53,372 bases of DNA. Origin: an archaeon. Its GTDB lineage: Archaea; Nanobdellota; Nanobdellia; Woesearchaeales; UBA11576. The position numbers and the translations under genes are program-made. The notes under the pieces are model-generated. The model did not search any database. It was not told the DNA's origin and was given only the letters and a program-made list of their open reading frames with translations. Shown here piece after piece: positions 1 to 53,372 of this stretch; within the stretch, counting starts at the first letter, position 1, and the number at the start of each line of letters is the position of its first letter. The stretch spans positions 1 through 53,372 of the forward strand of contig JAGVOD010000047.1 in the NCBI GenBank assembly GCA_020052935.1, given 5' to 3'.

Positions 1-1
1 C

Positions 2-277
2 TACTCTGTCTTCCTGAAGATAAACAACTATAATCCGAAGAGGGAGAGCCAGGTCAGGACTTTCTTCTACTCCCTCCCGAACGTCACTTTCGCAGAGCGC
101 ATCATAGGCACATGGGACATGCGTATCCAGATATCCTGCACGAGCCCTCATGATTTCGAGAAGATACTGCAGCAGATACGCGAGTTCCTCGCTGCAGACC
201 TGAAATATTATAATTTCGCGATAATGCTTAAGGAGTCAAAGCGCGTCTCATACACAAAAGGAATGGAACAGTCATGA
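2..277 (+). CDS. Lrp/AsnC-like transcriptional regulator, C-terminal part (5' truncated by window edge)
   Basis: An open frame runs from base 2 to a TGA at 275-277 and encodes about 91 residues with no start in the window. The residues include YSVFLKINNY, FAERIIGTWDMRIQI and a closing segment around DFEKILQQIREF. The pattern of a beta strand, a G-x-W-D-M/L turn and an amphipathic helix fits the C-terminal ligand-binding/oligomerisation (RAM) domain of Lrp/AsnC regulators. The DNA-binding half would lie upstream. It reads in the same direction as the glycogen synthase downstream but is separated from it by a structured repeat. The family call rests on a short segment, so it is moderate. Confidence 0.6.
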   Translation, partial: YSVFLKINNYNPKRESQVRTFFYSLPNVTFAERIIGTWDMRIQISCTSPHDFEKILQQIREFLAADLKYYNFAIMLKESKRVSYTKGMEQS

Positions 278-282
278 ATTGA

Positions 283-525
283 GCTTCACGCGGCGCCGCC
301 GTGAGTTGGTGGGGCAATGCCACCGCCAATATGTCAGAAACCTCTGGTTTCTGAGCACGCTCAGAAATACTGTGTATTTCTGACGTTGCGAAGCGTCTTG
401 CAGTGAAATATTCGCACATGACAGGGGGACGCCCCCTACGGGGATGTCATGTCTGTGCAAAATCTTTGTCGAGCGGAGCCTGGCGTGGCACTGCCCGTAT
501 TAAGGGCTCACGCGGCGCCGCTGGT
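283..525. repeat. structured intergenic repeat, copy 1
   Basis: Ends are imperfect inverted repeats: GGCAATGCCACCGCCA at 313-328 against GCCTGGCGTGGCACTGCC at 478-495. Inside are a TTGCGAAGCG segment and a core at 424-443 that reads GGGGGACGCCCCCTACGGGG, which can form two mutually exclusive GC hairpins. Two extra short hairpins lie near 335-393: TCAGAAACC/GGTTTCTGA and CAGAAATAC/GTATTTCTG, each with a 3-nt loop. An outer CACGCGGCGCCGC occurs directly repeated at 287-299 and 509-521. Five more copies of this layout occur in the window. No coding capacity is apparent. Confidence 0.85.
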
Positions 526-549
526 AATCTTTTGAAAAAGAGGTGTACA

Positions 550-2355
550 ATGGCTAATCAGGACAAGTTCGTGTTTGAGTTATCTTGGGAAGTGTGCCAC
601 AAGGTCGGCGGTATCTATACTGTCGTCAAGTCAAAGGCAGCCCTTCTCAATTCAGCATACCCCAACTACTTTCTCGTGGGCCCTTATTTCGAGGAGTTCG
701 CGAATGTAGACTTGGTCGAGGAAGCGCCTCCTGCCCCTTTCGGCGAGGTCTTCGAGGAGCTGAAGAAAGAGGGTCTTGTCTGTCATTTCGGCAGGTGGCA
801 GGTCAAAGGCTATCCCCGCACGATACTCATAGACTTCTCAGGCTACTGGCCACGCAAGAACGAGATAAAGGGCAATCTGTGGAATGATTACAAGATAGAT
901 TCTATATATGCTAGCGGGGAGTTTGACGAAGCAATCATATGGGCGACGGCTGCAGGCCGCATGATTGAGCTTTTCATCCATAAGAAGACCCAGCAGGGGA
1001 ATAATTACAAGTACATCGCGCATTGCCATGAGTGGCTCGCCGGAGCGGCACTTCTCTACCTGAAGAAGCAAGGCGTCAAGATCGCGACGGTTTTCACCAC
1101 CCACGCGACGATGCTTGGCCGGACGATAGCTGGCAGCGGCCGCAACCTTTATGATGAGATTGAGCAGATCTCGCCCGAGAGGGAGGCTTACAATTACGGT
1201 GTGCAGGACAAGCACCTGACTGAGAAGGCTTGCGCGCAGAACGTAGATGCCTTCACTACAGTATCTGAGATCACCGGCATCGAGGCTGAGCACCTGCTTG
1301 GCCGCAAGCCCGACGTTCTGGTCCTCAACGGCCTGGACATCGAGAAGCTCCCGACCTACGAGGAGACTGCGTACGAGCACCGAATCAACCGCGAGAAGAT
1401 CCACGAGTTCCTGCGCTACTATTTCCTGCCGTATTATTACTTCAACATAGAGGACACAGTCATATTTTTCATCGTCGGGCGTTATGAGTTCAAGAACAAA
1501 GGCATAGACATACTTATCGAGGCTCTCGCAAAGCTCAATGACAAGCTGAAGAAAGAGGGCGGGACAAGGACTGTCGTGTGCTTCATCTGGATCCCGAGGG
1601 ATGTGCATGGCGTCAGGAATGACATCTCAGTGAACAAGACAGCGTACATGACCCTTAAGGGATTCCTCGACGAACATCTCCAGGCCATCAAGACCAACAT
1701 CGTCACCAACATAATAAAGTCAGGTCCGGTCAGGAACGCACAGGAACTTAGTTCAGACATCTTCAGTCCTGAGTTCATCCATCAGGTGAAGAGACTTGAG
1801 CTGAACTTCGCGAAGAAGGGCAATCCTCCGCTCTCCACGCACAACATCCCTTACGAGTATGATGACGCGATAATAAAGCGCCTTCTTGAGACAGGCCTTG
1901 ACAACAAGGAGGATGACCGCGTGAAGGTCATTTTCTATCCGATCTACCTGTCTGGCGTGGACGGACTGACCGATCTTGCCTACGACGACGCCATGAATGC
2001 ATGCCATCTTGGCCTTTTCCCGTCTTATTATGAGCCTTGGGGCTACACCCCGCTTGAGTGCGCTGCCCTTGCAGTGCCGTCATTGACCAGCGACCTTGGT
2101 GGCTTCGGCCGCTTCCTGCTGCAGAAGACAAAGGGAGACTCTGGCATATTCGTGCTCAAGAGGTACAAGCGGGACATTAATGATGCGACGAACGATTTCG
2201 CAGACATCCTTTACAAGTTCGCGAAGTTCAATGCCCAGGAGAGGGTCCAGCAGAAGATAATCGCGAAGGACCTCGCCACTCTGGCCGACTGGAAAGTACT
2301 GATTAAGAATTATTTTGACGCTCATGACCTTGCCATCAAGAAGGTCTATGGGTGA
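550..2355 (+). CDS. glycogen synthase, eukaryote-like GT3 family (copy 1)
   Basis: A 601-residue retaining glucosyltransferase that should extend alpha-1,4-glucan chains from a nucleotide-glucose donor. The N-terminus FELSWEVCHKVGGIYTVVKSK and NYFLVGPY match the start of fungal/animal glycogen synthases (family GT3), unlike bacterial GlgA (GT5). The C-terminal half has STHNIPYEYDD, DDRVKVIFYP and the catalytic E-P-W-G-Y-T-P-L-E motif. ATG at 550 is chosen because GAGGTG lies 6 nt upstream and the homology begins just after it; longer upstream codons fall inside the repeat. A second GT3 gene lies at 30362. Followed by a leader ORF and gap, which suggests co-expression with glycolysis. Confidence 0.93.
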   Translation: MANQDKFVFELSWEVCHKVGGIYTVVKSKAALLNSAYPNYFLVGPYFEEFANVDLVEEAPPAPFGEVFEELKKEGLVCHFGRWQVKGYPRTILIDFSGYWPRKNEIKGNLWNDYKIDSIYASGEFDEAIIWATAAGRMIELFIHKKTQQGNNYKYIAHCHEWLAGAALLYLKKQGVKIATVFTTHATMLGRTIAGSGRNLYDEIEQISPEREAYNYGVQDKHLTEKACAQNVDAFTTVSEITGIEAEHLLGRKPDVLVLNGLDIEKLPTYEETAYEHRINREKIHEFLRYYFLPYYYFNIEDTVIFFIVGRYEFKNKGIDILIEALAKLNDKLKKEGGTRTVVCFIWIPRDVHGVRNDISVNKTAYMTLKGFLDEHLQAIKTNIVTNIIKSGPVRNAQELSSDIFSPEFIHQVKRLELNFAKKGNPPLSTHNIPYEYDDAIIKRLLETGLDNKEDDRVKVIFYPIYLSGVDGLTDLAYDDAMNACHLGLFPSYYEPWGYTPLECAALAVPSLTSDLGGFGRFLLQKTKGDSGIFVLKRYKRDINDATNDFADILYKFAKFNAQERVQQKIIAKDLATLADWKVLIKNYFDAHDLAIKKVYG

Positions 2356-2385
2356 ATGATTGATCATGTTCAAGAGGTGGAAAAG

Positions 2386-3497
<1,112 letters not shown>

Positions 3498-3508
3498 GGT
3501 GGAGTCTG

Positions 3509-4684
3509 ATGGATGCTCCCACTCTCCAGAACGTTTACATAGGTGGTAAGCGGATACTTCTTAGGGCAGGCTTTGACGTGCCTATAGATGATGCCGGGAA
3601 CATCCTTGATGACAGCAGGATCCGCATCTCCTTGCCGACGATAAAGTACATCCTCGAGCATGGCGCCAAGCAGGTCATAGTGATGACTCACCTCGGCAGG
3701 CCTGAGGAGCGCGACCCCGCGTCAAAGACAGACAAGACAGCAGCGAGACTTTCAGAGCTTCTGGGCGAGAAGGTCGTCAAGATAGGTGATTTCGGGGAGA
3801 AAGGCATCCCCGCTCCAGAGAAAGCAAGGATTGTCATGCTGGAGAACCTCCGTTTCGACCCCAGGGAGAAGAGCAAAGACCTGGCCAAACGTGATGAGTT
3901 CGGCAAGCAGCTCGCGTCCCTCGCGGATATCTATGTGAATGATGCTTTCTCTAACTGCCATCGTGACCACGCGTCTATGACATCCGTCCCTAAGTTCATA
4001 CCTGGCTGCGTCGGCATCAGCGTCGAGAATGAGGTGTCGACCATAAGCAAGGCCATGGAATCTCCAGAGCGTCCTTTCATCTCGATAATCGGCGGCGTCA
4101 AGGCAGACAAGCTGAACGCAGTCGGCAACCTGCTCAAGCGCGTTGACAAGATACTGATAGCAGGAGCTCTCGCATTCACTCTTCTCAAGCAGTTCGGCAA
4201 GGAGGTGGGCAAGACAAAGGTCGATACCGAGGGTCTTGCTGAGTTCTCATCCCTGGTCGCAGAGATAAGGAACAATCCTAAAGTCATCCTTCCTGTGGAT
4301 ACTGTGCTCGCGGACAGCTTCTCGAATGATGCGAGGACAAAGGTCTCGTCGGTAGAAAGCATCGACAAGGACTGGATGGCGCTCGACATCGGCCCTGAGA
4401 CGATAAAGCGTTTCAGGCAGGAGATCGCAGCGGCAAAGACAGTGATATGGAACGGCCCTATCGGCGTGTTTGAGTTCGACAAGTTCGCTACTGGCACAAA
4501 TGAGATAGCAAATGCGATGGCAAGCTCGTCCGCAGTCACGATAGTGGGCGGCGGTGATTCGGGCGCAGCAGTCGAGAAGCTGGGCATGAAGGATAAGCTG
4601 ACTCTTGTCTCTTCTGGCGGCGGCGTCTCCCTGGAGCTCTTCGAGGGCAAGGAGCTTGTAGCGATAAAGGCTTTGGTTAAGTGA
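3509..4684 (+). CDS. pgk: phosphoglycerate kinase
   Basis: A 391-residue kinase that transfers phosphate from 1,3-bisphosphoglycerate to ADP. It shows the substrate loop RAGFDVP, the MTHLGRP segment, the hinge stretch GGVKADKLNAV, and the nucleotide-binding GGGDSGAAVEKLG near the C-terminus. Length is normal for the family. ATG at 3509 follows GGTGGAG at 4-nt spacing; the upstream extension overlaps gap and has no homology. It lies between gap and a PfkB kinase, and its stop region overlaps the upstream sequence of the next gene, consistent with one transcript. Confidence 0.96.
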   Translation: MDAPTLQNVYIGGKRILLRAGFDVPIDDAGNILDDSRIRISLPTIKYILEHGAKQVIVMTHLGRPEERDPASKTDKTAARLSELLGEKVVKIGDFGEKGIPAPEKARIVMLENLRFDPREKSKDLAKRDEFGKQLASLADIYVNDAFSNCHRDHASMTSVPKFIPGCVGISVENEVSTISKAMESPERPFISIIGGVKADKLNAVGNLLKRVDKILIAGALAFTLLKQFGKEVGKTKVDTEGLAEFSSLVAEIRNNPKVILPVDTVLADSFSNDARTKVSSVESIDKDWMALDIGPETIKRFRQEIAAAKTVIWNGPIGVFEFDKFATGTNEIANAMASSSAVTIVGGGDSGAAVEKLGMKDKLTLVSSGGGVSLELFEGKELVAIKALVK

Positions 4685-4701
4685 ATCGGTGGAAGGGTAA
4701 T

Positions 4702-5664
4702 ATGGCCAAAAAATATGACGTTGTGTGTGTAGGTTCTGCGTCTATTGACTGCTTTGCGAAGATACCTGTGGATTTCAATGATATTAAGCATGGCTCTAAG
4801 CTGCTCATCGACGACATCCAGCTGCTCACAGGCGGCGGCGGTACGAATGTCGCTGTCGGCATCGCAAGGCTCGGCCTGAAGACCGGGTTTATCGGCGAGG
4901 TGGGCCAGGACCTCTCAGCGAATGTCATAAAGCACGAGCTGAAGAAAGAGAAGGTTGATTTCATAGTCAAGCAGCATTCGCGCCACCAGACAGCATACTC
5001 TGTAGTGCTTGAGGCGAAGGGCAAGGACCGCGCCATCCTCGTCTACAAAGGTGCAAGCAGTTTCCTGCATCCTGACGAGGTGCCGAAGGGCATCAAGACA
5101 AAGTGGTTGTATCTAGCTTCTGTGACCGGTGCGTCGTTCAAGACCCTGGAGCACATGGCCGGCTTCGCCAAGAAGAACAAGATAGATGTTTATTTCAACC
5201 CGAGCAGCTACATGACAGAGCAGGGCCGCGATTACCTGAAGAAGGTCCTGTCTGCGACTACGATACTTGCTGTGAACAAGGAAGAGGCAGAGATGCTTCT
5301 GAAGACAAAGGGCAGCATCTACGATCTGCTCAAGGGCATTCACAAGCTCGGCCCGCACATCTGCATAATCACGAACGGCAGCGAGGGTGTCCACGTATAT
5401 GACGGCGAGCTGCGTTACTTCAAGAAAGCCAGGAAGATGCATCCCGTTGACACGACAGGGGCAGGAGACGCTTTCGGCGCAGGTTTCCTTGGAGGTTTCA
5501 TCATGAAGCCTGACCTTCCGATGAGGGACAGGATAAATTTTGCCATGGAGCTTGGCTTGCTCGATTCCGAGTCAGTCATCGCTTATGTCGGTGCAAAGCG
5601 CGGTCTTTTATCTAAAAAACATGCATTAGAACAGCAGAGGTCGTACAATGTTACTCACAAATAA
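4702..5664 (+). CDS. PfkB-family sugar kinase, probable phosphofructokinase
   Basis: A 320-residue ribokinase-fold kinase. It has the N-terminal TGGGGTNVAVGIARLG signature, a run of alpha/beta segments, and the C-terminal DTTGAGDAFGAGF motif with the catalytic Asp. The family covers ribokinase, fructokinase, adenosine kinase and ATP-dependent 6-phosphofructokinase. The position between pgk and an aldolase gene makes phosphofructokinase the best guess, since no other PFK is seen in this glycolytic run. Substrate cannot be read from the sequence. ATG at 4702 is preceded by GGTGGAAGGG. Its 3' end overlaps fba by 17 nt. Confidence 0.85.
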   Translation: MAKKYDVVCVGSASIDCFAKIPVDFNDIKHGSKLLIDDIQLLTGGGGTNVAVGIARLGLKTGFIGEVGQDLSANVIKHELKKEKVDFIVKQHSRHQTAYSVVLEAKGKDRAILVYKGASSFLHPDEVPKGIKTKWLYLASVTGASFKTLEHMAGFAKKNKIDVYFNPSSYMTEQGRDYLKKVLSATTILAVNKEEAEMLLKTKGSIYDLLKGIHKLGPHICIITNGSEGVHVYDGELRYFKKARKMHPVDTTGAGDAFGAGFLGGFIMKPDLPMRDRINFAMELGLLDSESVIAYVGAKRGLLSKKHALEQQRSYNVTHK

Positions 5665-6568
5665 GAAGATACAGTCGATAGCCGAGAAAGGGCATTACGC
5701 AGTCGGTGCGTTCAACGTGTATGATATGGAATCGGTGCAGGCCGTCGTGAAGGCTGCCGAGCTCGAGAACTCTCCAGCCATAATCGCGACAACAGAAGGC
5801 GCGATAGAATATGCTGGCCACGAGTTCCTTGCGATGCTGATAAAGCTCGCTGCAGAGAGGTCGAAGATGCCTTTCACCATGCACCTGGACCATGGCAAGG
5901 ACATGGAAATCATAAAGAACTGCCTGAAGCTCGGTTATACCTCTGTGATGATTGACGCTTCGCATTTCGATTTCAAGAAGAATATAGAGGTCACGAGGAA
6001 GGTCGTCACTATGGCGCATAAGAAAGGAGCTTCTGTGGAAGCAGAGCTCGGGACGATAGGTGGCGTAGAGGATTCTGTCTCCTCGAAGAATATACTTCTG
6101 ACCGACCCTCGCGACGCAAAGGAGTTTGTCGAGAAGACTGGTTGCGACACCCTTGCTATCGCTATCGGCACGAGCCACGGCGCGTATAAGTTCGCAGGCG
6201 AGTCAAAGCTGGACATAAAGCGTCTGGGCGAGATAAAGAACGTCATCAAGATCCCTCTGGTGCTGCACGGCGCCTCTGGCATTCCCGATGCCATCGTTAA
6301 AAAGGCCAGGTTCTTCGGCGCTCTGCTGGGTCCTGCGCACGGTGTGTCTGACTCTGACATCAAGGCTGCTGTCGCAAATGGCATAAGCAAGATTAATATA
6401 GACTCTGACCTTAGGCTTACTTTCGACGCAAGCGTCCGCGAGGTGCTCAAGACAAAGCCTGAGGAGTTCGACCCGAGGAAGATACTAGGTCCAGCGAGAG
6501 ACCAGATGACTGAGATCATCAGGTACAAGATGAAGCTGTTCGGCTCGTCAGGGAAAGCAAAATCATGA
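5648..6568 (+). CDS. fba: class II fructose-bisphosphate aldolase
   Basis: Zinc-dependent aldolase cleaving fructose-1,6-bisphosphate to glyceraldehyde-3-phosphate and DHAP; 306 residues. Visible family motifs are VGAFNVYDMES near the N-terminus, MHLDHGKD with metal-ligand His, TSVMIDASH, VEAELGTIGG, LVLHGASGIP and KINIDSDLR. This is the bacterial-type class II enzyme rather than the archaeal class I aldolase or the bifunctional FBP aldolase/phosphatase. ATG at 5648 sits inside the end of the pfkB gene with AGAGG 8 nt upstream, so translation is probably coupled. A structured repeat follows the stop. Confidence 0.95.
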   Translation: MLLTNKKIQSIAEKGHYAVGAFNVYDMESVQAVVKAAELENSPAIIATTEGAIEYAGHEFLAMLIKLAAERSKMPFTMHLDHGKDMEIIKNCLKLGYTSVMIDASHFDFKKNIEVTRKVVTMAHKKGASVEAELGTIGGVEDSVSSKNILLTDPRDAKEFVEKTGCDTLAIAIGTSHGAYKFAGESKLDIKRLGEIKNVIKIPLVLHGASGIPDAIVKKARFFGALLGPAHGVSDSDIKAAVANGISKINIDSDLRLTFDASVREVLKTKPEEFDPRKILGPARDQMTEIIRYKMKLFGSSGKAKS

Positions 6569-6571
6569 GGA

Positions 6572-6754
6572 GCAGTGCCGAAGCCGGTGGCGCCAGTGTG
6601 CGCTGCGTAAGGCAGGCATCAAAGCAATGATCAATAATTCATGCGCGCAGCGCTTGGCGCCACGAGGATTGCGGAGCAAGCCGAGTCACTTCAGGACTCG
6701 TAGAGGCCTGAAGGCTTACGACACCGCAGGTGTCGAAAGAGGCTTCGGCGCTGC
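6572..6754. repeat. structured intergenic repeat, copy 2 (divergent)
   Basis: Terminal inverted repeats GCAGTGCCGAAGCC (6572-6585) and GGCTTCGGCGCTGC (6741-6754) differ at one position. A nested pair starts with GTGGCGCCA near 6588 and ends with TGGCGCCAC near 6655-6663. Internal hairpins include GACACC-GCA-GGTGTC around 6719-6733. It lacks the GGGGG/CCCC core of the other copies, so it is either a diverged member or a related element. It separates fba from tpi inside the glycolytic run, and its right end abuts the tpi Shine-Dalgarno site. Confidence 0.65.
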
Positions 6755-6774
6755 GGCAGATGAAGGTGTCCAAT

Positions 6775-7470
6775 ATGCCATTTTTAGTGGTTAATTTCAA
6801 GACATACAAGCAGGCGACTGGCCAGCAGGCTGTCAAGCTCGCTAAGATATGCGAGAAGGTCGCGAAGAAGACGAAAGTGCATGTCATAATCGCTGTGCAG
6901 AACGTGGATCTTTTCCGCGTATCGAGCGAAGTCTCTATCCCTGTTTATGCAGAGCACATAGACCCTGTCAGCTATGGCGCGAACACAGGCAAGGACCTTC
7001 CCGAAGCTCTCGTCGAGAACGGCGCAGCAGGCGTGCTTATCAACCATTCTGAGGACCGTGCTGAACTCGCGCAGATAGAGGATGACATCAAGCGCGCAAA
7101 GGGTGTCGGCCTTATGACCATCGTATGCGCCCCCACATCAGAATCAAGCGAATCAATCGCAGTATTTGCTCCTGATTTCATCGCTGTCGAGCCTCCGGAG
7201 CTTATCGGCGGCGATGTATCTGTGTCAAAAGCCAAGCCTGAGCTCATAGCTAAGACTGTCAAGCTTGTGCACAAGGTGAATAAGGAAGTTCCTGTGCTTT
7301 GCGGCGCAGGCATCAAGGACCATGATGATGTAAAGATAGCGATCAAGCTAGGCTGTGAAGGGATTCTCGTCGCTTCTGGCGTCACGAAGGCAGAGGATCC
7401 TGAAAAGGCGCTTCTCGACCTGATAAAGGGCATGGCCAAGCCAAAGACAGTGAAGAGAAGTAAGAGGTAA
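6775..7470 (+). CDS. tpiA: triosephosphate isomerase, archaeal type
   Basis: Interconverts DHAP and glyceraldehyde-3-phosphate; 231 residues, the short length typical of archaeal enzymes (bacterial ones are about 250). Motifs are VNFKTYKQATG with the active-site Asn/Lys, AEHIDPVSYGANTG, LINHSEDR (catalytic His), AVEPPELIGG (catalytic Glu) and a phosphate-binding VLCGAGIKD/GCEGILVASG end. ATG at 6775 follows GAAGGTG at about 7 nt; an ATG at 6760 is possible but lacks a good site. The last residues are basic (KPKTVKRSKR). Runs into pgi four bases later. Confidence 0.95.
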   Translation: MPFLVVNFKTYKQATGQQAVKLAKICEKVAKKTKVHVIIAVQNVDLFRVSSEVSIPVYAEHIDPVSYGANTGKDLPEALVENGAAGVLINHSEDRAELAQIEDDIKRAKGVGLMTIVCAPTSESSESIAVFAPDFIAVEPPELIGGDVSVSKAKPELIAKTVKLVHKVNKEVPVLCGAGIKDHDDVKIAIKLGCEGILVASGVTKAEDPEKALLDLIKGMAKPKTVKRSKR

Positions 7471-7474
7471 GTGA

Positions 7475-8680
7475 ATGCTGTATCTTGACGTCTCAAAATC
7501 AGGCATCAAGTCCTTCGCGAGTCTGAAGAAGGCGCTTGACAAGATAACGAAATCGTCTATGCCCTCTTTCGAGCAGTATCATGAGGATATCGCTAAGCTG
7601 AAAGACGTCATGAAGAAGTACACGAGTTACAAAAACCTGATAGTCATAGGCAATGGCGGCTCAAACACATCTTTCAAGGCGTTCCACCAGGCTCTTGTTC
7701 CTCTCAATTCTCAAAAGGAAGCGTTCATCCTCACCACGATGGAGCCTGATCTTCTCGACGAGGTCAAGGACAGGTTCAATAAGAAAGACACGCTCGTGAT
7801 GCCTGTCAGCAAGTCAGGAACGACTATAGGCATACTGGAATCGTTGTTCGCTTTCTCTGGTTACAAAGTGCTTCCCGTAACCTCCCCTTCAGAAGGTGCT
7901 TTATCTGTCATCGCGCAGAAAGAGGGTCTTGACATAATCCCTCATCCTGATGTCGGCGGCCGATTTTCGGGTCTGACTTCTTCTGCTTTCGCTCCTGCGT
8001 TGTTTTTCAGTATCGACGTCGATTCCATAGACAAGGGCGCGCGCAATATCTACAAGGATTGCGCCCCTTCTGTGCCGATAGCCAAGAATCCTGCGTTGCA
8101 GCTTGCCTCTATCCTGTTTTTGCTGGAGAAGAAGGGTTATTCTGAGGTGTTCTGCCCTATCTATTCATTGAAGCTGGATGGCTTCTCGAATCTTATAGTG
8201 CAGCTGATGCATGAGTCTGTCTGCAAGGCCAAGCAGGGCCAGACTTTCTACTGCGCTGACGCTCCTGAGTCCCAGCATCACACGAACCAGCGTTTCTTCG
8301 GCGGGAAGAAGAACGTGCTCGGTCTCTTTGTTACTGTCAATACGCAGTATGATTCCGAATCCAAGGTCAAGGTGCCTGATTCTATCAAGTCAATAGGTGT
8401 CCGTGGCGGCACTTTGGGCGATATCAACAACGTCCCTTACTACAAGTCGCTCGAGTTCGAGTTCCAGGGCACGTTCCAGGATGCTGTCAAGAACAAGATA
8501 CCGTCTATCCGCCTTTCCATCGACAAGATATCTCCGTTCTGCGTCGGAGAGTTCTTAGGGTTCTGGCATTACGTAGCTGTGTATTCTGCGATGCTGCGCA
8601 GCGTCAATCCTTATGACCAGCCGCAGGTCGAGTCATCCAAGGAGATAAGTTTCAGGCTCAGGAAGGGGCATAAGAGCTAA
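7475..8680 (+). CDS. pgi: glucose-6-phosphate isomerase
   Basis: A 401-residue SIS-fold isomerase converting glucose-6-phosphate to fructose-6-phosphate. The sugar-phosphate loops are visible as VIGNGGSNTSFKAF and PVSKSGTTIG, followed by VGGRFSGLTSSAF, which is the classic PGI signature region, and ESQHHTNQRFFGG. It belongs to the Pgi/SIS family and not to the cupin-type archaeal PGI. ATG at 7475 has AAGAGG 7-8 nt upstream. Last gene of the glycolytic run; its stop overlaps by 4 nt the stop of the convergent hydrolase gene. Confidence 0.92.
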   Translation: MLYLDVSKSGIKSFASLKKALDKITKSSMPSFEQYHEDIAKLKDVMKKYTSYKNLIVIGNGGSNTSFKAFHQALVPLNSQKEAFILTTMEPDLLDEVKDRFNKKDTLVMPVSKSGTTIGILESLFAFSGYKVLPVTSPSEGALSVIAQKEGLDIIPHPDVGGRFSGLTSSAFAPALFFSIDVDSIDKGARNIYKDCAPSVPIAKNPALQLASILFLLEKKGYSEVFCPIYSLKLDGFSNLIVQLMHESVCKAKQGQTFYCADAPESQHHTNQRFFGGKKNVLGLFVTVNTQYDSESKVKVPDSIKSIGVRGGTLGDINNVPYYKSLEFEFQGTFQDAVKNKIPSIRLSIDKISPFCVGEFLGFWHYVAVYSAMLRSVNPYDQPQVESSKEISFRLRKGHKS

Positions 8681-9201
8681 CGCTTTCTCAAGAATTCTGC
8701 TGTATTCATGAATTCTATCTCTTCTCTCGTCGCTTTTAGGTCATTGAATGTGAAGTCCTGCGTCTTCTTGTCGAGGGCTACGCAGCAGTCCTTTATCACT
8801 ATGATATCAAAGTCCCGGTCGTATGCGTCCTGGACAAGGCTCCTTACGCAGAGGTTCGTCAGTATTCCTGCGACAACGATGCGTTTCACTCCTTTCAGCC
8901 GCTTTTCTAGCTGAGTCTTGTAGAATGGGCTTATCTTGTATTTCGTTATCAAGATATCCGCGGGTTTCCTGTGCAGCTGCGGGATTATCTTCACGTTCTT
9001 CGAGCCGGGCGCGAATGCGCCGTCAGAGCCTTTCTCGACGTGTGTTGTGAATATAATCTTGTAGCCTTTCCTCCTGCAGGAATCGATTAGCCTGTTGGTG
9101 TTCCTGATTACAGAAGATATATTTCCGACAAAATAGTCAGAGTGCTTATCTATCCACTCGTTTTCGAAATCGACGAGAATAAGCGCTTTTTTCATCGTCA
9201 T
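8677..9201 (-). CDS. isochorismatase/nicotinamidase-family cysteine hydrolase
   Basis: A 174-residue protein with the family's Asp-Lys-Cys triad: Asp in ALILVDFENEW, Lys in ILITKYKISPF and Cys in AGILTNLCVRSL. The family hydrolyses amides or vinyl ethers such as nicotinamide, isochorismate or N-carbamoyl compounds, so nicotinamidase in NAD salvage is one possibility; the exact substrate is not readable. The ATG at 9201 overlaps the TGA of the upstream membrane-protein gene (ATGA), so the two are probably translated together. Its 3' end converges on pgi. Confidence 0.82.
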   Translation of the reverse strand: MTMKKALILVDFENEWIDKHSDYFVGNISSVIRNTNRLIDSCRRKGYKIIFTTHVEKGSDGAFAPGSKNVKIIPQLHRKPADILITKYKISPFYKTQLEKRLKGVKRIVVAGILTNLCVRSLVQDAYDRDFDIIVIKDCCVALDKKTQDFTFNDLKATREEIEFMNTAEFLRKR

Positions 9202-10148
9202 GGCTCGCTCTTCACCGCGCTTCTCGGACGCCTGCCGACTGCCTGCACAGACGCGACATTGCCGTCTATCATCTTCTTTATGCTGAGCGGGTCAGAGATG
9301 TTGGTTATCAGCAGCTCTCCGCCTTCGCCTGACGCGGTCTTGATTATGAGTTCTCCTGTGTTCATTATCTTGCCGTAAACGCTCTGGAACAAGGATATGT
9401 CAGTCACGTACTCATAGGTCATGCTCTGGAAATGCTCGTGGATTATGCCCTTCGAATAGAGTATCCTCTCATTTGTGACGCCGAACCTGACAGACCATAT
9501 GACATATTCTGCCCTCAAAAGCACCAAGAACGACACGAATATGGTCAGTATTATCCAAAGCTCGCTCAGGCCCGCGAGGTATTCCACTAAAGAAGATACG
9601 ATGAGCGCCAGCACGATGAGATACTTGAAGAGCATGGTCTTGCGTGACTGCCTGAAGAAGAGGAGCATCTTCTCATTCTCCCTGAGGTGCTGGTCTAGCC
9701 TTAGGACTGATCTTGTCAGCCTGTCGATGCTGTGTGACGCCCTGAGGAATCGTGATACAAGCCTTATTATCCTCATCAGCCTTATGACCTGCACTATCTC
9801 CCCGCCTTTTACGAATATGCTTACATACAGTGGAAGCACAGAGAGCAAATCGATGATTCCGAAGAAGCTGAATATGTACTTGGCGCTCTTATCGGCGCAT
9901 ATCGCCCTGAGGAAATACTCGCTGGTGAAAATTATCGTGAATGCCCATTCTGCTATGAGCAGAATGTTTCCATACTTCTGGGATACCTGAGGTATGGCGT
10001 CCAGGATCACGACAGCGACGCTTATTATTATTATGAGGAGCAGCACCAGGTCGAATATCATGCTTTCTGCTTCGTGGCCGCGTACTACCTTGTCGCGGAA
10101 GTACATCTTCCATCCGGTCTGCTCTTTTTTAGCGTCCTCTTCGCTCAT
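9198..10148 (-). CDS. voltage-sensor-like membrane protein fused to a bacterial PH-like domain
   Basis: A 316-residue membrane protein. Helices S1 (31-51), S2 (61-83, acidic residues E67 and E77 in TSEYFLR), S3 (91-112, D100) and S4 (119-136, arginines at 123, 126, 129, 133, 136) resemble a voltage-sensor domain. After an amphipathic stretch come two more hydrophobic helices (about 172-191 and 195-219) with no K+-channel filter motif between them. Residues 221-293 (GVTNERILYSKGIIHE onward) resemble the bPH2/DUF304 PH-like domain. Probable ion-linked or voltage-responsive membrane protein of unknown role. Coupled to the downstream hydrolase by ATGA. A TATA-like box lies 26 nt upstream, so the mRNA is probably leaderless. 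Confidence 0.75.
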   Translation of the reverse strand: MSEEDAKKEQTGWKMYFRDKVVRGHEAESMIFDLVLLLIIIISVAVVILDAIPQVSQKYGNILLIAEWAFTIIFTSEYFLRAICADKSAKYIFSFFGIIDLLSVLPLYVSIFVKGGEIVQVIRLMRIIRLVSRFLRASHSIDRLTRSVLRLDQHLRENEKMLLFFRQSRKTMLFKYLIVLALIVSSLVEYLAGLSELWIILTIFVSFLVLLRAEYVIWSVRFGVTNERILYSKGIIHEHFQSMTYEYVTDISLFQSVYGKIMNTGELIIKTASGEGGELLITNISDPLSIKKMIDGNVASVQAVGRRPRSAVKSEP

Positions 10149-10170
10149 GGCATTGCTGACGATAAAGCAA

Positions 10171-10178
10171 TATATAAA
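10171..10178 (-). promoter_or_regulatory. TATA-like box of the voltage-sensor gene
   Basis: TTTATATA on the minus strand is centred 26 nt upstream of the ATG at 10148, which predicts transcription starting at or next to the start codon. Confidence 0.6.
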
Positions 10179-10231
10179 TATAACCCCAGAACTATTGATT
10201 TAGGCTTATTTCTTGCCTATGGAATATAATC

Positions 10232-11521
10232 TTATTTCCTGTTCCACTTCACCTTAAGGAAGTGTGAGCTGCAGCTGAAGCACGGGTCGTAGCTTCTTAT
10301 CAGCTTCTCTATCTCAAGGATTATCTTCTGCTCGCTCATCTTTAGCAGCGAAGGCAGGTATGCGCGTATGTCTTGCTGCATGTTGAGCAGGTTCTGGCAT
10401 GTCGGCGTTATTATGTTCGCCGAGACAATGTCTCCTTTCTCGTTTATCTCGTAGTCGTGTATGAGTATTCCGCGCGGCACTTCTATGATCGCTATGCCTC
10501 GCGCTTTCTTGAACTTCATCTCGCCGGGGTGTATAGCCTTCTCCTCTGTTATCGCGAGTTTCCTGCATATCTCTATGCCTCTGCTGATGTAGTGCACCAG
10601 CTCGACTCCCTGCGCGAAGTTGTCCATGAATGGGTTTGTTATCGGGAACCTGACTTTTGAGTCTGTGACTATCTTCTTGGCGTTCTTGGACAGGAAGCGG
10701 TAGTTGTTGTTCAGCCTCGCTAGTGCACCGACCATGTATGCTTTCTCTTTCTTGACGACGAAGTTTGCAGTTGAGTACGGCTCGTGGTATTCCTCGAGGT
10801 ACTTTGAGTACTCATCTTTCTTGAACCTGTTGGCTTTCGACACGAGCTCGCCCGAGAGCATCGGGTAGTTGACTCCGTCGTACAGCGAGAAATACTCGGT
10901 CTCCCGCTCGAACTTGGGGTATTTGATGCTGGCGAACAGTTTTGCTGTGGCGATGGCGTCGTTCTGCGCTTCCTGGAGCTTCCTCCTCAGTTCGTCTACT
11001 GCTTCCTGCGTCGGTAGCTTGAGCATGCCGCCTGGCTGCATGGATACTGGGTGCATCTCCCTTCCGCCTATCGCTGTTACGATCTCGTTGCCTAGTTTTG
11101 TGAGCCTGAGTGCGCGCTCCACTTCCTTCTTGTACTTGGTGCTCATGTCGAGCGCTGATTCGAATCCGAGGTAGTCTGGCAGGGCGAGGAAATAGAGGTG
11201 TGTCGCGTGGCTTCTTATCCTCTCGCCGACCATCGCGAGCTCGCGCAGCAGCATCGTCTGCTGTGTGGGCTTTATTCCCAGCGCTTCCTCTACTGCCTGT
11301 ATAGAGCATATTGTGTGGGCGCAGCTGCATATCCCGCATATTCGGGAAGTGATCTCTGGCGCCTCGTAGCATTTCCTTCCTTTGAGCATGCCTTCGAAGT
11401 ATCTTGATCCCTCGACAGAGCCGAGCTCGCACTTCTTTATCTGGTTGCCTTCTATAGAAAGGTTCAGGTTGGCGTGTCCCTCGATCTTTGTTATGTGGTC
11501 AAGCTTTATAGTGCGGCTCAT
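10232..11521 (-). CDS. hyhL: group 3b-type [NiFe]-hydrogenase large (alpha) subunit
   Basis: Carries the NiFe(CN)2CO active site of a cytosolic hydrogenase; 429 residues. The proximal motif R60-ICGIC (Cys62, Cys65) and the distal motif DPCFSCSSH (Cys414, Cys417, His420) supply the four nickel-binding cysteines. Nine residues after His420 (FLKVKWNRK) would be removed by a maturation endopeptidase. The N-terminus KLDHITKIEGHANL is typical. Start overlaps the small-subunit stop by 4 nt (ATGA). Last gene of the order beta-gamma-delta-alpha, which matches Pyrococcus sulfhydrogenase I and Thermococcus hyhBGSL; the symbol is taken from that operon. Confidence 0.94.
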   Translation of the reverse strand: MSRTIKLDHITKIEGHANLNLSIEGNQIKKCELGSVEGSRYFEGMLKGRKCYEAPEITSRICGICSCAHTICSIQAVEEALGIKPTQQTMLLRELAMVGERIRSHATHLYFLALPDYLGFESALDMSTKYKKEVERALRLTKLGNEIVTAIGGREMHPVSMQPGGMLKLPTQEAVDELRRKLQEAQNDAIATAKLFASIKYPKFERETEYFSLYDGVNYPMLSGELVSKANRFKKDEYSKYLEEYHEPYSTANFVVKKEKAYMVGALARLNNNYRFLSKNAKKIVTDSKVRFPITNPFMDNFAQGVELVHYISRGIEICRKLAITEEKAIHPGEMKFKKARGIAIIEVPRGILIHDYEINEKGDIVSANIITPTCQNLLNMQQDIRAYLPSLLKMSEQKIILEIEKLIRSYDPCFSCSSHFLKVKWNRK

Positions 11522-12675
11522 CTTTTGAATCTCCCTTTGATCATGTTGAAGAATGACTTGTCTTTCTTTTGCGGCTCGGATTCTGCCTTGAAAGTTTTCT
11601 GCGGCGCCGGCTCATTGGCAGGCTTTGAAGGCTGTACTCTCTTCGCTGCTGTTTTCTTGGCGGTTTTCTCTTTTTTCTTCGCTTTCTTTATCTTCTTGAC
11701 AGCTTTCTTCGCTGTTTTCTTTGCAGCTGGCTTCGGCTTTGCCTTCTTCAAGGCCTTTTTCTTGAGTACCTTCTTGAGAGTCTTCTTCGCAGGTTTTGCT
11801 TTGGCCTTCTTGGTCTTCTTCGCTGTCTTTGCTACTTTCTTCGCCAACTTCTTCTTCGCCAGCTTCTTCTTCACTAGCTTTACTTTCTTGGCTGGTTTTG
11901 CCGGCTTTATCTTGATCGGCTTAGGCTCTGGCGGAGTCTCCATCATCATGCCTGCGAATGTCCTGAGGCGCTGCTTGATGTGTTCCTTCGGGAATCCTTT
12001 CTGCTCGAGCAGTTTGGATATGAGCGGGAGGTTGGCGTCGGGCATGGGTCCTCTGCAGCCCCAGCATTCGAGCTTTCCGTTGGTGCATACTGCGTCGCAA
12101 CCGCCTCTTGTTATGGGTCCGAGGCACATCTTTCCGTCGTCGAGCAGGCATCTGTTCTCGTTGAGCCTGCATTCGAAGCACACTGGCCTGTCATAATCTG
12201 CGGGTTTCTTTCCCAGCAGCAGGTCTTTCATGAAATCGAGTATCTGTTTCTTGTCTGGCGGGCAGCCCGGGATGTAATAGTCTACTGCGACGTGCTTGTT
12301 TATCGGCAGCGGCTGCGTGTCCTTCATCTCTTTCGTCTTCTCGTACACCATCGCCACGTATTTTGATGCGTCTATGAAGTTCCTGTAGGCAGGTATGCAT
12401 CCCGTGCATGCGCAGGCTCCCAGCGCGACGAGCGTCTTTGTCTTGGCCCTTATGGCCTTGAGCATCTCGAGGTCCATGTTGCTCGCTACCAGTCCTTCCA
12501 TGAAGACTATGTCGAACTGTTTCTCTTCCTTCAATTCTTTTATGAGCCTGAATGACTTTATCTGGAAGTGCCTCGCCATCTCGAGTATCTCATCCTCGTT
12601 GAATACGAAGCTGAGTAGGCAGCCGTTGCATCCGGTCAGGTCGTAAAATCCTACTACTGGTTTGTCTTTTGCCAT
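11518..12675 (-). CDS. hyhS: group 3b-type [NiFe]-hydrogenase small (delta) subunit with long Lys/Ala-rich tail
   Basis: Electron-transfer subunit that should carry three FeS clusters. The core (about residues 1-246) has DLTGCNGC, GACACTGC, PGCPPDK, CFEC, CLGPITRGGCDAVC and CWGCRGP, as in group 3 small subunits of about 260 residues. From about residue 247 to 385 the protein continues as a highly basic, low-complexity Lys/Ala/Pro tail (DNA about 11521-11937), ending KSFFNMIKGRFKR. I know no family member with such a tail. ATG at 12675 is preferred; an in-frame TTG at 12687 overlapping the gamma stop is the alternative. Overlaps the large-subunit start by 4 nt. Confidence 0.9.
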   Translation of the reverse strand: MAKDKPVVGFYDLTGCNGCLLSFVFNEDEILEMARHFQIKSFRLIKELKEEKQFDIVFMEGLVASNMDLEMLKAIRAKTKTLVALGACACTGCIPAYRNFIDASKYVAMVYEKTKEMKDTQPLPINKHVAVDYYIPGCPPDKKQILDFMKDLLLGKKPADYDRPVCFECRLNENRCLLDDGKMCLGPITRGGCDAVCTNGKLECWGCRGPMPDANLPLISKLLEQKGFPKEHIKQRLRTFAGMMMETPPEPKPIKIKPAKPAKKVKLVKKKLAKKKLAKKVAKTAKKTKKAKAKPAKKTLKKVLKKKALKKAKPKPAAKKTAKKAVKKIKKAKKKEKTAKKTAAKRVQPSKPANEPAPQKTFKAESEPQKKDKSFFNMIKGRFKR

Positions 12676-12683
12676 GTTGATCG

Positions 12684-13523
12684 TCAATCGTTCGTGTACT
12701 GGCCTATCTCGTCATACCTGAACACAGGGCCGTCGAGGCATGTGTACTTACCGTGTATCATGCAGTGCCCGCATATGCCTAGTGCGCATTGCATCAGCCT
12801 TTCTGTGCTGACGTAGATCTGCTCCTCTTTGAAGCCTTTGTTCTTGAGTATGGATATCGTGATGTTCATCATCATGGGCGGTCCGCAGATGAAGACTATC
12901 TTGTTCTCTGGGTTGAGCTTTGCTTTCTCGATGAGGTTTGTTATGAAGCAGACGTCGCAGCTTATCCTTGCCTTGTTCGGGTTCTTGTCCACGCTGAGGT
13001 TGAGGTTGTACTTGTTCCTCCATTGCCTCATCTCGTCCTTGAAGAGTATGTCTTCCGGCGTCCTGAAGCCGAAGTACAGGCTGACTTCGCCGAAATTGTT
13101 CTTGTGTTTGTCGACGTATGAGAGTATGCCTTTCAGCGGTGCGACCCCGCTGCCGCCTCCTATGACTATGAGCTCCTTGCCGAAGAGTTTGTCCATAGGG
13201 TAGCCTTTTCCGTAGGGCCCGCGCACGAAGAGTGTGTCGCCTTTCTTCATCTTCGAGAGCGCTTTTGTGACATTGCCTACCTCGCGGATGTTGAGGTCCA
13301 TGAATTCCTGTGAGTATGATGCTATTGATATGGGTGCCTCGCCTATGCCTGGCAGCGTCAGTTGGACGAACTGGCCCGGGTCGTGTTTTGTCTTGAAGTC
13401 TATGCGTATCATGAAGCAGTCGCTGGACTCTCTCTTGAAGCTGGTTATCTTAGTAGAGACCGGCAGGTATGGGTTCGCAGACTGCTGCTCTGGTTCTTCT
13501 TTTGCTGTCTTTACGCGCGGCAT
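12684..13523 (-). CDS. hyhG: group 3b hydrogenase gamma subunit (FAD/NAD(P)-binding diaphorase)
   Basis: A 279-residue ferredoxin-reductase-like subunit that passes electrons between NAD(P)H and the hydrogenase FeS chain. An FAD domain (DPGQFVQLTLPGIGEAPISI) is followed by the NAD(P)-binding GKELIVIGGGSGVAPLKG and CGPPMMM, and a C-terminal FeS site with Cys residues in MQCALGICGHCMIHGKYTC, as in PyrK/AsrB/sulfhydrogenase gamma proteins. The GGAG 7 nt upstream lies within the end of the beta gene, one base before the ATG. Flanked by beta and delta subunit genes in the canonical order. Confidence 0.92.
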   Translation of the reverse strand: MPRVKTAKEEPEQQSANPYLPVSTKITSFKRESSDCFMIRIDFKTKHDPGQFVQLTLPGIGEAPISIASYSQEFMDLNIREVGNVTKALSKMKKGDTLFVRGPYGKGYPMDKLFGKELIVIGGGSGVAPLKGILSYVDKHKNNFGEVSLYFGFRTPEDILFKDEMRQWRNKYNLNLSVDKNPNKARISCDVCFITNLIEKAKLNPENKIVFICGPPMMMNITISILKNKGFKEEQIYVSTERLMQCALGICGHCMIHGKYTCLDGPVFRYDEIGQYTND

Positions 13524-13524
13524 C

Positions 13525-14499
13525 TTATTTCTCCAGTTTCATCTCGTTGATTCCCTTGACGAAGTTTATCCTTGTGGGGCATCCTCTTATGCATCTTCCG
13601 CAGCCTGTGCACAGCGTCATGCCGTGCCTGTCCTTGAAGTACTGCAGCTGGTGGTATATCCGGTGCTTGAACCTGTCTTCTCTTGTGCTGCGGAATACGT
13701 GTCCGCCCGCGACTTTTGTGAAGCAAGGCAATTGGCATGCTGCCCAGTTCCTTTTCCTTTCGCCTTTGTTGAGCGTGGCATCGACCTCGTCGTGTATGTC
13801 GAAGCAGTAGCAGCTGGGGCATAGAGTGACGCATGCTGCGCAGCTGAAGCAGATGTCCACCATCTTCTTCCAGTCCGGGTGGTTGTAGTATTCTTTTATG
13901 TCTCGCTTGTCGAGCTGTAGCTTTGTCTCTATCCTCCTGTCCTCAGGTCTTAGGAAGAGTTCTGTGTCCCAGAAGTATTTCCTGTACCTGTCTACGAAGT
14001 TGCGTCCTTTCTCGCTTCCTATCTCCACGAGGTACGCATCATCTTTGTCGTACAGCATGAGGTCGTAGTAGTCGCCGAGGTCCATGGATGAGCAGAAGCA
14101 GTACTCGTCGAATGGTTCTTTGCAGTTGTATCCTACAAGTATTGTCCTGTCGCGCTCTTCCTTGTAGTACGGGTCCTTCGTGTCTTTCATGAACATGATG
14201 TCCTGGCGCCTGATGGAGTTCAGGTCGCACCTCTTAAGGCCGACGATGACGCGCTGTTTCTTCTCTGCGCTGGTCTCTGGCTCTGCGAGCTTGTTCTTGT
14301 CGAAGCTGAACATGGTCTGGTGTTTCCTGAAGAAGAGCTTCTTGACAGGGAAGTATGTGTGTAGCGATATCTCTATCTGCTTTATGTCTTTCACGAGTTC
14401 AAACCTCGACTCATCTGTCTTGACAGGTGCTATAAGCTCGTTGTATCGCATAAGGTCTAGAAGGAAGTCGTTGAATGACGCTTTGTTGATCTTCAGCAT
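13525..14499 (-). CDS. hyhB: group 3b hydrogenase beta subunit (4Fe-4S ferredoxin-like)
   Basis: A 324-residue iron-sulfur subunit of the AsrA/sulfhydrogenase-beta family. The C-terminal third has two ferredoxin-type cluster motifs, CFSCAACVTLCPSC and CTGCGRCIRGCP. Upstream residues include IVGLKRCDLNSI and a Cys-containing YNCKEPFDEYCFCSSM stretch typical of the family. It relays electrons between the gamma diaphorase and the small subunit. It is the first of the four hyh genes and stands behind a structured repeat that separates it from hypA. The weak Shine-Dalgarno is AAGTGG before the ATG at 14499. Confidence 0.9.
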   Translation of the reverse strand: MLKINKASFNDFLLDLMRYNELIAPVKTDESRFELVKDIKQIEISLHTYFPVKKLFFRKHQTMFSFDKNKLAEPETSAEKKQRVIVGLKRCDLNSIRRQDIMFMKDTKDPYYKEERDRTILVGYNCKEPFDEYCFCSSMDLGDYYDLMLYDKDDAYLVEIGSEKGRNFVDRYRKYFWDTELFLRPEDRRIETKLQLDKRDIKEYYNHPDWKKMVDICFSCAACVTLCPSCYCFDIHDEVDATLNKGERKRNWAACQLPCFTKVAGGHVFRSTREDRFKHRIYHQLQYFKDRHGMTLCTGCGRCIRGCPTRINFVKGINEMKLEK

Positions 14500-14520
14500 C
14501 TATACCACTTTTTGTTTGTA

Positions 14521-14753
14521 GCAACGCCGCCGCCCTTAGCTCCGGCAGTGCCACCGCGAATTTGCGAGGCGTTTCAACAACACCATCGCGGCCGTTGTCG
14601 GGGGTTGCCCACTCTCGAATGCCTGGCATTCGTGAGTTCCCACAAATCCCAGGGATTTGTTTGACATCCGGGGGGACAGGCCCTTCAACAGCGTATACGC
14701 ACGCCGAGCCTCGCGTGGCACTGCCGATTTTTGGCAATCCCGCGTGGCGCTGC
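14521..14753. repeat. structured intergenic repeat, copy 3
   Basis: Between hypA and hyhB. GGCAGTGCCACCGCGA near 14543-14559 faces CTCGCGTGGCACTGCC near 14710-14725 as inverted repeats, and outer GCAACGCCGCCGCC/GGCGCTGC arms reach the element ends. The TTTGCGAGGCGTTTC segment and a reduced GGGGGTTGCCC core are present. Two perfect short palindromic hairpins are embedded: CGAATGCCTGGCATTCG at 14616-14632 and ACAAATCCCAGGGATTTGT at 14642-14660. Several overlapping short frames cross it on both strands, and none looks like a real gene. Confidence 0.8.
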
Positions 14754-14767
14754 AATATCTTAAAGTT

Positions 14768-15088
14768 TTACTCAATCTCTACTTGCTTGAGTATTATGTC
14801 CATGCCCTCTGTTATCTCTGGCACCATGCCGCACTTCGGGCAAAAAAACACTGAGTTGCCATGCCTGTGCTCTTCTATCCTCGGCTCCCCCACATAGCCG
14901 CAGGCGCACTTTGCCTTGGCCTTCTTTCTTGTGATGCGCACCTTCCAGGGGACCATGCGTTTCAGCGTCTCTGCCAACTCTTCTGCAGGCAGATGTCCTA
15001 AATCGCCCACCTCAACGGTTATAGACTTGACTTTTCCCTGTTTTTTGGCTGTTTCTATGATGTCCCTGCTTATTAAGGTGTCATGCAT
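14768..15088 (-). CDS. hypA: hydrogenase nickel-insertion protein HypA
   Basis: A 106-residue accessory protein that delivers nickel to the [NiFe] large subunit. The N-terminal Met-His pair (His2 is the Ni ligand in the family) and a zinc site made by CACGYVGEP and FFCPKCG match HypA. It is slightly shorter than the usual 113-118 residues. It is upstream of the group 3b operon on the same strand, separated by a repeat, and has a TATA-like box about 29 nt before its ATG. HypB, HypD, HypE and HypF are not in the window. Confidence 0.88.
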   Translation of the reverse strand: MHDTLISRDIIETAKKQGKVKSITVEVGDLGHLPAEELAETLKRMVPWKVRITRKKAKAKCACGYVGEPRIEEHRHGNSVFFCPKCGMVPEITEGMDIILKQVEIE

Positions 15089-15112
15089 CTGGGAAGCCCT
15101 AGTAGGTGATTG

Positions 15113-15122
15113 TATATAAATA
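15113..15122 (-). promoter_or_regulatory. TATA-like box of hypA
   Basis: TATTTATATA on the minus strand is centred about 29 nt upstream of the hypA ATG (15088), so the transcript is probably leaderless or nearly so. Confidence 0.55.
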
Positions 15123-15191
15123 TTTGCGTGATTTTGGGGTGTTTTGTAACTATCAGAAAGTCACGAAAATATGCCTTAAAGACCGTCGGAA

Positions 15192-15617
15192 TCAGATGTT
15201 CTTTTCATAGAAATACAGCGCATGGCCTTTCTTGAATCCGTTCTTCTTGCACCACTTCTGCATCCTCTTATTTGTGACGAGGACGAGTAGGTTTACTACT
15301 TTGAGGCCTTTTGACCTGCAGTATCTCTCAAATGCAGAATAGAGCATGCGTCCGCGGCCTTTTCTCCTGTGTGTGCTGCTTACCACAAGATTTGAGACGA
15401 ATGAGTATTTCTTGTCTTTCCATATCTCTGCGCAGAGCACTCCCAGGATTCTGCCTTCTTCTTCGCAGACCAGCATGAGGTGCATCGGGTTATTTAGGTG
15501 GCTTGTGACATATTCCTTGTGGTACTTGTAACCTTCATATGCCCGCACTTCCTTTGTGGCATTCAGCAGTTCAAGTACCTGCTTTACATCCTTTAGCTGT
15601 GCCTTGCGGACTTCCAT
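15192..15617 (-). CDS. GNAT-family N-acetyltransferase
   Basis: A 141-residue single-domain protein. The acetyl-CoA binding pyrophosphate loop appears as RRKGRGRMLYSAFERYC (motif A, R-x-x-G-x-G), preceded by the strand FVSNLVVSSTHR and followed by the YEKN end typical of GNAT enzymes. The substrate is unknown; small-molecule or protein acetylation are both possible. It stands alone, with TTTTAAAT about 28 nt upstream of the ATG acting as a TATA-like box and predicting a leaderless transcript. Confidence 0.8.
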   Translation of the reverse strand: MEVRKAQLKDVKQVLELLNATKEVRAYEGYKYHKEYVTSHLNNPMHLMLVCEEEGRILGVLCAEIWKDKKYSFVSNLVVSSTHRRKGRGRMLYSAFERYCRSKGLKVVNLLVLVTNKRMQKWCKKNGFKKGHALYFYEKNI

Positions 15618-15670
15618 GTAGAGGACTATCCGGCGTAGTTATTTAAAACTTTTGAAAAAGAAAAAAGATT

Positions 15671-15748
15671 TTACCTTATCCCCAGCGGCTTTTCCTTCTC
15701 CACTATCTTGACTGTCGTCTTGACCACCATGTCTGGGTTGAGGCTCAT
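15671..15748 (-). pseudogene. decayed duplicate of the 3' end of ppsA
   Basis: The minus strand reads MSLNPDMVVKTTVKIVEKE and then KPLGIR-stop, closely matching the C-terminus of the intact PpsA at 16695 (MSLNPDTVVKTTLKIAEKE, then RELGIR-stop). At the DNA level the copies share CTTATCCCCAG and TGTCTGGGTT blocks but differ at many third positions. Upstream of the Met the frame loses similarity quickly. The Bro-N gene lies between this fragment and the real ppsA end, so the two copies form about 80-bp imperfect direct repeats around it. Confidence 0.75.
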
Positions 15749-15816
15749 AAAGATTCCGCAAATCTTCCGACGGTACACAGTCCATCATCACTCCCCACTG
15801 GACATGCCCGCGTAGG

Positions 15817-15826
15817 TTTTATTAAT
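15817..15826 (+). promoter_or_regulatory. TATA-like box of the Bro-N gene
   Basis: TTTTATTAAT is centred about 27 nt upstream of the ATG at 15849; there is no Shine-Dalgarno, so a leaderless mRNA is likely. Confidence 0.5.
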
Positions 15827-15848
15827 AAGGGGCGCTTCTTTACAGGGC

Positions 15849-16682
15849 ATGGAAGACAATAACAGTCTTGCTGTTTTTGAAGGCAAGAGTATCAGGCGTG
15901 AAAGACATAATGGTGAATGGTACTTCTCGGTAGTTGATGTTGTTGGGGCGCTTACAGATAGCGATAATCCAAGGAATTATTGGAGCATGCTCAAAACGAG
16001 GGAAGCAGAGCACGAGGTTGAGTTGTCCACATTTTGTGTACAACTGAAATTAGTGTCGGCAGACGGCAAAAAGTATGATACTGATTGCGCGAACACCCAG
16101 TCCATCTTTAGGATAATCCAGTCAATTCCTTCGAGAAAGGCTGAACCTTTCAAGCTGTGGCTGGCCAAAGTCGGCCACGAGCGCATCCAAGAGATAGAGA
16201 ACCCAGAACTTGCGCAGAAACGCATGAGGGAGATATATCGCGCAAAAGGTTACTCTGGCGAGTGGATTGAGAAGAGGGTAAGGGGCATCGCCATAAGGGA
16301 CGAACTGACGAGCGAGTGGGACAAGAGGGGAGTCAAGAAAGACAGGGAGTATGCCATCCTCACGACAGAGATATCCAAGGCGACATTCGGGCTAAGTCCT
16401 GCGGAATATAAGCAGGTCAAGGGCCTTAAGGATGAGAACCTGCGTGACCACATGAACGATCTGGAGCTGATATTCACCATGCTTGGCGAGGCCTCGACTA
16501 CTAGGATTGCCAAGAACAAGGATACACAGGGCTTTGTTGAGAACAAGGGCGCTGCGAAAGAAGGTGGCGAGGTCGCTGGCGTAGCTAGAAAGGAACTGGA
16601 AAAGCGGAGTGGTGAGAAGGTTGTCTCATCAGAGAATTACATTCAGTTGCCTGAAAAAGAAAAGCGTAAAAGATTAAACTGA
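15849..16682 (+). CDS. Bro-N domain protein (phage antirepressor / DinD-like)
   Basis: A 277-residue protein. The N-terminal 100 residues (FEGKSIRRERHNGEWYFSVVDVVGALTDS, then WSMLKTRE and PFKLWLAKVGHERI) fit the BRO/antirepressor N-terminal domain found in viruses and mobile elements. The C-terminal half has KKDREYAILTTEISKATFG, as in DNA-damage-inducible protein D and related long Bro-N proteins. The role is probably DNA binding or regulation. It lies on the opposite strand to its neighbours and between two copies of the ppsA 3' end, which suggests past insertion. No integrase or other phage gene is next to it. Confidence 0.78.
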   Translation: MEDNNSLAVFEGKSIRRERHNGEWYFSVVDVVGALTDSDNPRNYWSMLKTREAEHEVELSTFCVQLKLVSADGKKYDTDCANTQSIFRIIQSIPSRKAEPFKLWLAKVGHERIQEIENPELAQKRMREIYRAKGYSGEWIEKRVRGIAIRDELTSEWDKRGVKKDREYAILTTEISKATFGLSPAEYKQVKGLKDENLRDHMNDLELIFTMLGEASTTRIAKNKDTQGFVENKGAAKEGGEVAGVARKELEKRSGEKVVSSENYIQLPEKEKRKRLN

Positions 16683-16694
16683 TATTCTTGGCCT

Positions 16695-19106
16695 CTACCT
16701 TATCCCCAGCTCTCTCTCCTTCTCTGCGATCTTCAGTGTTGTCTTGACTACGGTGTCTGGGTTCAAACTCATGCTATGTATCCCTGCTTCAACCAGGAAC
16801 TGCGCAAAATCCGGAAAATCACTCGGAGCTTGGCCACATATGCCAATATATTTGCCCTTTCTGTTCGCCACGTCTATGACCTGCTTGATGAGTTTCTTTA
16901 CAGCATCGTTCCTCTCGTCGTATATCGAGGCGACAAGCTCTGAGTCCCTGTCAAGTCCCAAAGTAAGTTGGGTCAGGTCGTTGCTGCCGATCGAGAATCC
17001 GTCGTAGATGTCGAGGAACTCGTCTGCAAGGATGACGTTCGATGGGATCTCGCACATGCATATTACCTTGAGTCCGTTCTCTCCCTTCCTCAGCCCGTTC
17101 TTGCCCATCTCTGCGATGACTTTCTTCGCTTCGGTTATGGTGCGGCAGAATGGTACCATCACTTGGAGGTTTGTGAGTCCCATGTCGTTCCTCACGCGCA
17201 ATACTGCCTTGCACTCGAGCCCGAATGCTTCCTTGAATGCTTCAGCATAGTAACGCGAGGCGCCCCTGAATCCTATCATGGGGTTGTCTTCTTTGGGTTC
17301 GAAGTAAGTGCCTCCGATCAGGTTGGCGTACTCGTTTGTCTTGAAGTCGCTGAACCGGAGTATTACGTCCTTCGGGTAGAATGCTGCTGCGATCCTGGCT
17401 ATTCCCTGTGCCAGCTTGTCGACATAGAAGTCTACCTTGCTCTTGTAGCCGAATGTCAGCTGCTCTATCTGCTTCCTTGTCGCGGGGTCTGTGACCTTGT
17501 CGAAGTGTAGCAGTGCGTTCGGGTGGACCTTTATGTATGAGTTTATGATGAACTCCTCTCTCGCAAGCCCGACTCCCTTGTTGGGCAGGAAGCTCATCTC
17601 GAACGCCTCTTCTGGGTTGCCGACGTTCATCATTATCTTTGTCCTGGTCTCTGGTAGGTTCTTGAGGTCTGTCTTCAGTATCTCGAACTGGATCGCTCCT
17701 TCATACACATAGCCTTCATCGCCCTGTGAGCAGTCTACTGTCACTTTCTGTCCTGGCTTGATGGCTTCTGTCCCGCTGCCTGTCCCGACGACGCAGGGTA
17801 TGCCTAATTCTCGCGAGATTATCGCTGCGTGGCATGTCCTTCCGCCCCTGTTTGTCACTATGGCAGATGCTATCTTCATGATCGGCTCCCAGTCCGGGTC
17901 TGTCATGTCTGTTATCAGGACTTGGCCTTTCTTGAAGTCTGCTATGTTATGGACTTCCTTGATCACGTTGGCTTCTCCCGCGCCGATCTTCTCGCCGACG
18001 CTCTTGCCTGTGATGAGTATCTTTCCTTTGCCTTTGAGCTTGTACTCTTCGAGTGTCGTCTTGTCCTTTCGGCTCTGGACTGTCTCTGGTCGTGCCTGGA
18101 CTATGAACAGTTGGCCTGTGTTTCCGTCCTTGGCCCATTCCATGTCCATGGGCTTGAAGTAGTTCGCCTTCTGGCTGTAGTGGTCTTCTATGATGCATGC
18201 CCACTTGGCGAGCGTCAGGACCTCTTCGTCGGTCAGCGCGAACTTGCGTCTTTCCTCGTCGACGACAGGTATGTTCTTTGTCTGCTTGATGCCGTTGTGG
18301 GTGTAGATCATCTTTATGGCTTTCTCGCCGACTTCCTTGTGGATGAGCGGCCGGAATCCCTGCTTGAGGGTCGGTTTGAACACGTAGAACTCGTCTGGGT
18401 TCACAGCTCCCTGCACCACGTTCTCTCCGAGGCCGTATGCTGCTGTGATGAACACAACTTCCTTGAATCCTGATTCTGTGTCTATGCTGAACATGACTCC
18501 AGAGCAGGCCATGTCGCTCCTCACCATCTTCTGCACGCCTATTGACAGCGCTATCTTGAAGTGATCGAATCCCTTATCTACACGATAGGATATCGCGCGG
18601 TTCGTGAATAATGATGCAAAGCATTTCCTGCACGCATCGAGCAGTTGTTCTGGCCCTCGTATGTTGAGGAATGTCTCCTGCTGTCCTGCGAAGCTGGCGT
18701 CAGGCAGGTCCTCTGCTGTCGCACTGCTGCGTACTGCGACGTCTGTGTTCTCGCCGTACTGCTTGCAGAGGTTTGCGTAAGCTTCAACTATCTTCGCGCT
18801 GAGTTCTGGCGGGAATTCTGTGTTGAGGAATACGTGTCTTACTTTCTCACCCCTTGTCGCGAGGTTGTTCATGTCAGAGGTGTTGAGGTCTTTGAGTATG
18901 GTGCGTATCTTGTCCTTTATGCCCATCTTGTCGACAAGGTGGTTGTATGCTGTGGCTGTGACTGCGAATCCGTTCGGCACCTGCACTCCTTTCGGTGTGA
19001 GCATGCGGTACATCTCTCCCAGCGATGCGTTCTTTCCGCCGGTCAGCGGCACATCCTCTATGCCTAGTTGGTCGAACCATAGAATGAACTCTTTATCTCT
19101 TTCCAT
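16695..19106 (-). CDS. ppsA: phosphoenolpyruvate synthase
   Basis: An 803-residue pyruvate-water dikinase interconverting pyruvate + ATP and PEP + AMP + Pi. It has the N-terminal ATP-grasp part (VPLTGGKNASLGEM, VRSSATAEDLPDASFAGQQ), the phosphohistidine loop GGRTCHAAIISRELG, and the C-terminal PEP barrel with GSNDLTQLTLGLDRDS and the catalytic Cys in CGQAPSD. Length is normal. GAGGTG lies 7 nt upstream of the ATG. The leader contains a short GC-rich hairpin and a TATA-like stretch. It can act in gluconeogenesis or, in archaea, in the glycolytic direction. Confidence 0.96.
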   Translation of the reverse strand: MERDKEFILWFDQLGIEDVPLTGGKNASLGEMYRMLTPKGVQVPNGFAVTATAYNHLVDKMGIKDKIRTILKDLNTSDMNNLATRGEKVRHVFLNTEFPPELSAKIVEAYANLCKQYGENTDVAVRSSATAEDLPDASFAGQQETFLNIRGPEQLLDACRKCFASLFTNRAISYRVDKGFDHFKIALSIGVQKMVRSDMACSGVMFSIDTESGFKEVVFITAAYGLGENVVQGAVNPDEFYVFKPTLKQGFRPLIHKEVGEKAIKMIYTHNGIKQTKNIPVVDEERRKFALTDEEVLTLAKWACIIEDHYSQKANYFKPMDMEWAKDGNTGQLFIVQARPETVQSRKDKTTLEEYKLKGKGKILITGKSVGEKIGAGEANVIKEVHNIADFKKGQVLITDMTDPDWEPIMKIASAIVTNRGGRTCHAAIISRELGIPCVVGTGSGTEAIKPGQKVTVDCSQGDEGYVYEGAIQFEILKTDLKNLPETRTKIMMNVGNPEEAFEMSFLPNKGVGLAREEFIINSYIKVHPNALLHFDKVTDPATRKQIEQLTFGYKSKVDFYVDKLAQGIARIAAAFYPKDVILRFSDFKTNEYANLIGGTYFEPKEDNPMIGFRGASRYYAEAFKEAFGLECKAVLRVRNDMGLTNLQVMVPFCRTITEAKKVIAEMGKNGLRKGENGLKVICMCEIPSNVILADEFLDIYDGFSIGSNDLTQLTLGLDRDSELVASIYDERNDAVKKLIKQVIDVANRKGKYIGICGQAPSDFPDFAQFLVEAGIHSMSLNPDTVVKTTLKIAEKERELGIR

Positions 19107-19139
19107 CTAGATACACCTCTTTTTTTGACCACCAAAAAA

Positions 19140-19172
19140 AGAGACCAGCAAACCGAAGGTTTGCGCTGCCTC
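19140..19172 (-). promoter_or_regulatory. hairpin in the ppsA leader
   Basis: GCAAACC (19148-19154) and GGTTTGC (19158-19164) form a 7-bp stem with a 3-nt loop, flanked by AGAG/CTCT that extends the pairing. It lies between the ppsA Shine-Dalgarno and a TATA-like stretch (TTTATATATA on the minus strand near 19196-19206), hence in the predicted 5' untranslated region. Confidence 0.5.
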
Positions 19173-19250
19173 TTTTTCCAAAAACGTGATTTCCTGTATA
19201 TATAAAGAGTCAAAGCCTCTTTTATTTATAAATGTTGCCTTAAAAAAAGG

Positions 19251-19433
19251 GAGCAGCGCCACCGCCAATAATTGCTCAGGCAGTGCCGCCGCCATTTTGC
19301 GTAGCGATTTTCGGGGAGTGATTCGCTTGCGGAGGGGGAAGACCCCTACGGGGAGGTGCCGCAAATCCACAAAAATAAGCAACAAGCGGAGCCTGGCGCG
19401 GCACTGCCGAGTTAGCCTGGCGTGGCGCTGCTC
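19251..19433. repeat. structured intergenic repeat, copy 4
   Basis: Near-perfect terminal inverted repeats GAGCAGCGCCACCGCCA (19251-19267) and TGGCGTGGCGCTGCTC (about 19418-19433). Internal second arms (GGCAGTGCCGCCGCCA and CCTGGCGCGGCACTGCC), a TTTGCGTAGCGATTTT segment and the GGGGGAAGACCCCTACGGGG core at 19334-19353 are present. It lies between the 3' end of hydG and the promoter region of ppsA; the right end touches the hydG stop codon. Confidence 0.85.
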
Positions 19434-20820
19434 AGAAATACAGATCTCTCTTGCCTTTCTCCAGCTCTGTGAGCTTCTGGAGGGTCTTTTCCTTTATCCT
19501 GGAGTCTGGTATCTTCTCCAGCTCTGCGGATATCATCTTCTCCCCCATCTTCCGCAACTCTTCATCTCCATAGTCAAGCAGATATTCCTTGAATGTGAGC
19601 AGGCAATTCGGCAGGCAGAAGTTCTTTATCTCACCTACTTTTGCGAACTTCATGAAGTCATCGCCAGTCCTTCCAGAACGGTAGCATGCTGTGCAGAAGC
19701 TTGGCAGGAAACCTCTTTTGAGGTTCTCTTTTATTATCTCTGGCATTGTCCTAGTGTCCGCAACATTGAACTGCTCTGAGTCTGGCGCGTGTTCCCTCTC
19801 TTCAGAATATGCCCCTGGGTTTGTGCGCGAGCCAGCGCTTATCTGTGATATTCCGAGCTCGAACACCTCGTCCCTGAACGGCGGGACTTCTCGGGTAGAG
19901 AGTATCATTCCGGTGTATGGCACTGCCATCCTTATTATCGCGACTATCTTCTTGAATGCGTCGTTGGATATGGGGCAAGGTATGTCTTTTGCCAGCGGTG
20001 CGTTGAGCGCGTCCTCGATACGAGGCACGGATATTGTGTGTGGCCCGACCCCGAACTTCTCCTCGAGGTGCAGGCAGTGATACAGCAACGCAAGGACCTC
20101 GAACTTGTAGTCATAAAGCCCGAACAATGCTCCAATCCCTACATCGTCGATTCCGGCTTCCATCGCCCTGTCCATCACGTTCAGCCGCCATTCGTAATTC
20201 GCTTTGGGTCCTGAGGGGTGCATCCGTTTATACGTCGCCGGGTGGTATGTCTCTTGGAACAGTTGGTACGTCCCGATGCCGGCGTTCTTCAGCCTCTTGA
20301 AGTCCTCGGTGCTGAGCGGCGCGATATTTACATTCACGCGTCTTATGCTGCCGTTCCCGACCTTTGTCGCATACACTGTCTTTATCGCGTCCTCTACGTA
20401 TTTGATGTTTGAAGTGACAGGGTCTTCTCCGGTCAGGAGAAGCGTCCTCTTGTGGCCCTGTTTGAGGAGTTCCTCTACCTCTGCTTTTATCTCTTCCATG
20501 CTGAGCTGCTTCCTCACGAGCTCCTTGTTGTCCCGTCGGAATCCGCAGTAGAGGCAGTTGTTGATGCAGATGTTAGTGACATAGAGCGGTGCGAACAAGA
20601 CAAGCCTATTGCCGTATATCTCTTCTTTTATCTTCCGCGCTGCCGAAAACATCTTCTGGAGCAGTACCTTGTCCTCGCATTGCAGCAGCACAGCAGTCTC
20701 TTCAGGTGTCAGCCCCTTGAATTTGAGCGCTTTCTCTATGACAGAGAGCACTTTCTCCTTTGCAGGGCTCTTGCTCTCCTGGAGCAGTTGTTCTATCTTT
20801 TTGTCGTCTATGAAGCTCAT
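19432..20820 (-). CDS. hydG: [FeFe]-hydrogenase H-cluster radical SAM maturase HydG
   Basis: A tyrosine lyase that produces CO and cyanide as an Fe(CO)2(CN)-cysteine synthon for the H-cluster. The 462-residue protein has the radical SAM triad C85-INN-C89-LY-C92 after GNRLVLFAPLYVTN, and the C-terminal auxiliary-cluster motif Cys376-x2-Cys379-x22-Cys402 within FCTACYRSGRTGDDF and KNFCLPN. The CX2CX22C motif separates HydG from the thiazole enzyme ThiH. Its ATG overlaps the stop of the HypC-HydE gene by 4 nt. HydF and HydA are absent from the window. Confidence 0.93.
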   Translation of the reverse strand: MSFIDDKKIEQLLQESKSPAKEKVLSVIEKALKFKGLTPEETAVLLQCEDKVLLQKMFSAARKIKEEIYGNRLVLFAPLYVTNICINNCLYCGFRRDNKELVRKQLSMEEIKAEVEELLKQGHKRTLLLTGEDPVTSNIKYVEDAIKTVYATKVGNGSIRRVNVNIAPLSTEDFKRLKNAGIGTYQLFQETYHPATYKRMHPSGPKANYEWRLNVMDRAMEAGIDDVGIGALFGLYDYKFEVLALLYHCLHLEEKFGVGPHTISVPRIEDALNAPLAKDIPCPISNDAFKKIVAIIRMAVPYTGMILSTREVPPFRDEVFELGISQISAGSRTNPGAYSEEREHAPDSEQFNVADTRTMPEIIKENLKRGFLPSFCTACYRSGRTGDDFMKFAKVGEIKNFCLPNCLLTFKEYLLDYGDEELRKMGEKMISAELEKIPDSRIKEKTLQKLTELEKGKRDLYF

Positions 20821-22100
20821 ATGCCTAAGTCAGTAGGCGCTCTTCCTAGCGAGTATAATAATTCTACTGTCTGTTTTATCCCTTCCTCTATCTTCTTATC
20901 CGTATCAGGCCTTCCAGGGTATATCCGATAGAGTTTCCTGAATTGCACCGGAGTTATGTTGAGCATGAGTGAGTTCGCGCCAGCAAGCAATCCTTCCCGC
21001 CGTGCGTCCTTGTCAAGCGTCTCGAAGGCTGTAGTGACTAGTATCTTTGCTTCAGGGTCGGCGAACCTGGTCAGGGCGATGGTCTTCAGCAGCATTTCTT
21101 TTGTCGTCGGCTTTTGTTTTTCCAGAGGAGTTTCTTCTGCGGGTATCAGTGGCCCGAAGGAGTACATGTCTGCGCCGAGTGATCTTGTGAGAAGGATGTT
21201 GTCGATGAGGTCTTCATCAGTTTCGCCTGGAAGCCCGACGATAAATCCTGTCGCGAGGATGTAGCCTAGCTTTTTCGCGTACTTTATCAGTTCGAGCCTC
21301 TCATCGAGATTCGTGCCTGGCCGCAGCGCGTCAAATGTTTTCCTGTTTGATGTCTCGAATCTGAGCAGCACTGCTCGTGCTCCGGCGTCATAGAGTCTTT
21401 TGTATGTCTCTTTGCTCCTCACTCCTATGCTGATGAAAACGAGCACGCCCATCGCACGTATCTCACGCACAATCCTGGCGAGTCTCTCATCGTCGTACCA
21501 CTCATCCTCTCCAGACTGCAGCACTATCGCCTTGAAGCCGAGCTCTTTCACTGCGTGTTCAGCCGCAGCGATTATCTCGTCAGGTGTCATCCTGTACCTT
21601 TTTATCCTGCTGCTCTTGCGTATGCCGCAGTAATGGCAGTTGTTCTTGCAGTAGTTGGAGAACTCGAGTATGCCATGGACGCAGCAGGCGTTGTCGTTCC
21701 TCTTCTGGCGGAGGTTGTTCGCGGTGTCATAGACAAGTTTCAGCTCCGCAGCATTGTCGAGCTTGAGCAGCGCGAGCATGTCTTCTTTTGAGAGCTGCTT
21801 TCCGACATTCACTTTCTGGAGTATCGCGAGCGTGTTGGCGGATTCTTTCCCTGTCTTCTTCACAGAGGATAGTTTCTGGTCGACTTTCTTCAGCGCGAAG
21901 AACTGTTCTTTCCAGAGCGCGAGAGTCTCTTCCGCTTCCTCTTTTGAGACTTTGGAGATCAGCACTCCTCCCTGGGCATAGACGTATTCTCCGACCTTGG
22001 CATCAGTGTCTATCAGCACGTTCCTGTGCTCTCCGAAGTAGTCGACAACACCTATATTTCCCTTTATTGCCACCAGTTTGCCAGGTATTGCGTAGCACAA
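20817..22100 (-). CDS. hydE: HypC-HydE fusion: hydrogenase chaperone domain + [FeFe] maturase radical SAM domain
   Basis: Residues 1-72 resemble HypC/HupF (MCYAIPGKLVAI, GVVDYFGEHRNVLI, GEYVYAQGGVLISKVSKEEAEETL). Residues about 95-427 are HydE, with radical SAM Cys151/155/158 in FSNYCKNNCHYCG, VLQSGEDEWYDDE, and GLPGETDEDL. HypC proteins need a cysteine straight after the initiator Met. A TTG at 22100 gives Met-Cys exactly, with GGGG 8 nt upstream and a predicted transcript start near 22118; an in-frame ATG at 22124 would add 8 residues and bury the cysteine. HydE works after HydG; HypC carries the Fe(CN)2CO unit in [NiFe] maturation. Coupled to hydG by ATGA. Confidence 0.88.
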   Translation of the reverse strand: MCYAIPGKLVAIKGNIGVVDYFGEHRNVLIDTDAKVGEYVYAQGGVLISKVSKEEAEETLALWKEQFFALKKVDQKLSSVKKTGKESANTLAILQKVNVGKQLSKEDMLALLKLDNAAELKLVYDTANNLRQKRNDNACCVHGILEFSNYCKNNCHYCGIRKSSRIKRYRMTPDEIIAAAEHAVKELGFKAIVLQSGEDEWYDDERLARIVREIRAMGVLVFISIGVRSKETYKRLYDAGARAVLLRFETSNRKTFDALRPGTNLDERLELIKYAKKLGYILATGFIVGLPGETDEDLIDNILLTRSLGADMYSFGPLIPAEETPLEKQKPTTKEMLLKTIALTRFADPEAKILVTTAFETLDKDARREGLLAGANSLMLNITPVQFRKLYRIYPGRPDTDKKIEEGIKQTVELLYSLGRAPTDLGI

Positions 22101-22123
22101 CGTATTTTCCCCAGAGTAAAGCA

Positions 22124-22129
22124 TATAAA
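22124..22129 (+). promoter_or_regulatory. TATA-like box of the maturation protease gene
   Basis: TATAAA is centred 26 nt upstream of the ATG at 22152, predicting a leaderless transcript. It overlaps the region of the divergent hydE promoter. Confidence 0.6.
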
Positions 22130-22139
22130 CTTGCAGCTC

Positions 22140-22147
22140 TATAAAAA
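22140..22147 (-). promoter_or_regulatory. TATA-like box of the hydE-hydG operon
   Basis: TTTTTATA on the minus strand places transcription start near 22118, downstream of the in-frame ATG at 22124 and upstream of the GGGG/TTG start at 22100. It therefore supports the TTG start. Confidence 0.5.
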
Positions 22148-22151
22148 GCTT

Positions 22152-22538
22152 ATGTTATACCTGCTCTGTTTCGGCAACCCGTATCTTGACGAGGACAACC
22201 TCGCCCTGCAAGTCGCAGACCTCATCGTGAAAGACAAGATAAAAGGCCTCGAGGTAGTGAAGTGCATCCAGCCTGACGAGATCCTGTCTTACACAGACAA
22301 GGACTTCATGATTCTTGACGTTGCGCAGGGCGCGAAATGCGTTACGCTGATAGATGATATAGATAGATTGAAGTCGAGCAGCTTGTGCACATTGCATGAC
22401 TTCGACTTAGGCTTCTTCCTCAAGCTGATGAAAGAGACAGGGAAGCTGGAGAAAGTGAGGATAATATGCATCCCGCAGAAGGGGGATGTGAAGAAGATAA
22501 AGCAGCAGGTTCTTGATTTGCTTCAGAAAAGTATTTAA
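22152..22538 (+). CDS. [NiFe]-hydrogenase maturation endopeptidase (M52, HycI/HyaD-like)
   Basis: A 128-residue protease that trims the C-terminal tail of a [NiFe] large subunit after metal insertion. The N-terminus LLCFGNPYLDEDNLA matches the family's GN(P)-x-x-x-x-D-D/E start, and the metal-sensing residues can be placed at the D/E cluster 13-15, Asp56 in MILDVAQG and His82 in CTLHDFDLG. ATG at 22152 is preferred over a longer frame because homology begins there and a TATA box lies 26 nt upstream. It is divergent from hydE-hydG; both large subunits in the window have cleavable tails. Confidence 0.82.
   Translation: MLYLLCFGNPYLDEDNLALQVADLIVKDKIKGLEVVKCIQPDEILSYTDKDFMILDVAQGAKCVTLIDDIDRLKSSSLCTLHDFDLGFFLKLMKETGKLEKVRIICIPQKGDVKKIKQQVLDLLQKSI
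22532..22538 (+). promoter_or_regulatory. TATA-like box of the anchored protein gene
   Basis: TATTTAA is centred 27 nt upstream of the ATG at 22562 and overlaps the end of the protease gene. Confidence 0.5.
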
Positions 22539-22561
22539 GCCCGTCTGGCTAACCAGGGGTT

Positions 22562-23386
22562 ATGAAGCAGAAACATCTCGTCGGTTGGGCGGTTCTGGCG
22601 GTGTTGGTCGTCTTTGCCGCTGCGATTCTTATAAGAGGAGCGCTCATGGACAAAGACACCCTGCAGCGTGAAGCTATCGCGAAGTATTTCACAGAGGTTC
22701 CTGCGCAGACTGTCGATTACCTGAACATGACATTTCTCGTCTTTGATGACCCTTCGCCAGGAAGGAACCGTGAGAAAATATTTGGTGTCATAGGACATAC
22801 CGACCCTACCCGCGATTTTTATTTCTTCTCTGCGTTCAGCGAGTCAGCATTCACCAACTACACATATTTTGCTTACTTTCCTAAAGAAGGCAAGCTTTAC
22901 CGCTCCAGCTCATACGGGCTCGGATATTATCATTCCAGCGATAAACCTCAGCACCCAGAAATATACATCGAGCAGCTCTCCAGACTGGACAGCCTAGGCA
23001 TTGCTGAGGCGATGAGAATGAAGGATTACGTCTCGTTCCTTGAGAGGATATACGGATTTAGGTTGTCTGATGTCTACCAATCTAGCGAGTACTACTCAAG
23101 TGTCCCGAAGGAGTACATCCATCAGGAAGGGCCGGGAGGCCCGGACAGGATAAGGTATGAACCGTCAAGATACTTCCTGCTTATCCACACCAGTATATAC
23201 GACAAGAGAGATGCTTTGTGGTTGTCTTGCTCCACCAACCTGACCTGCTACTATGAGAAAGCCAAGGAAGAGCAGCCGATATGCGCCAAGATTCCTCTTT
23301 TCGTCGACCAGAACGCAACAACTGATGGCGGAGTCATAGATAACTGCAACGCGTGGCTGAAGGCAAATACTGCTTATGCTAAATAA
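22562..23386 (+). CDS. membrane-anchored extracytoplasmic protein of unknown function
   Basis: A 274-residue protein with one N-terminal hydrophobic helix (about residues 7-27, WAVLAVLVVFAAAILI) preceded by Lys, so it is probably an uncleaved signal anchor with the rest outside. The outer part is rich in Tyr, Phe and Ser (YFFSAF, YTYFAYF, YRSSSYGLGYYHSS) and has cysteines near the C-terminus (LSCSTNLTCYY, PICAK, IDNCNAW) that could form disulfides. I recognise no family. It lies between a hydrogenase maturation protease and the convergent hydrogenase large-subunit gene, with its own TATA-like box, so a link to hydrogenase is unproven. Confidence 0.7.
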   Translation: MKQKHLVGWAVLAVLVVFAAAILIRGALMDKDTLQREAIAKYFTEVPAQTVDYLNMTFLVFDDPSPGRNREKIFGVIGHTDPTRDFYFFSAFSESAFTNYTYFAYFPKEGKLYRSSSYGLGYYHSSDKPQHPEIYIEQLSRLDSLGIAEAMRMKDYVSFLERIYGFRLSDVYQSSEYYSSVPKEYIHQEGPGGPDRIRYEPSRYFLLIHTSIYDKRDALWLSCSTNLTCYYEKAKEEQPICAKIPLFVDQNATTDGGVIDNCNAWLKANTAYAK

Positions 23387-23390
23387 GTGA

Positions 23391-24671
23391 TTACTCCATT
23401 TCCACTTCCATCTGCAAAAAGTGCGTAGAGCACGATATGCACGGGTCATACGCCCTTATCAATTTCTCTATCTCGAGCTTTATTTCATCAGGCGACCTGC
23501 CGAGTATCTCCTGCAGGTACTCTCCGATCGCTTCCTCTATGTGCTGCAGGTTCTGCGTCGTAGGCGTTGTTATGTCTGCTGCTGTGCAGTAGCCTTTGTC
23601 GTCGAAAGAATAATGGTGGAACAGTGTGCCGCGCGGAGCCTCGACAGCCCCTATGCCTTCGCAGCTGCACGGTTTCACAGTGAATTCAGTAGGCGCCTCT
23701 GGCTTTATCTCGAGATTAGACAGTATGACTATCGAACGGTTTATGCCTTCCAGCACTTCGAGTGCCTGTGCTGGGATGTTCATGAACGGGTTTGTGTTGT
23801 TTTCGCAGATCTTCTTTGCGTACTTCTTGGACTCTTCAGACAGCATCTCGGTGTTGTTGCATACCCGCGCCATCGCTCCGACAAAGTAGCTCTTGCCTTC
23901 GCGTGTGGCGAATTCTGCTGCTGAACCTTCGCGCAGATACTCCTTGAAGTGCTTCTTGTAGTCTTTTGTCGGGAAGCACGCCCCTCCCTGGCACCTGACG
24001 ATAGTATCAGAGTAGAAATATTCTTCTCCGCTGAGCGCGAAGTGCGGCGCGTCCTTTGAAAAGTCAGGGTACGAGAGCGACATGAACAGCTTGACTGTCT
24101 CTACTGCGTCTTTCTTGCATTGCTTCAGCTCAGAGAGCAGCGCGTCTATCTTATCTTTTGCAGGCGGCCTTGAGAATCCTCCGACGACGCAGGCTATCGG
24201 GTGCACGTCCCTTCCTGCGATAGTGAAGACGATCTGGTTGCCGAGCCTTTTCAGCCGGAGTGCCCTCTCGAGGATAGCTTTGTGCTTCTTTGCCATGCCT
24301 ATCGCGCTTCCGACTCCGATGTAGTCGGGCAGCGTAAGGAAGTATAGGTGCAGGATGTGGCTCTGTATTATGCCGCCGATGTTCAGCACTTCGCGCAGCT
24401 TTCTTGTCTGCTCCGAGACCTTTATTCCGAACGCGTCCTCTATGGCTTTCAGTGATCCGAGAGTATGTACTACTGAACACACGCCGCATATCCTTGATGA
24501 TATGTGGCTGAGGTCGTTGAACTTTCTTTCCTTGAGTATTCCTTCGAAGAACCTCGCTCCTTCCAGCACCCGAAGTTCTACCTTCTCGACCTTTCCGCCA
24601 GCTACCTTTACGTAAAGCCTGGCGTGGCCTTCTATCTTCGTGATATGCTCAAGGTTTAGTCTTGTTCCCAT
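23391..24671 (-). CDS. [NiFe]-hydrogenase large subunit, second set (group 3-like)
   Basis: A 426-residue catalytic subunit, similar throughout to the alpha subunit at 10232 but clearly distinct. Nickel-site motifs are intact: R60-ICGVC (Cys62, Cys65) and DPCISCSTH (Cys411, Cys414, His417), with a nine-residue cleavable tail FLQMEVEME. The N-terminus NLEHITKIEGHARL is canonical. Its start overlaps the small-subunit gene by 23 nt. No diaphorase (gamma) or ferredoxin-like (beta) gene accompanies this pair, so its electron partner must be encoded elsewhere; HydE/HydG lie nearby. Confidence 0.92.
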   Translation of the reverse strand: MGTRLNLEHITKIEGHARLYVKVAGGKVEKVELRVLEGARFFEGILKERKFNDLSHISSRICGVCSVVHTLGSLKAIEDAFGIKVSEQTRKLREVLNIGGIIQSHILHLYFLTLPDYIGVGSAIGMAKKHKAILERALRLKRLGNQIVFTIAGRDVHPIACVVGGFSRPPAKDKIDALLSELKQCKKDAVETVKLFMSLSYPDFSKDAPHFALSGEEYFYSDTIVRCQGGACFPTKDYKKHFKEYLREGSAAEFATREGKSYFVGAMARVCNNTEMLSEESKKYAKKICENNTNPFMNIPAQALEVLEGINRSIVILSNLEIKPEAPTEFTVKPCSCEGIGAVEAPRGTLFHHYSFDDKGYCTAADITTPTTQNLQHIEEAIGEYLQEILGRSPDEIKLEIEKLIRAYDPCISCSTHFLQMEVEME

Positions 24672-25428
24672 TTTTGCTCTCTGTCAGCTTCCTCTCGCCG
24701 AACTTCCCTAGTTTGCCTGTTATGTCTCGCTCGTCGAGACCCCAGCTCTTGAACAGCGCTATCTCTGCCGGGAAGTTGGCGTTCTCGAGCGGTCCGCGGC
24801 ACATTATGCACGGTATCTCCTCGCGTACGCATGCTGCATTGCAGCCTCCGTGCGTAACCGCCCCTAAACAGACTTTCTTCTCGCGCAGGAAGCAGTTCAC
24901 GCCGCGCCGCGGGCACTGGTTGCATACCGGGCCCTCGAATTCCTTGATGAGTTTGCCGTCGAGATAGTTGTTGATGAAATCCATGAACTCTGATTTGAGT
25001 ATCGGGCATCCGTACATGTAGTAGTCCACTTTTATAAAACTGGATATGGGCTGCGCCTCTATCGAGTCAGACAGCATCTTCTGGTTGTATGTGTACTTCC
25101 CTAGTTCTTTGTTCTCGATGAAGTTGCGCATCGCAGGTATGCCGCCGTGGCACGCGCACGCGCCCAGCGCGACGAGGAACTTTGACTTGGCTCTGATCTT
25201 CGCGATCTTCGCAGCTTCCTCTTTTGTGGTTATCGCGCCTTCGACAAACGCGAGGTCGAACTTCACTTTGCGGTTCTTCTGCTTTATGAGATGGAAGTAT
25301 TGCAGGTCTATCTTTTCTAGTATCTTCATCAAGTCGTCCAGGAACAGCACTGTGAATTCGCAGCCTTCGCAACAGGTGAATGAAAAGAAGCCGACTACAG
25401 GTTTTTTCTTTTTGTTTTTCTCAGCCAT
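24649..25428 (-). CDS. [NiFe]-hydrogenase small subunit, second set (group 3-like)
   Basis: A 259-residue FeS subunit of normal length. Cluster ligands appear in FTCCEGCE, GACACHGGIPAMRN, YGCPILK, CNQCPRRGVNC, CLGAVTHGGCNAAC and CIMCRGPLENA. It lacks the long basic tail of the first small subunit, ending only with a short KNGNKTKP. ATG at 25428 is chosen because it yields M-A-E-K like the paralogue and follows AAGAGTGTGAG; a TTG at 25449 is the alternative. Transcribed with the large subunit; the 338-nt upstream gap holds several hairpins. Confidence 0.91.
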   Translation of the reverse strand: MAEKNKKKKPVVGFFSFTCCEGCEFTVLFLDDLMKILEKIDLQYFHLIKQKNRKVKFDLAFVEGAITTKEEAAKIAKIRAKSKFLVALGACACHGGIPAMRNFIENKELGKYTYNQKMLSDSIEAQPISSFIKVDYYMYGCPILKSEFMDFINNYLDGKLIKEFEGPVCNQCPRRGVNCFLREKKVCLGAVTHGGCNAACVREEIPCIMCRGPLENANFPAEIALFKSWGLDERDITGKLGKFGERKLTESKNGNKTKP

Positions 25429-25439
25429 GCTCACACTCT

Positions 25440-25540
25440 TTTTTAGCAAAGCACTTTGCTTTTCGGTTTAAAAACTTTGTGCTGCCAAAACTCGAAAAGT
25501 TTTGTGCACCAAAAGCCAGAAATCCCTTTCTGGCTTTTTC
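25440..25540. promoter_or_regulatory. cluster of perfect hairpins upstream of the second hydrogenase pair
   Basis: The 338-nt gap between divergent genes (25429-25766) holds three stems: AGCAAAG/CTTTGCT at 25445-25460, CAAAACT/AGTTTTG at 25486-25504, and AAAAGCCAGAAA/TTTCTGGCTTTT at 25511-25538 (12 bp, loop TCCC). The last is followed by T residues on the plus strand and resembles an intrinsic terminator. GTTTTTAAACC on the minus strand could be a TATA element. Further right, CACTCGCGAGTG near 25654 is a palindrome, and CTTTATTAATGG near 25674 may serve the GT4 gene. No ORF is convincing here. Confidence 0.5.
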
Positions 25541-25766
25541 GTGTAGTCACTGTTCTGTGTAAATGTTGTGATTTTTTGTTTCCTGATTTTGTCTAGGAAG
25601 CTCTTTTTAGCCGTCCTGATTGGCAACTATTGGTCACCAAAAACCACTCATACCACTCGCGAGTGAAAAAGAATCTTTATTAATGGCCAAACTAGCAAAC
25701 CCATTAGTTAGCAATCCATCCAGTAACTAAAAAAGAGGCAACTGTTTTAGTTCAGTAACCCCCAAA

Positions 25767-27002
25767 ATGAAGGTACTTATGTTTGGGTGGGAATTCCCAC
25801 CTTTCAAAAGCGGCGGTCTCGGCACTGCGTGCTATGACCTGACTAAAGGACTTTCTCGACAAGGTGTCTCTGTCACGTTCGTCATGCCCGCTGCTCCCGA
25901 GGGAGCGAACGCAGAGTTCGTCAAGATTATCGGCGCAAATAATCTCGCGAAAAACATCAAAGTCCGCAAAATAAGCTCTGTTCTAGCTCCGTACCAATCG
26001 TTCTCCTCCTATGACGAGCATCTGAAACAGGTGCGCCTCCTGACAGGGCCGAAATCTAAATCAAACGACATCTATGGCAAGAATCTCGCTGAGGAAGTGC
26101 AGCGTTATGCGATTGTCGCAGAGCACATCGCCAGGGAAGAGCCGCATGATGTCATCCATGTCCATGACTGGATGACGTACCAGGCAGGCATGAATGCGAA
26201 GCGCATTTCAGGCAAGCCTTTGGTCGCGCACATCCATGCGACAGAGTTTGACCGCACGGGAGGGCATCCGAACCAGTTCATAAGCCACATAGAGTACAAA
26301 GGCCTCAAGGCAGCTGATATCGTAATAGCTAACTCCAATTGGACGAAAAAGAACGTAATTGAACAGTACAAGATAGATCCAGGCAAGATTGAGGTTGTCC
26401 ATTGGGGCATTGACGCGGACAGTCCGCACTATCATCTAGGCCAGAAATCTCCATTCGCAGAAGAGAAGACCGTGCTGTTCCTGGGCAGGATAACTATCCA
26501 GAAAGGCCCTGATTATTTCATCGAGGCAGCTGACAGAGTCCTCAAGTATCTGCCCAAGACCAAGTTCGTTGTCGCGGGTTCAGGTGACATGTTCGAGCGT
26601 ATGATCAACCGGGCCGCAGACCTTGGCATACTGAGCAACTTCGTGTTCACAGGTTTCCTAAGCGGAGCGGATGTGCATCGCGCCTTCCAGATGGCAGACC
26701 TTTACGTGATGCCATCTGTATCTGAACCGTTCGGCCTTGTTGCCCTTGAGTCCCTGAAGAACGGCACACCTATCCTGATCTCCAAGCAGTCCGGCGTAAG
26801 CGAAGTGGTGAACCACGCATTGAAGACCGATTTCTGGGATGTGGATGATATGGCTAACAAGATCGTCAACGTGCTGGCATACCCAGAGCTGCACGCCGAG
26901 CTGAAGGAGAACTGCACAAGGGAGGTGCAGAAGTTCAACCTTGACGAGCCTGCGCAGAAGACGCGTGCGATATACGAGAAGGCCCTGTCGATAAGGAGAT
27001 GA
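25767..27002 (+). CDS. GT4-family glycosyltransferase (glycogen/starch synthase-like)
   Basis: A 411-residue GT-B enzyme. The N-terminus MKVLMFGWEFPPFKSGGLG resembles the synthase-type loop, VIHVHDWMTYQAG is the usual domain-linking region, and the C-terminal domain has LFLGRITIQKGPDYFIEAA and the EPFGLVALE donor-binding motif. It probably transfers glucose from a nucleotide sugar to an alpha-glucan, possibly as an alternative glycogen synthase or primer-extending enzyme. It is directly followed by a GH57 amylase and is the first gene of the glycogen block. Exact donor and acceptor are not readable. Confidence 0.87.
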   Translation: MKVLMFGWEFPPFKSGGLGTACYDLTKGLSRQGVSVTFVMPAAPEGANAEFVKIIGANNLAKNIKVRKISSVLAPYQSFSSYDEHLKQVRLLTGPKSKSNDIYGKNLAEEVQRYAIVAEHIAREEPHDVIHVHDWMTYQAGMNAKRISGKPLVAHIHATEFDRTGGHPNQFISHIEYKGLKAADIVIANSNWTKKNVIEQYKIDPGKIEVVHWGIDADSPHYHLGQKSPFAEEKTVLFLGRITIQKGPDYFIEAADRVLKYLPKTKFVVAGSGDMFERMINRAADLGILSNFVFTGFLSGADVHRAFQMADLYVMPSVSEPFGLVALESLKNGTPILISKQSGVSEVVNHALKTDFWDVDDMANKIVNVLAYPELHAELKENCTREVQKFNLDEPAQKTRAIYEKALSIRR

Positions 27003-27029
27003 AGATGCGATGATGGAGGAAAATAAAGC

Positions 27030-28274
27030 ATGGTGAGTGTGTGTTTTTACTTCCAGGTGCATCAGCCTTTCAGGATGCGTAAGTACTCTGTGTTCGAGAT
27101 AGGCAAGCGTCATGACTATTTCGACGACGCCAAGAACATAGAGGTGCTGAAGAAAGTCGCGAGGAAATGCTACCTGCCCGCAAACCAGGTCATGCTGGAG
27201 CTGCTCAACAAGCACCCAGAGTTCAAGATATCATACTCGCTGTCAGGCGTGTTCATGGAGCAGTGCGAGCGCTGGGCGCCCGAGGTGATAGAGAGCTTCA
27301 AGGCCCTTGTCAAGACAGGCCGTGTCGAGATACTCTCGGAGACGTACCACCACTCCCTCGCATACCTCTTCTCCAAGGATGAGTTCAGGGAGCAGGTCAT
27401 GCTGCACAAGAAGAAAGTGAAAGAGCTTTTCAACGCGACTCCGCAGGTCTTCAGGAACACCGAGCTGATCTACAACAACGAGATCGCGAACTTCGTCGAG
27501 GGCATGGGCTTCAAAGGCATCATCGCGGAAGGATGGGATCCTGTGCTGGGCTGGCGCAGCGCGAATTTCGTCTACAAGCCAAAGACAACGAGGAATCTCG
27601 CTCTCCTCATGAAGAACTACCGCCTGTCCGACGACATAGCATTCAGGTTCTCAAACAAGGGCTGGCCTGAATGGCCTCTCACGACAGAGAAGTTCACCCA
27701 GTGGGTGAATAACTTCAACGGCAGCGGCGAGTGCATCAACCTTTTCATGGATTACGAGACATTCGGCGAGCACCAGTGGGAGGATACAGGCATATTCGAT
27801 TTCATGCGCCATCTCCCCTCTGAGATCCTGAAGCATCCTGACAACAATTTCAAGACTCCTTCAGAGCTGATCCGCGAGTCAAAGCCGAAGGATGAGATAG
27901 ACTGCCACAACCTCATCTCGTGGGCAGACCTGGAGAGGGATCTCTCGGCGTGGCTCGGCAACCGCATACAGCAGTCTGCGATAAACAGGCTCTATGCTCT
28001 TGAGAAAGAGGTCAAGGCGACTGACGATCCTGAGATACTGGAAGACTGGCGCAAGCTTCAGACCTCAGACCACTTCTACTACATGTGCACGAAGTGGTTC
28101 TCTGACGGCGATGTGCACAAGTACTTCAATCCTTATGACTCTCCGTATGACTCTTTCATAAATTTCGCGAACATAATGAACGACCTCGTGCTGAGGGTGA
28201 AGTCGTACGAGGATGTGGATAAGGCCGCATCACTAGGTGAGGTGAAATCCGTTGGGATGGGCAAGGCACTATAA
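27030..28274 (+). CDS. GH57 alpha-amylase-like glycoside hydrolase
   Basis: A 414-residue family 57 enzyme acting on alpha-glucans. It begins with CFYFQVHQPFRM (the conserved HQP region), has YSLSGVFMEQ, the probable nucleophile Glu in FRNTELIYNNE and the probable acid Asp in NLFMDYETFGEHQ. The size and motifs fit the alpha-amylase subgroup better than branching enzyme or amylopullulanase. There is no signal peptide, so it acts in the cytoplasm. It starts 27 nt after the GT4 gene and ends next to a DUF5752-like gene, so synthesis and breakdown functions are co-transcribed. Confidence 0.9.
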   Translation: MVSVCFYFQVHQPFRMRKYSVFEIGKRHDYFDDAKNIEVLKKVARKCYLPANQVMLELLNKHPEFKISYSLSGVFMEQCERWAPEVIESFKALVKTGRVEILSETYHHSLAYLFSKDEFREQVMLHKKKVKELFNATPQVFRNTELIYNNEIANFVEGMGFKGIIAEGWDPVLGWRSANFVYKPKTTRNLALLMKNYRLSDDIAFRFSNKGWPEWPLTTEKFTQWVNNFNGSGECINLFMDYETFGEHQWEDTGIFDFMRHLPSEILKHPDNNFKTPSELIRESKPKDEIDCHNLISWADLERDLSAWLGNRIQQSAINRLYALEKEVKATDDPEILEDWRKLQTSDHFYYMCTKWFSDGDVHKYFNPYDSPYDSFINFANIMNDLVLRVKSYEDVDKAASLGEVKSVGMGKAL

Positions 28275-28329
28275 GCAGAAGAGATCCGTCGCCATGCCTG
28301 TCGTGTCCAGGATGAAGAGGCGGGATGAG

Positions 28330-28689
28330 ATGGCGAGAAGGAAGTCGAAGAAGGATGATGTGAAGGAGGCGAAAGCCGCGATAAGGCAAGAGATACCTCC
28401 TGAGAAGTACTTCGTCCTGCGTAGCGGCGTCACTATAAAGGACATCGCGGAGCTCGCATTGGCTCTCGACAGCATAGCTGACTCGGACTTCAGTTTCCAT
28501 GTTAATGATTCGAAGAATGATTTCGCCAACTGGATCGGCGATGTGTTCGGCAATAAGGAGCTGGCAGATTCCATACGTCCGGTAAAAGACAAGAAGGAGA
28601 GCCAGATACTGCTGCTGAAGCACTTGTTTTTAGATAAGGGAATGGACAACAGGAACACGTTTTCAAAAGAGGTGAGGATGGATGGCTGA
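28330..28689 (+). CDS. small DUF5752-like protein
   Basis: About 119 residues. After a basic N-terminus (MARRKSKKDDVKEAK) comes a conserved block: FVLRSGVTIKDIAELALAL, FSFHVNDSKNDFANWIGDV and KELADSI. The block is repeated in the next gene and resembles the DUF5752 family; function is unknown. ATG at 28330 follows GAGGCGGGATGAG; ATGs at 28312 or 28294 and an upstream TTG are alternatives. It overlaps the next gene by 8 nt and the same transcript runs from the GT4 gene to the MinD-like gene. Confidence 0.65.
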   Translation: MARRKSKKDDVKEAKAAIRQEIPPEKYFVLRSGVTIKDIAELALALDSIADSDFSFHVNDSKNDFANWIGDVFGNKELADSIRPVKDKKESQILLLKHLFLDKGMDNRNTFSKEVRMDG

Positions 28690-29362
28690 CTGCCTGGCTA
28701 GACTTGATGCTGAGCGCATGCTTGCGGACGTGCCCGCGGACAAGGTGTTCAGGATGGGCGACAGCTCGACGATAAAGAACCTTGAGGAGCTCTATGATAC
28801 TCTTCAGACCGTCACAGAGGATGTATTCGGCAGTCATGTCGACAGCTCGAAGAACGACTTCGGGAACTGGGTGCGTGACGTCCACAAGGATTATCGGCTC
28901 GCGAACAGCCTTTTCTCGTGCGCAACAAAAGAGGAATGCGTCAATGCTTTAGGGATCCGCCTCTATGAGCTGGAGAAGTGCCTTGAGCCAGCCGTGGCAT
29001 TGCTGCCTGCGCCGGCGCAGGTAGAGCACGCCGCCGCTTCCGAATCCGAATTGCTCGAGGAGCGCCTCATGAAGGTAGAAGACCTTCTTCCTCCTGCAGA
29101 GGCAGCATCGATATTCTTGGAAGAGCCCGAGTCTTCAGCCGCTGATGTAGGGACTGCCCTCGTCACGGGATTCTTCAGCGAGATGGCTTCTGTCTTCTCG
29201 GCAGAAGGCATGAGCCGCGTCGCATCTGACATCAAGGGGATGTTCAGGAGAGAAGATTCTGCATCGACGGACGACGACTTCATAAAAGACCTTGCGCTCT
29301 CTGTCCAGGATGATGGCAGCAAGGATAGGATAATCTCCCATCTGAAGAAGGTGTACAAATGA
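28682..29362 (+). CDS. DUF5752-like protein, long form
   Basis: A 226-residue protein. Residues about 20-75 (VFRMGDSSTIKNLEELYDTL, FGSHVDSSKNDFGNWVRDV, RLANSLF) are a paralogue of the preceding protein. The middle is an acidic, alanine/glutamate-rich linker (about 95-150) and the C-terminus is helical with FFSEMASVFSAEG and a basic end. The long variable linker and the direct ATGA overlap with a MinD-like ATPase suggest an adaptor role for that ATPase; this is inference. AGAGGTGAGG precedes the ATG at 28682. Confidence 0.65.
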   Translation: MADCLARLDAERMLADVPADKVFRMGDSSTIKNLEELYDTLQTVTEDVFGSHVDSSKNDFGNWVRDVHKDYRLANSLFSCATKEECVNALGIRLYELEKCLEPAVALLPAPAQVEHAAASESELLEERLMKVEDLLPPAEAASIFLEEPESSAADVGTALVTGFFSEMASVFSAEGMSRVASDIKGMFRREDSASTDDDFIKDLALSVQDDGSKDRIISHLKKVYK

Positions 29363-30129
29363 AGAATGCGAAGACGATAGGTGTCATCTCTATCAAGGGC
29401 GGTGTAGGCAAGACCACCGTAGTCTCGAACCTCGCGTCTTCCTTGGCGAACCAGTTCGGCAAGCGCGTGCTCGTCGTGGACGGCAACATCTCTGCCCCGA
29501 ACCTAGGGCTGCATCTCGGGATTCTCAACTCGCAAAACACCCTGCATGATGTCTTGTTCAATAACGTCCCTGTATGGAAGGCCGTCCGCAAGTCAGAGTA
29601 TGGCTTCGACGTCATAACCGGCTCGCTCCTCCCGAAGAAGAGCCAGACGCGAGTTAATCCATACAAGCTGCACAATCGCCTGTCTGACATAAAAAAGGAA
29701 TATGACTATGTCATAATCGACTCCTCTCCCAACCTCAACGAGGAGATGCTCTCGACGATGATAGCCTCCGACGAGCTGCTTGTCGTCACCAGCCCGGATT
29801 ATCCTACGCTCAGCTGCACCATGCATGCCGTGAAGGTCGCGAAGGAGCGCAAGACGCCGATACGCGGCCTCGTCCTCAACAAGGTCCGCGACAAGAGCTT
29901 TGAGCTCTCCGTCTCCGATATCGAGAATGCGACAGGCATCCCTGTGCTCTCTGTCATCAATGATGACGTGCGCGTGCTTGAGGCGCTGTCAAAGACAGCT
30001 CCTGCCTCTTCATATTTCCCTGACAAGGATTTTTCGATAGCTTACAACATGCTCGCCTCGAAGATATCCGGCGAAGAGTACAAGGACACGAGGCTGCTTC
30101 CTAGGTTTTTAGGTATATTCAAACGTTGA
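29359..30129 (+). CDS. MinD/ParA-family ATPase with C-terminal amphipathic helix
   Basis: A 256-residue deviant Walker-A ATPase: KGGVGKTTVVSNLASSLA (signature Lys before GGVGKT), VLVVDGNISAPNLGLHLG (Walker A'), and DYVIIDSSPNLNEE (Walker B). The end RLLPRFLGIFKR resembles the membrane-targeting amphipathic helix of MinD. Such ATPases form ATP-dependent dimers on membranes or nucleoid and position proteins or cargo. It lies inside a glycogen-metabolism transcript, coupled to a DUF5752-like gene, and not near cell-division genes, which makes cargo or enzyme positioning a reasonable guess. Confidence 0.85.
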   Translation: MKNAKTIGVISIKGGVGKTTVVSNLASSLANQFGKRVLVVDGNISAPNLGLHLGILNSQNTLHDVLFNNVPVWKAVRKSEYGFDVITGSLLPKKSQTRVNPYKLHNRLSDIKKEYDYVIIDSSPNLNEEMLSTMIASDELLVVTSPDYPTLSCTMHAVKVAKERKTPIRGLVLNKVRDKSFELSVSDIENATGIPVLSVINDDVRVLEALSKTAPASSYFPDKDFSIAYNMLASKISGEEYKDTRLLPRFLGIFKR

Positions 30130-30147
30130 ACTGGATGGATTAATGCA

Positions 30148-30323
30148 GCAGCGCCACCGCCAACAAATACGTAAGCAGTGGCGCCGTGACATGCGAGGCT
30201 TTTCAACAAATCGTTCGCGGGCGTAGCGGGGGGATGCCCCCTACGGGGACGCAGCCCCTTCGACGGCAACAACGCAAGCCGAGCTCACGCGCCACTGCCT
30301 ACCGAAGCCTGGCGTGGCGCTGC
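30148..30323. repeat. structured intergenic repeat, copy 5
   Basis: Terminal inverted repeats GCAGCGCCACCGCCA (30148-30162) and TGGCGTGGCGCTGC (30310-30323) match except for one base. Inner arms GCAGTGGCGCC and GCGCCACTGC, a TGCGAGGCTTTTC segment and the GGGGGGATGCCCCCTACGGGG core (about 30228-30248) are present. It lies between the MinD-like gene and the second glycogen synthase. Confidence 0.85.
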
Positions 30324-30361
30324 GACAGTTAGAGTTAAACCAAAATTATTGGGGTATTTTT

Positions 30362-32197
30362 TTGGCTGAAGAGAAAAGTGGTGAAAAGAAGGTAAATGCA
30401 GATTTCCTCTTCGAAGTGTCGTGGGAGGTCTGCAATAAGGTCGGCGGCATATACACCGTCATAAAGACCAAGATACCTGAGATGCTGAAGAGATACGGGA
30501 CGAATTACCTCCTGGTAGGGCCTTATTTCCACCAGCGCGTGAAGGGCGAGTTCGAGGAGACCGTGGCTCCTGAGCACTGCAAGGCCGCCTGTGACGAATT
30601 GAGGGGCATGGGCATCGTGGTGCATTACGGAAGATGGCTCACGGAGGGCAGCCCTGACACGATACTTATAGATTTCCAGCCGTTCTTTGAGAGGAGCGAT
30701 GATATCAAGAGGAGGCTCTGGGATTCTTTCAAGATAGACTCGCTCCATGCAGCGTTCGACTTCAATGAGCCTGTGGTTTGGGGCTGGGCTGTAGGCATGG
30801 TCATCGAGCGTTTCTCAAACCTTAATCCTGACAAGAAGATAGCCGCGACATTCCACGAGTGGCTTTCAGGCGCTGCTCTGCTCTACCTGAAGTCGCAGAA
30901 GGCCAGGGTCGGTACAGTATTCGTCACCCACGCCACAGTGCTTGGCCGCTGCCTGGCGAACGCAGGCATAGACATCTACTGCCATGATGCTGAAGGACAC
31001 TGTCTCATTGAGACAATGGACTTCGACCGTGAGGCCTACAACAGGAATGTATATACCAAGCACCAGCTTGAGAAGGCCTCTGCGCAGAACGCGGATGTCT
31101 TCGCGACCGTGTCAGAGATCACAGGGATGGAAGCTGAGAGGATACTCAAGAGGGCTCCCGATGTCATCGTGCCGAACGGCCTCGACATCAGCAATTTCCC
31201 GTCGTTCGATGAGATATCGATAATGCACCGCGTCTTCCGCGACAAGATATACCACTTCCTGCTGTTCTACTTCTTCCCTTACTACCACCTGGACATAGAG
31301 GATACGCTCATCTATTTCACGGCGTCAAGGTACGAGTTCCATGATAAAGGCATGGACGTGTTCATCAAGTCTCTCGGCAGGCTGAATGAGCAGCTCAAGT
31401 CAGAGGGCGCGATGCGCAATATCGTCGTGTTCTTCTGGGTGCCTTCAGGGATCCGCGGCATCAACCACGAGATCATCGAGAACAAGATGCTGTTCAAGGA
31501 CATAGAGGATGGGTTGAAGGATAATGCAGAGCATGTCATGTGGCGCGTGCTCAGCACCGTGGTGGCAGACAAGCCTATCACGCGCGACACCATCTTCACG
31601 AAGGAGTTCCTCGCTGACATAAAGAAGAAGGTGATAAAGTTCAAGCGCGAGTCCAAGGTCGCTCCGTTATGCACACACGATCTTTTCGACCCCAATGACC
31701 CGATACTCCGCAGCTTCAGGGAGTGTAGCCTCACGAACTCGGAGGATGACCGCGTCAAGGTCATATTGTATCCTACTTATCTCAACGGCGCTGACAACCT
31801 TCTCGACCTCACGTACTATGAGGCGATACAAGGGTCGCATTTCGGCGTGTTCCCGTCGTTCTATGAGCCGTGGGGATATACCCCGCTCGAGACCGGCGCG
31901 CTCGGCGTCGCTTCTGTCTCGTCTGATCTCGCAGGTTTCGGCAAGCATCTCCTGAACAGCAAGAGCTACAGGGACTTCGGGATCTACGTGCTGGAGAGGA
32001 TGGACAAGAAGGAAGAGGAGGTCGTTGATTCGCTTTCACAGCTGTTGTATTACTTCGCTAACCTGCCCAAGAAGAAGCGCATCGACGCCAAGCTGGAAGC
32101 TAGGAGATTGGCGAACCTCGGCGACTGGGACTTTTTGGGTGAGAACTACATAGACGCGCATAACCTTGCCGTCGAGAAGGTATTCGGAAGACAATAG
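30362..32197 (+). CDS. glycogen synthase, eukaryote-like GT3 family (copy 2)
   Basis: A 611-residue paralogue of the synthase at 550. It has FLFEVSWEVCNKVGGIYTVI, NYLLVGPYF, TFHEWLSGAALLY, TVFVTHATVLGR, CTHDLFDPNDPIL, DDRVKVILYPTYL and the catalytic EPWGYTPLE. TTG at 30362 (M-A-E-E-K) is chosen because GGGGT lies about 8 nt upstream; a GTG at 30314 would extend the protein by 16 residues into the repeat. Both copies keep the motifs, so both are probably active. It is followed by galT-like, hexomutase, debranching enzyme and glucokinase genes. Confidence 0.92.
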   Translation: MAEEKSGEKKVNADFLFEVSWEVCNKVGGIYTVIKTKIPEMLKRYGTNYLLVGPYFHQRVKGEFEETVAPEHCKAACDELRGMGIVVHYGRWLTEGSPDTILIDFQPFFERSDDIKRRLWDSFKIDSLHAAFDFNEPVVWGWAVGMVIERFSNLNPDKKIAATFHEWLSGAALLYLKSQKARVGTVFVTHATVLGRCLANAGIDIYCHDAEGHCLIETMDFDREAYNRNVYTKHQLEKASAQNADVFATVSEITGMEAERILKRAPDVIVPNGLDISNFPSFDEISIMHRVFRDKIYHFLLFYFFPYYHLDIEDTLIYFTASRYEFHDKGMDVFIKSLGRLNEQLKSEGAMRNIVVFFWVPSGIRGINHEIIENKMLFKDIEDGLKDNAEHVMWRVLSTVVADKPITRDTIFTKEFLADIKKKVIKFKRESKVAPLCTHDLFDPNDPILRSFRECSLTNSEDDRVKVILYPTYLNGADNLLDLTYYEAIQGSHFGVFPSFYEPWGYTPLETGALGVASVSSDLAGFGKHLLNSKSYRDFGIYVLERMDKKEEEVVDSLSQLLYYFANLPKKKRIDAKLEARRLANLGDWDFLGENYIDAHNLAVEKVFGRQ

Positions 32198-32220
32198 ATG
32201 ATCAAAAAGAGGTTGTAAAA

Positions 32221-33180
32221 ATGGAGCTTAGGAAAGATTACATCCTTGACCGCTGGGTCATTATCGCGACCGGGCGCGGCAAGAGGCCTGAGGAGTTCAA
32301 GTCAGTTGATGACATCTACGCTAACGATAAAGGCCCGTCCAGCTGTTTCTTCTGCCCTGGCAACGAGTCGCTGACTCCGCCAGAGATAGGCAGGATAAAG
32401 GACGGGGCCGGCTGGAAGATGAGATGGTTCCAGAACAAGTTCAATGCTGTCGACAAGAAAGGCAATCCCTCAGTCAATACAGACAACAAGTTCTTCACGT
32501 ATTCGGATGCGTATGGCAGCCACGAGGTCATAGTTGAGACCAACGACCACAAGAGGCAGATGATAGACCTGAGCGAGGACGAGCTGACTGACCTGCTGAA
32601 GGTCTATACCCGCAGGATAGAGGAGCTGATGAACCAGCCGAACACGAAATACGTGTGCGTGTTCAAGAACGAGGGGCCTAAGGCAGGCACTTCCATCATA
32701 CACTCGCACAGCCAGATCATCTCGCTGAACATACTCCCTCCTGTGGTCAAGGAGAAGCTTGACGCCGTGAAGAAGTATCCATCTTGCCCTTATTGTGAGA
32801 TCCTGAACATCGAGAACAAGAGCTTCAGGCATGTGCATGAGGATGACACGTGCGTGACGTTCACGCCTTACGCCTCGAGGTTCAACTTTGAGGTCTGGAT
32901 AATGCCGAAGAGCCATTACCGCACCCTGATGGACTTCTCTGACGACGAGCTTTTTGACCTCGCAGCAGCCCTGAAGCGCGTGTTGCGTAAGCTCAAGGAG
33001 CTGAACGCGAACTTCAACATCGCGCTATACTATGCTCCGAAGGGCGAGGATCTGCATTTCCACATAGAAATCCTGCCGCGCCTGGCCAACTGGGCCGGCT
33101 TTGAGCTAGGTTCAGGAGTGGTGATAAACGTCGTGAGCCCTGAGGACGCAGCGAAGTTCTACAGGGGCGAGCACAAGTAG
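32221..33180 (+). CDS. galT: galactose-1-phosphate uridylyltransferase-like nucleotidyltransferase
   Basis: A 319-residue HIT-superfamily enzyme. Two half-domains are visible: MELRKDYILDRWVIIATGRGKRP with the zinc-site Cys pair in SSCFFCPGNE, and CPYCEILNIENK later. The catalytic HIT-like triad is IIHSHSQI, and LHFHIEILPRL closes the second half. GalT moves UMP between UDP-glucose and hexose-1-phosphate; relatives act as ADP-glucose phosphorylases. No galactose genes lie nearby and no glucose-1-phosphate nucleotidyltransferase is in the window, so it may serve the glycogen sugar-nucleotide pool. GAGGTTG precedes the ATG. Confidence 0.85.
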   Translation: MELRKDYILDRWVIIATGRGKRPEEFKSVDDIYANDKGPSSCFFCPGNESLTPPEIGRIKDGAGWKMRWFQNKFNAVDKKGNPSVNTDNKFFTYSDAYGSHEVIVETNDHKRQMIDLSEDELTDLLKVYTRRIEELMNQPNTKYVCVFKNEGPKAGTSIIHSHSQIISLNILPPVVKEKLDAVKKYPSCPYCEILNIENKSFRHVHEDDTCVTFTPYASRFNFEVWIMPKSHYRTLMDFSDDELFDLAAALKRVLRKLKELNANFNIALYYAPKGEDLHFHIEILPRLANWAGFELGSGVVINVVSPEDAAKFYRGEHK

Positions 33181-33197
33181 TGAGAGAGGCATGGACG

Positions 33198-34538
33198 ATG
33201 GTTGATGAAAGCATTTTCAAAGCGTATGACATAAGAGGCGTGTATCCGAGCGAGCTGGACGAGGATGCTGCATACAAGATAGGCCGTGCTTTCGTCTCTT
33301 TCCTGAAATGCAAGACAGTGGTTGTCGGCCAGGACATGCGCAAGAGCTCTCCTTCGCTTTTCAAGGCATTGACGCGCGGCATAAACGAGCAGGGGGCGGA
33401 TGTCGTCGACATAGGTAACTGCGACACGCCTTTCTTCTATTTCTGCACAGCGAAGTATGAATCAGGGATAATGGTGACCGCATCCCATAATCCTGCGAAG
33501 TACAACGGCTTCAAGTTCTGCCGTGCCGGCACCATACCTATCGGCGAAGATAGCGGCATGAAAGACATAAAGAAGCTCGTCCTGAAAGACAAGTTCCCGG
33601 CGCCGAAGAGGAAAGGCAATGTCTCGAAGAAAGACCTGATGCAGGAGTTCATCGCCCACAACCTCAAGTTCCTGGAAGCCAAGAACAAGGGCAAGAGGCT
33701 GAAGATAGTCGTCGACACAGGCAACGGCATGGGTGGTTTCACCTTCCCGAAGGTGTTCAAACGTATCGACGTCGATGTGGTTCCTATGTACTTTGACATA
33801 GACCTTTCTTTCCCGAACCACGAGGCCAACCCGCTGAAATTGGAGAACGTCGCCGAGCTTCAGAAGCGCGTCGTGAAGGAGAAGGCCGACTTCGGCGTGT
33901 CCATAGATGGAGACTGCGACCGTTGCATATTCATCGACGAGCATGGCGAATATGTCAGCTCTGACTTCACTACAGCTCTCATCGCTAGGCAGCTCCTCAA
34001 GACGCACAAGAAGGCTCTTTTCCTGTATGACCTGCGTTCAAGCTGGGCTGTCAAGGAGGCTATCGAGGAGGCTGGCGGCAGGACCAAGATGTGCAGGGTA
34101 GGTCACGCGTTCATAAAGGCGCAGATGAGGAAGATGGATGCCTTATTCGCGGGCGAGCTGTCAGGCCACCTGTATTTCAAGGAGAGCGTATGGACAGAGA
34201 GCTCGATAATCGCAACAATCCTGATGATCAACATGCTGCGGGAGGAAGGCAAGAGGCTTTCAGAGCTGGTCTCTCCCCTGCAGCGCTACTTTGCCAGCGG
34301 CGAGCTGAATTCAGAGGTCAAGGACAAAGACGGCAAGATGAAGGAGCTTGTAAAGATGTTCAAGAGCGACGCTAAGTCTGTATCTTACCTCGACGGCATA
34401 CGCCTGGAGTTTGAAGACTGGTGGTTCAACGTGCGCCCCTCGAATACAGAACCCCTCCTCAGGCTCAATCTTGAGGCGAAGTCGAAGAAGAAGATGGAGG
34501 AGATGCGGGACAGGATTCTCGCAGTCATACGCAGATGA
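33198..34538 (+). CDS. phosphomannomutase/phosphoglucomutase
   Basis: A 446-residue alpha-D-phosphohexomutase. It shows FKAYDIRGVYP at the N-terminus, the phosphoserine loop VTASHNPAKYNG, the metal site DGDCDRC (usually DGDADR; the Ala is Cys here), the sugar loop GELSGHLYF and the phosphate site RPSNTEPLLRL. It most likely interconverts glucose-1- and glucose-6-phosphate between glycogen and glycolysis; mannose activity is also possible. ATG at 33198 follows GAGAGG. The stop overlaps the debranching-enzyme start by 4 nt. Confidence 0.92.
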   Translation: MVDESIFKAYDIRGVYPSELDEDAAYKIGRAFVSFLKCKTVVVGQDMRKSSPSLFKALTRGINEQGADVVDIGNCDTPFFYFCTAKYESGIMVTASHNPAKYNGFKFCRAGTIPIGEDSGMKDIKKLVLKDKFPAPKRKGNVSKKDLMQEFIAHNLKFLEAKNKGKRLKIVVDTGNGMGGFTFPKVFKRIDVDVVPMYFDIDLSFPNHEANPLKLENVAELQKRVVKEKADFGVSIDGDCDRCIFIDEHGEYVSSDFTTALIARQLLKTHKKALFLYDLRSSWAVKEAIEEAGGRTKMCRVGHAFIKAQMRKMDALFAGELSGHLYFKESVWTESSIIATILMINMLREEGKRLSELVSPLQRYFASGELNSEVKDKDGKMKELVKMFKSDAKSVSYLDGIRLEFEDWWFNVRPSNTEPLLRLNLEAKSKKKMEEMRDRILAVIRR

Positions 34539-36361
34539 AAGTCTCCCACAAGATACCTCAGCAGAACCTCTGCATGAATTGCGATACTTCCAGCTTCATC
34601 CTCACCAATAACCTTGGCGGTTTCCTTTTCCTCTCCACCACGCCAGTCTCGAAGTTCAGCGGACTCTTCGTCAGTTACGGTCTCGACGTGTACAGGGTGC
34701 TTGAGAATATATTCCCTGCAGGCGGGGCCATGGGCGAGCTGGAGAACCATCTTGACCATGTCAGGCGCACAGGCGAGTCTGATTCAGGCAAGTTAGTCTT
34801 CCCTTCAGGCATCAATGGCCTGCAGTATTCTCTCGCCAAGAAAGCCAAGATAGTGCTTGATTTTGACTGCAGGAAAGTGTATGATATGCGCAGCTTCGGC
34901 CGGTATTATGAAGTCAATGTCGAGAAGGACAGGATATCCGTGAAGTTCACCAAGCGTACTGACTCTAAAGAGGATGGCACGCACGGCCGGGAGGAGTTCT
35001 CCTTCTTCATCGTGATACAGGCGAAGGGTTTTGACGCGAAGAATGACTACGAGTCGCTTGACAGGTGGGAGGAGCATCATTATTCATATGATGAAGAGCG
35101 CAAGGACTTCCCTGCGTCAAGGTTCGTCTACAGGCCTTTCATCCTCGATGCGAAAGAGCTGCTTATCTCCGTCGGCAGGACAATGAAGGAGGCTGAGGAG
35201 GAGCTTGACAAGCTTAAGCATCACAGGCCTGAGGAGAGGCATTACCTAACTGTCGACAAGAAGAAGGATGAGGATGCTGCAGTGGCTTTTGTCTGCGCGC
35301 AGGACTCTCTTGAGAAGCTGAAGATCCTCCACGAGGGCAAGACGCGTATCTTCGCAGGACTGCCTTGGTTCTTCCAGCTCTGGTCTAGGGATGAGCTGAT
35401 ATCTCTTGGCGCCCCCATCAGGCTGGGCCAGTTCAAGGTCGTGAAAGATATCCTGTTCCACTACATCCGCAACATCGGCATCGACGGCAGGCTCTCTAAC
35501 CGCATACCTGACGCTCATCTCGGCTGCGCAGACAGCATCGGCTGGCTCTGGAAGCGCGTCGGTGATTTCATCGACGCGTTGAATGCTGGCAGGGAGCTGG
35601 ACAAGTACCTCTCAGGCAAGGAGCTTGATGAGGTGAAGCTGGCATTATGCGATTCAATCTCTGTGATCGAGAAGAATCATATGCATGACGGCCTCATCTT
35701 CAACAAGATGAATGAGACCTGGATGGACACTGACTACAACAAGTCTGACATCAGGGACGGCGCCTGCATCGAGATCCAGGCGTTGCATCTGAACATGCTG
35801 CACCTTGCCCACCAGCTCACTGGCGACGCGAAGTATGAGAAGAAGGAGACGGTGATGCGCATCGATGTCATTGATGCGTTCTGGGATGGCGCGCTTCTCG
35901 CAGACAGAGCAGAGGAATTCGCCATACGTCCGAACATATTCATCGCATATTACATCTATCCTGACCTGCTTTCCAGGAGTGAATGGGAGGCTGTGTTCAA
36001 GAACTCCCTCGAGAAGCTGTGGCTTGACTGGGGCGGGTTGTCATCCATAGACAAGACGCATCGCCTCTTCACCCCGGATTATTCTGGCATCGGGAACCAG
36101 AGCTATCACCGCGGCGACTCGTGGTTCTGGCTAAACAATCTTGCAGCAGTATGCCTTCTGCGCAACAACGCGATAGAGTTCGAGGATAACATACGAAAAA
36201 TCATAGATGCCAGCTCGCGCGAGATACTGTGGCACGGCGCGATTGGCCACGCTGCAGAGCTGAGTTCAGCGTCGCATCTGTCGTCGAAGGGCTGCTTTGC
36301 GCAGGCTTGGTCTGCCGCGATGTTCATAGAGCTGATCATGGAAGTCTATCTTAAGGAGTGA
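34535..36361 (+). CDS. glycogen debranching enzyme (amylo-alpha-1,6-glucosidase, GH133-like)
   Basis: A 608-residue enzyme that removes alpha-1,6 branches. The N-terminal half (LTNNLGGFLFLSTTP, FSGLFVSYG) fits the archaeal/bacterial GDE N-terminal domain. The C-terminal (alpha/alpha)6 barrel has AGLPWFFQLWSRDELISLG, the catalytic-region NETWMDTDY, RDGACIEIQAL and GLSSIDKTHRLF. There is no signal peptide. ATG overlaps the mutase stop (ATGA). Together with GH57 and GH15-like enzymes it completes a hydrolytic glycogen breakdown route; no glycogen phosphorylase is in the window. Confidence 0.9.
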   Translation: MKVSHKIPQQNLCMNCDTSSFILTNNLGGFLFLSTTPVSKFSGLFVSYGLDVYRVLENIFPAGGAMGELENHLDHVRRTGESDSGKLVFPSGINGLQYSLAKKAKIVLDFDCRKVYDMRSFGRYYEVNVEKDRISVKFTKRTDSKEDGTHGREEFSFFIVIQAKGFDAKNDYESLDRWEEHHYSYDEERKDFPASRFVYRPFILDAKELLISVGRTMKEAEEELDKLKHHRPEERHYLTVDKKKDEDAAVAFVCAQDSLEKLKILHEGKTRIFAGLPWFFQLWSRDELISLGAPIRLGQFKVVKDILFHYIRNIGIDGRLSNRIPDAHLGCADSIGWLWKRVGDFIDALNAGRELDKYLSGKELDEVKLALCDSISVIEKNHMHDGLIFNKMNETWMDTDYNKSDIRDGACIEIQALHLNMLHLAHQLTGDAKYEKKETVMRIDVIDAFWDGALLADRAEEFAIRPNIFIAYYIYPDLLSRSEWEAVFKNSLEKLWLDWGGLSSIDKTHRLFTPDYSGIGNQSYHRGDSWFWLNNLAAVCLLRNNAIEFEDNIRKIIDASSREILWHGAIGHAAELSSASHLSSKGCFAQAWSAAMFIELIMEVYLKE

Positions 36362-36366
36362 TTGAG

Positions 36367-37467
36367 ATGAAATATGAACTGATAGAGTTGAAGAAGTTCA
36401 AGAAGGAAGATTACGCTGGTTTCGTACTGGCCGGAGATGTCAGCGCGACGAACACCGGCCTCAGCATCGCCGGCGTAACCAAGGACGTATTAGAGCCTTT
36501 GTTCGTGCTGCGTTTCAAGAGCCAGGAGATGTCTGGCATCATCGACGCTATAAACGAGACCCTGAAGTTTGCCTATGATAAGTATGGCATCGCGGTCTCG
36601 AATGCTTGCCTTTCCCCTGCTGGCCCTATCAATGCAGAGAGGAGCTATTGCAAGCTCACGAATGTCACCTGGGACATCGATGTTAAAAAAGTGCTTTCAG
36701 GCACCCTGCTCAGCTCTGTCTCGCTGATAAATGATTTCGAGGCGATAGGATTTGGCATCCCTTTCCTCGACGACAAGAAAGACCTGCTCGAGCTGCCTCA
36801 CCCGGGCAAGCATTCTCCTCCAGTAGTGCCGAACGCAGTGAAGGGCATCGTCGGCGCAGGCACCGGCCTCGGCAAGGCGATACTCATCTTCAATGAGAAG
36901 AAATCCCTTTACGTGCCTTCTCCGTCTGAAGGCGGGCATGAGGATTTTCCAGTGCTTGACTCCTTCGAGTTCGAACTGATGCAGTTCATCCAGGGCAGGC
37001 GAGGAGGCGAGTCTCCTGTCGACTATGAGGAATTGCTTTCAGGCCGCGGCATAGCTGTGATATATGACTACATACTCGAGATGGAGATGTTTGACAAGAA
37101 CAGCGTGACCGAGGATATACGCTCTGCTGCTGACAAGGCCGCGGTGATATCAAAGCATTCCAAGAAGGACCCTGCGTGCAAAAAAGCCTTTGAGCTGTTC
37201 ATAAGGTTCTACGCCCGTGCGCTGCGTAACATGGCGATAAACATAATGGCGCGCGGTGGCATGTACATCGCCGGCGGCATCGCTGCCAAGAACATGGATT
37301 TCTTCACCTCTGGCGCGCTGATGAAAGAGTTCGAGATAAACCACACGCAGCACAAGGTGCTTCGCGAGATACCTGTGTTTGTGATAACGAACTACAACGT
37401 GAGCCTGTTCGGCGCGGCGAATGTAGCTGCGAACTTCCCTGAGTTGGCGATGAAGAAGATTAGATGA
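36367..37467 (+). CDS. glk: glucokinase (Glk family)
   Basis: A 366-residue ROK-unrelated glucokinase of the E. coli Glk type. It has the phosphate-1 loop VLAGDVSATNTGLSIAG, the sugar-binding SLINDFEAIGFGI, GAGTGLGKAIL and PSEGGHEDFP, and the adenosine-motif GGMYIAGGIAAKN. It phosphorylates glucose freed from glycogen and so feeds pgi. ATG at 36367 follows AAGGAG at about 8 nt; a GTG at 36358 is less likely because it overlaps that site. It ends the long plus-strand glycogen block and overlaps the convergent gene by 8 nt. Confidence 0.9.
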   Translation: MKYELIELKKFKKEDYAGFVLAGDVSATNTGLSIAGVTKDVLEPLFVLRFKSQEMSGIIDAINETLKFAYDKYGIAVSNACLSPAGPINAERSYCKLTNVTWDIDVKKVLSGTLLSSVSLINDFEAIGFGIPFLDDKKDLLELPHPGKHSPPVVPNAVKGIVGAGTGLGKAILIFNEKKSLYVPSPSEGGHEDFPVLDSFEFELMQFIQGRRGGESPVDYEELLSGRGIAVIYDYILEMEMFDKNSVTEDIRSAADKAAVISKHSKKDPACKKAFELFIRFYARALRNMAINIMARGGMYIAGGIAAKNMDFFTSGALMKEFEINHTQHKVLREIPVFVITNYNVSLFGAANVAANFPELAMKKIR

Positions 37468-38149
37468 TCATTCCTCTGCTTTTTTGGCGCATATTCGCGC
37501 GATTGACCTGTGTCTCGTCTACTGGATTTCCTTGAGCATCCCTGTACGGCAGCACGCCTATCTCTTCCAGGTGCGTGAGCCACTTGTCAGTCTCTTCATG
37601 GATCTGCCTTAACTTATCCATCGTTTCGTGCTGCCATTCTACATGCAGCCGTTCGAACGCTATTGGCGACCATATTGTCAGCTGGGGAACACTGTATCCG
37701 CCTTTGTAGTCGAATACAGGCACTCTTGATTCCCAATATGCACGGTATGCTTTGTCCCTGTCTTCTTTGGTGGGTTCTCCCTGGCCTTTCGCCAGCCTAT
37801 AGAGCTGGCGTTCTATATATGCCCTATCTACTACGAATGCCTTGTCTTGTGGCGTGAGCTCGAAGCTAAGCAGCAGGGTATTCTTCCTTCTGCATACGTC
37901 TCCCATGAGATAGCTCCAAAGTGTTGGGAATTCTACATTGTTTTTCCAAGATGCGGGTTCTGGCTCCAGGAGCGCTTCTATCACGCCGTCGTGCGCCTCG
38001 CTAGGCAGGCCTCCTCCTATCCCGAGATGTGCGAACCTGCGTATAGGTGTGAGCCCTTTTTCGCGGTACATCCAGCCAGTACGCATGTTAGAGAATCCTT
38101 CATCATTAGTATAGTGGTACCCGCGTATCCTGTCAGATAGGTCTGCCAT
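37460..38149 (-). CDS. hypothetical protein, 229 residues
   Basis: A soluble protein of mixed composition with no family I can name. Noticeable segments are RIRGYHYTNDEGFSNMRTG and IRRFAHLGIGGGLPSEAHDG near the N-terminus, LLLSFELTPQDKAFVVDR in the middle and a helical C-terminus. The YHYT-x-E-G-F pattern faintly recalls ADP-ribosyltransferase-like folds, but the evidence is too thin to call. ATG at 38149 is preferred because a TTTATAAA box lies 27 nt upstream; an in-frame TTG at 38167 is possible. Convergent with glk. Confidence 0.65.
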   Translation of the reverse strand: MADLSDRIRGYHYTNDEGFSNMRTGWMYREKGLTPIRRFAHLGIGGGLPSEAHDGVIEALLEPEPASWKNNVEFPTLWSYLMGDVCRRKNTLLLSFELTPQDKAFVVDRAYIERQLYRLAKGQGEPTKEDRDKAYRAYWESRVPVFDYKGGYSVPQLTIWSPIAFERLHVEWQHETMDKLRQIHEETDKWLTHLEEIGVLPYRDAQGNPVDETQVNRANMRQKSRGMII

Positions 38150-38172
38150 GGCTTTTGGCTTGACCAAGCCCC

Positions 38173-38180
38173 TTTATAAA
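38173..38180 (-). promoter_or_regulatory. TATA-like box of the 229-residue hypothetical gene
   Basis: TTTATAAA on the minus strand is centred 27 nt upstream of the ATG at 38149, a textbook leaderless archaeal arrangement. A divergent AT-rich stretch (TTTAAATATT at 38226-38235 and CTATATTATAG at 38263-38273) serves the plus-strand operon. Confidence 0.65.
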
Positions 38181-38297
38181 CCTTTCCTTTTGTCACCACT
38201 TACGAGGGACTACAAAAACGAAACCTTTAAATATTAGTTCCACGCCTAGTACTGTATCATTACTATATTATAGAGTTGGTTTGGGGTGGTTGAGAGA

Positions 38298-38612
38298 ATG
38301 TCTTCAGAAGAGCTTATTGAGCAGCTTTTTTCTAAGCTAGAGCAAGCTGCGTTCAGAGGCAGGTGGGACGAGGCTGCCAGGAATGAGTTTCTTGAAGCCA
38401 CAGGTCTTAAGGATACAGAGATGGCCCACAAGACCCAGAACCCCTATGATTCTAGGTATCAGAAGCTTTGTGTAGTCTCTTCAGTCATGACCGCGCCCAC
38501 TCTCAAAGGCAAGGACTACGACCCTGTCAGGGATTACCTTACTCGTTTTCCTGAATCAGCACAGAATGCTCCTCCAGAGCTTCTTCGCATATTGCGTATA
38601 AGAGGCAGATGA
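38298..38612 (+). CDS. small hypothetical protein, first of a tandem paralogous pair
   Basis: A 104-residue protein with no recognised family. Its layout LEQAAFRGRWDEAARNEF, then a conserved YQKLCVVSS core, then DYLTRFPESAQNAPPELL matches the next protein position by position. It is mostly helical and soluble. ATG at 38298 follows GGGTGG; a GTG at 38286 is an alternative. It overlaps the next gene by 4 nt (ATGA) and is the first gene of a transcript leading into a GH15-like glucoamylase, so a role linked to glucan metabolism is possible. Confidence 0.6.
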   Translation: MSSEELIEQLFSKLEQAAFRGRWDEAARNEFLEATGLKDTEMAHKTQNPYDSRYQKLCVVSSVMTAPTLKGKDYDPVRDYLTRFPESAQNAPPELLRILRIRGR

Positions 38613-38968
38613 AGATGGCTCAAGAAGACTTCAATCAGGATGCTGAATTCTCAAGGCTGGAGCAGCTCGCGTTCCAGGGAGAATGGGACAAGAAAGAAAA
38701 GCTGCGTGTATGGAAGGCAGCGAAGCTGGATGATATGTGGAAGAAAGGTCTCGCCACCAACCCTGCGCATGATAGGCTCCAGTATGTGACTGTAGTGTAC
38801 AGCCAGATCAGGAATTTGCATGATCGTGATGGTAAAGGTGTCCTGGATGTCGACCTGATAAGGGGATACATTGAGATGTATCCTTCCTGCACGCACCATG
38901 TTCCTGAGGATATAGCCAAGATGATTGCCGCAGCCAAGACAACACAATCTGAAGGTAAACAATCATGA
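38609..38968 (+). CDS. small hypothetical protein, second of a tandem paralogous pair
   Basis: A 119-residue protein: SRLEQLAFQGEWDKKEKL, LQYVTVVYSQIRNL, and GYIEMYPSCTHHVPEDIAKMI align with the preceding protein, so the two arose by duplication. The C-terminus is short and polar. Start overlaps the upstream stop (ATGA); an ATG at 38615 is possible. The stop likewise overlaps the glucoamylase-like start, which indicates tight coupling of three genes. Function unknown. Confidence 0.6.
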   Translation: MKMAQEDFNQDAEFSRLEQLAFQGEWDKKEKLRVWKAAKLDDMWKKGLATNPAHDRLQYVTVVYSQIRNLHDRDGKGVLDVDLIRGYIEMYPSCTHHVPEDIAKMIAAAKTTQSEGKQS

Positions 38969-39966
38969 TCAATAAATCAATAAGCATACTCAGGCAATTG
39001 CAGCACCCTAGCGGGTTGTTCGTAGCTGCGCTTGACTCAAGCACTCATTATTCTAGGCAGTCATGGATACGCGACTGCATCTACGCGACATTAGGATTCG
39101 AGGCGACGAAGAACAACAAGGAAGTCGTCAAGACATACCAGGCCCTTCTCGACTTGCTGAAGAAGCATGAGTACAAGATAGACTGGGCCATCGTCGAGAA
39201 GCCCAGGTATGCATGGCAGTACATACACGCACGTTTCCACCCCGAGACTTTCGAGGAGTTCCACGAGGACTGGGGCAACAAGCAGAACGACGCCATCGGC
39301 GCGTTGCTGTTCAAGATCGGCGACCTCGAGTCAAAGGGCATCCACGTCATAAGAAACAAGGATGACGAGCGACTGCTTCAGAAACTGGTGTATTATCTCG
39401 CTTCTATAGAATACTGGCACGACGCTGACAACGGCATGTGGGAAGAGAACGAGGAGGTCCACGCCTCCAGTGTCGGCGCTTGTGTTGCAGGATTGAAGAA
39501 GATATCTAAGATAGTCGATGTTCCGAATATTCTCATACTCAAAGGCGAAGACGCCTTGAACCAACTCTTGCCGAGGGAATCCGACAGTAAAGACTGCGAT
39601 TTAGCACTGCTTTCCCTGATATGGCCATACGGCGTGGTTAGTGAGGAGCAGAAGCTCCAGATACTCGCCAACGTCGAGGAGCTGCTTGTCCGCCAGCGCG
39701 GCCTTATACGCTACGCAGGCGACAGGTACTTCCACAAGGATGGAGAAGCGGAATGGACATTCGGGTTCCCTTGGCTGTCTATTATCTACAAATCCATGAA
39801 CAGGCCAGACAAGGCTGCCTATTACATGCGCAAGACAGTCGAGGTAGTCAACGAGAAAGGAGAATTGCCAGAGTTGTACTACGCAAACAGCGAAGTGCAT
39901 AACGAGAACACGCCGTTGGGATGGGGCCAGTCTCTCCTAGTGGTTGCAATGACGCAGGAGCAATAA
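38965..39966 (+). CDS. GH15-like glucoamylase / six-hairpin glycosidase
   Basis: A 333-residue protein with the pattern of GH15 enzymes: HPSGLFVAALDSS, the SWIRDCIYATLGFEA block (W-x-R-D), QNDAIGALLFKIG, and MWEENEEVHASSVGA, all matching the glucoamylase/dextranase-like (alpha/alpha)6 barrel. It is short for the family because it lacks the N-terminal beta-sandwich, and it has no signal peptide. It probably releases glucose from alpha-glucans in the cytoplasm. The catalytic Glu positions are not certain from the sequence alone. Coupled by ATGA to the preceding small gene. Confidence 0.72.
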   Translation: MINKSISILRQLQHPSGLFVAALDSSTHYSRQSWIRDCIYATLGFEATKNNKEVVKTYQALLDLLKKHEYKIDWAIVEKPRYAWQYIHARFHPETFEEFHEDWGNKQNDAIGALLFKIGDLESKGIHVIRNKDDERLLQKLVYYLASIEYWHDADNGMWEENEEVHASSVGACVAGLKKISKIVDVPNILILKGEDALNQLLPRESDSKDCDLALLSLIWPYGVVSEEQKLQILANVEELLVRQRGLIRYAGDRYFHKDGEAEWTFGFPWLSIIYKSMNRPDKAAYYMRKTVEVVNEKGELPELYYANSEVHNENTPLGWGQSLLVVAMTQEQ

Positions 39967-39967
39967 A

Positions 39968-40870
39968 ATGGCATACAATTCCCTGTTTGACGAAATAAAT
40001 GGAAGACGACCGTGGAATTCCATATCAAACATGTACCGTGGCACGTTAGATGATGTGATGACTGACTTGGCTGACGGAATGAAAAGAAGAAAAATATGGA
40101 AGTCTGCAATAAATGCCAAAGGCAGCAAGTTAGATAAGAAGAGAGCTGAATTGGTTAATAATACCTATCAGGATACTGCTGTTGTACTGGCTCTTCAGAC
40201 GCCAAGGATAATCCGCGCAGTTCTAGATTACAAGATAGACAATCCTGATGCTGAAGGAGTCGAGCAGCTGCTCAGGGAATCTATTGGATTGGCGCTTGAC
40301 ATATACAGAGGCTCCCTGCACGTGAAGGACATTGCACATCTCAGGGAAGCCTTAATGAGTTCTGGCAACGGTGAATTGTTGATGATGCCGTTGGAACAGT
40401 TGGGAGATGAGATAAGCTGGGGCGCAACCCACCCTGAAAAGTGTTGTGCAATCTCGGCGGAGAAATTAGCATCAGCACACGATGTGTACGAGAAAAGAGA
40501 TTTTATGTTCATTGCCCTTGCCCACGGCGGTGTTGCTGCAGGCATGGATGTTTTCCTCAGGTACTGTTACCTTAGCCAAAGTACAGGTTCAAGTTTCTAT
40601 GCAGTAAGATTCTCAGCAGACAAGAAAGAAGACCAACAACCTCAACTGACTGCTGGTGAGACAGATTATTTGCGTACGCTTTCTGAAGGAAAACGGATTG
40701 TAATCTTTGACGAGGACACTTATTCAGGACGCACTCTAAACAACGCAGTTGACTTCTTCTCAAATCAGATATTCCCCGGGAGCAACATTACCCCACTGAC
40801 AAACATAAAGCTACAATGGACCGCGAAACCGGCTCCGTCTCAGATTCTGCAGTTCCTGGAAGGAACATGA
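39968..40870 (+). CDS. phosphoribosyltransferase-like protein
   Basis: A 300-residue protein. The C-terminal third has the type I PRTase hallmarks: a pyrophosphate-loop-like FMFIALAHGGVAAGMDVF and the PRPP-binding signature KRIVIFDEDTYSGRTLNNAV (hydrophobic strand, two acidic residues, then T/S-G-x-T/R-L). The N-terminal two thirds is helical and unfamiliar. The base substrate is unknown, and many such stand-alone proteins are not nucleotide salvage enzymes. Starts two nt after the GH15-like stop and precedes an unknown gene. DNA looks more AT-rich than the flanking metabolic genes, suggesting separate ancestry. Confidence 0.7.
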   Translation: MAYNSLFDEINGRRPWNSISNMYRGTLDDVMTDLADGMKRRKIWKSAINAKGSKLDKKRAELVNNTYQDTAVVLALQTPRIIRAVLDYKIDNPDAEGVEQLLRESIGLALDIYRGSLHVKDIAHLREALMSSGNGELLMMPLEQLGDEISWGATHPEKCCAISAEKLASAHDVYEKRDFMFIALAHGGVAAGMDVFLRYCYLSQSTGSSFYAVRFSADKKEDQQPQLTAGETDYLRTLSEGKRIVIFDEDTYSGRTLNNAVDFFSNQIFPGSNITPLTNIKLQWTAKPAPSQILQFLEGT

Positions 40871-40885
40871 AACCGGTGACCAAAA

Positions 40886-41596
40886 ATGACTCTTACAAGA
40901 AATCAGATCGAGCACCTGTTCATCTGGGTGCATCCTGCATGCGACCCAGTGGCAGATGCCGTGCTGGATGAGTGGAGGCTGCTCATAGACGTCCTCGAGT
41001 ACGAGCCTCGCTGCGCTCTTCTCGAAACCACTTTAAACAGAGAATTATTGTATGGCCTACAGCTACAACAACAGCATGAGGAACGCGAGAGAAAAGTTTC
41101 AGAACTGGAACTTCGTGCAGAGGAAAAGCTCGGTGAGCGCTACCATGTGTGGGAGTTAGGTGATTTCGTGGTGGCCGAGGATCCTATGCATGTTAATGAA
41201 CTCAGGAGGCTTTTCCATGTGGAAGAGCGCGTTTTTCCACATCACCTTGACCGACGCCTGCTTCGTAGCGTTTCAGTTTATGGCCTTCTGCCTGACATGT
41301 GTGTCGTTTATCAGACTTATAATTTTAAGATGCATCTCATTTCTACTAAGAGAGAATCGCTTGGGATATCACCCATACGCAACCTACCACCGCATGTTCC
41401 GTCGACACGAGAAGCATTTGACGTGATTGCGGATGTCCGCTATAGGGATTTGCCCGCTAAGATCTTTGATGCGGTCAGAGACCGTCTGCCAAGCATCGAA
41501 GCGGTCATCAGGTCGTGCATGGAAGGACAAGAAAAAGCACATGCTCTGCCTTACGCAGCAACAACATCCTATCAGCCAGGGGACAGAGCTTTATGA
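40886..41596 (+). CDS. hypothetical protein, 236 residues, in a cassette with the PRTase-like gene
   Basis: No family recognised. The N-terminal stretch FIWVHPACDPVADAVLDEW is followed by a charged helical segment with possible coiled coil (QQQHEERERKVSELELRAEEK), then a mixed region (VVYQTYNFKMHLIST) and a helical C-terminus. Soluble. It is 15 nt downstream of the PRTase-like gene with GGTGACC before the ATG, so the two probably form a functional unit. Codon use is less GC-biased than in the glycolytic genes. Confidence 0.6.
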   Translation: MTLTRNQIEHLFIWVHPACDPVADAVLDEWRLLIDVLEYEPRCALLETTLNRELLYGLQLQQQHEERERKVSELELRAEEKLGERYHVWELGDFVVAEDPMHVNELRRLFHVEERVFPHHLDRRLLRSVSVYGLLPDMCVVYQTYNFKMHLISTKRESLGISPIRNLPPHVPSTREAFDVIADVRYRDLPAKIFDAVRDRLPSIEAVIRSCMEGQEKAHALPYAATTSYQPGDRAL

Positions 41597-41623
41597 TGGT
41601 AACCATGACCCCAGAATGATACC

Positions 41624-41950
41624 ATGACTCTCGACGAAGATACTATCCAGATTGACGAGATGCCTACTCAGAGGTTCAGGCATGACGATGCTACGTCTAC
41701 CGCTGGCGATGCGGCAGGTCCTGTCCAAGACCCTTGGGCAGAGCTTGATGCAGCCTTGAAGAAGGCCGCGGAGGGCGCATTCCCTGATGTCCGCTTCCGG
41801 CTTGATGAGTCTTACACGCGTAAGCTGATGGACTTGTCGTTCAACAGGTATTACGGGCTGAAGGATGTCTTCAACCGCAATCCTATCTCGCCGATGAATG
41901 TGAGCAACTACAATCTCAGGAACAACATAATCCCCATCACAAGGGCGTGA
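41624..41950 (+). CDS. small hypothetical protein, 108 residues
   Basis: An acidic, soluble protein without a recognised domain. The first 40 residues look disordered (DDATSTAGDAAGPVQDPW), and the rest contains a helix (ELDAALKKAAEGAF) and a conserved-looking SFNRYYGLKDVFNRNPISP block. No clear Shine-Dalgarno precedes the ATG at 41624. The next gene starts 4 nt after its stop, so it is likely co-transcribed with the zinc-site protein. No function can be assigned. Confidence 0.5.
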   Translation: MTLDEDTIQIDEMPTQRFRHDDATSTAGDAAGPVQDPWAELDAALKKAAEGAFPDVRFRLDESYTRKLMDLSFNRYYGLKDVFNRNPISPMNVSNYNLRNNIIPITRA

Positions 41951-41954
41951 GAGT

Positions 41955-42215
41955 ATGCCTGAAGAGAAGAAGCCAGACTACTGCCACATCCTCCAGCAAC
42001 AGGGAGGCATCGATGCGTATATCTGCTGGGACAAGGGCGTAGATGATGGCCTTACCGAGGAGCAGCGCCTGGAGCTTTTCAGTGATTTTGGCAGGGACAA
42101 AGGCACTATAGGCGACTACATCACCGATCATCTTGTGCATTGCGATGCCTGTGCCAGGGTCTATGAGTCTGTCAATGATATCAGAAGGACGCTTGACAAC
42201 ATAAACGAGAAATAG
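41955..42215 (+). CDS. small protein with HxxxCxxC zinc-site (zf-HC2/anti-sigma-like)
   Basis: An 86-residue protein. The C-terminal part reads YITDHLVHCDACARVYESV, an H-x3-C-x2-C motif like the zinc-binding anti-sigma (zf-HC2) fold, preceded by an acidic helix (LTEEQRLELFSDFG). Another Cys pair sits near the N-terminus (DYCHIL, AYICWDK). Archaea lack sigma factors, so a regulatory binding role with another partner is the best guess. GAGAGT lies just before the ATG. A related protein is encoded next. Confidence 0.6.
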   Translation: MPEEKKPDYCHILQQQGGIDAYICWDKGVDDGLTEEQRLELFSDFGRDKGTIGDYITDHLVHCDACARVYESVNDIRRTLDNINEK

Positions 42216-42252
42216 CTGTCCTCGCCCGGTCACTACGCAAAGCATAAAAAGC

Positions 42253-42261
42253 CTTTTTAAC
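42253..42261 (+). promoter_or_regulatory. TATA-like box of the second zinc-site gene
   Basis: CTTTTTAAC is centred about 27 nt upstream of the ATG at 42284, predicting a leaderless transcript and a separate promoter from the preceding gene. Confidence 0.45.
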
Positions 42262-42283
42262 TAACAGCATATGGTGTTTGAGA

Positions 42284-42700
42284 ATGACTAAGAAAATCGA
42301 TGATGGTTGGGATGATATCGCCAAGTCTATGGGCATTCCGGTAGAAAAGGCCTCCACGCCCTGCCTTGAAGAGGGTCCGCTGGAGGGTTTTGTCTGCACG
42401 ATGATAGGCATGACGTACTTCGAGGATGATGACGAGTTTGTCAAGGTCTTGGGGCAGTACGGCGGCTCAAGAGAGGAGATTGAAAAGACTGTTTATGGTC
42501 ATATGCGCGAGTGCCAGCCATGCCGAGATGCCCACGAGAAGATGAGGCAGGAATATAAGACTTTTCGGCAGTCTCTGGCTCCGAAACCGCCACAGCCCGC
42601 GCCGCTTTCAGAGGGCAAGAGGGACAGCGGTACTTACGCTCTGATCGATGAAGGATTCGTTGCGAGGAGGAAATCCAGTATCCCTCCGCCGCATAAGTAA
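42284..42700 (+). CDS. protein with HxxxCxxC zinc-site, paralogue of the preceding gene
   Basis: A 138-residue protein with GHMRECQPCRDAHEKMRQEY, the same H-x3-C-x2-C arrangement as the 86-residue protein, again preceded by an acidic segment (YFEDDDEFVKVLGQYGG). The C-terminus is Pro/Lys-rich (APKPPQPAPL). No membrane segment. ATG at 42284 is chosen from the TATA spacing. Followed 13 nt later by a lipoprotein gene with its own Shine-Dalgarno, so these may form one operon. Confidence 0.6.
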   Translation: MTKKIDDGWDDIAKSMGIPVEKASTPCLEEGPLEGFVCTMIGMTYFEDDDEFVKVLGQYGGSREEIEKTVYGHMRECQPCRDAHEKMRQEYKTFRQSLAPKPPQPAPLSEGKRDSGTYALIDEGFVARRKSSIPPPHK

Positions 42701-42713
42701 TGAGGTAATCAAG

Positions 42714-43079
42714 ATGAAAGGATCAATATTATATCTTATGTCTGCAGCTGCTCTGGCAGCTTCTGCCTGCGCTCCTGCGCAGCGTGTTGAAATTTATACA
42801 GGCGGCACCCAGACAAATATCACTCTTGGCGATGCCAATGAGGCTTGCCTCGAAAGGCGTGTTGCTGAAGAATGCGCAGCAAACCAGAACAGCGACAGGT
42901 GCTTGCACCCAGTCCTCATCAGGGAATGCTATGAGCAGCACATAACAAAGTGCGGCAGTGATCTTACAATCACGACTACTGATTATGATGGCGATGGTGA
43001 GTTAGAACCGAGTGAAGAGCGTTCTGAAGGCAGGGAATACGACTGCGTGAGGTTTGTCATACCTGCCTCTACAAGGTAG
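42714..43079 (+). CDS. small cysteine-rich lipoprotein with an EF-hand-like loop
   Basis: A 121-residue exported protein. The signal MKGSILYLMSAAALAASAC ends in a lipobox-like LAASAC, so Cys may be lipidated. The mature part has six further cysteines (EACLER, EECAANQ, DRCLHP, RECYEQH, TKCGSD, YDCVRF), suggesting disulfides, and a canonical calcium-loop pattern DYDGDGELEPSE. ATG at 42714 follows GAGGTAATC; the longer frame upstream overlaps the previous gene. No family recognised. Confidence 0.65.
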   Translation: MKGSILYLMSAAALAASACAPAQRVEIYTGGTQTNITLGDANEACLERRVAEECAANQNSDRCLHPVLIRECYEQHITKCGSDLTITTTDYDGDGELEPSEERSEGREYDCVRFVIPASTR

Positions 43080-43086
43080 TTATTCT

Positions 43087-43599
43087 ATGTCTCTCCAATA
43101 CCATCCGCACAGGGAAAGCAGGAAACTCAGTTCGAACCTGGCGAAGTTCTGGGTAGGTGCTCTAATCCAAGAATACCTGCCTGATGCAAGGCGCATCCTT
43201 GATGTAGGTTGTGGCCGCGGCCACGGTGTCGAGGGCATCCTCGCCGCAGGCTTTGATGTCGTCGGCGTCGACATAAGGGATGTTTATCAAGGCCCTAAAG
43301 GCTGTTTCGTCCGTGCAGACGTTACAGAGGGCATGCCTTTCAAGGACTGCTCCTTTGATGTCTTGCTCAACCACTGGTTCTTTCGCGACTTGATAGAGCT
43401 CCAGAGAGAGAACCTGACATGCGATAAGCTCGATACGGTCGTTGATGAGATGACACGCGTGCTCAGACCAGGGGGCATAATCATCAGCTTCCCAGACATG
43501 CCTTACATACCCTATAAAAACAGAAGATTCCCTTTTGTCAAGCTGCCTGTCGATGATTGTTCGAAAAGTGTCTATTCAGTGCTTCAGAGAACAGGCTGA
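43087..43599 (+). CDS. class I SAM-dependent methyltransferase
   Basis: A 170-residue Rossmann-fold methyltransferase. Motif I is RRILDVGCGRGHGVEGI, motif II is VVGVDIRD, motif III region is FVRADVTEGMPF, and motif IV/V is DVLLNHWF with VLRPGGIIISFPD. The protein ends soon after, which is short but complete for a minimal methyltransferase core. The substrate is unknown. ATG at 43087 follows AAGGTAG, 7 nt after the lipoprotein stop. It converges on the aCPSF1 gene. Confidence 0.8.
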   Translation: MSLQYHPHRESRKLSSNLAKFWVGALIQEYLPDARRILDVGCGRGHGVEGILAAGFDVVGVDIRDVYQGPKGCFVRADVTEGMPFKDCSFDVLLNHWFFRDLIELQRENLTCDKLDTVVDEMTRVLRPGGIIISFPDMPYIPYKNRRFPFVKLPVDDCSKSVYSVLQRTG

Positions 43600-43613
43600 A
43601 GAAAATCAAAATA

Positions 43614-45509
43614 TTATCTTATCCTTACCGCTTCTATGTTCCTCGGCGCAACCGTCTCTATCTTGAACTGCCGGTGTATGCTGGAAGCAAGGTCCAGGCA
43701 TCTTGAGTTCTCGCCGTGGTTTATGATTATCTTCTTAGGGCGGGGCTGGCAGTGCTGTATGAAATTCATCAGCTCTCGCCTGTCAGAATGCCCTGTTATC
43801 TCTATCTTATGCACTTCCATCTTTATAGAAAGGACATCCGGCTTTCCAGAGGAATCGACGCGCATGACTATCTCTTTCTCGCCTTCCCTTATCCTGCGGC
43901 CAAGACTTCCTTCTGGCTGGTAGCATGAGAACACGAGCGCGTTGTGCGGGTTGTCTGCCAGCGCTTTCAGGTATTCGACAGATGGTCCGCCGACAAGCAT
44001 TCCTGATGTCGCGACAATCAGGCAGCTTCCTGTCTCTTCGATGACCTGCTGTCTTTCTTTCTGGCTGCCGACCATCTTGAATATCGGAGACAAGAAAGGA
44101 TTGTTGTCCTTGTGGAATATCTGCTTCCTGACATTGATGTTGAGGAATTCCGGATATGCTGTGTGGATGGCTGTGATGTCCCATACCATGCCGTCGATGT
44201 AGACTGGCATTGCTTCTATCTCGCCTTTCCTGACCATCTCTTCTATGATGAGCATGACTTCCTGGGCCCTTCCTGAGCCTAGCGTCGGCAGGAGTATCTT
44301 TCCTTTCCTGGCGACAGTGTCCTTGACTATCTGCTTGAAGAGCTCGTCCTGTTCCCTTATCGAAGGCATTACGTTATCCTTGCCGCCGTATGTCGCTTCT
44401 ATCATCAGTGTCTCGAGCCTTGGGAACTTTGTCTCTGCCTGTTCCAAGAGCCTGGTCCTTGCGAACTTCATGTCTCCTGTATAGAGGAGGTTGTGCAGGC
44501 CGTTGCCTACGTGGAGGTGCACCATCGCTCCTCCGAGTATGTGGCCTGAGTTGTACAGCGTTATCCTGACGTCTGGTGTGACGTCTGTGACTTCGTCGTA
44601 TTCGAGGCAGATGGTCTGCTTGACCATCTCCCTGACTTCGTCGGATGTGAATATCGGGTCTTTGCCTTCTGACCTCATTATCTTGACCATGTCCAGCTGC
44701 AGCAGGGCCATGACATCCCTTGTCGGCAGCGTGCAGTACACAGGTCCGCGGTATCCCATCTTGAACAGCCACGGGACGAGTCCAGAATGGTCGAGGTGCG
44801 CGTGCGAGACTATTACTGCGTCGAGCTCGTCGAGCTTGAACTCCGGCAGGTCGAGGTACGGGTATGCGTCGTTGTCTGATGCGACGTTTATGCCGCAGTC
44901 GAGCAGGATGCGTGATTCCGGCGTCTGCAATAGTATGGCAGACCTTCCTACCTGCCTTGCTCCGCCGAGGTAGGTTACGCGTATCCACTCTTCTTTCTTG
45001 CCGCGTATCCAGCCGTCGTATATTCGGTGGCCGGTCTTGTCCAAAAACTTGCGTCTGTAGTCTGAGTTCTCGTACAGCACTGCGCGTATGCTCTCTATGA
45101 GCTTTGACCTTATCGCTGGCGTGCGCTTTATGAGCGGCACCCACATGGTCTTTTCCCTTATCTCGCGCAATAACTCGCCTTGTTTGCCTATCACCAGGCC
45201 TGGCTTTTCTGCGTGTATGACTACGATGGATCGTTGAGGGTCGAATATGATCTCTGTCTGGCCTGCTTCCTCAGGTATTATCTCCTTTATCTTCTTCTCT
45301 GCCTTCTCCATCTCCATGCAGATGGCAGGATCTGGCCTGAGCTCGACCCTTTTCTTTATCTGGTCGACTATGCCTCTGATCACTCCGCGGTTGTCGAGGA
45401 AGAATTCCTTGTCCTTTGTGTAGAGGACTATGTTCGCGCCCTCGAAGCATGCGTCGCTTATCTTGCCTGACGGTATGCTCTTCATTATTTCCTTGATTAT
45501 TTCACTCAA
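43614..45509 (-). CDS. fttA: aCPSF1/FttA: KH-domain beta-CASP ribonuclease, transcription termination factor
   Basis: A 631-residue archaeal CPSF73 homologue. Two N-terminal KH-like domains (ANIVLYTKDKEFF; VVIHAEKPGLVIGKQGELLREI with the KH GxxG) precede a metallo-beta-lactamase domain (VIVSHAHLDHSGLVPW, LYNSGHILGGAMVH, LYTGDMKF) and a beta-CASP domain (GSGRAQEVMLI, ITGHSDRRELMNFI). Cleaves nascent RNA to end transcription in archaea. TTG at 45509 is placed just after GGTGGAG; a GTG at 45518 would overlap that site. A TATA-like GTTTTATA lies near 45550. Confidence 0.95.
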   Translation of the reverse strand: MSEIIKEIMKSIPSGKISDACFEGANIVLYTKDKEFFLDNRGVIRGIVDQIKKRVELRPDPAICMEMEKAEKKIKEIIPEEAGQTEIIFDPQRSIVVIHAEKPGLVIGKQGELLREIREKTMWVPLIKRTPAIRSKLIESIRAVLYENSDYRRKFLDKTGHRIYDGWIRGKKEEWIRVTYLGGARQVGRSAILLQTPESRILLDCGINVASDNDAYPYLDLPEFKLDELDAVIVSHAHLDHSGLVPWLFKMGYRGPVYCTLPTRDVMALLQLDMVKIMRSEGKDPIFTSDEVREMVKQTICLEYDEVTDVTPDVRITLYNSGHILGGAMVHLHVGNGLHNLLYTGDMKFARTRLLEQAETKFPRLETLMIEATYGGKDNVMPSIREQDELFKQIVKDTVARKGKILLPTLGSGRAQEVMLIIEEMVRKGEIEAMPVYIDGMVWDITAIHTAYPEFLNINVRKQIFHKDNNPFLSPIFKMVGSQKERQQVIEETGSCLIVATSGMLVGGPSVEYLKALADNPHNALVFSCYQPEGSLGRRIREGEKEIVMRVDSSGKPDVLSIKMEVHKIEITGHSDRRELMNFIQHCQPRPKKIIINHGENSRCLDLASSIHRQFKIETVAPRNIEAVRIR

Positions 45510-45580
45510 ATGCTCCACCTTTAGAATGGTTGTTCATAGATATCAGGTATAAAACATGATTAAAAGATTTAGAGCAAGAA

Positions 45581-46225
45581 TTATTCCTTCACTCCGGTGT
45601 CGATCTTCTTTGTCGCCACTTTCTTGACGCCTTCCTGTGTCAGGAAGACTATGTCGATGCCGTTTCCTGATGCTGAATCGCGCTGCAATGCCGCGTTCAT
45701 GGACTTCACCGCGAGTTGTCTGCCCTCATCGAGGGTCATTGACGGCTTGTAAAGTGTTTCTAGGACGCCGAATGAGAACACGCTTCCTGATCCGGATGCG
45801 AGGTAATCATCTGTTTCTGATATCGACCCGTCAGGGTAGATGTCGAAGATGTGGAATCCTGTGTCGTCCTTGCCTGCGAATATGAAGTGGGATATGCCTG
45901 GTATGGCGCTGAACTTCCTTATGTTGGAATACACCATCCCCGCGAGCAGGTTGGCTGCTTCGCTCACGCTTACTTGCCTTCCTGTCCTGAGTTTCTTCAG
46001 CCTTATCTCGGCTTTGATCAGCTTCAGCAATAGCTGCACGTCGGACACTGTGCCTGCTGTGGTTATAGCCATGTAATCCTCTATGAGGAATATCTTGTCT
46101 ACCCACTTGTTGGCTATCATCGTGCCTGCTGTAGCTCTCTTGTCTGCCGCTAGCACGATTCCGTCCTTGCACCTTATTGCGAGTGTGGTTGTTCCGGTTT
46201 TCATCCTATTTTCGTCTTCTGCCAT
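45581..46225 (-). CDS. psmB: proteasome subunit beta
   Basis: A 214-residue catalytic 20S core subunit. A short propeptide ends in ENRMKTG, followed by the mature N-terminal threonine in TTTLAIRCKDG; the catalytic lysine lies in VLAADKRATAG, and the GSGSVFSFGVLE segment is the conserved SGS region. Self-cleavage exposes Thr1. ATG at 46225 follows AGGTG at about 7 nt; a GTG at 46231 is an alternative. It shares orientation with fttA but has its own AT-rich promoter region (TTTTTATAGAG near 46292). Confidence 0.95.
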   Translation of the reverse strand: MAEDENRMKTGTTTLAIRCKDGIVLAADKRATAGTMIANKWVDKIFLIEDYMAITTAGTVSDVQLLLKLIKAEIRLKKLRTGRQVSVSEAANLLAGMVYSNIRKFSAIPGISHFIFAGKDDTGFHIFDIYPDGSISETDDYLASGSGSVFSFGVLETLYKPSMTLDEGRQLAVKSMNAALQRDSASGNGIDIVFLTQEGVKKVATKKIDTGVKE

Positions 46226-46340
46226 AAGCACGCACCTATAATGCTCTAGAACTCATTTTTTTACCGTTTCTAGAATTATTACCCTCTATAAAAATAACGC
46301 CCTATTTAAAGGTTTCGGTCAAAAAAGGCTAAAATGATTT

Positions 46341-46754
46341 CTACACCATTATCCTTCTGACAGCATACTTCTTCTCAAGCCTCTGCATGACCGCAGGGTA
46401 CAGTTCTGTTGGAGAGAACTCCACGACTGCCGTGATTGGTGTTCTCCTGTCTGTGAACAATGTGCCATTGCCCTCCTTGTGCATCGCGATGAAATCGTCA
46501 AGCGCCATGTCTGGGTGGTCTGTGCCTCTTCCGTTTACCTGGCCGTCCTTCCACACATCATGTATCAGCAACAATGGCTCTGCAGCGATTGCCAGTCTGC
46601 CTTTCTCAAGTAGGGCTATGTAAGGTAAACAGAACCAGCGGTACTCAACTCTGACCTTGTCCAAAAATGCTCTATGGTCCTGCCATACTCGCACAGGATT
46701 ATCAGCATGCAATACGGGATCTAAGAAATTAGGTACTGTTCTTGTACTAAACAC
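46341..46754 (-). CDS. hypothetical protein, 137 residues
   Basis: A soluble protein, family not recognised. It has aromatic-rich DKVRVEYRWFCLPYIALLEK, then LLLIHDVWKDGQVNGRG, ALDDFIAMHKEGNGTLF and a closing VEFSPTELYPAVMQRLEKKY, which suggests an alpha/beta fold. GTG at 46754 is chosen because AGAGGAG lies about 6 nt upstream; a TTG at 46772 would place that site inside the gene. It stands alone between the proteasome gene and a surface protein gene. Confidence 0.55.
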   Translation of the reverse strand: MFSTRTVPNFLDPVLHADNPVRVWQDHRAFLDKVRVEYRWFCLPYIALLEKGRLAIAAEPLLLIHDVWKDGQVNGRGTDHPDMALDDFIAMHKEGNGTLFTDRRTPITAVVEFSPTELYPAVMQRLEKKYAVRRIMV

Positions 46755-46843
46755 ATAAAGCTCCTCTCCCAAGTCGCATCCCTCCGCGGTCTATGTTGTT
46801 TGGTCACGAAAATGATAGAAAAAAAGTATTACAAAAAAAAGAT

Positions 46844-47947
46844 TTACCTCCTTCTCTTCAGTACTGCCGCGATGACTATTATTCCCGCGACTACGAGAAG
46901 GACGTCTATTATCAGTATGACTGTCAGCCAGTTGTTCTCTAGCCAGCCGTTCTGTGTGTAGCTTGTCTTTGGTGTCGCTACGACTGCTGTCGGCCTTGCG
47001 TATCCTGTGCTCACTGTTGGAGCGGTTGTCGGCTGTGTGACGACCTCTATCTGTTGCGTCACTGGCTGGGTAGGTTGCTGGACAGGCTGTTCGACAGGAG
47101 TTGTCGGCTGTGTAGGTGTTGTCGGCTGGACCGGTGCTGCTTCGCATCCCTCATACTCGAGGTTCAGTGTGCCTTCCAGCGTCTTTCTGCCGCCATGGTA
47201 GACTGCCCTTATGCTTACAGGGTATGTTCCTGCAGCAGCGTCTGCTGGTGCTATCATGTCTGTGAATTCGTACTCGTTCTCATCATCAGTTACGTCTTCT
47301 GGGATGTCGAAAGTCGAGACCTCATTATAGCCGAGATCTGGAGCGTCTACTGTGAGCTCGACATCGTCTTCATCATTCTCGCCTGTGTTTATTATCCTTA
47401 TTGTGATCCTGCTCTGCTTATCGCATGCGACTGTGGCTGGTGAGAGCTCATCCCTGATGAACCTCAGCTCGTAGTTCTCCTTGTCTGCGTCGATATCGAA
47501 CTCTATCTCGTCAGAATGTGCTGTGTTGTTCTCATCATCGCCATCTGCCGTGAGAGTGAGCTTCCAGCTTCCGTCTGTCTCTAGCCTGAGAGGGATCTTG
47601 TAGTCTATCGTGATTGTCTTGTCTCGTCCAGCAGTGAGGTCAAAGTCATCTGCCTCTTCATCGAGGTCGCTGTCATCATCGATGCCCTCGATGACTCCCC
47701 TGACGTTGATGTTCTCTATCTTGCCGCCGTCTGTTCCGGAGCTGTAGAGGTTACTGACCTTTATCTTGAGGGATAATGTCGAGTCTGGAGTGACCTTTAT
47801 CGTGCCACCGCTCTCATCAGCGCTCTGCCTGTCGTCATCGACTTCTACGGTGACTTCAGATATCTCGAGCATGCTTGTGGCAGCTGCGACTCCTGCGAAC
47901 ATTACCAGGATTAATGCAAAAACGACCAGAGACATTATTTTCCTCAT
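46844..47947 (-). CDS. acidic surface protein with signal peptide, Thr/Pro-rich stalk and C-terminal anchor
   Basis: A 367-residue exported protein. A Sec signal (MRKIMSLVVFALILVMFAGVAAA) is followed by an Asp/Glu-rich beta-sandwich region (LEISEVTVEVDDD; SRITIRIINTGENDEDDVEL; GTYPVSIRAVYHGG), resembling Ig-like or CARDB-type modules. Then comes a Pro/Thr/Gln stalk (QPTTPTQPTTPVEQP) and a final membrane helix ending in KRRR. This is the classic layout of an envelope-anchored archaeal protein, possibly S-layer-associated or adhesive. ATG at 47947 follows GAGGGGG; the longer frame is non-homologous. Confidence 0.78.
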   Translation of the reverse strand: MRKIMSLVVFALILVMFAGVAAATSMLEISEVTVEVDDDRQSADESGGTIKVTPDSTLSLKIKVSNLYSSGTDGGKIENINVRGVIEGIDDDSDLDEEADDFDLTAGRDKTITIDYKIPLRLETDGSWKLTLTADGDDENNTAHSDEIEFDIDADKENYELRFIRDELSPATVACDKQSRITIRIINTGENDEDDVELTVDAPDLGYNEVSTFDIPEDVTDDENEYEFTDMIAPADAAAGTYPVSIRAVYHGGRKTLEGTLNLEYEGCEAAPVQPTTPTQPTTPVEQPVQQPTQPVTQQIEVVTQPTTAPTVSTGYARPTAVVATPKTSYTQNGWLENNWLTVILIIDVLLVVAGIIVIAAVLKRRR

Positions 47948-48140
47948 TTGGTTTACCCCCTCGATGTTGGATGAGTATAAGTTATTGTGACTTGAACTTA
48001 AAACTCCGAAACCACCCTTTTTGTTACTTAGCAATAGAAATATCATAAAAATATAAATAACTTTTGTCATCTTGGTACGGGTACGAAAGACAGCCTTTCC
48101 AAGGCCGTATTTATAAAGAAAATCCGTCTAAGCAGCTATT

Positions 48141-49589
48141 TCAGTAGCTCTTTGCCACATATATATTGCATTTGGCGTCTTTTCCGCACCTTATGCACTT
48201 CGCGCCCTTCTTCACTGGCTTGTCGAACGGGCTGTTCAGTGTTTTAGCCCCTCCAGTCTCTTCTTTTATGAAATCCTCGCATTCGCCGTCATTGCAGTAT
48301 GGCACGAGCGACATCTTCTTGTCTTCGACAGCTTTCTTGAGCTCGGCCATGGTTTTCGGCTCTGCCAACGCCTGCCTGAAGTTCTCTTCTGATCTCTTGT
48401 AGAGTATCCTGTGCATGTCATCCATCATGGCCTTTGCTGTCTCTGCCGCATCCTGTGTCTTGATGAATGTCTTCTCGCCATTATCACGGCGCACCATGAC
48501 GACCTGGTCTATAGCCACATCCTTCGGGCCTATCTCTATGCGTATAGGCACGCCTTTCATCTCCCATTCATTGTATTTCCATCCCGGCGTGTAGTTGTCC
48601 CTGTCATCTATGTGCACCCTGAAGCTCTTTGACAGTATAGATGCGACCTTGTCTGCCCTTTCGAGCACAGGCCTGATCTCATCTGTCTTGAATATGGGGA
48701 CTATGACTATCTGTATCGGCGCGATAGGCGGCGGCAGCACAAGTCCTTTGTTGTCGCCGTGCATCATTATCATTACGCCGAGCATCCTTGTGGTTATGGC
48801 CCACGTGTTCTGCCAGGCGTACTGTTCCTGGTCATTTGGGTCCTTGAATTTTATCCCGTATGCCTTTGCGAAGTTCTGTCCGTCGAAGTGGAAGTCTGGT
48901 CCTTGTATCGCCCTTCCTATCGGCAGGAATGATTCTATAGAGCAGGTGTATACCGCTCCAGCGAACTTCTCTTTCTCTGACTTGTATCCTGGCGAGCCGT
49001 ATATCGCAAGGACGTTCTTCAGGACATCGAGGTACATGTTGATTATCTGCTCTCTTTCTGCCTCTGCTTCTTCTTTTGTGGCGAATACAGTGTGGCCTTC
49101 GTTCCACAGGAACTCCCGCGTCCTGAGGAAGGGTATGGGGTGCTTGAATTCCCACCTTACTACATTGTTCCACTGGTTGAGCCTCAATGGCAGGTCGCGC
49201 CAGGACCTTATCCACAGCGCATAAGAAGGATACATTATCGTCTCTGACGTTGGTCTCACAGCAAGTCTCTCTTCGAGCTTGGTCTCGCCTGCGTGCGTCA
49301 CCCAAGCCACTTCCGGTGCGAAGCCTTTGACATGCTCCTTCTCTTTAGAGAAGTTCTTCTCTGGTATGAACAGCGGGAAGTATGCGTTCTGCACGCCCAT
49401 CTTCTTGAGTCGCATGTCGACTTCTTTCTGTATTATCTCCCACATCGCGTATGAGTGCGGCTTGAATACGATGCAGCCAGAGACATCAGTATAATCTATG
49501 AGGTCTGCTTTCTGCAGCACTTCAGTGTACCACTTAGACACATCATCCTCTTTCTTTACAGTCATGCCGACCTTTTTCTCTTCTGCCAT
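48141..49589 (-). CDS. proS: prolyl-tRNA synthetase, archaeal/eukaryotic type
   Basis: Charges tRNA-Pro; 482 residues, class II. Motif 2 and its surroundings are visible as LAVRPTSETIMYPSYALWI, RWEFKHPIPFLRTREFLWNEGHT, and motif 3 is near MHGDNKGLVLPPPIAPIQ. The anticodon-binding domain follows, and the C-terminal zinc-binding extension of the archaeal type is seen in CNDGECEDF and KGAKCIRCGKDAKCNIYVAKSY. TATA-like ATATATAAAT lies about 29 nt upstream of the ATG, so it is leaderless. Confidence 0.95.
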   Translation of the reverse strand: MAEEKKVGMTVKKEDDVSKWYTEVLQKADLIDYTDVSGCIVFKPHSYAMWEIIQKEVDMRLKKMGVQNAYFPLFIPEKNFSKEKEHVKGFAPEVAWVTHAGETKLEERLAVRPTSETIMYPSYALWIRSWRDLPLRLNQWNNVVRWEFKHPIPFLRTREFLWNEGHTVFATKEEAEAEREQIINMYLDVLKNVLAIYGSPGYKSEKEKFAGAVYTCSIESFLPIGRAIQGPDFHFDGQNFAKAYGIKFKDPNDQEQYAWQNTWAITTRMLGVMIMMHGDNKGLVLPPPIAPIQIVIVPIFKTDEIRPVLERADKVASILSKSFRVHIDDRDNYTPGWKYNEWEMKGVPIRIEIGPKDVAIDQVVMVRRDNGEKTFIKTQDAAETAKAMMDDMHRILYKRSEENFRQALAEPKTMAELKKAVEDKKMSLVPYCNDGECEDFIKEETGGAKTLNSPFDKPVKKGAKCIRCGKDAKCNIYVAKSY

Positions 49590-49613
49590 ACACTACCAAT
49601 CCAACTTTCGAAG

Positions 49614-49623
49614 ATTTATATAT
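49614..49623 (-). promoter_or_regulatory. TATA-like box of proS
   Basis: ATATATAAAT on the minus strand is centred about 29 nt upstream of the proS ATG (49589) and abuts the stop of the methyltransferase gene. Confidence 0.6.
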
Positions 49624-50361
49624 TTATCTTTTCACAGCCGCGAATACGACGTAATTCTGGGATTTAGCATCCCACCTTTTTTTCGTGTATCCTGAATATA
49701 TTTCGGCATCGAATCCGACATTCTCCAAGATACGCTTGACTTCTGGTGTCTTGAATATCCTGAGTTTGTGCACTTCGCTGCCGAAATTGAACTTGTTGTC
49801 CTTGAACAAGATATATGCCATGTGGAACAGCCCGAATTTTCCTTCCCTCGTAGACTTGTCGAATCTGACCAGGTCCATATCTTTTCCCCGATAGTCTTCC
49901 AGGGTCCGGCCCTTCTTTTCATCCCATCTCTCCTCATTGAAGCCCATGTCGAATATCAGCAGGCCTCCTTTCCTAAGGTGGCTATGGAAGTTCTGCAAGG
50001 TCTTCTTGAGTTCGTCCGTGCTCTGGTTGTAGTGGATTGTGCTGAAAAGGCATAGGAGTATATCGAACTTCTTGTTGAGCCTGAATGACCTCATATCACC
50101 CTGTGCAAACTTGATTTTATTTGTCTTCTTCCTTGCGACAGAGAGCATCTCCTCGTTGAGGTCTATCCCGGTTATCCTGAAGCCGCTTTTCTGGAGTATT
50201 ACTGCATGGTTGCCTGTTCCACAGCCAACTTCAAGGAGTTCTCTTCCTTTTATGCTATGTTTCCTGATCATTTCTTTGATGAACTTTGTCTCTTCATCAT
50301 ATCCCTTGGATGCGTATATCAAATCGTAGTATTTTGCATATTTTTTGTAGAGGTATTCCAT
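49624..50361 (-). CDS. class I SAM-dependent methyltransferase
   Basis: A 245-residue methyltransferase. Motifs: AKYYDLIYASKGYDEE start, ELLEVGCGTGNHAVIL (motif I), ITGIDLNEEMLSVA (motif II), KFAQGDMRSF (motif III) and FDILLCLFSTIHYN (motif IV) with LRKGGLLIFDMGF. It matches the UbiE/small-molecule methyltransferase group with a C-terminal substrate-binding extension; the substrate is unknown. It lies 2 nt after the stop of the TrmJ-like gene, on the same strand, so they are probably co-transcribed. Confidence 0.85.
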   Translation of the reverse strand: MEYLYKKYAKYYDLIYASKGYDEETKFIKEMIRKHSIKGRELLEVGCGTGNHAVILQKSGFRITGIDLNEEMLSVARKKTNKIKFAQGDMRSFRLNKKFDILLCLFSTIHYNQSTDELKKTLQNFHSHLRKGGLLIFDMGFNEERWDEKKGRTLEDYRGKDMDLVRFDKSTREGKFGLFHMAYILFKDNKFNFGSEVHKLRIFKTPEVKRILENVGFDAEIYSGYTKKRWDAKSQNYVVFAAVKR

Positions 50362-50363
50362 CT

Positions 50364-51173
50364 TTACTTCCTCCTCTTCCGTGCTGATTTTGGCTTTGCG
50401 GCTGGTTTTTTCTTCGCAGGCTTGTTCAGGACTATCTTCTTACCAGGCTCGGCCCTCTCTGCCTTTTTCTTCCCCCTTCCCTGTATCACCTTCCTCAAGA
50501 ATCCCATCACCGCGAAAGACTCCCGTTTCGTCAGCATTGCCTTTCCGATGACGCGTTTCCAGAGTTTCTGCTGTGTCTCTTTCTTCTCAGGTGTTCCGAA
50601 GTCCATGCTGTCGAGTATCTCGTTGTACATCTTGAGTATCTGGTCTTTCTCTGGCTTTCCTATTGGTGTGATGTGCGAAGCGACTTTGTTCTGCCCGACT
50701 GCCTTGTATATCTCATACAGCAATATCGCGACTGCGTGAGAAACATTGAGTGTTGAATAATCCTTTGTGGATGGTATCGTGACGAGGAAGTCGCACTTCT
50801 CTATCTCTTCGTTGAACATGCCGTGTCCCTCGCGGCCTATGACTATGCCTATCTTCTTTTCAGGCGAGATCTCCTTCAGCTTCGATGCCAGTTCATCGGG
50901 AGTGAGGGGGCTGCGTGTTATGTTGTAGTCTGTGCCTAGCTTTGCAGTGGTCGCGACGAGGTAGTCGTAGTCATCCACCACGAAGAACTCGTTCACTTCT
51001 GCATTCTCCAGTATCTCCTGCGAGTGCTTTGCCCTGTTCCTTGCTTCGTCAGAGAGATGCGCGCAGTGCGGGTGTATCAGCACGAGCTTGTTGAACTCGA
51101 AGTTCTTCATCACCCGAGCTACAGCACCTACATTCCCGGCAGTCTCTGGCTCTAGCATTATTACGTATATCAT
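50364..51173 (-). CDS. TrmJ-like SPOUT RNA 2'-O-methyltransferase with basic tail
   Basis: A 269-residue SpoU/TrmH-superfamily enzyme. SPOUT motifs are EPETAGNVGAVARVMKNF (motif 1), GIVIGREGHGMFNEEI (motif 2) and IPSTKDYSTLNVSHAVAILLYE (motif 3), which match TrmJ, the tRNA position-32 ribose methylase. The C-terminal domain continues with EKKETQQKLWKR and ends in a Lys/Ala/Pro-rich basic tail (KPAKKKPAAKPKS). The tail resembles, on a smaller scale, that of the hydrogenase small subunit. Confidence 0.88.
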   Translation of the reverse strand: MIYVIMLEPETAGNVGAVARVMKNFEFNKLVLIHPHCAHLSDEARNRAKHSQEILENAEVNEFFVVDDYDYLVATTAKLGTDYNITRSPLTPDELASKLKEISPEKKIGIVIGREGHGMFNEEIEKCDFLVTIPSTKDYSTLNVSHAVAILLYEIYKAVGQNKVASHITPIGKPEKDQILKMYNEILDSMDFGTPEKKETQQKLWKRVIGKAMLTKRESFAVMGFLRKVIQGRGKKKAERAEPGKKIVLNKPAKKKPAAKPKSARKRRK

Positions 51174-51210
51174 CCTAGAAATCCCTGTATCGTATCATCG
51201 TATTTATTTA

Positions 51211-51344
51211 GCAGCAGTGCCACCGCCACTTTTGCGAAGCGTTTCTTAGCAGAGTGAATCAGACCGACAAGGGGGACGTCCCTTACGGGGAATGTCGGTA
51301 TCAGAATTGACAACGAGAAGCGTAGCTTGGCGTGGCACTGCTGC
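51211..51344. repeat. structured intergenic repeat, copy 6
   Basis: The shortest complete copy. Terminal inverted repeats GCAGCAGTGCCACCGCCA (51211-51228) and TGGCGTGGCACTGCTGC (51328-51344) differ by a single extra base. A TTTGCGAAGCGTTTC segment and the GGGGGACGTCCCTTACGGGG core (51271-51290) are flanked by CCGACA/TGTCGG, which extends the stem. It lies between the start of the TrmJ-like gene and the end of the M50 protease gene. Confidence 0.88.
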
Positions 51345-51366
51345 AAAAGAGCTGAACAAACAGTTC

Positions 51367-52551
51367 TTATCTTATTAAAAGTTTTCCGAACCATTTTATC
51401 GCAGGCCAGAATATGTTTATTGCCAGCAGCAGGAGTGTGGCGATGCTTATCTTGTGCCATATCTTGTTGCCTTTCTCTTCGCCTTTTATCTTCTGGAGCG
51501 AGACCTGGAGCATCCTTCCGCCGTCTACAGGTCCGAGGGGCAGCAGGTTCGCGAGTCCTATGCCAAGGCTCAAGAGGCCGGTTATCGCGAGGAGCTCGAC
51601 TATCCATTTCAGCACTGCGTAGAATATCTGGTAGTATAAGGCTTCGCTCTTGAGCTGGATGTGGGGCTTGCTGGCTGCCATCACGCCGAGGTATCCTTGC
51701 TTGGGGTCGTTGGGGCTCGCTACTGTCGTGAGTGCGTAGTCTGTGCCGTTCGCGGTGATCGTCACGCTATCGTTCGGCCGCACATAGCGCAGCTGGTTCG
51801 TGAAGTCGTTGTAGTTCTTCACTGTGACGTTATTGACTGCAGACACGACCATGCCTTGCTCGAGTCCAGCCGCTTTTGCAGGGTAGCCGTCTGTCACGCC
51901 TGCCAGGTCGACTCCTGTTTCATCAGCCATCGCGCCGAGTGCTGGTGAAAATGCGTATGTCAATAATATTATGCACGCTAGTGCGAGAAGCATGTTGGAG
52001 AACGGCCCTGCCGCATAGACTGAGTATTGTACTGTGTCTTTCTCTTTCCTGAGCTTTGCCTCGTCTGGCTCGACGAACGCTCCCATCAATGGTCCGAGGA
52101 AGAATATGCCTGAGGACTTGACCTCGAGCCCGTGCGCCTTGGCGACTATGCCGTGCGAGAACTCATGCACCAGTATTACTATGAATAATGCTATCCATCC
52201 TATTATCAAAGGTATCGTGACTGGGCTTCCAGGTATCTTTACTCCTGGGATGACGACGCTTATGGCTGTTGTCGCTGTCGGCACGCTCAGCAGTGTTATC
52301 AGGTTCTTGAGCATGAAATATATTATGACGAAAAGCCCGATGTAGCCTGCGCCTATGCCTATGTAGCCTAGCAGCTTTATCTGCTCGCAATACTTCTTCC
52401 CCCAGCGTTCCATCAGCTTCAGGCCGACCTTGGTCCTGTAGAATGCCATCACCTTGTGCTGGACGTCGAACTTCTTCCTGAAGATGTATATCAGAAGGAC
52501 GATAGCGGAATAGAATAGTATGACCCACTTGTATTCTTGCCAAAAAGCCAT
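51367..52551 (-). CDS. M50 family membrane metalloprotease (site-2-protease-like) with PDZ domain
   Basis: A 394-residue membrane protease. An N-terminal membrane helix (about 9-24) precedes a cytoplasmic segment. The zinc motif HEFSH (about 129-133) lies in a hydrophobic helix, the third ligand region is GLANLLPLGPVDGG, and a PDZ domain lies between them (GVTDGYPAKAAGLEQGMVV). Such enzymes cut substrates inside the membrane, usually to release regulators. It stands alone behind a repeat; the target is unknown. Confidence 0.92.
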   Translation of the reverse strand: MAFWQEYKWVILFYSAIVLLIYIFRKKFDVQHKVMAFYRTKVGLKLMERWGKKYCEQIKLLGYIGIGAGYIGLFVIIYFMLKNLITLLSVPTATTAISVVIPGVKIPGSPVTIPLIIGWIALFIVILVHEFSHGIVAKAHGLEVKSSGIFFLGPLMGAFVEPDEAKLRKEKDTVQYSVYAAGPFSNMLLALACIILLTYAFSPALGAMADETGVDLAGVTDGYPAKAAGLEQGMVVSAVNNVTVKNYNDFTNQLRYVRPNDSVTITANGTDYALTTVASPNDPKQGYLGVMAASKPHIQLKSEALYYQIFYAVLKWIVELLAITGLLSLGIGLANLLPLGPVDGGRMLQVSLQKIKGEEKGNKIWHKISIATLLLLAINIFWPAIKWFGKLLIR

Positions 52552-52608
52552 TGCGTTTTCACTCTTTTTTTATAAGTAAGATGAAAAAAATAAAGTAGTT
52601 AAGAGGTT

Positions 52609-52770
52609 TTACTTCTTCCTCTTGGACTTCAGGGTCTTTGCGCCGCACTTCCTGCAGCTTATCTTTCCTGCGATGACTTTCAGGTTCGGAGCCCTGATCT
52701 TGGACTTACATCTCCTGCAGACGAATATGTTCCTGAACTTCCTGTTCATTGCCTCTTCGAACTTAGCCAT
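52609..52770 (-). CDS. rpl40e: 50S ribosomal protein L40e
   Basis: A 53-residue basic zinc-ribbon protein of the large subunit. It reads MAKFEEAMNRKFRNIFVC, with zinc ligands in VCRRCKS and SCRKCGAK (C-x2-C twice) and ends KSKRKK. Length is right for archaeal L40e. ATG at 52770 follows GGGAGCGG, one base after the aIF5A stop, so the two are co-transcribed, a natural pairing of translation genes. Confidence 0.9.
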   Translation of the reverse strand: MAKFEEAMNRKFRNIFVCRRCKSKIRAPNLKVIAGKISCRKCGAKTLKSKRKK

Positions 52771-52771
52771 C

Positions 52772-53182
52772 TTATTCCGCTCCCTTGACCTGTTTCATTA
52801 CTTTCTGGCCCAGGACCGTCCAAAACAGTACCTGGGTGCCTTCCGCAACTTGTCCTCTCAGTTCGTCTGGTATGTCAAGCTCGAATGTCTCATATGTCTC
52901 GACATCCATGACGCTGGCTTTGTCCCCTATGATCGATAGTATCTGTGCAGATTTCTTGCTTATGATAGGCACTTCGACTGTGTCGTGGCATGGCATCACT
53001 TCGACGCGTTTCTTGCCATCCAGAAGCCCTACTGCGGTTATCCTTGCCTTTGCGTGGCCGTGCTTGCCTGATTTTGATATCTGTACATCGACTACCTTGC
53101 ACGCGGCGTTCTCCATTATTATGAAATTGCCTGCTTTGATTCCGCCTGCATCGACCTTTTTTGTTTCTCCCTCTGTCTCCAT
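52772..53182 (-). CDS. eif5A: translation initiation factor aIF5A
   Basis: A 136-residue factor that helps ribosomes through difficult peptide bonds. The hypusine site is the Lys in SKSGKHGHAKARI, in the loop between the KOW-like N-domain (IKAGNFIIMENAACKVVDV) and the OB-fold C-domain (QVLFWTVLGQKVM end). ATG at 53182 follows GTGGTG; an upstream frame start at 53191 is weaker. A TATA-like TATTTATAAA lies at 53245-53254, predicting a leader of about 40 nt. Confidence 0.95.
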   Translation of the reverse strand: METEGETKKVDAGGIKAGNFIIMENAACKVVDVQISKSGKHGHAKARITAVGLLDGKKRVEVMPCHDTVEVPIISKKSAQILSIIGDKASVMDVETYETFELDIPDELRGQVAEGTQVLFWTVLGQKVMKQVKGAE

Positions 53183-53360
53183 AAACACCACTTATCTCGC
53201 TTTTTTAGACAATTCTAAGACTGATTACTGGGTTTTTGGTGTTGTTTATAAATATTTTGGTAAAGGGAGATCAGTGTTTAGTACCGATTTCAGTTAACAC
53301 TTTTGGCGGGTATTTAAATAGGGTCTTGTATGTCTGTTTTTCTTGTGGAGGAGATGTTTT

Positions 53361-53372
53361 ATGATGTACAAA
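53361..53372 (+). CDS. possible start of a downstream gene (cut by window end)
   Basis: ATGATG follows GGAGGAG at about 7 nt, and TATTTAAATA at 53311-53320 is a well-placed TATA-like box. Only four codons remain, so the product cannot be named. The region 53183-53360 otherwise holds divergent promoter sequences. Confidence 0.4.

Follow-up and report, generated by a model that had tools for sequence, protein, structure and literature searches.

We have analyzed a window of 53,372 nucleotides, positions 1 to 53,372 of contig JAGVOD010000047.1 (assembly GCA_020052935.1), from an archaeon of the order Woesearchaeales. The window carries two copies of the [NiFe] hydrogenase large subunit gene, and close to the second copy lies a gene in which a HypC domain is joined to the N-terminus of HydE. 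The features of the region are as follows.

10232..11521, minus strand: [NiFe] large subunit, first copy (family searches)
11518..14499, minus strand: small, FAD/NAD and Fe-S subunits of the first hydrogenase (11518-12687, 12684-13523, 13525-14499)
14768..15088, minus strand: HypA nickel chaperone (Pfam, 33 bits against a cut-off of 28.9)
16695..19106, minus strand: 803-aa protein, PpdK-like by eye; the left synteny marker, 93% identical in the same-genus genome G118
19432..20820, minus strand: HydG, 462 aa (NCBIfam, 591 bits against a cut-off of 312; motifs CX3CX2C and CX2CX22C present)
20817..22100, minus strand: HypC-HydE fusion CDS (ORF list, Pfam, NCBIfam, alignment of relatives, promoter spacing)
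20865..21821, minus strand: HydE radical-SAM domain, TIGR03956 (NCBIfam, PDB, Foldseek)
21627..21650, minus strand: radical-SAM motif CX3CX2C, Cys151, Cys155 and Cys158 (from the sequence; invariant in five fusions)
21912..22097, minus strand: HypC (HupF_HypC) domain (Pfam, PDB match; Cys2 codon at 22097-22095)
22124..22129, minus strand: TTTATA promoter-like box, at -29 relative to the TTG start and overlapping an upstream ATG
22137..22538, plus strand: divergent HycI-like hydrogenase maturation protease (weak match, 18.4 bits against a cut-off of 23)
23391..24671, minus strand: [NiFe] large subunit, second copy (Pfam, NCBIfam; motifs RICGVCSVVH and DPCISCSTH)
24649..25449, minus strand: [NiFe] small subunit, sulfhydrogenase delta type (Pfam, NCBIfam)

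The HycI-like protease gene belongs to a family, F3, that is conserved beside [NiFe] loci, and the second-copy large subunit has a short C-terminal extension. Between these two genes is an ORF (22562-23386, plus strand) for a protein of 274 aa; it begins with a hydrophobic N-terminal segment, has no Pfam match and is missing from the equivalent position in G118. A BRO-N domain ORF (15849-16682, plus strand) also lies inside the hydrogenase region. On the fusion contig of another genome, G160, an ORF of similar appearance (L086:7061-7900) occurs near ORFs that appear by eye to be reverse-transcriptase-like, hinting at mobile elements around this locus.

The fusion gene is an uninterrupted ORF that encodes 427 aa from a TTG start (20817-22124 when read from the upstream ATG), and its stop codon overlaps the ATG of hydG by 4 bp. 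The original prediction, made from the letters of the window, was that HypC had become the N-terminal domain of HydE, and this is borne out by Pfam, NCBIfam and PDB matches as well as by the predicted fold. The HupF_HypC Pfam accession matches with 51.8 bits (E = 9e-14, cut-off 28.5) at residues 10-71 of the ATG version, equivalent to 2-63 in the TTG numbering, and is followed C-terminally by Radical_SAM (92 bits) and BATS (33 bits). With the NCBIfam HydE model TIGR03956 (cut-off 254.6) the protein scores 259.2 bits, far above the scores of other radical-SAM families (PylB 166, BioB 127); among the relatives of the fusion, scores for this model lie on either side of the cut-off, between 253.7 and 272. 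The whole-protein HypC model TIGR00074, with a cut-off of 48 bits, gives 40.3 bits for the window protein and 39.3 to 45.3 bits for those relatives that reach the reporting threshold. In a PDB search, residues 1-67 correspond to HypC (2z1c/3vyr) and residues 92-422 to Thermotoga maritima HydE, the latter with an E-value of about 1e-68. The AlphaFold model of the fusion (pLDDT 77, pTM 0.78) has T. maritima HydE as its best Foldseek match (TM 0.91 on target). The N-terminal segment is HypC-like in all relatives. These results confirm that 20817-22100 encodes a genuine two-domain protein.

The prediction had also favoured the TTG at 22100 as start codon, as the best fit to the promoter and Shine-Dalgarno sequence; this start places a cysteine, the iron ligand of HypC, at position 2. 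In three relatives (L008, L009 and L131) the equivalent codon is an ATG in the context ATG-TGC/TGT-TAY, and the upstream ATG of the window overlaps the TTTATA box; the TTG start is therefore well supported. A TATA box 29 bp before the TTG would also suit a leaderless archaeal transcript. Cys2 has not been lost in any relative, being invariant in all five fusions that we have found. In one of these, that of G160 (L086:2900-3010), a non-standard ATC stands where Met1 is expected, after an in-frame TGA; an ATG near its TATA box is out of frame with HypC, and no standard start precedes the Cys2 codon.

We searched two genome sets for the fusion, 371 from the phylum and 353 from the order, and also scanned public genome contigs. 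It is found in five DPANN genomes belonging to three families of one order: G000 (the window), G160, G496, G407 (identical to G371 and L008, a Woesearchaeota MAG) and G482 (identical to G372 and L009, a Nanoarchaeota MAG). Those with stated quality are MAG-like drafts, 81-92% complete. The other four fusions share 53-70% identity with the window protein, their junctions align with it, and hydG lies directly downstream in each of the five genomes. Where the prediction had proposed to look for co-variation of Cys2 with the radical-SAM cysteines, the alignment shows both to be invariant. Since the same fusion, with Cys2 kept, recurs in five genomes at this level of identity, it is not an assembly chimera. 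In G496 (L131:4020-5390) hydG is split by an in-frame TGA, which may reflect either decay of the locus or an error in sequencing.

Searches for the remaining maturation genes covered four of the fusion genomes (G000, G160, G371 and G372). Neither HypD nor HypF was found in any of the four by family search. HydF was likewise not found, the best score in these genomes being at most 43 bits against 308-327 bits in three classical HydE/HydG genomes (G034, G081 and G120), in which hydF adjoins hydE; the TIGR03918 search matches background G-proteins in every genome, and HydF was therefore judged by score. HypE was not found in a search of the fusion loci. The [FeFe] hydrogenase domain of HydA was not found in G000, G160 or G371. 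The genome G372 encodes HydG and an atypical 353-aa PF02906 protein (L098:1273-2334, 119 bits) with ferredoxin-like clusters, an L1-like motif, TSTCP, and plausible cluster cysteines. A [NiFe] large subunit is present in four of the five fusion genomes, none being detected in G496, and the large subunits that were read have both canonical ligand motifs, RxCGxCxxxH and DPCxxCxxH, and end in a short tail. The fused HypC is the only HypC in the four genomes covered by the HypC-domain search, which disclosed no second HypC-like place. The classical DPANN HydEFG system resembles the fusion loci in that HydE adjoins HydG, but its gene content is the reverse, with HydA and HydF present and the [NiFe] large subunit absent from G034, G081 and G120.

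Could HydE and HydG simply work for an ordinary [FeFe] hydrogenase, with a HypC part that is incidental or helps in some other step? By family both are H-cluster maturases, and the short PF02906 protein of G482 retains its plausible cluster cysteines. We nevertheless regard this explanation as improbable, given that three of the genomes have no HydA and all four tested have no HydF, where classical DPANN genomes have both, and that the fusion locus adjoins [NiFe] subunits and a HycI-like protease. We also know of no role for HypC in H-cluster assembly.

The loss of HypD is not specific to the genomes with the fusion. In our sample of the phylum HypD is absent from 65 of the 79 genomes with strong [NiFe] large subunits, many of them more than 95% complete, and HypC is present in 76 of the 80 genomes searched. 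Degenerate large subunits were ruled out as the cause, as the ligand motifs are intact in all 25 that were read. The HypC of genomes without HypD is altered at one position. The histidine of the 'VHxGFA' motif (His45 of Thermococcus kodakarensis HypC) is kept in 13 of 13 genomes with HypD, lost in 25 of 25 without it, and replaced by glutamine in all five fusions, Gln43 in the window protein (Fisher p about 3e-11, with the genomes treated as unrelated). In the HypCD complex, HypC His45 and HypD Cys38 line the same cavity, which takes ATP or the Fe group (PMC11565642), and loss of the one residue thus fits loss of the protein that carries the other. Because the change in HypC tracks the loss of HypD without exception, we argue that the loss is real and not an assembly gap. 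The genomes with the fusion are drafts, and a HypD gene could sit in their missing parts; yet that the whole pattern is an artefact of chimeric assembly or incomplete genomes is extremely unlikely in view of the aligned junctions in five genomes, this exceptionless association, and the many nearly complete genomes without HypD.

The [NiFe]/HypC loci of the order fall into three groups by gene neighbourhood. The first contains HypD and HypE, with HypF nearly always close by, and is found in 14 genomes with HypD. The second contains HypC and an EamA-type transporter, in 18 of 19 genomes that have neither HypD nor the fusion, nearly always with a further gene for either a DUF6390 protein or F8, a protein of about 160 aa whose C-terminal half is HypC-like. 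HypE and HypF are also absent from those loci of this group that were read (L075-L081, L087-L090 and L149-L156). The third group, HydG with HypC-HydE, comprises the five fusion genomes and has neither of the other gene sets beside it. Thus HypD is found in 14/14, 0/19 and 0/5 loci of the three groups, and EamA in 0/14, 18/19 and 0/5; the absence of EamA and F8 from the fusion genomes was checked within the loci, and a weak, generic EamA match (42 bits) occurs in a single fusion-genome locus, away from the fusion. Family F6, considered as a candidate hidden enzyme, proved to be the EamA transporter itself, whose presence hints at the import of a precursor. One further genome, G261 (L091), has a HydE-like radical-SAM protein without HydA or HydF, and carries a HypC/F8/EamA [NiFe] cassette on another contig.

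A direct comparison of two of these arrangements is provided by the window and G118, a genome of the same genus. Gene order is common to both on each flank of the locus, with 62-93% identity, and the hydrogenase is orthologous, its adjacent large subunit being 75% identical. The stretch enclosed by the PpdK-like and HycI-like genes contains EamA, F8 and HypC in G118, whereas in the window it contains HydG and HypC-HydE. Judged by synteny, one maturation module has been exchanged for another in place, and this constitutes the strongest evidence that HydG and HypC-HydE act on the [NiFe] enzyme. It also bears on the suggestion that the product of the fusion is a different metallocofactor or a metabolite and that its hydrogenase neighbours are coincidental. 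The HydE domain does stand at the edge of its equivalog family, with altered residues, and G496 has no detected large subunit, but the fused protein supplies the sole HypC of four [NiFe]-encoding genomes and takes the place of a HypC cassette at the same locus, and we consider such a function very unlikely.

The original prediction had envisaged a direct hand-over of an Fe-CO-CN unit between the [FeFe] and [NiFe] pathways. The idea that such a unit passes from HydE-type chemistry to HypC is supported by our analysis. A hand-over between two pathways is not supported, however, because neither is complete: HypD, HypF and HydF are missing from all four genomes tested and HydA from three of them. 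HydG with HypC-HydE looks rather like a replacement route, since at these loci the pair appears to substitute for the other [NiFe] maturation modules.

The HydE domains of the five fusions cluster in the HydE tree as a single clade (100/100), set off by a long branch (0.96). Their HydG partners do not form one group: that of G482 falls among classical DPANN HydGs, those of G407 and G496 group with the HydG of PDB 4wcx, and those of G000 and G160 lie apart. A single origin of the fusion is therefore probable, with pairing to HydGs of diverse origin; this would be expected were the product of HydG generic and the specificity a matter of HypC-HydE. The fused HydE retains Q107, S108, R159, E161, R180, M224, M291 and Y306 (T. 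maritima numbering) but carries T134F, R155A/G and R54H at positions where HydE from T. maritima to the DPANN does not vary. Some of these positions may line the substrate pocket. Since conserved residues are altered, the reaction of the fused enzyme may differ from that of HydE.

Taken together, we think it likely that HydG and HypC-HydE substitute for HypD, HypE and HypF in [NiFe] maturation, HydG making the unit, HydE processing it and HypC delivering it. HydG would cleave tyrosine to CO and cyanide and build an Fe-CO-CN-cysteine unit. The HydE domain would receive this unit and free or remodel it by radical SAM chemistry, perhaps with the adenosylation of the synthon that occurs in [FeFe] maturation, and Cys2 of the tethered HypC domain would capture the iron group. 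The HypC domain would then dock on the [NiFe] large subunit and deliver the group, with HypA helping to insert nickel and the HycI-like protease trimming the large-subunit C-terminus. In known systems HydE receives an Fe(CN)(CO)2(Cys) synthon directly from HydG (PMC12752695), and it is the HypC-family protein HybG, a carrier of Fe(CN)2CO, rather than HypD, that binds the apo large subunit (PMC8692609). With that hand-off on one side and that carrier role on the other, joining HydE to HypC would bring together both halves of a bypass around HypD, HypE and HypF. In this scheme the domains, the missing genes, the exchanged locus, the conserved residues and the tree pattern are observed, and the chemistry, the direct transfer and the CO:CN ratio of the final site are inferred.

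Some observations count against such a substitution. The known product of HydG has two CO to one CN, the opposite of the Fe(CN)2CO of [NiFe] enzymes, and ligand exchange or an unusual site must therefore be assumed. In addition, G482 also holds the PF02906 protein, and G496 combines an interrupted hydG with the lack of a detected large subunit. A more limited role for HypC would be that of a docking chaperone only, HydE and HydG supplying CO and cyanide while another scaffold assembles Fe(CN)2CO. HypC-family proteins do confer large-subunit specificity (PMC8692609), and the HydG partners are interchangeable. The iron ligand Cys2 is nevertheless invariant in 5/5 fusions, a fusion would tie assembly to delivery, and no extra conserved gene occurs in the fusion loci; we regard the docking role as unlikely.

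The substitute system proposed here can be compared with its better known relatives. Like HypC and HybG of the HypCDEF pathway, the fusion has a HypC domain with an N-terminal Cys2 and presumably brings the Fe group to the [NiFe] large subunit; unlike them, it is tied to a radical-SAM enzyme, HypD and HypF are missing, and the histidine of the HypD/ATP cavity is glutamine. It shares with T. maritima HydE (PDB 3ciw/7o1o/8qmk) the fold, the CX3CX2C motif and the eight kept residues, but differs in its N-terminal HypC, its three substitutions, its own deep clade, and its occurrence in genomes without HydF and usually without HydA. The HydG of the fusion loci resembles the known tyrosine lyase, being full-length with both cluster motifs, a GPHT motif and a DLYF C-terminus, and is distinguished by its mixed evolutionary origin and the absence of HydF from its genomes.

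[NiFe] hydrogenases are generally considered to depend on HypD, HypE and HypF. In the journals covered, our literature search turned up no account of the fusion or of [NiFe] maturation without HypD; a 2024 Cell paper reportedly deals with minimal and hybrid archaeal hydrogenases, and an earlier mention of the fusion there is possible. We give about an even chance to a broader proposal that joins two claims: that there is a second route to the [NiFe] active site, in which tyrosine-derived CO and cyanide from HydG are processed by a HydE with a HypC carrier of its own attached, and that most members of the order that encode [NiFe] enzymes use a third, transporter-linked route (HypC, F8/DUF6390 and EamA). 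The second route may even yield an Fe(CO)2(CN) rather than an Fe(CN)2CO centre.

If HydG and HydE can replace HypD, HypE and HypF, two classes of hydrogenase regarded as independently evolved would share an interchangeable supply of diatomic ligands, and the setting of the CO:CN ratio would become a testable question. A compact two-gene maturase could also simplify the heterologous production of [NiFe] hydrogenases. These small uncultured archaea appear to have swapped the standard machinery for the Fe-CO-CN group for two radical enzymes of the [FeFe] pathway.
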